Shown one piece after another: positions 1 through 12,053 of a stretch of DNA of 12,053 nucleotides. This DNA comes from Candidatus Aerophobetes bacterium Ae_b3b (lineage in GTDB: Bacteria > Aerophobota > Aerophobia > Aerophobales > AE-B3A), in NCBI GenBank assembly GCA_005223085.1, contig NJBP01000060.1, positions 1 through 12,053 on the forward strand, read 5' to 3'. The translations under genes were made by a program, and so were the position numbers. The notes under the pieces are model-generated. The model had not been told where the DNA came from, made no database searches, and saw only the letters and a program-made list of their open reading frames with translations. Position 1 is the stretch's first letter; each line of letters starts with the position of its first letter.

Positions 1-1
1 G

Positions 2-184
2 AGGCATCATCGAAACTACTTCGTTGTCCGCACAGATGGTGGGCGAGTCTTCAAGATCTACCACGATAGGGGAGTCAAGAAAGAGTCTCCCAGAGTATGG
101 ATTCTAAATGAAGAGCTGTTCATGAGTGAACCCAGAGAATCGGTTTCTTCAAAGGATGAGAGTTGTAGAGAAAAAGAAAGATGA
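2..184 (+). CDS. C-terminal end of a small DUF6504-like protein (5' end outside window)
   Basis: An open frame enters from the left edge and stops with TGA at 182-184, giving 60 residues. The segment reading NYFVVRTDGGRVFKIYHD, followed about ten residues later by RVWILNEELF, resembles the conserved end of DUF6504-type proteins (a YFRVRT-DGR-YELY-like strand, then a W-LYR-like strand), as I remember that family. The last 25 residues are charged and look like an unstructured tail. The function of the family is not established. It lies 45 bases before the zinc-ribbon gene on the same strand, so co-transcription is possible. Because the start is missing, the family call is tentative; the open frame itself is clear. 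Confidence 0.4.
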   Translation, partial: RHHRNYFVVRTDGGRVFKIYHDRGVKKESPRVWILNEELFMSEPRESVSSKDESCREKER

Positions 185-229
185 AAACTCAAAGAGATCC
201 TGTAGCAGCAAGGTTTCCTAAAGTAGAAA

Positions 230-412
230 ATGGCGATAACCTGTCCCAAGTGTAAGCAGCAATATGATGTTACCCTCTTTGAGTTCGACAAGGCAGTTGA
301 ATGTGACTGCGGAGCAAGAATAAGGCTTGATCCAAGAAAGGGAATAGTCCTAGCAACGCAAAACATATTATACGAGGAGACAGGAGATGAACAGAGCAGA
401 ACTGGTAAGTGA
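230..412 (+). CDS. Small zinc-ribbon protein (60 aa), function unknown
   Basis: ATG at 230, stop at 410-412. The N-terminal half is a compact zinc ribbon: Cys5-x2-Cys8 at the first knuckle and Cys25-x-Cys27 at the second, 16 residues apart, in a context (ITCPKC, then VECDCGARIRL) typical of small MJ0042/rubredoxin-like ribbons that bind one zinc ion. The last 25 residues show no motif. No good Shine-Dalgarno site precedes the ATG, so translation may depend on the upstream frame. The end of the gene overlaps the HU remnant that starts at 387. The four Cys, their spacing and the position between same-strand genes support a real gene. Its partner, nucleic acid or protein, cannot be read from the sequence. 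Confidence 0.7.
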   Translation: MAITCPKCKQQYDVTLFEFDKAVECDCGARIRLDPRKGIVLATQNILYEETGDEQSRTGK

Positions 413-491
413 GGTAAGGAGTAAAGTTGGACTGACGAAGAAGGGGCCCAAGTTCGTACCAGGGACGGCTTTGAGAGACAAGACAAAATAG
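387..491 (+). pseudogene. HU-type DNA-binding protein gene with its middle deleted (34 codons left)
   Basis: The frame begins with ATG at 387, overlaps the zinc-ribbon gene by 26 bases, has GAGGAG-like sequence upstream, and stops with TAG at 489-491. The first 19 residues, MNRAELVSEVRSKVGLTKK, match the HU N-terminus (MNKxELIxxVAxKTGLTKK). They are followed directly by GPKFVPGTALRDKTK, which matches the HU C-terminus (KVPKFVPGKALRDAVK). Intact HU is about 90 residues, so about 55 residues, including the dimer core and the DNA-clasping beta arms, are absent, yet the frame is kept across the junction near 443-446. Known HU function needs the missing part, so I call it a pseudogene. A translated mini-protein or an assembly deletion remain possible. 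Confidence 0.6.
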
Positions 492-514
492 AGTAAGGTA
501 TGTAGTGTGGCTTC

Positions 515-520
515 AGGAGA
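515..520 (+). promoter_or_regulatory. Shine-Dalgarno site that sets the start of the Old Yellow Enzyme gene
   Basis: AGGAGA lies nine bases before ATG 529. It falls inside the longer open frame that could begin at GTG 505, and no comparable site precedes that GTG. This favours ATG 529 (or the adjacent ATG 532). Confidence 0.6.
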
Positions 521-528
521 ACAGTGAA

Positions 529-1566
529 ATGATGAGCGAAGATATCAGATGCTTCTTTCATAGCAAAGAGTGCACTTTGAAACTGTTTCGACCTTTAACT
601 ATTAGAAAGCTGAAGTTAAGGAACAGGATTGTTATGCCACCTATGGCTACAGTTATGGATATTAGCACCCTGCGAGCGAGAAAGTACTACCGGGAAAGGG
701 CCCGAGGAGGTGTGGGCTTGATCATAGTGGAGGGAACCTCTATCGACAAGTTCTCCTCGGTTGAATTTGTCACAGCTCTTTCATTACTCTCAAAAACCGT
801 CCATAAAGAAGGCTCAGGCATTATCATTCAGCTTTTCCAGGGCAGTAAACTGCAGAATGGTGAAATGGTTGCTCCCTCAGCAACAGAGGTGAGTCGAGAG
901 GCAACTGAGAAAGAAATTGAGGAGATGATGGAAAAGTTCGCTACCTCTTCCTCTTTAGCACAAAAGGCCGGTTTTGATGGAGTAGAAGTCCACGGAGCAC
1001 ACACTTATTTTCTTAATCAGTTCTTTTCTCCTATTTTAAATCACCGAGATGACAGATTTGGAGGGAGTTTAGAAAAGCGTATGAATTTTGGCCTTGGGTG
1101 CGTAAGAGCTATAAGGGAAAGAGTAAAAGAAGAGTTTCTCCTCTTTTATCGTCATACTCCGGTTGATTGGAATGATAGGGGTTACACTATTGGGGACAGT
1201 AATGTGTTCTGTTCCAGACTAGAGGAAGAGGGGCTGGATGTGATAGATGTTTCTCCCAGTTCCGATGATAGCCATAGTCATGTAGAGTACGCTGATGAGA
1301 TAAAAAAAGCAGTAAGGATTCCCGTAATTGCTGTGGGAGGAATGGAGGATCCGCAAAAAGGGAAAAGAGCATTATCCTCCAATAAATGCGATCTAGTAGC
1401 CATTGGAAGAGGACTTATTGCTGATCCCTACTGGCCCATAAAGGTCAAGGAGGGCAGGGAGAAAGAGATCATCCGGTGTATAAAATGTAACGAGAAATGT
1501 TATGGTAACCTAATAAAGGATATACCTATCTCTTGCGCCCAAAACAGAAATGTTGGCTTTGAGTAA
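529..1566 (+). CDS. NADH:flavin oxidoreductase / Old Yellow Enzyme family protein with a 4Fe-4S cysteine motif
   Basis: 345 residues from ATG 529, chosen for its Shine-Dalgarno site; GTG 505 would add eight residues. The protein is an FMN TIM barrel of the 2,4-dienoyl-CoA reductase / trimethylamine dehydrogenase branch. Visible signatures: MPPMAT (36-41) at the FMN, HxxHxY (His155, His158, Tyr160) where the family binds substrate and donates a proton, RFGGS (176-180), and GRGLIADP (293-300) at the FMN phosphate. Cys317-x2-Cys320-x3-Cys324-x11-Cys336 is the 4Fe-4S motif. Oddities: the usual QLxHxGR strand reads QLFQGSK (101-107), and the chain stops just after the last Cys, so the FAD and NAD domains of the roughly 650-residue relatives are absent. 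It would need a separate electron donor. The DUF2284 gene follows after 17 bases and is a plausible partner. Likely cytoplasmic reductase; substrate unknown. Confidence 0.85.
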   Translation: MMSEDIRCFFHSKECTLKLFRPLTIRKLKLRNRIVMPPMATVMDISTLRARKYYRERARGGVGLIIVEGTSIDKFSSVEFVTALSLLSKTVHKEGSGIIIQLFQGSKLQNGEMVAPSATEVSREATEKEIEEMMEKFATSSSLAQKAGFDGVEVHGAHTYFLNQFFSPILNHRDDRFGGSLEKRMNFGLGCVRAIRERVKEEFLLFYRHTPVDWNDRGYTIGDSNVFCSRLEEEGLDVIDVSPSSDDSHSHVEYADEIKKAVRIPVIAVGGMEDPQKGKRALSSNKCDLVAIGRGLIADPYWPIKVKEGREKEIIRCIKCNEKCYGNLIKDIPISCAQNRNVGFE

Positions 1567-1583
1567 TTTGAGGATGGTTGCAT

Positions 1584-2108
1584 ATGGGAAAACTAGAAGA
1601 TTTTTGCAGGAAGGCGATTGAATTAGGTGCAGCTAAGGCAAAGATCATCAAGGCTGAAGACGTCATAGTGGCTGACTGGGTAAGGCTAAAATGCCAATAT
1701 GGGTGTGGGGGATATGGAAAAAGACTTACCTGTCCTCCCTACAGTCCCACGCCGAGTGAAACAAGGAAGGTAATTGCTGGGTATAGGAGAGCGATTTTGA
1801 CAAAATTTAGGTCTTGCCAGGAGTGTGGTGACCAACGAGCAGTAAATATTCACAAATTCATAGCTGAAATGGAAAGGGATTTATTTTTGTCAGGATATTA
1901 TGCTGCCTTTGGAATGGCCTGTGGTCCCTGTGATCTATGTACTCAGTGTGACTTAAAGGAATGTCAGGAGCCGGGTTTAGCAAGACCTTCCATGGAAGCC
2001 TGTGGGATAGACGTATATGCGACGGCAAAGAAAGCAGGATTTAAGATTGAGGTACTTACCCGAAGAGATCAGATACCCAGATGTTTCGCATTGGTATTGG
2101 TCGAGTAA
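1584..2108 (+). CDS. DUF2284 family Cys-rich, probably metal- or Fe-S-binding protein
   Basis: 174 residues from ATG 1584, with GAGG at 1570-1573 placed ten bases before it; TTG 1578 is too close to that site. The N-terminal block RLKCQYGCGGYGKRLTCPPY (34-53) carries Cys37, Cys41 and Cys50 and is the hallmark of DUF2284. A second cluster, Cys113-x2-Cys116-x2-Cys119-x2-Cys122-x4-Cys127, resembles a ferredoxin motif; Cys78, Cys81, Cys140 and Cys167 are also present. Length matches the family. DUF2284 proteins are annotated as predicted metal-binding and, as I recall, are common in anaerobes, often near methyltransferase or redox genes; no reaction is established. It follows the Old Yellow Enzyme gene closely on the same strand, so I infer an operon and a possible electron-carrier role. 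No leader or membrane segment is visible. Confidence 0.8.
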   Translation: MGKLEDFCRKAIELGAAKAKIIKAEDVIVADWVRLKCQYGCGGYGKRLTCPPYSPTPSETRKVIAGYRRAILTKFRSCQECGDQRAVNIHKFIAEMERDLFLSGYYAAFGMACGPCDLCTQCDLKECQEPGLARPSMEACGIDVYATAKKAGFKIEVLTRRDQIPRCFALVLVE

Positions 2109-2149
2109 GTGGCTTTCAGGACTTGCAGACTTGAAATGAGTATTTTTTA

Positions 2150-2247
2150 AACCGTCGGTTTGTTCTACGACTCTTCTTTGATTCTTCTCTGGTCACTTCT
2201 ATCGGAGGCCCTGGGACGCAAGCCAAATTCCAGCACTTGCCAATCTG
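2150..2247 (-). pseudogene. Possible decayed IS3-family transposase fragment, - strand
   Basis: Read on the - strand from 2247 leftwards, one frame gives IWLASQGLR and then, past stops, PEKN...VVEQTDGL. This parallels the IS3 transposase stretch REWL-x-x-GV followed by SPWENGYIESFNGRL. The 28-base stretch ending at 2247 also aligns in direct orientation with the one ending at 3942, in the clearer right-hand relic, at 22 of 28 positions. Stops and shifts show it is dead. The call is weak alone and rests on the pairing with the other fragments. Confidence 0.35.
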
Positions 2248-2285
2248 GTTTTGAAAGCACAGCCGTATTGTGCTCAGATTATCGG

Positions 2286-2355
2286 CCACCTGCTCCGGAG
2301 GCTATTATTCCGTTGACTCTAATTTAACAAGTGGTACTATTAATGGGGGCAGGTC
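2286..2355. repeat. Left arm of a 70-bp inverted repeat bracketing the methyltransferase gene
   Basis: This 70-base stretch matches the reverse complement of 3653-3722 at 62 of 70 positions with no gaps, counted by hand. Both arms are the end of an IS3-type transposase frame plus the element terminus. The region between the arms holds exactly one gene. Confidence 0.85.
2313..2340 (+). promoter_or_regulatory. Candidate promoter inside the left IS end, reading into the methyltransferase gene
   Basis: TTGACT (2313-2318), 16 bases, then TACTAT (2335-2340): five and four matches to the sigma-70 -35 and -10 hexamers. Transcription would begin near 2347, about 70 bases before ATG 2416. It lies wholly within the IS remnant, so the promoter would be IS-supplied. 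This is inferred from consensus only. Confidence 0.4.
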
Positions 2356-2415
2356 AATTGCGCAGTGACGCAGCCGGACTGACCCAATAAATGTAAATAA
2401 GGAGGTAGTAGGGAA

Positions 2416-3654
2416 ATGGATAAGATGACCTCTCAAGAAAGAGTCCTAAAAGCAATAAATCATAAAGAACCAGATCGAGTTCCCCTGGATCTTAATGGGC
2501 ACCGATCCAGTGGAATCATGGTCCAAGCTTATAAAGAGCTCAGGAATTATTTAGGTCTACCTCCAAGTGCATTGTTTATCTATGACTTTATTCAGCAACT
2601 TGCTCTGGTAGAGGATGATGTACTGGACGTAGTAGGAGCCGATGTCGTAGAGATTAGCCATGACTTCTATAAAAAGGAAGACTACTGGCAGGATTGGCAG
2701 CTCCAGGACGGTACCCCCTGCAAGATACCTTCTTTCATAAGGGTAGAGAGAGTTCATGATGGGAGTGTGGTATATGGAGACGAAAGCCAGGTCATTTGCA
2801 TTCAGAAGAATGGCTGCCTCTATTTCGAACAAACACATTTTCCTCTAAAAGACAGCGATGATATGACTTTTGAGAGATTACCTTACTACCTGCAGCAGAT
2901 TATGTGGTGCAGGCTTGGGATTCCTCCGGCACCGGCTGCATTTGATAAAGAAGGATTTGAGATAATGAGGGCCAATGCCCAGGCATTACGCAAGTCAACT
3001 GAGCGGGCCATCTATGCAACGTTTGGAGGAAACCTACTGGAGATAGGGCAGTTTTCCTTCCGCATTGATAACTTTCTCTGTGAACTGGCAGCAAATCCAA
3101 AACGAGTGCATACCTACCTGGAAAAGCTGACGGAATTCCATCTTGATAATCTAAGGAGATACCTGGGGGCGGTAGGAGAGTATGTTGACATAATTGGTTT
3201 TGGGGATGACTTAGGTATGCAAACAGGTCCCCAAATCTCGCCGGCTATGTACCGTGAATTTTTCAAACCACGCCATAGGCTTTTGTGGCAGTACGCTAAG
3301 AAACTGTGTCCTCATATAAAGATAAGCCTGCACTGTTGTGGCAGCGTTTATCCTTTATTGAAAGATCTAATTGAGGCAGGGCTAGATGTTATCAATCCCG
3401 TGCAATTTAATTGCAAGGACATGGAACTATCACGATTAAAACAGGAGTTTGGCAGAGATTTGGCTTTTTGGGGCGGGGGCTGCGATACCAGAGAGATTTT
3501 ACCCAGGGGAACTCCTGAACAGATTCGGGAGCACGTCAGAAAGAACATACAAATCATGAGTCGTGGTGGGGGGTTTGTGTTCCAGCAAGTACACAATATT
3601 ATGGCAGATGTACCCCCGGAAAATATTGTAGCCATGTTTGAAGCGGCCAGGTGA
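2416..3654 (+). CDS. UroD-fold methyltransferase (MtaA/MtbA-like) with His-Cys-Cys...Cys metal site
   Basis: 412 residues, with AAGGAGGT at 2399-2406 nine bases before ATG 2416. The start SQERVLKAINHKEPDRVPLD (6-25) is the standard opening of uroporphyrinogen-decarboxylase-fold methyltransferases. GDDLGMQTGPQISPAMYREF (263-282) is the conserved barrel motif. LHCCG (305-309) and GGGCD (353-357) supply His306, Cys308 (or Cys307) and Cys356, the HxC...C zinc site that activates the methyl acceptor in MtaA/MtbA-type enzymes. This suggests methyl transfer to or from a corrinoid or thiol rather than haem synthesis; the methyl donor is unknown. The gene stands alone between two inverted IS3-type ends. 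Its C-terminus stops at ENIVAMFEAAR, where relatives usually continue a few residues, and the stop codon coincides with the IS terminus. The short loss is unlikely to inactivate it. Cytoplasmic. Confidence 0.85.
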   Translation: MDKMTSQERVLKAINHKEPDRVPLDLNGHRSSGIMVQAYKELRNYLGLPPSALFIYDFIQQLALVEDDVLDVVGADVVEISHDFYKKEDYWQDWQLQDGTPCKIPSFIRVERVHDGSVVYGDESQVICIQKNGCLYFEQTHFPLKDSDDMTFERLPYYLQQIMWCRLGIPPAPAAFDKEGFEIMRANAQALRKSTERAIYATFGGNLLEIGQFSFRIDNFLCELAANPKRVHTYLEKLTEFHLDNLRRYLGAVGEYVDIIGFGDDLGMQTGPQISPAMYREFFKPRHRLLWQYAKKLCPHIKISLHCCGSVYPLLKDLIEAGLDVINPVQFNCKDMELSRLKQEFGRDLAFWGGGCDTREILPRGTPEQIREHVRKNIQIMSRGGGFVFQQVHNIMADVPPENIVAMFEAAR

Positions 3655-3722
3655 CCTGCCCCCATTAATTGTACCACTTTTTAAGTTAGAGTCACCTGCA
3701 TGATAGCCTCGGGAGCAGGTGG
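3653..3722. repeat. Right arm of the 70-bp inverted repeat bracketing the methyltransferase gene
   Basis: Reverse complement of 2286-2355 with eight mismatches and no gaps. It overlaps the last two bases of the methyltransferase stop codon. Confidence 0.85.
3668..3695 (-). promoter_or_regulatory. Candidate - strand promoter in the right IS end, antisense to the methyltransferase gene
   Basis: On the - strand: GTGACT (3695-3690), 16 bases, TACAAT (3673-3668). These match the -35 at four and the -10 at five positions, in the same place as the candidate in the left arm. Transcription would run antisense into the 3' end of the methyltransferase gene. Consensus match only. Confidence 0.3.
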
Positions 3723-3942
3723 TCGTTAGTTTATAGACACTATGCGGCCTTACTTAATTGTACTCTGTTCGCCACTCCTCAATCAATATTCTCGCCTCCG
3801 CCAATGCACTGAGCACCTTCCCATTAAACCGCTAATCTCTTAGCCTGCCATTGAATAACCTTATTTATCAATTCTACCAGAGATTTCCTTATTGTGTCTT
3901 GCCAAGGAAACGCCCAGCCAAATCTCAGTACTTGTCAATATG

Positions 3943-4126
3943 AACTAAGACATTATGATGAAGAGAGATCCGCACTAGATAGATTTGTTTTTTAGGTAGG
4001 ATTTGGGGAAGTATTTCTCAACCAAAGATGTGAAGATACCCTCAAGAAAGATGCTTCAGAATGGCTCCCCGGACTGGACAAGCGGAGCTTGAATTATAAT
4101 TTAATTAACAGACTTAACCCGGGGGC
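3943..4126. other. Non-coding stretch, nothing recognised
   Basis: Between the IS3 relic and the promoter of the binding-protein gene I see no open frame with a ribosome site, no repeat shared with the rest of the window, and no second IS terminus. Confidence 0.5.
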
Positions 4127-4155
4127 TTGACAAAAAAACTTCTTTTGCTAACACT
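4127..4155 (+). promoter_or_regulatory. Candidate promoter for the ABC importer operon
   Basis: A perfect -35 hexamer, TTGACA at 4127-4132, is followed at 16-17 bases by a weak -10 (TAACAC/AACACT, 4149-4155). The weak -10 fits a regulated promoter, and a palindrome lies on it. The leader to ATG 4345 would be about 180 bases. Confidence 0.4.
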
Positions 4156-4159
4156 TAGC
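4147..4159. promoter_or_regulatory. Operator-like palindrome GCTAA-CAC-TTAGC over the -10 region
   Basis: Perfect 5-base arms around a 3-base centre, overlapping the -10 position of the candidate importer promoter. A related half-site, GCTAAG, occurs about 40 bases downstream. The position is where a repressor would block transcription. No regulator gene is in the window. The arms are short, so chance is possible. Confidence 0.35.
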
Positions 4160-4249
4160 CATGAATTTAGATCTTTTTGACAAGCGAAAGCTAAGAATAA
4201 GGCTAGAAGGAGGTGAGAGAGCAGGTAGAGCTGTTAGCTGGGAAATAAA

Positions 4250-4303
4250 GGAAGGCTTCCCAAGAAAGTGTTGAAAAATTATTTTCTGTTTTGGGAGCTT
4301 TCC
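4250..4303 (+). promoter_or_regulatory. Leader hairpin upstream of the binding-protein gene
   Basis: GGAAGGCTTCCCAA (4250-4263) pairs with TTGGGAGCTTTCC (4291-4303): 13 pairs with one G-U and one bulged T. AGAAA and TTTCT inside the loop can extend the stem. No U-run follows, so it is not a simple terminator. It ends about 28 bases before the GGAGGT ribosome site and could act on mRNA stability or as part of an attenuator. Confidence 0.45.
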
Positions 4304-4331
4304 ACAGAAAAATGAACCAAGTCCGAAACAT

Positions 4332-4337
4332 GGAGGT
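4332..4337 (+). promoter_or_regulatory. Shine-Dalgarno site that sets the binding-protein start
   Basis: GGAGGT seven bases before ATG 4345. The longer in-frame start at 4291 lies inside the leader hairpin and has no ribosome site, so ATG 4345 is preferred. Confidence 0.7.
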
Positions 4338-4344
4338 AAAGGAA

Positions 4345-5586
4345 ATGAAAAGAATTAGTTTAAGATGGGTAAAAAAAATGGCGAAAAGGAATATAAATAC
4401 CGTTTTAGCCGTAGTCATTACAGTGATCATCGCTGTGGCAATTGCAGTCCCTATAGCATGGGGCTCTTCATCGGCAACTGAAGGGATATCGACTCCAACA
4501 GGTTACTACTTTGGCCATGATTCCCTGTATATGGGCGATGAGTGGATGAGGGTGACTGACCTCGCGATCCACTATTGGGGCGAAGATCATGGAATTAGGG
4601 TGCTTACCAAAAATGCACGTTTCGATCCAGAAATTCAGATTAAAGATTATAGATATATGGTAGCTGCTGGCGTTGATGCAATAATATCTTCTCCCGTCGA
4701 TGCAGTAGCTACAAAAGGTATTACGGAGTGGGTCGTGTCGCAGGATGTTCCCCTCGTAACGTACAATACCGATGTTGATACAACAGCTGTGAAAATTACT
4801 GTAATGTTCGGTAATAAAAGAGCTGCAATGCAAGTGGCAGAAAAATGTATAGAGTACTTAAAAGAGGTTCAGGGAACCGAAGAACCTTCGGGCTTCATTG
4901 TTGGCCTTCAAGGAACTGAGGCAGTCGATACAGATGAAGTACGTGCCGAGGGATATAAAGAGGTTTTTAATAGATATCCAGGCATCAATTATGTGTATTT
5001 TTACACCAAGTCAGTCATGAGCGAGGCCCAAGCAAGAGCATATGACTCAATCATGGAATATGGTAGGCCGGTTGCTATTGTTTCTCAAAACACGACTAAT
5101 GGAAGAGGGGGATACATGGCACTCGAAAGGACAGGTATGACTGAACTTAGAGGAGAGTCAGGCCATGTGTGGATGGGTTCCATAGGTTCTCCGCCCGAGT
5201 GGATAGAGATGATGAAGGAAAGTAAAGTAGACTATGGTTATGTCCAGCCCAACTTATTCTACGGTCCTTTAGCCATGTACTTTGCTATACAACTCATAGA
5301 AAAAGGCGAAGCAGGATTGCCTAAGGTCGGTCAGACGATAACATGCAATCCGAATAAAACTAATGGGCACCAATCCGATGGAACATATAACCTCGTTATA
5401 ACGGGATACGAACACCTGTTTGAACCATGGGCATTGGATGCTCAAACATGGTTCCCTGCCAAAGTTGAAACGAACTATGGACACAGGTGGTTTAAGGTAG
5501 CTGGAATGGAGGTAACACCAGAAACAGCCGACAATCCATCAATATGGGGAAATGCAGCAAGGGAATGGTTGAGGCCAGTAAAATAA
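4345..5586 (+). CDS. Periplasmic-binding-protein (RbsB-like, Peripla_BP_4) of a CUT2-type ABC importer
   Basis: 413 residues from ATG 4345. A basic N-terminus (KRISLRWVKKMAKR) precedes a hydrophobic segment at about 18-39, a signal peptide or uncleaved anchor; there is no lipobox Cys. The mature part follows the type I sugar-binding fold: YMVAAGVDAIISSPVDAVAT (104-123), DVPLVTYNTDV (134-144), FIVGLQGTEAVDTDEVRAEG (184-203), and FAIQLIEKGEAGLPKVGQ (313-330), the usual hinge and helix order of RbsB-like proteins. It is about 80 residues longer than typical RbsB, mainly at the ends, and the C-terminal 60 residues hold several Trp. The ligand is not readable; a sugar, a sugar-like or an aromatic compound are all open. 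It heads the importer operon, whose permeases and ATPase follow after a 1.1-kb interruption. Confidence 0.85.
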   Translation: MKRISLRWVKKMAKRNINTVLAVVITVIIAVAIAVPIAWGSSSATEGISTPTGYYFGHDSLYMGDEWMRVTDLAIHYWGEDHGIRVLTKNARFDPEIQIKDYRYMVAAGVDAIISSPVDAVATKGITEWVVSQDVPLVTYNTDVDTTAVKITVMFGNKRAAMQVAEKCIEYLKEVQGTEEPSGFIVGLQGTEAVDTDEVRAEGYKEVFNRYPGINYVYFYTKSVMSEAQARAYDSIMEYGRPVAIVSQNTTNGRGGYMALERTGMTELRGESGHVWMGSIGSPPEWIEMMKESKVDYGYVQPNLFYGPLAMYFAIQLIEKGEAGLPKVGQTITCNPNKTNGHQSDGTYNLVITGYEHLFEPWALDAQTWFPAKVETNYGHRWFKVAGMEVTPETADNPSIWGNAAREWLRPVK

Positions 5587-5607
5587 AGCCTTCCCTTTTT
5601 ATTTTTT
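5561..5607 (+). terminator. Probable intrinsic terminator or attenuator after the binding-protein gene
   Basis: GGGA (5561-5564) and AGGC (5572-5575) can pair with GCCT (5588-5591) and TCCC (5592-5595) in a bulged stem that overlaps the stop codon, followed at once by a T-rich run (TTTTTATTTTTTG). It would lower expression of downstream permease genes relative to the binding protein, a common arrangement. The stem is short. Confidence 0.45.
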
Positions 5608-5981
5608 GTAGTTGCTGTACTCATGCACCACATAATAGCATCCGCTCATAGTACAAGACTTTGGCAAAAATTATCTCAAAAACGAGCTCAAGTTCCCTTG
5701 GATACAGGGTTAGAACGTTATCTGTATCCAAGGGGCAAAAATCTAAGCGAAAATTGGCTCTTTCACTTGGAAACATTCCAGGAGAATGTCATAGTGGTCC
5801 TTAAGCCACGTGTAGAAACAGAGAAAACTGAGCTTCCTAAAAGCTCTGAGTAGGTCTCTAAAGGTATTTTAAGCTTACGTTGGGTTTAAATACTCTCCGA
5901 AAAGCTCCTTTTAGCTTACCCATCTTTAAAAAGGTGTAAGGCAAAAAGACAAGGTCCCAATGCCTTTTAATTTTCTTTATC
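5608..5981. other. Decayed sequence without a supportable gene
   Basis: A 76-codon + frame at 5623-5853 has no ribosome site, no recognisable motif and biased composition, so I do not call it. On the - strand this stretch would be the continuation of the transposase fragment at 5982-6311, but stops occur in every frame. The only sharp structure is the inverted repeat at 5695-5734. Confidence 0.5.
5695..5734. repeat. Perfect 13-bp inverted repeat with 14-base loop
   Basis: CCCTTGGATACAG (5695-5707) and CTGTATCCAAGGG (5722-5734) are exact reverse complements; the loop contains the palindrome AACGTT. No T-run follows on either strand, so it is not a standard terminator. It could be a protein-binding dyad, an mRNA stem between importer genes, or part of a mobile-element end. 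Confidence 0.7.
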
Positions 5982-6311
5982 CTACGATACCTTGTTATCC
6001 TCTTTCTTCCATGCCTTTTCACTTTTTTTACCTTTCTCCTCCTTCTTTTCCGGTAAAAGGGCCTTGTCCCTCTTTAAATTGGAAAACCAATGTAGATTTT
6101 TTCTCTCGCAAAATCTCACTGTTCTTTTGCATAGATACCCGTTATCAATAAGGACTTCCCGAAATTGAATTTCCTTTTGAAAAGCATCCTTCGCTAGTTT
6201 TATGGAAAAATCTATCTTGGTATGGAACTCAGAGAAGGCCATGGAATTCCCGCGATATATTTTATGTCCGAAGTAAGCGAATAGAAACTTAGGGTAACTG
6301 TTAACCGTGCT
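5982..6311 (-). pseudogene. Fragment of an IS4-like DDE transposase, - strand
   Basis: The - strand is open for 109 codons between stops at 6312-6314 and 5982-5984. From residue 1 at the internal ATG (6240-6242) the pattern FHTKIDFSIKLAKDAF, then REVLIDNGYLCKRTVRFCER, then LHWFSNLKRDKALL resembles the middle of IS4-like transposases (FKTKIELAxELI, VLxDSWYxSKELxxF, LxxIxRLKSNRK), where the Asp of LIDNGY would be the second catalytic residue. The flanking parts, with the first Asp and the Glu, are not found intact, and the last 25 residues are lysine/glutamate-rich. It lies between the binding protein and the permeases and probably marks a past insertion there. Family assignment is by eye and moderate at best. 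Confidence 0.45.
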
Positions 6312-6672
6312 TTAAAGCTATTTGCTCCAAAAATTGTTCTAGGAATTCCCGATGAACTCCCAGAAATGGTGACATTGAAAAAGTTAGATTGGTTTCTAAA
6401 ATGGTTAAAGATTACAACGGTGAAGCCTAAGAATCATCTATAGTCAAGAACCAATCAATCTGACACTATTGAAGCTGCCCGTTTAAGTTTCTTGCTTAAC
6501 CAACGTGCACAGCTTGATCAGACGTTTGCTCCACTCTCCTTACAATTATGGCGATCTTGGACAGAAAGAAAGCGTTATTAAACTCAAGAAGGGATTCAAG
6601 CGGGAAACTCGATGTTATTTGAAACGGATTAAATCCAAAACTGGTTTTGACGAATATAAAAAGAGTGAAAAA
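6312..6672. other. Non-coding or decayed stretch before permease 1
   Basis: One + frame (about 6300-6577) is open for two runs of over 40 codons split by a single stop, beginning VNRALKLFAPKIVLGIPDEL, but I recognise no family and see no ribosome site. The permease frame is also open back to 6505, but that extension has no counterpart in the paralogue at 8606. No promoter stands out. Confidence 0.4.
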
Positions 6673-7647
6673 ATGGGTGCAACTCGCGATAAAGTAATGT
6701 TGTTTTTTGTTGAGAAAATAGCCTGGTTCCTTGCGATATTGTTCTATGTTATTTTCGCTGTATTGAAGCCAACGGGAATGCTTAGATGGGATATGCTCGT
6801 TTTTATAATTTATTCTGCAGTTCCGCTGGGATTTATCGTACTTGCCGAATCAATATGTCTTATCTCTGGAAATTTTGACCTTTCGGTTGGTATGATGACA
6901 GGTTTTATAGGTATGGTGGCAGGAATGATAATGGTATGGTGGTTACCAGACACTATTCCTGCCCCCCTGACTATACTCCTACCGCTAATTCTCGGATTGG
7001 GTTGTGGAGCTCTAAATGGATCCCTTGTAGGTTTCTTAGGGCTTAACCCATTCCTTGCAACGTTGGGGACTTCTATGGTATTTTTTGGTGGAAATTTATT
7101 AATTCACCCATATCCAATTTATGGAACAGATCTTCCAAAAATTTACACGATGATAGGGAATAATGAGGTAATATCTCTATCTGTGTTTGTTGCCACCCTT
7201 ATTGTCCTTTGGTTTGTGCTCCGTTCTACACGCTTTGGAGCTCATCTCTATGCTGTGGGAGCTGGACCTAAAACGGCGAGCATGCTTGGAATCAATAAAG
7301 GTAGAATGTACTTCTTCGCATATTTAATTGCCGGTTTTTTCTGCGGAATGTCAGCTTTGTTTTATACTGGATTTCTCCTTGCTATAGATCCCTACGCAGG
7401 GTCAACTGACCTATTCCCGGCCTTTGCTGCTGCTGTAATCGGTGGGATTAGCTTGAAGGGGGGGAGAGGATCGGTGGTAAATGCCGTTGCAGGATTAATT
7501 CTTTTAGGAATAATTGGATCTGGACTTTCGATGTTTGCTGTTACTCCTTACCTCCGACAGTTTGCTTATGGGTGTTTGGTGATTGCAGCAATTATAATCA
7601 ATAAGCTGAGAGATTCCGTAAGGGATAGAATTTTAAGGCCCGTATAG
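6673..7647 (+). CDS. CUT2-type ABC importer permease 1 (RbsC-like, BPD_transp_2)
   Basis: 324 residues from ATG 6673; the paralogue starts at the same point and the six A's before the ATG are shared, while the in-frame extension to 6505 has no homology there. Integral membrane protein with about nine or ten helices. Family signatures: LISGNFDLSVG (63-73), ALNGSLVGFLGLNPFLATLG (113-132), the cytoplasmic loop YAVGAGPKTASMLGINKGR (193-211) that contacts the ATPase, and AAAVIGGISLKGGRGSVVN (252-270). No strong Shine-Dalgarno site is visible. Residues 42-235 are identical, at DNA level too, to permease 2; differences concentrate at 236-245 (LAIDPYAGST), a presumed periplasmic loop, and 271-299, the last helices. 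I infer a heterodimer with permease 2 around the ATPase dimer, or two alternative specificities. Confidence 0.9.
   Translation: MGATRDKVMLFFVEKIAWFLAILFYVIFAVLKPTGMLRWDMLVFIIYSAVPLGFIVLAESICLISGNFDLSVGMMTGFIGMVAGMIMVWWLPDTIPAPLTILLPLILGLGCGALNGSLVGFLGLNPFLATLGTSMVFFGGNLLIHPYPIYGTDLPKIYTMIGNNEVISLSVFVATLIVLWFVLRSTRFGAHLYAVGAGPKTASMLGINKGRMYFFAYLIAGFFCGMSALFYTGFLLAIDPYAGSTDLFPAFAAAVIGGISLKGGRGSVVNAVAGLILLGIIGSGLSMFAVTPYLRQFAYGCLVIAAIIINKLRDSVRDRILRPV
6796..7377 (+). repeat. 582-bp direct repeat, copy 1, inside permease 1
   Basis: By line-by-line reading this is identical to 8729-9310, with no mismatch even at third codon positions. The flanking coding parts differ: a few changes before it, many after it. 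This pattern indicates recent gene conversion or duplication followed by selected change. Confidence 0.85.
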
Positions 7648-7821
7648 CATGACGCTACAGGTAACGGCCCTTTTAATTATCACTTCTTCCAGGTCTCTTG
7701 TTTAAAAGAATTAATACAACTTTCAGAATCGGCATCGGAAGCAAGGGATTTTAGAAAATAATTGGGAGTCACACCTACTACTTTTTAACAAGTGTTATGT
7801 TAATTAAACAGAGGAGGAATT

Positions 7822-8583
7822 ATGGAAAAAGCGTTGGTACGGATAGAGAACATTCATAAGTGGTTTGGAAAAGTCCACGCTCTCAAAGGCGTAAATATAA
7901 AAATTTGGCCCGGTGAGATAGTGGGATTGGTAGGAGATAATGGTGCCGGCAAATCGACGTTAATAAAAATCCTGGCAGGAGTTATCCGCAAGGATAAGGG
8001 AGAAATATATTGGAATGAAAAGAAAGTCGATATCTCTTCAGTTGATGATTCTAGAAAACTGGGAATCGAGACGCTGTTTCAGGAACAGAGTATAATAGGG
8101 ATTTTGAGCATAATGAGAAATGTCTTCTTGGGAAGGGAGAAAATTAAATCTTGGGGTCCAATGAAAATTCTAGACAATAAAAATATGGGTGAAGAAAGCA
8201 TGAAGTTGATTGGGCAGTTAGGGTTGAATATAGCATCACCAAACCAGGAAGTCCGGTTTTGCTCCGGTGGAGAACAGCAAGGAGTAGCATTATCAAGGGC
8301 TATGTACTTTAAGGCCAAGCTTGTTATCTTAGACGAACCTTGTAGGGCGCTGGGAGTTAAAGGCGTTGAGCAGGTATCCAACTTCGTAAAAGAGTTAAGA
8401 AACAAGAAAATCGCGGTTATCTTTATAACGCATAATCTCTATAATGTGTATCCAGTTGCAAGCAGGTTTGTTGTTCTATCTCGTGGGGAAAAAACATTTG
8501 ATGTCCAAAAGAAGAACACATCGTTTAACGAACTTCAAGTCATGATGGCCAAGATCCCATCAAGAAATAATTTACTAAGTTGA
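7822..8583 (+). CDS. ABC importer ATPase, single nucleotide-binding domain (FrcA/RbsA-N-like)
   Basis: 253 residues, with GAGGAGG at about 7811-7817 just before the ATG. Walker A GDNGAGKST (38-46), Q-loop Gln87 in LFQEQ, signature CSGGEQQ (147-153), Walker B LVILDE (167-172) with catalytic Glu172, and switch His204 (FITHN) are all present, so it should hydrolyse ATP. Most CUT2 importers use a tandem ABC protein of about 500 residues; this one has a single domain and must dimerise. Small departures: the signature begins CSGG instead of LSGG, and the D-loop region reads EPCRALG instead of EPTAALG. It sits between the two permease genes, 174 bases after permease 1 and 22 bases before permease 2, and energises them from the cytoplasmic side. 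Confidence 0.9.
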   Translation: MEKALVRIENIHKWFGKVHALKGVNIKIWPGEIVGLVGDNGAGKSTLIKILAGVIRKDKGEIYWNEKKVDISSVDDSRKLGIETLFQEQSIIGILSIMRNVFLGREKIKSWGPMKILDNKNMGEESMKLIGQLGLNIASPNQEVRFCSGGEQQGVALSRAMYFKAKLVILDEPCRALGVKGVEQVSNFVKELRNKKIAVIFITHNLYNVYPVASRFVVLSRGEKTFDVQKKNTSFNELQVMMAKIPSRNNLLS

Positions 8584-8605
8584 GAGACGAAGAAGGGTTG
8601 AAAAA

Positions 8606-9580
8606 ATGGGTGCAACTCGTGATGAAGTAATGTTGTTTTTTGTTGAGAAAATAGCCTGGTTCCTTGCGATATTGTTCTATGTTATTTTCGCTGTATTGCA
8701 ACCAACGGGAATGCTTAGATGGGGTACGCTCGTTTTTATAATTTATTCTGCAGTTCCGCTGGGATTTATCGTACTTGCCGAATCAATATGTCTTATCTCT
8801 GGAAATTTTGACCTTTCGGTTGGTATGATGACAGGTTTTATAGGTATGGTGGCAGGAATGATAATGGTATGGTGGTTACCAGACACTATTCCTGCCCCCC
8901 TGACTATACTCCTACCGCTAATTCTCGGATTGGGTTGTGGAGCTCTAAATGGATCCCTTGTAGGTTTCTTAGGGCTTAACCCATTCCTTGCAACGTTGGG
9001 GACTTCTATGGTATTTTTTGGTGGAAATTTATTAATTCACCCATATCCAATTTATGGAACAGATCTTCCAAAAATTTACACGATGATAGGGAATAATGAG
9101 GTAATATCTCTATCTGTGTTTGTTGCCACCCTTATTGTCCTTTGGTTTGTGCTCCGTTCTACACGCTTTGGAGCTCATCTCTATGCTGTGGGAGCTGGAC
9201 CTAAAACGGCGAGCATGCTTGGAATCAATAAAGGTAGAATGTACTTCTTCGCATATTTAATTGCCGGTTTTTTCTGCGGAATGTCAGCTTTGTTTTATAC
9301 TGGATTTCTCTTTGCTATAAGCCCGTATACCGCGACGGAAGCGCTATTCCCGGCCTTTGCTGCTGCTGTAATCGGTGGGATTAGCTTGAAGGGGGGGAGA
9401 GGATCGGTGGTAAATATCTTTGCAGGATTAATTCTTTTGGCTGTAGTTGAAGCTGGACTTTCGATGTTTGCTGTTTCTCCTTTTGTCCGAGAAATTGTTT
9501 TTGGATGTTTGGTGATTGCAGCAATTATAATCAATAGGCTCAGAGATTCCGTAAGGGATAGAATTTTAAGGCCCGTATAG
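8606..9580 (+). CDS. CUT2-type ABC importer permease 2 (RbsC-like, BPD_transp_2)
   Basis: 324 residues, the same length as permease 1 and collinear with it without gaps. It starts 22 bases after the ATPase gene, with AAGAAGGG upstream as a weak ribosome site, so the two are surely co-transcribed. All family signatures listed for permease 1 are present. It differs at Glu7, Gln32, Gly40 and Thr41, then in the loop at 236-245 (FAISPYTATE), and throughout 271-299 (IFAGLILLAVVEAG and SPFVREIVF where permease 1 has AVAGLILLGIIGSG and TPYLRQFAY). Identity resumes at the C-terminus and runs about ten bases past the stop codon. Its divergent parts line the outward-facing side of the channel in this family, so substrate handling or pairing with permease 1 may be what has changed. 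Confidence 0.9.
   Translation: MGATRDEVMLFFVEKIAWFLAILFYVIFAVLQPTGMLRWGTLVFIIYSAVPLGFIVLAESICLISGNFDLSVGMMTGFIGMVAGMIMVWWLPDTIPAPLTILLPLILGLGCGALNGSLVGFLGLNPFLATLGTSMVFFGGNLLIHPYPIYGTDLPKIYTMIGNNEVISLSVFVATLIVLWFVLRSTRFGAHLYAVGAGPKTASMLGINKGRMYFFAYLIAGFFCGMSALFYTGFLFAISPYTATEALFPAFAAAVIGGISLKGGRGSVVNIFAGLILLAVVEAGLSMFAVSPFVREIVFGCLVIAAIIINRLRDSVRDRILRPV
8729..9310 (+). repeat. 582-bp direct repeat, copy 2, inside permease 2
   Basis: Identical to 6796-7377 at a constant offset of 1933 bases. Recombination between the copies would delete the ATPase gene and leave one chimaeric permease. Confidence 0.85.
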
Positions 9581-9705
9581 CATGACGCAACGGTTACACC
9601 CGCTCTTTCCCTCTTTTTCTTACCATTGCCATTCTGCCTGAAATTCTGCGTGCTTTCCCCATAGAGAAGGTATCTTTATCAACGAAGATCGAACTATGTC
9701 ATCTT

Positions 9706-9735
9706 TTGAACAGTTAGAAGGCTAAATAGTGTAAT
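9706..9735 (+). promoter_or_regulatory. Candidate promoter for the second methyltransferase pair
   Basis: TTGAAC (9706-9711), 18 bases, TGTAAT (9730-9735): four and five matches to sigma-70 hexamers. It lies in the 268-base gap after permease 2, about 110 bases before ATG 9849. No clear terminator follows permease 2, so read-through from the importer operon is equally possible. Confidence 0.3.
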
Positions 9736-9848
9736 AAGGCTTGCCCCTGACAAGTTCCCCGAAGATGTATTCGAAAAGACCTCTATTTGGCAGGAGTTAT
9801 AAAATTATTTACTAAAAATTTAAGAAAAATTTCTAAAGAGAGAGTGTA

Positions 9849-10976
9849 ATGTATTCTAACAGTTCAAATTTCCGAGAAAGAATAATGGCTACTTATACGA
9901 AAAAGAGAGCAAACAAAATAGTATGGCAGCCAAGAATTGAACATTGGTATGACGTGAGGAAGGTTAAAGGAACTCTTCCTGAAAAGTATAAAAATAAAGG
10001 GGTTCTTGAAATCTATGATGATCTCAGTGCTTCAGTAAGGTACTATTACGGCTCTACAACGGATATTTCGTCTCCCAAAACTTATATAAAATTTGAGCAT
10101 ACAGAAAGAGTAAAAGTTAGAGAGGTAAGAAAAAATAATGATATACATCTGACTTATGAAACCCCTATCGGACAATTAAGAGGAAAAAAGACATTAGGGG
10201 AATGGGGAACTTCTTGGCATTATGTTGAACACCCTGCTAAAAGCATCTCGGATTTGAGAATTTTAGAATGTATAGTAAAAAACACAAAAGCAAGGTTTGA
10301 TTATGAATTTTATAAAGAAGCAGAGAATAAAGTTGGCCATAGAGGTGTTATTCAATTTTATTGGGAACGAAGTCCTTTCCAAAGGCTTTTACTAGAATAT
10401 ATGGGAGTTGAAAATACTATATACGCATTCCAGGATTATCCTAAAAGAATGAGAGAGTACTTGAAAACAGCTGAAGAAGCAGAGAACCAATTGTACGAAG
10501 TATTAGCGAAATGTCCTGTTTTTTCGTTAAATTTCGGAGAGAATATCGATGCTCGCTTTGACCCACCTAAGATTTTCAATGAATATCTTCTCCCCTATTA
10601 TAAAAAAAGAGTAGCGCAATTGCATAAAGCCGGTAAATTTTGTTTTATTCATATGGATGGTTCATTAAAACCTTTGTTGCCTTATATTAATGATGCTGGC
10701 TTTGATGGAGTAGAGGGCGCTACTTCCCTTCCACAAGGAGACATAACTTTAGAAGAATTGAAAGAAGCTCTGGGAGATACCATACTCATAGATGGAATTC
10801 CTATGCTTTTATTTTTACCTCATTATTCATATAAAGAATTAGAAGAATATACTATAAAAGTGCTTAATTTATTTTCCCCTAATTTGATCTTGGGAATTTC
10901 GGACGAGATTTCTCCACCAGGTGATATAGAGAAAGTAAGGTTTGTCTCGCAAATAGTAGAATCATTTAGGGTGTAA
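9849..10976 (+). CDS. UroD-fold (methyltransferase-like) protein without the metal-binding cysteines
   Basis: 375 residues. ATG 9849 is preferred to ATG 9885 because the first residues (RERIMATYTKKRANKIVWQP, 9-28) align with the family's opening RERVLAALxxxxPDRVP. The barrel is recognisable at GENIDARFDPPKIFNEYLLP (230-249) and at FIHMDGSLKPLLPYINDAGF (266-285), the strand where MtaA-type enzymes have HxCG. Here it reads HMDG, so His268 remains but Asp270 replaces the Cys, and no Cys appears in the later strand (ILIDGIP, 312-318). Any metal would need Asp/Glu/His ligands, or the role is different. Codon use is richer in A/T than in the neighbouring genes. A similar gene follows after 56 bases. 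Function unassigned; demethylation of a methoxy or methylamine substrate is only a guess from the fold and context. Confidence 0.75.
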   Translation: MYSNSSNFRERIMATYTKKRANKIVWQPRIEHWYDVRKVKGTLPEKYKNKGVLEIYDDLSASVRYYYGSTTDISSPKTYIKFEHTERVKVREVRKNNDIHLTYETPIGQLRGKKTLGEWGTSWHYVEHPAKSISDLRILECIVKNTKARFDYEFYKEAENKVGHRGVIQFYWERSPFQRLLLEYMGVENTIYAFQDYPKRMREYLKTAEEAENQLYEVLAKCPVFSLNFGENIDARFDPPKIFNEYLLPYYKKRVAQLHKAGKFCFIHMDGSLKPLLPYINDAGFDGVEGATSLPQGDITLEELKEALGDTILIDGIPMLLFLPHYSYKELEEYTIKVLNLFSPNLILGISDEISPPGDIEKVRFVSQIVESFRV

Positions 10977-11032
10977 AATAAACAAAACTAAGGGTAATTT
11001 AAACTTTTTTGCTATACCAGAAATAAGAAAAA

Positions 11033-12043
11033 ATGAAAAGCAGAGAAAGAGTTCAAAAAGCTATTCATCTTGGAAAGCCTGATAGACCACCAATATCACA
11101 TGCTATTCTCCCTTCCGCGCAGTTTAAATATGGCACTGCCCTGCAGGAGATCCTTGATTCTGTTCATGAGGATTTTGGCTGGCATTTGTTACCCGACCTG
11201 CCACGTGAGAAACTCCCTCCAATGTACAAAAAAGGGATAAACCGCGACGAGTTTGGTACAATATGGAAAGTTACCGTTGAGGGTAGATGCGGTATCCCCA
11301 TTGAATATCCTATCTCAGATTGGTCACGTTACGATGAATTTGTCTGGCCAGAATTTGACGCCGGACCACCTAAATGGAGGTTTTATAGTGGTCATATGGC
11401 GGGTAAAAATGATGATTACTATGCTCGAGGCGGATGGATTACCTTCTTTGAGCAAATGCAGCAATTACGCGGCTTTGAGCCATTGTTAGTAGATTTAATT
11501 GAGGACCGTCCGGAGGTTTACCGATTGCGAGATGATTTGCTTATGTTTAACCTTCGTTGGATTGATCGCTGGCTTAATTACGAATATCAGGCTCTACATT
11601 TTGCTGATGATTGGGGTACCCAAGATAATCTTATGATCTCACCCCGTATTTGGCGATCATTTTTTAAGCCAGTATATAAGGAGATGTTCTCAAAAGTAAA
11701 GTCTGCAGGTCTTGATGTCTGGTTTCACAGCGACGGAAATATCACCAAAATTTTGCCGGACCTTATAGACCTTGACGTTGATGTACTCAATTGTCAGTCG
11801 TCAGTTATTGGGTTGGAAATAGCCCATGAGTATGCTGGACACATTTGTTTCCGTACCGACCTTGATCGCCAAAAAATAATGCCGTACGCCTCGCCTATTA
11901 GAGTCAAAGAACATGTCTTTGAGGTTTTCGAGGTTCTTGGAGCATCGGATGGTGGGATTGTTGCTGGTGGCGAAATCAGCGAAGATGTGCCTTTGGAGAA
12001 TATTCGTGCAATGTACGAGGCATTCATGGAATATAAATATTAG
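11033..12043 (+). CDS. UroD-fold (methyltransferase-like) protein, HxDG variant
   Basis: 336 residues from ATG 11033; the upstream sequence is A-rich without a good Shine-Dalgarno site, but the family opening (KSRERVQKAIHLGKPDRPPI, 2-21) begins right after the Met. ADDWGTQDNLMISPRIWRSF (191-210) is the conserved barrel motif and FHSDGNITKILPDLIDLDVD (231-250) the metal-site strand, again His-x-Asp (232, 234) instead of HxC. The later strand reads CFRTDLD (272-278), with Arg in place of the expected ligand. The C-terminus LENIRAMYEAFMEYKY is the complete family ending. It probably shares a transcript with the gene 56 bases upstream. The two proteins are distant paralogues of each other and of the 2416-3654 protein. 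Reaction unknown; HxDG proteins of this fold are numerous and mostly uncharacterised. Confidence 0.8.
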   Translation: MKSRERVQKAIHLGKPDRPPISHAILPSAQFKYGTALQEILDSVHEDFGWHLLPDLPREKLPPMYKKGINRDEFGTIWKVTVEGRCGIPIEYPISDWSRYDEFVWPEFDAGPPKWRFYSGHMAGKNDDYYARGGWITFFEQMQQLRGFEPLLVDLIEDRPEVYRLRDDLLMFNLRWIDRWLNYEYQALHFADDWGTQDNLMISPRIWRSFFKPVYKEMFSKVKSAGLDVWFHSDGNITKILPDLIDLDVDVLNCQSSVIGLEIAHEYAGHICFRTDLDRQKIMPYASPIRVKEHVFEVFEVLGASDGGIVAGGEISEDVPLENIRAMYEAFMEYKY

Positions 12044-12053
12044 ATCATTTAAC

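Follow-up and report, generated by a model that had tools for sequence, protein, structure and literature searches.

Two neighbouring CUT2-type permease genes with an identical core and divergent patches: a probable case of partial gene conversion

Two permease genes on either side of a single ATPase gene raise the question of how neighbouring copies come to be identical over hundreds of bases, silent sites included, and sharply different in a few short segments. The DNA analysed, hereafter the window, is the whole of one contig (C56; 12,053 bp) of a 2.04 Mb MAG that consists of 86 contigs and is 88.6% complete. Permease 1 and permease 2 (P1 and P2) are probably older duplicates of a CUT2/ribose-type permease that were recently homogenised in part by gene conversion, with subunit-specific segments left different.

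Gene layout and type of importer

The + strand gene set of the window comprises an FMN oxidoreductase, a DUF2284 protein, a URO-D-family (MtaA/CmuA-like) methyltransferase, a sugar-binding protein, permease 1, a single-domain ABC ATPase, permease 2, and two further URO-D-family proteins. The features of the permease locus are listed in Table 1.

Table 1. Features of the permease locus and of the alignment of its two permease genes, by position in the window
Feature	Position	Strand	Evidence
Periplasmic sugar-binding protein (Peripla_BP_4), presumed binding partner	4291..5586	+	Pfam E 2.3e-25
DDE transposase-like fragment, between binding protein and permease 1	5982..6242	-	weak Pfam match DDE_Tnp_1, E 0.0099, under its cut-off
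Permease 1, BPD_transp_2 (PF02653), 324 aa	6673..7647	+	Pfam E 2.6e-25; predicted model with BtuC-like fold, VIA Z 17.5
ABC ATPase, 253 aa, one nucleotide-binding domain, flanked by both permeases	7822..8583	+	Pfam ABC_tran E 2.2e-27
Permease 2, BPD_transp_2, 324 aa, 92% identity to permease 1	8606..9580	+	Pfam E 5.3e-26; alignment
Identical tract, copy 1: codons 42-235 and final base of codon 41	6795..7377	+	0 differences in 583 bases; 0/143 synonymous sites
Identical tract, copy 2	8728..9310	+	0 differences in 583 bases against copy 1
Divergent patch 1, copy 1: codons 236-246, predicted TM7 end and outer TM7-TM8 loop	7378..7410	+	16/33 bases differ; pS 0.72, pN 0.41
Divergent patch 1, copy 2	9311..9343	+	counterpart of 7378..7410 in alignment
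Exact 72-base run between patches: codons 247-270, GGISLKGGRGS segment	7411..7482	+	0 differences; 0/19.7 synonymous sites; differences on both sides
Divergent patches 2 and 3, copy 1: codons 271-300, predicted TM9 and outer half of TM10	7483..7572	+	20/90 bases differ; pS 0.21, pN 0.23
Divergent patches 2 and 3, copy 2	9416..9505	+	counterpart of 7483..7572 in alignment

By its Pfam content, a BPD_transp_2 permease together with a Peripla_BP_4 binding protein, the locus is predicted to be a CUT2/ribose-type sugar importer made up of the binding protein, permease 1, the single-domain ATPase, and permease 2. The CUT2 ATPase typically, though not universally, has about 500 aa and two nucleotide-binding domains, whereas the one encoded here has a single ABC_tran domain and matches only the first half of the RbsA/XylG models. 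Walker A, signature, Walker B, and H-loop are all legible in its ORF. Single-domain ATPases likewise occur in the relatives G002 and G010 and on haloarchaeal plasmids, so the importer is a single-domain variant of the CUT2 type. The ATPase is 62% identical to that of a one-permease locus in G002 and 56% identical to that of G010, while the binding protein shares 26% identity with the one adjoining the G002 permease. Loci that combine this kind of ATPase with a single permease were found in G002 (39% identity) and in haloarchaeal loci (~34-41%), the latter adjoining rhamnosidase or rhamnose genes. The G010 locus, with the same kind of ATPase, carries two strongly diverged permeases (L035 1054-2139 and 2165-3142). 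The two permease genes converge, one on each strand, and the binding protein and ATPase also lie on opposite strands, which is an unusual layout for one importer. Searches of viral contigs returned no relatives, and those of genome contigs a single distant one (31%).

Between the binding protein and permease 1, 1.1 kb (5587-6672) holds no intact gene and includes the transposase-like fragment, compared with a spacing of ~150 bp between binding protein and permease in G002. A 79-bp dispersed repeat, which terminates in TGACCTGCCCCC and occurs at eight sites of the genome, is present at 2278-2356 (+) and 3652-3728 (-). One of these overlaps the stop codon of the URO-D gene 2416-3654. In L074, the repeat copy overlaps an ORF at its 3' end, and by eye this ORF resembles an IS3-type transposase. 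The two copies in the window seem to be solo IS ends facing each other around the URO-D gene. The FMN oxidoreductase (505-1566; 353 aa) corresponds to no more than the N-terminal half of BaiCD/OYE-type enzymes (~640 aa), and for the DUF2284 protein after it (1578-2108) the match to selenoprotein models is confined to their C-terminal part. Three diverse URO-D-family proteins (2416-3654, 9849-10976, and 11033-12043) ring the importer, an arrangement suggesting that the importer takes up a methylated substrate from which methyl groups are transferred.

Distribution of differences between the permeases

The original prediction that the permeases are collinear over 324 codons was borne out by a gapless alignment at an offset of 1933, with 44 nucleotide differences. 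The reported run of 582 identical bases is indeed free of any difference, silent sites included, but is one base longer. When 44 differences were placed at random 20,000 times, no identical run exceeded 279 bases, and the analytical P for a difference-free block of 583 in 975 bases is 8e-19. Silent differences occurred at 14 of 238 synonymous sites overall, with 14 of 95 outside the tract and 0 of 143 within it (P 1.4e-6). Because protein selection does not hold silent sites, their complete identity points to recent homogenisation.

Directly after the tract, a patch of 13 codons (7378-7416) with 16 changes had been described. All 16 changes were recovered, but within the first 11 codons, seven of which carry replacement changes, two silent changes, and two none, while bases 7411-7416 are identical. 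In codons 271-300, 20 nucleotide differences are spread across 16 codons, 14 of which alter the amino acid. The earlier description of codons 271-299 as mostly amino-acid-changing thus stands as a count but not as a signal, since neutral sites would give the same: 15 of 66 nonsynonymous and 5 of 24 synonymous sites differ. As the amino acid changes follow the ratio of sites, the many replacements are no sign of diversifying selection. The remaining differences comprise six in 6687-6794 and two at 7604 and 7608.

The silent divergence in the patches shows that they are older than the tract. Comparison of the flanks revealed no homology between the copies beyond ~10 bases outside either end of the ORFs, and the duplication therefore also looks older than the tract.

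Origin of the mosaic and placement of the patches

We infer a conversion event, and selection holding the patches apart. The permeases would be duplicates that had already diverged when recent interlocus gene conversion, a non-reciprocal recombination, wrote at least one tract of at least 583 bp of one gene over the other. Gene conversion acts readily on neighbouring copies, and P1 and P2 lie 1.9 kb apart. The homogenised region would span helices 2-7 and the ATPase-contacting segment, and the gene ends would have been homogenised through older, shorter events. The TM7-TM8 loop, TM9, and outer TM10 would have been spared, conversions there being either absent or selected against, and through the spared segments each subunit would have an outer face and a translocation path of its own. 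Against this reading, the P1/P2 pair is carried by one genome only, a fragmented MAG, and the zero divergence in the tract could be partly a consensus effect.

A comparison of both copies in related strains had been proposed as a check. A search of 17 genomes of the order yielded no orthologs of the P1/P2 pair, and paralogs were therefore compared with orthologs in a sister pair alone. This tandem permease pair (A and B) is orthologous in three genomes (G000:C30, G002:C132, and G005:C188), the loci in the latter two being L086 (~2527-4660) and L087. Its orthologs are ~81% and its paralogs ~55% identical. In G002 and G005, the FGQHTYAIGGSVDAAE segment contains 50 bases that are the same in A and B; by homology within the family, we take this segment for the ATPase-contacting coupling segment. 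Among codons for the same residue in this segment, 26 of 32 and 26 of 31 are identical between A and B in G002 and G005, respectively, compared with 13 of 29 in G000 and with 10 of 28 and 17 of 32 between orthologs. Inside the tract, the G002 and G005 paralogs of the sister pair are thus closer than orthologs, while silent differences are present there between the G000 paralogs and between orthologs. The shared 50 bp are an independent conversion tract, counted as one event because G002 and G005 are two species of one genus. The same segment also falls within the 583-base tract of the window. Gene conversion, as originally predicted, remains the best explanation in view of the silent-site mosaic, the unrelated flanks, and this tract in the sister pair.

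Alternatively, the assembly may have given the middle of two more evenly diverged copies one consensus, or joined variants of different strains. The window is a complete 12-kb contig of an 86-contig MAG, and an exact 583-bp repeat exceeds the usual short-read span, near-identical repeats being commonly collapsed in assembly graphs. However, both copies have distinct unique flanks within one contig, both ORFs are intact, differences are retained at both ends, and the pattern agrees with the biology of the family, conversion in the sister pair being seen in two separate assemblies. We consider such an effect unlikely, although a merging of near-identical copies by the assembler is the chief caveat.

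A recent duplication of the ORF only, after which one copy took up short divergent segments of a related permease from another strain, would likewise yield zero silent change outside the patches, and the unequal apparent ages of the patches (pS 0.72 versus 0.21) are expected of separate imports. This history is nevertheless improbable, as it requires several imports of ~30 bp set between exactly matching stretches and duplication breakpoints that fall at the ORF ends. Six differences are present at the 5' end as well, and a search of the own genome for DNA donors of the patches found none.

Recent duplication with strong positive selection confined to the patches would fit the altered amino acid in most changed codons, but is highly improbable given that the silent rate equals the replacement rate in codons 271-300 and exceeds it in codons 236-246, which is not expected under positive selection on the protein. 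The silent changes in the patches thus disfavour a recent duplication with accelerated protein change, and diversifying selection, part of the original prediction, is not supported by the silent sites (dN/dS ~1.1 in codons 271-300, Fisher P 1.0; pS above pN in codons 236-246).

Under the conversion reading, the spared segments had been called protected, and the sister pair supports this for one of them. Of the 11 sister-pair columns that correspond to patch 1, 9 carry differences between A and B that are fixed across species, compared with 30 such columns among the 127 of the homologous core (Fisher 1.9e-4). As this loop is the most subunit-specific segment of the sister pair, protection of the outer loop (codons 236-246) is supported. 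In contrast, the columns matching codons 271-300 showed no significant excess of subunit specificity (P 0.28), and divergence there looks neutral, two points that count against the reading for this segment. The per-position overlap between P1/P2 differences and subunit-specific columns over the whole length was not significant (9 observed, 4.7 expected, circular-shift P 0.056), and the agreement appears to hold for the loop as a region only.

Sequence and profile searches found no homologues of the permeases with a solved structure. A model of permease 1, built from a shallow alignment and of modest confidence (mean pLDDT 57, pTM 0.59), aligned with BtuC over 282 residues (Z 17.5, rmsd 4.3 A). 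HmuU, 2nq2, and BhuU were the next structural matches, with Z ranging from 17.5 to 13.5 across BtuC, HmuU, and BhuU. The model thus shows, at modest confidence, the ten-helix BtuC-like permease fold of type II importers. Patches were placed via the BtuC topology, with cytoplasmic ends and ten helices. Based on this match, patch 1 is predicted to be the outer TM7-TM8 loop, patch 2 to lie in TM9, and patch 3 to cover the outer TM9-TM10 turn and the outer half of TM10, while residues 187-207 would be cytoplasmic.

Within codons 236-300, the positions that differ between P1 and P2 are those that vary in the family (entropy 2.38 versus 1.58 bits, permutation P 5e-5). Together with the model, this suggests that the copies differ on the outer face and translocation path and match at the shared ATPase contact. 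Differences at family-variable positions are also expected from weak constraint without special selection. Patch residues were further compared with six near relatives for an ancient A/B identity, which was rejected, as neither copy clearly groups with either G010 permease; P2 is slightly nearer to the family than P1 in patches 1 and 3.

The permeases differ where the family tolerates or needs differences, which would fit either a heterodimer or two alternative homodimers. An obligate heterodimer is only possible, because the closest relatives include single-permease systems, and the pairing of P1 and P2 in one transporter is speculative. A tentative and rather doubtful generalisation would be that recurrent conversion unifies the ATPase-facing half of the tandem CUT2 permeases of this order while selection keeps the outer loops subunit-specific, one ATPase serving an asymmetric (heterodimeric) pore.

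Comparison with known systems

P1 and P2 are not a new kind of system, and the proposed evolutionary process is ordinary and well known. They provide a clean bacterial example in which conversion and retained differences would lie on different faces of one protein, and the sister permease pair divides in a similar way. If the pattern is true in more strains, the retained patches would mark the residues that distinguish the two permease subunits of CUT2 importers.

Divergence lowered by conversion, with a peak at sites that selection keeps distinct, has been described (PMC3924837), chiefly in the human red and green opsins. Like P1 and P2, the opsins are neighbouring duplicates homogenised by conversion, with a local peak of divergence at functionally distinct sites. 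They are eukaryotic, however, with population data and known functional residues, whereas P1 and P2 are known from the sequence of one bacterial genome. Islands of divergence also occur in the converted pair GOT1p1/GOT1p2 of Tigriopus (PMC3728101), where a mosaic of high and low divergence was likewise ascribed to conversion, although these are animal enzyme genes sampled in several populations. Among bacterial tandem duplicates, gene conversion spread a block of differences in PE_PGRS17/PE_PGRS18 of M. tuberculosis (PMC1762029), a pair of another gene family compared in many strains, while P1 and P2 are transporter permeases from one genome. Closest in gene content are the CUT2 importers LsrC/LsrD and YtfT/YjfF, whose NCBIfam models were matched and which likewise have two BPD_transp_2 permease genes per ATPase gene. 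Their ATPases contain two nucleotide-binding domains (~500 aa), in contrast to the 253-aa single-domain ATPase and the nearly identical permeases of the window.
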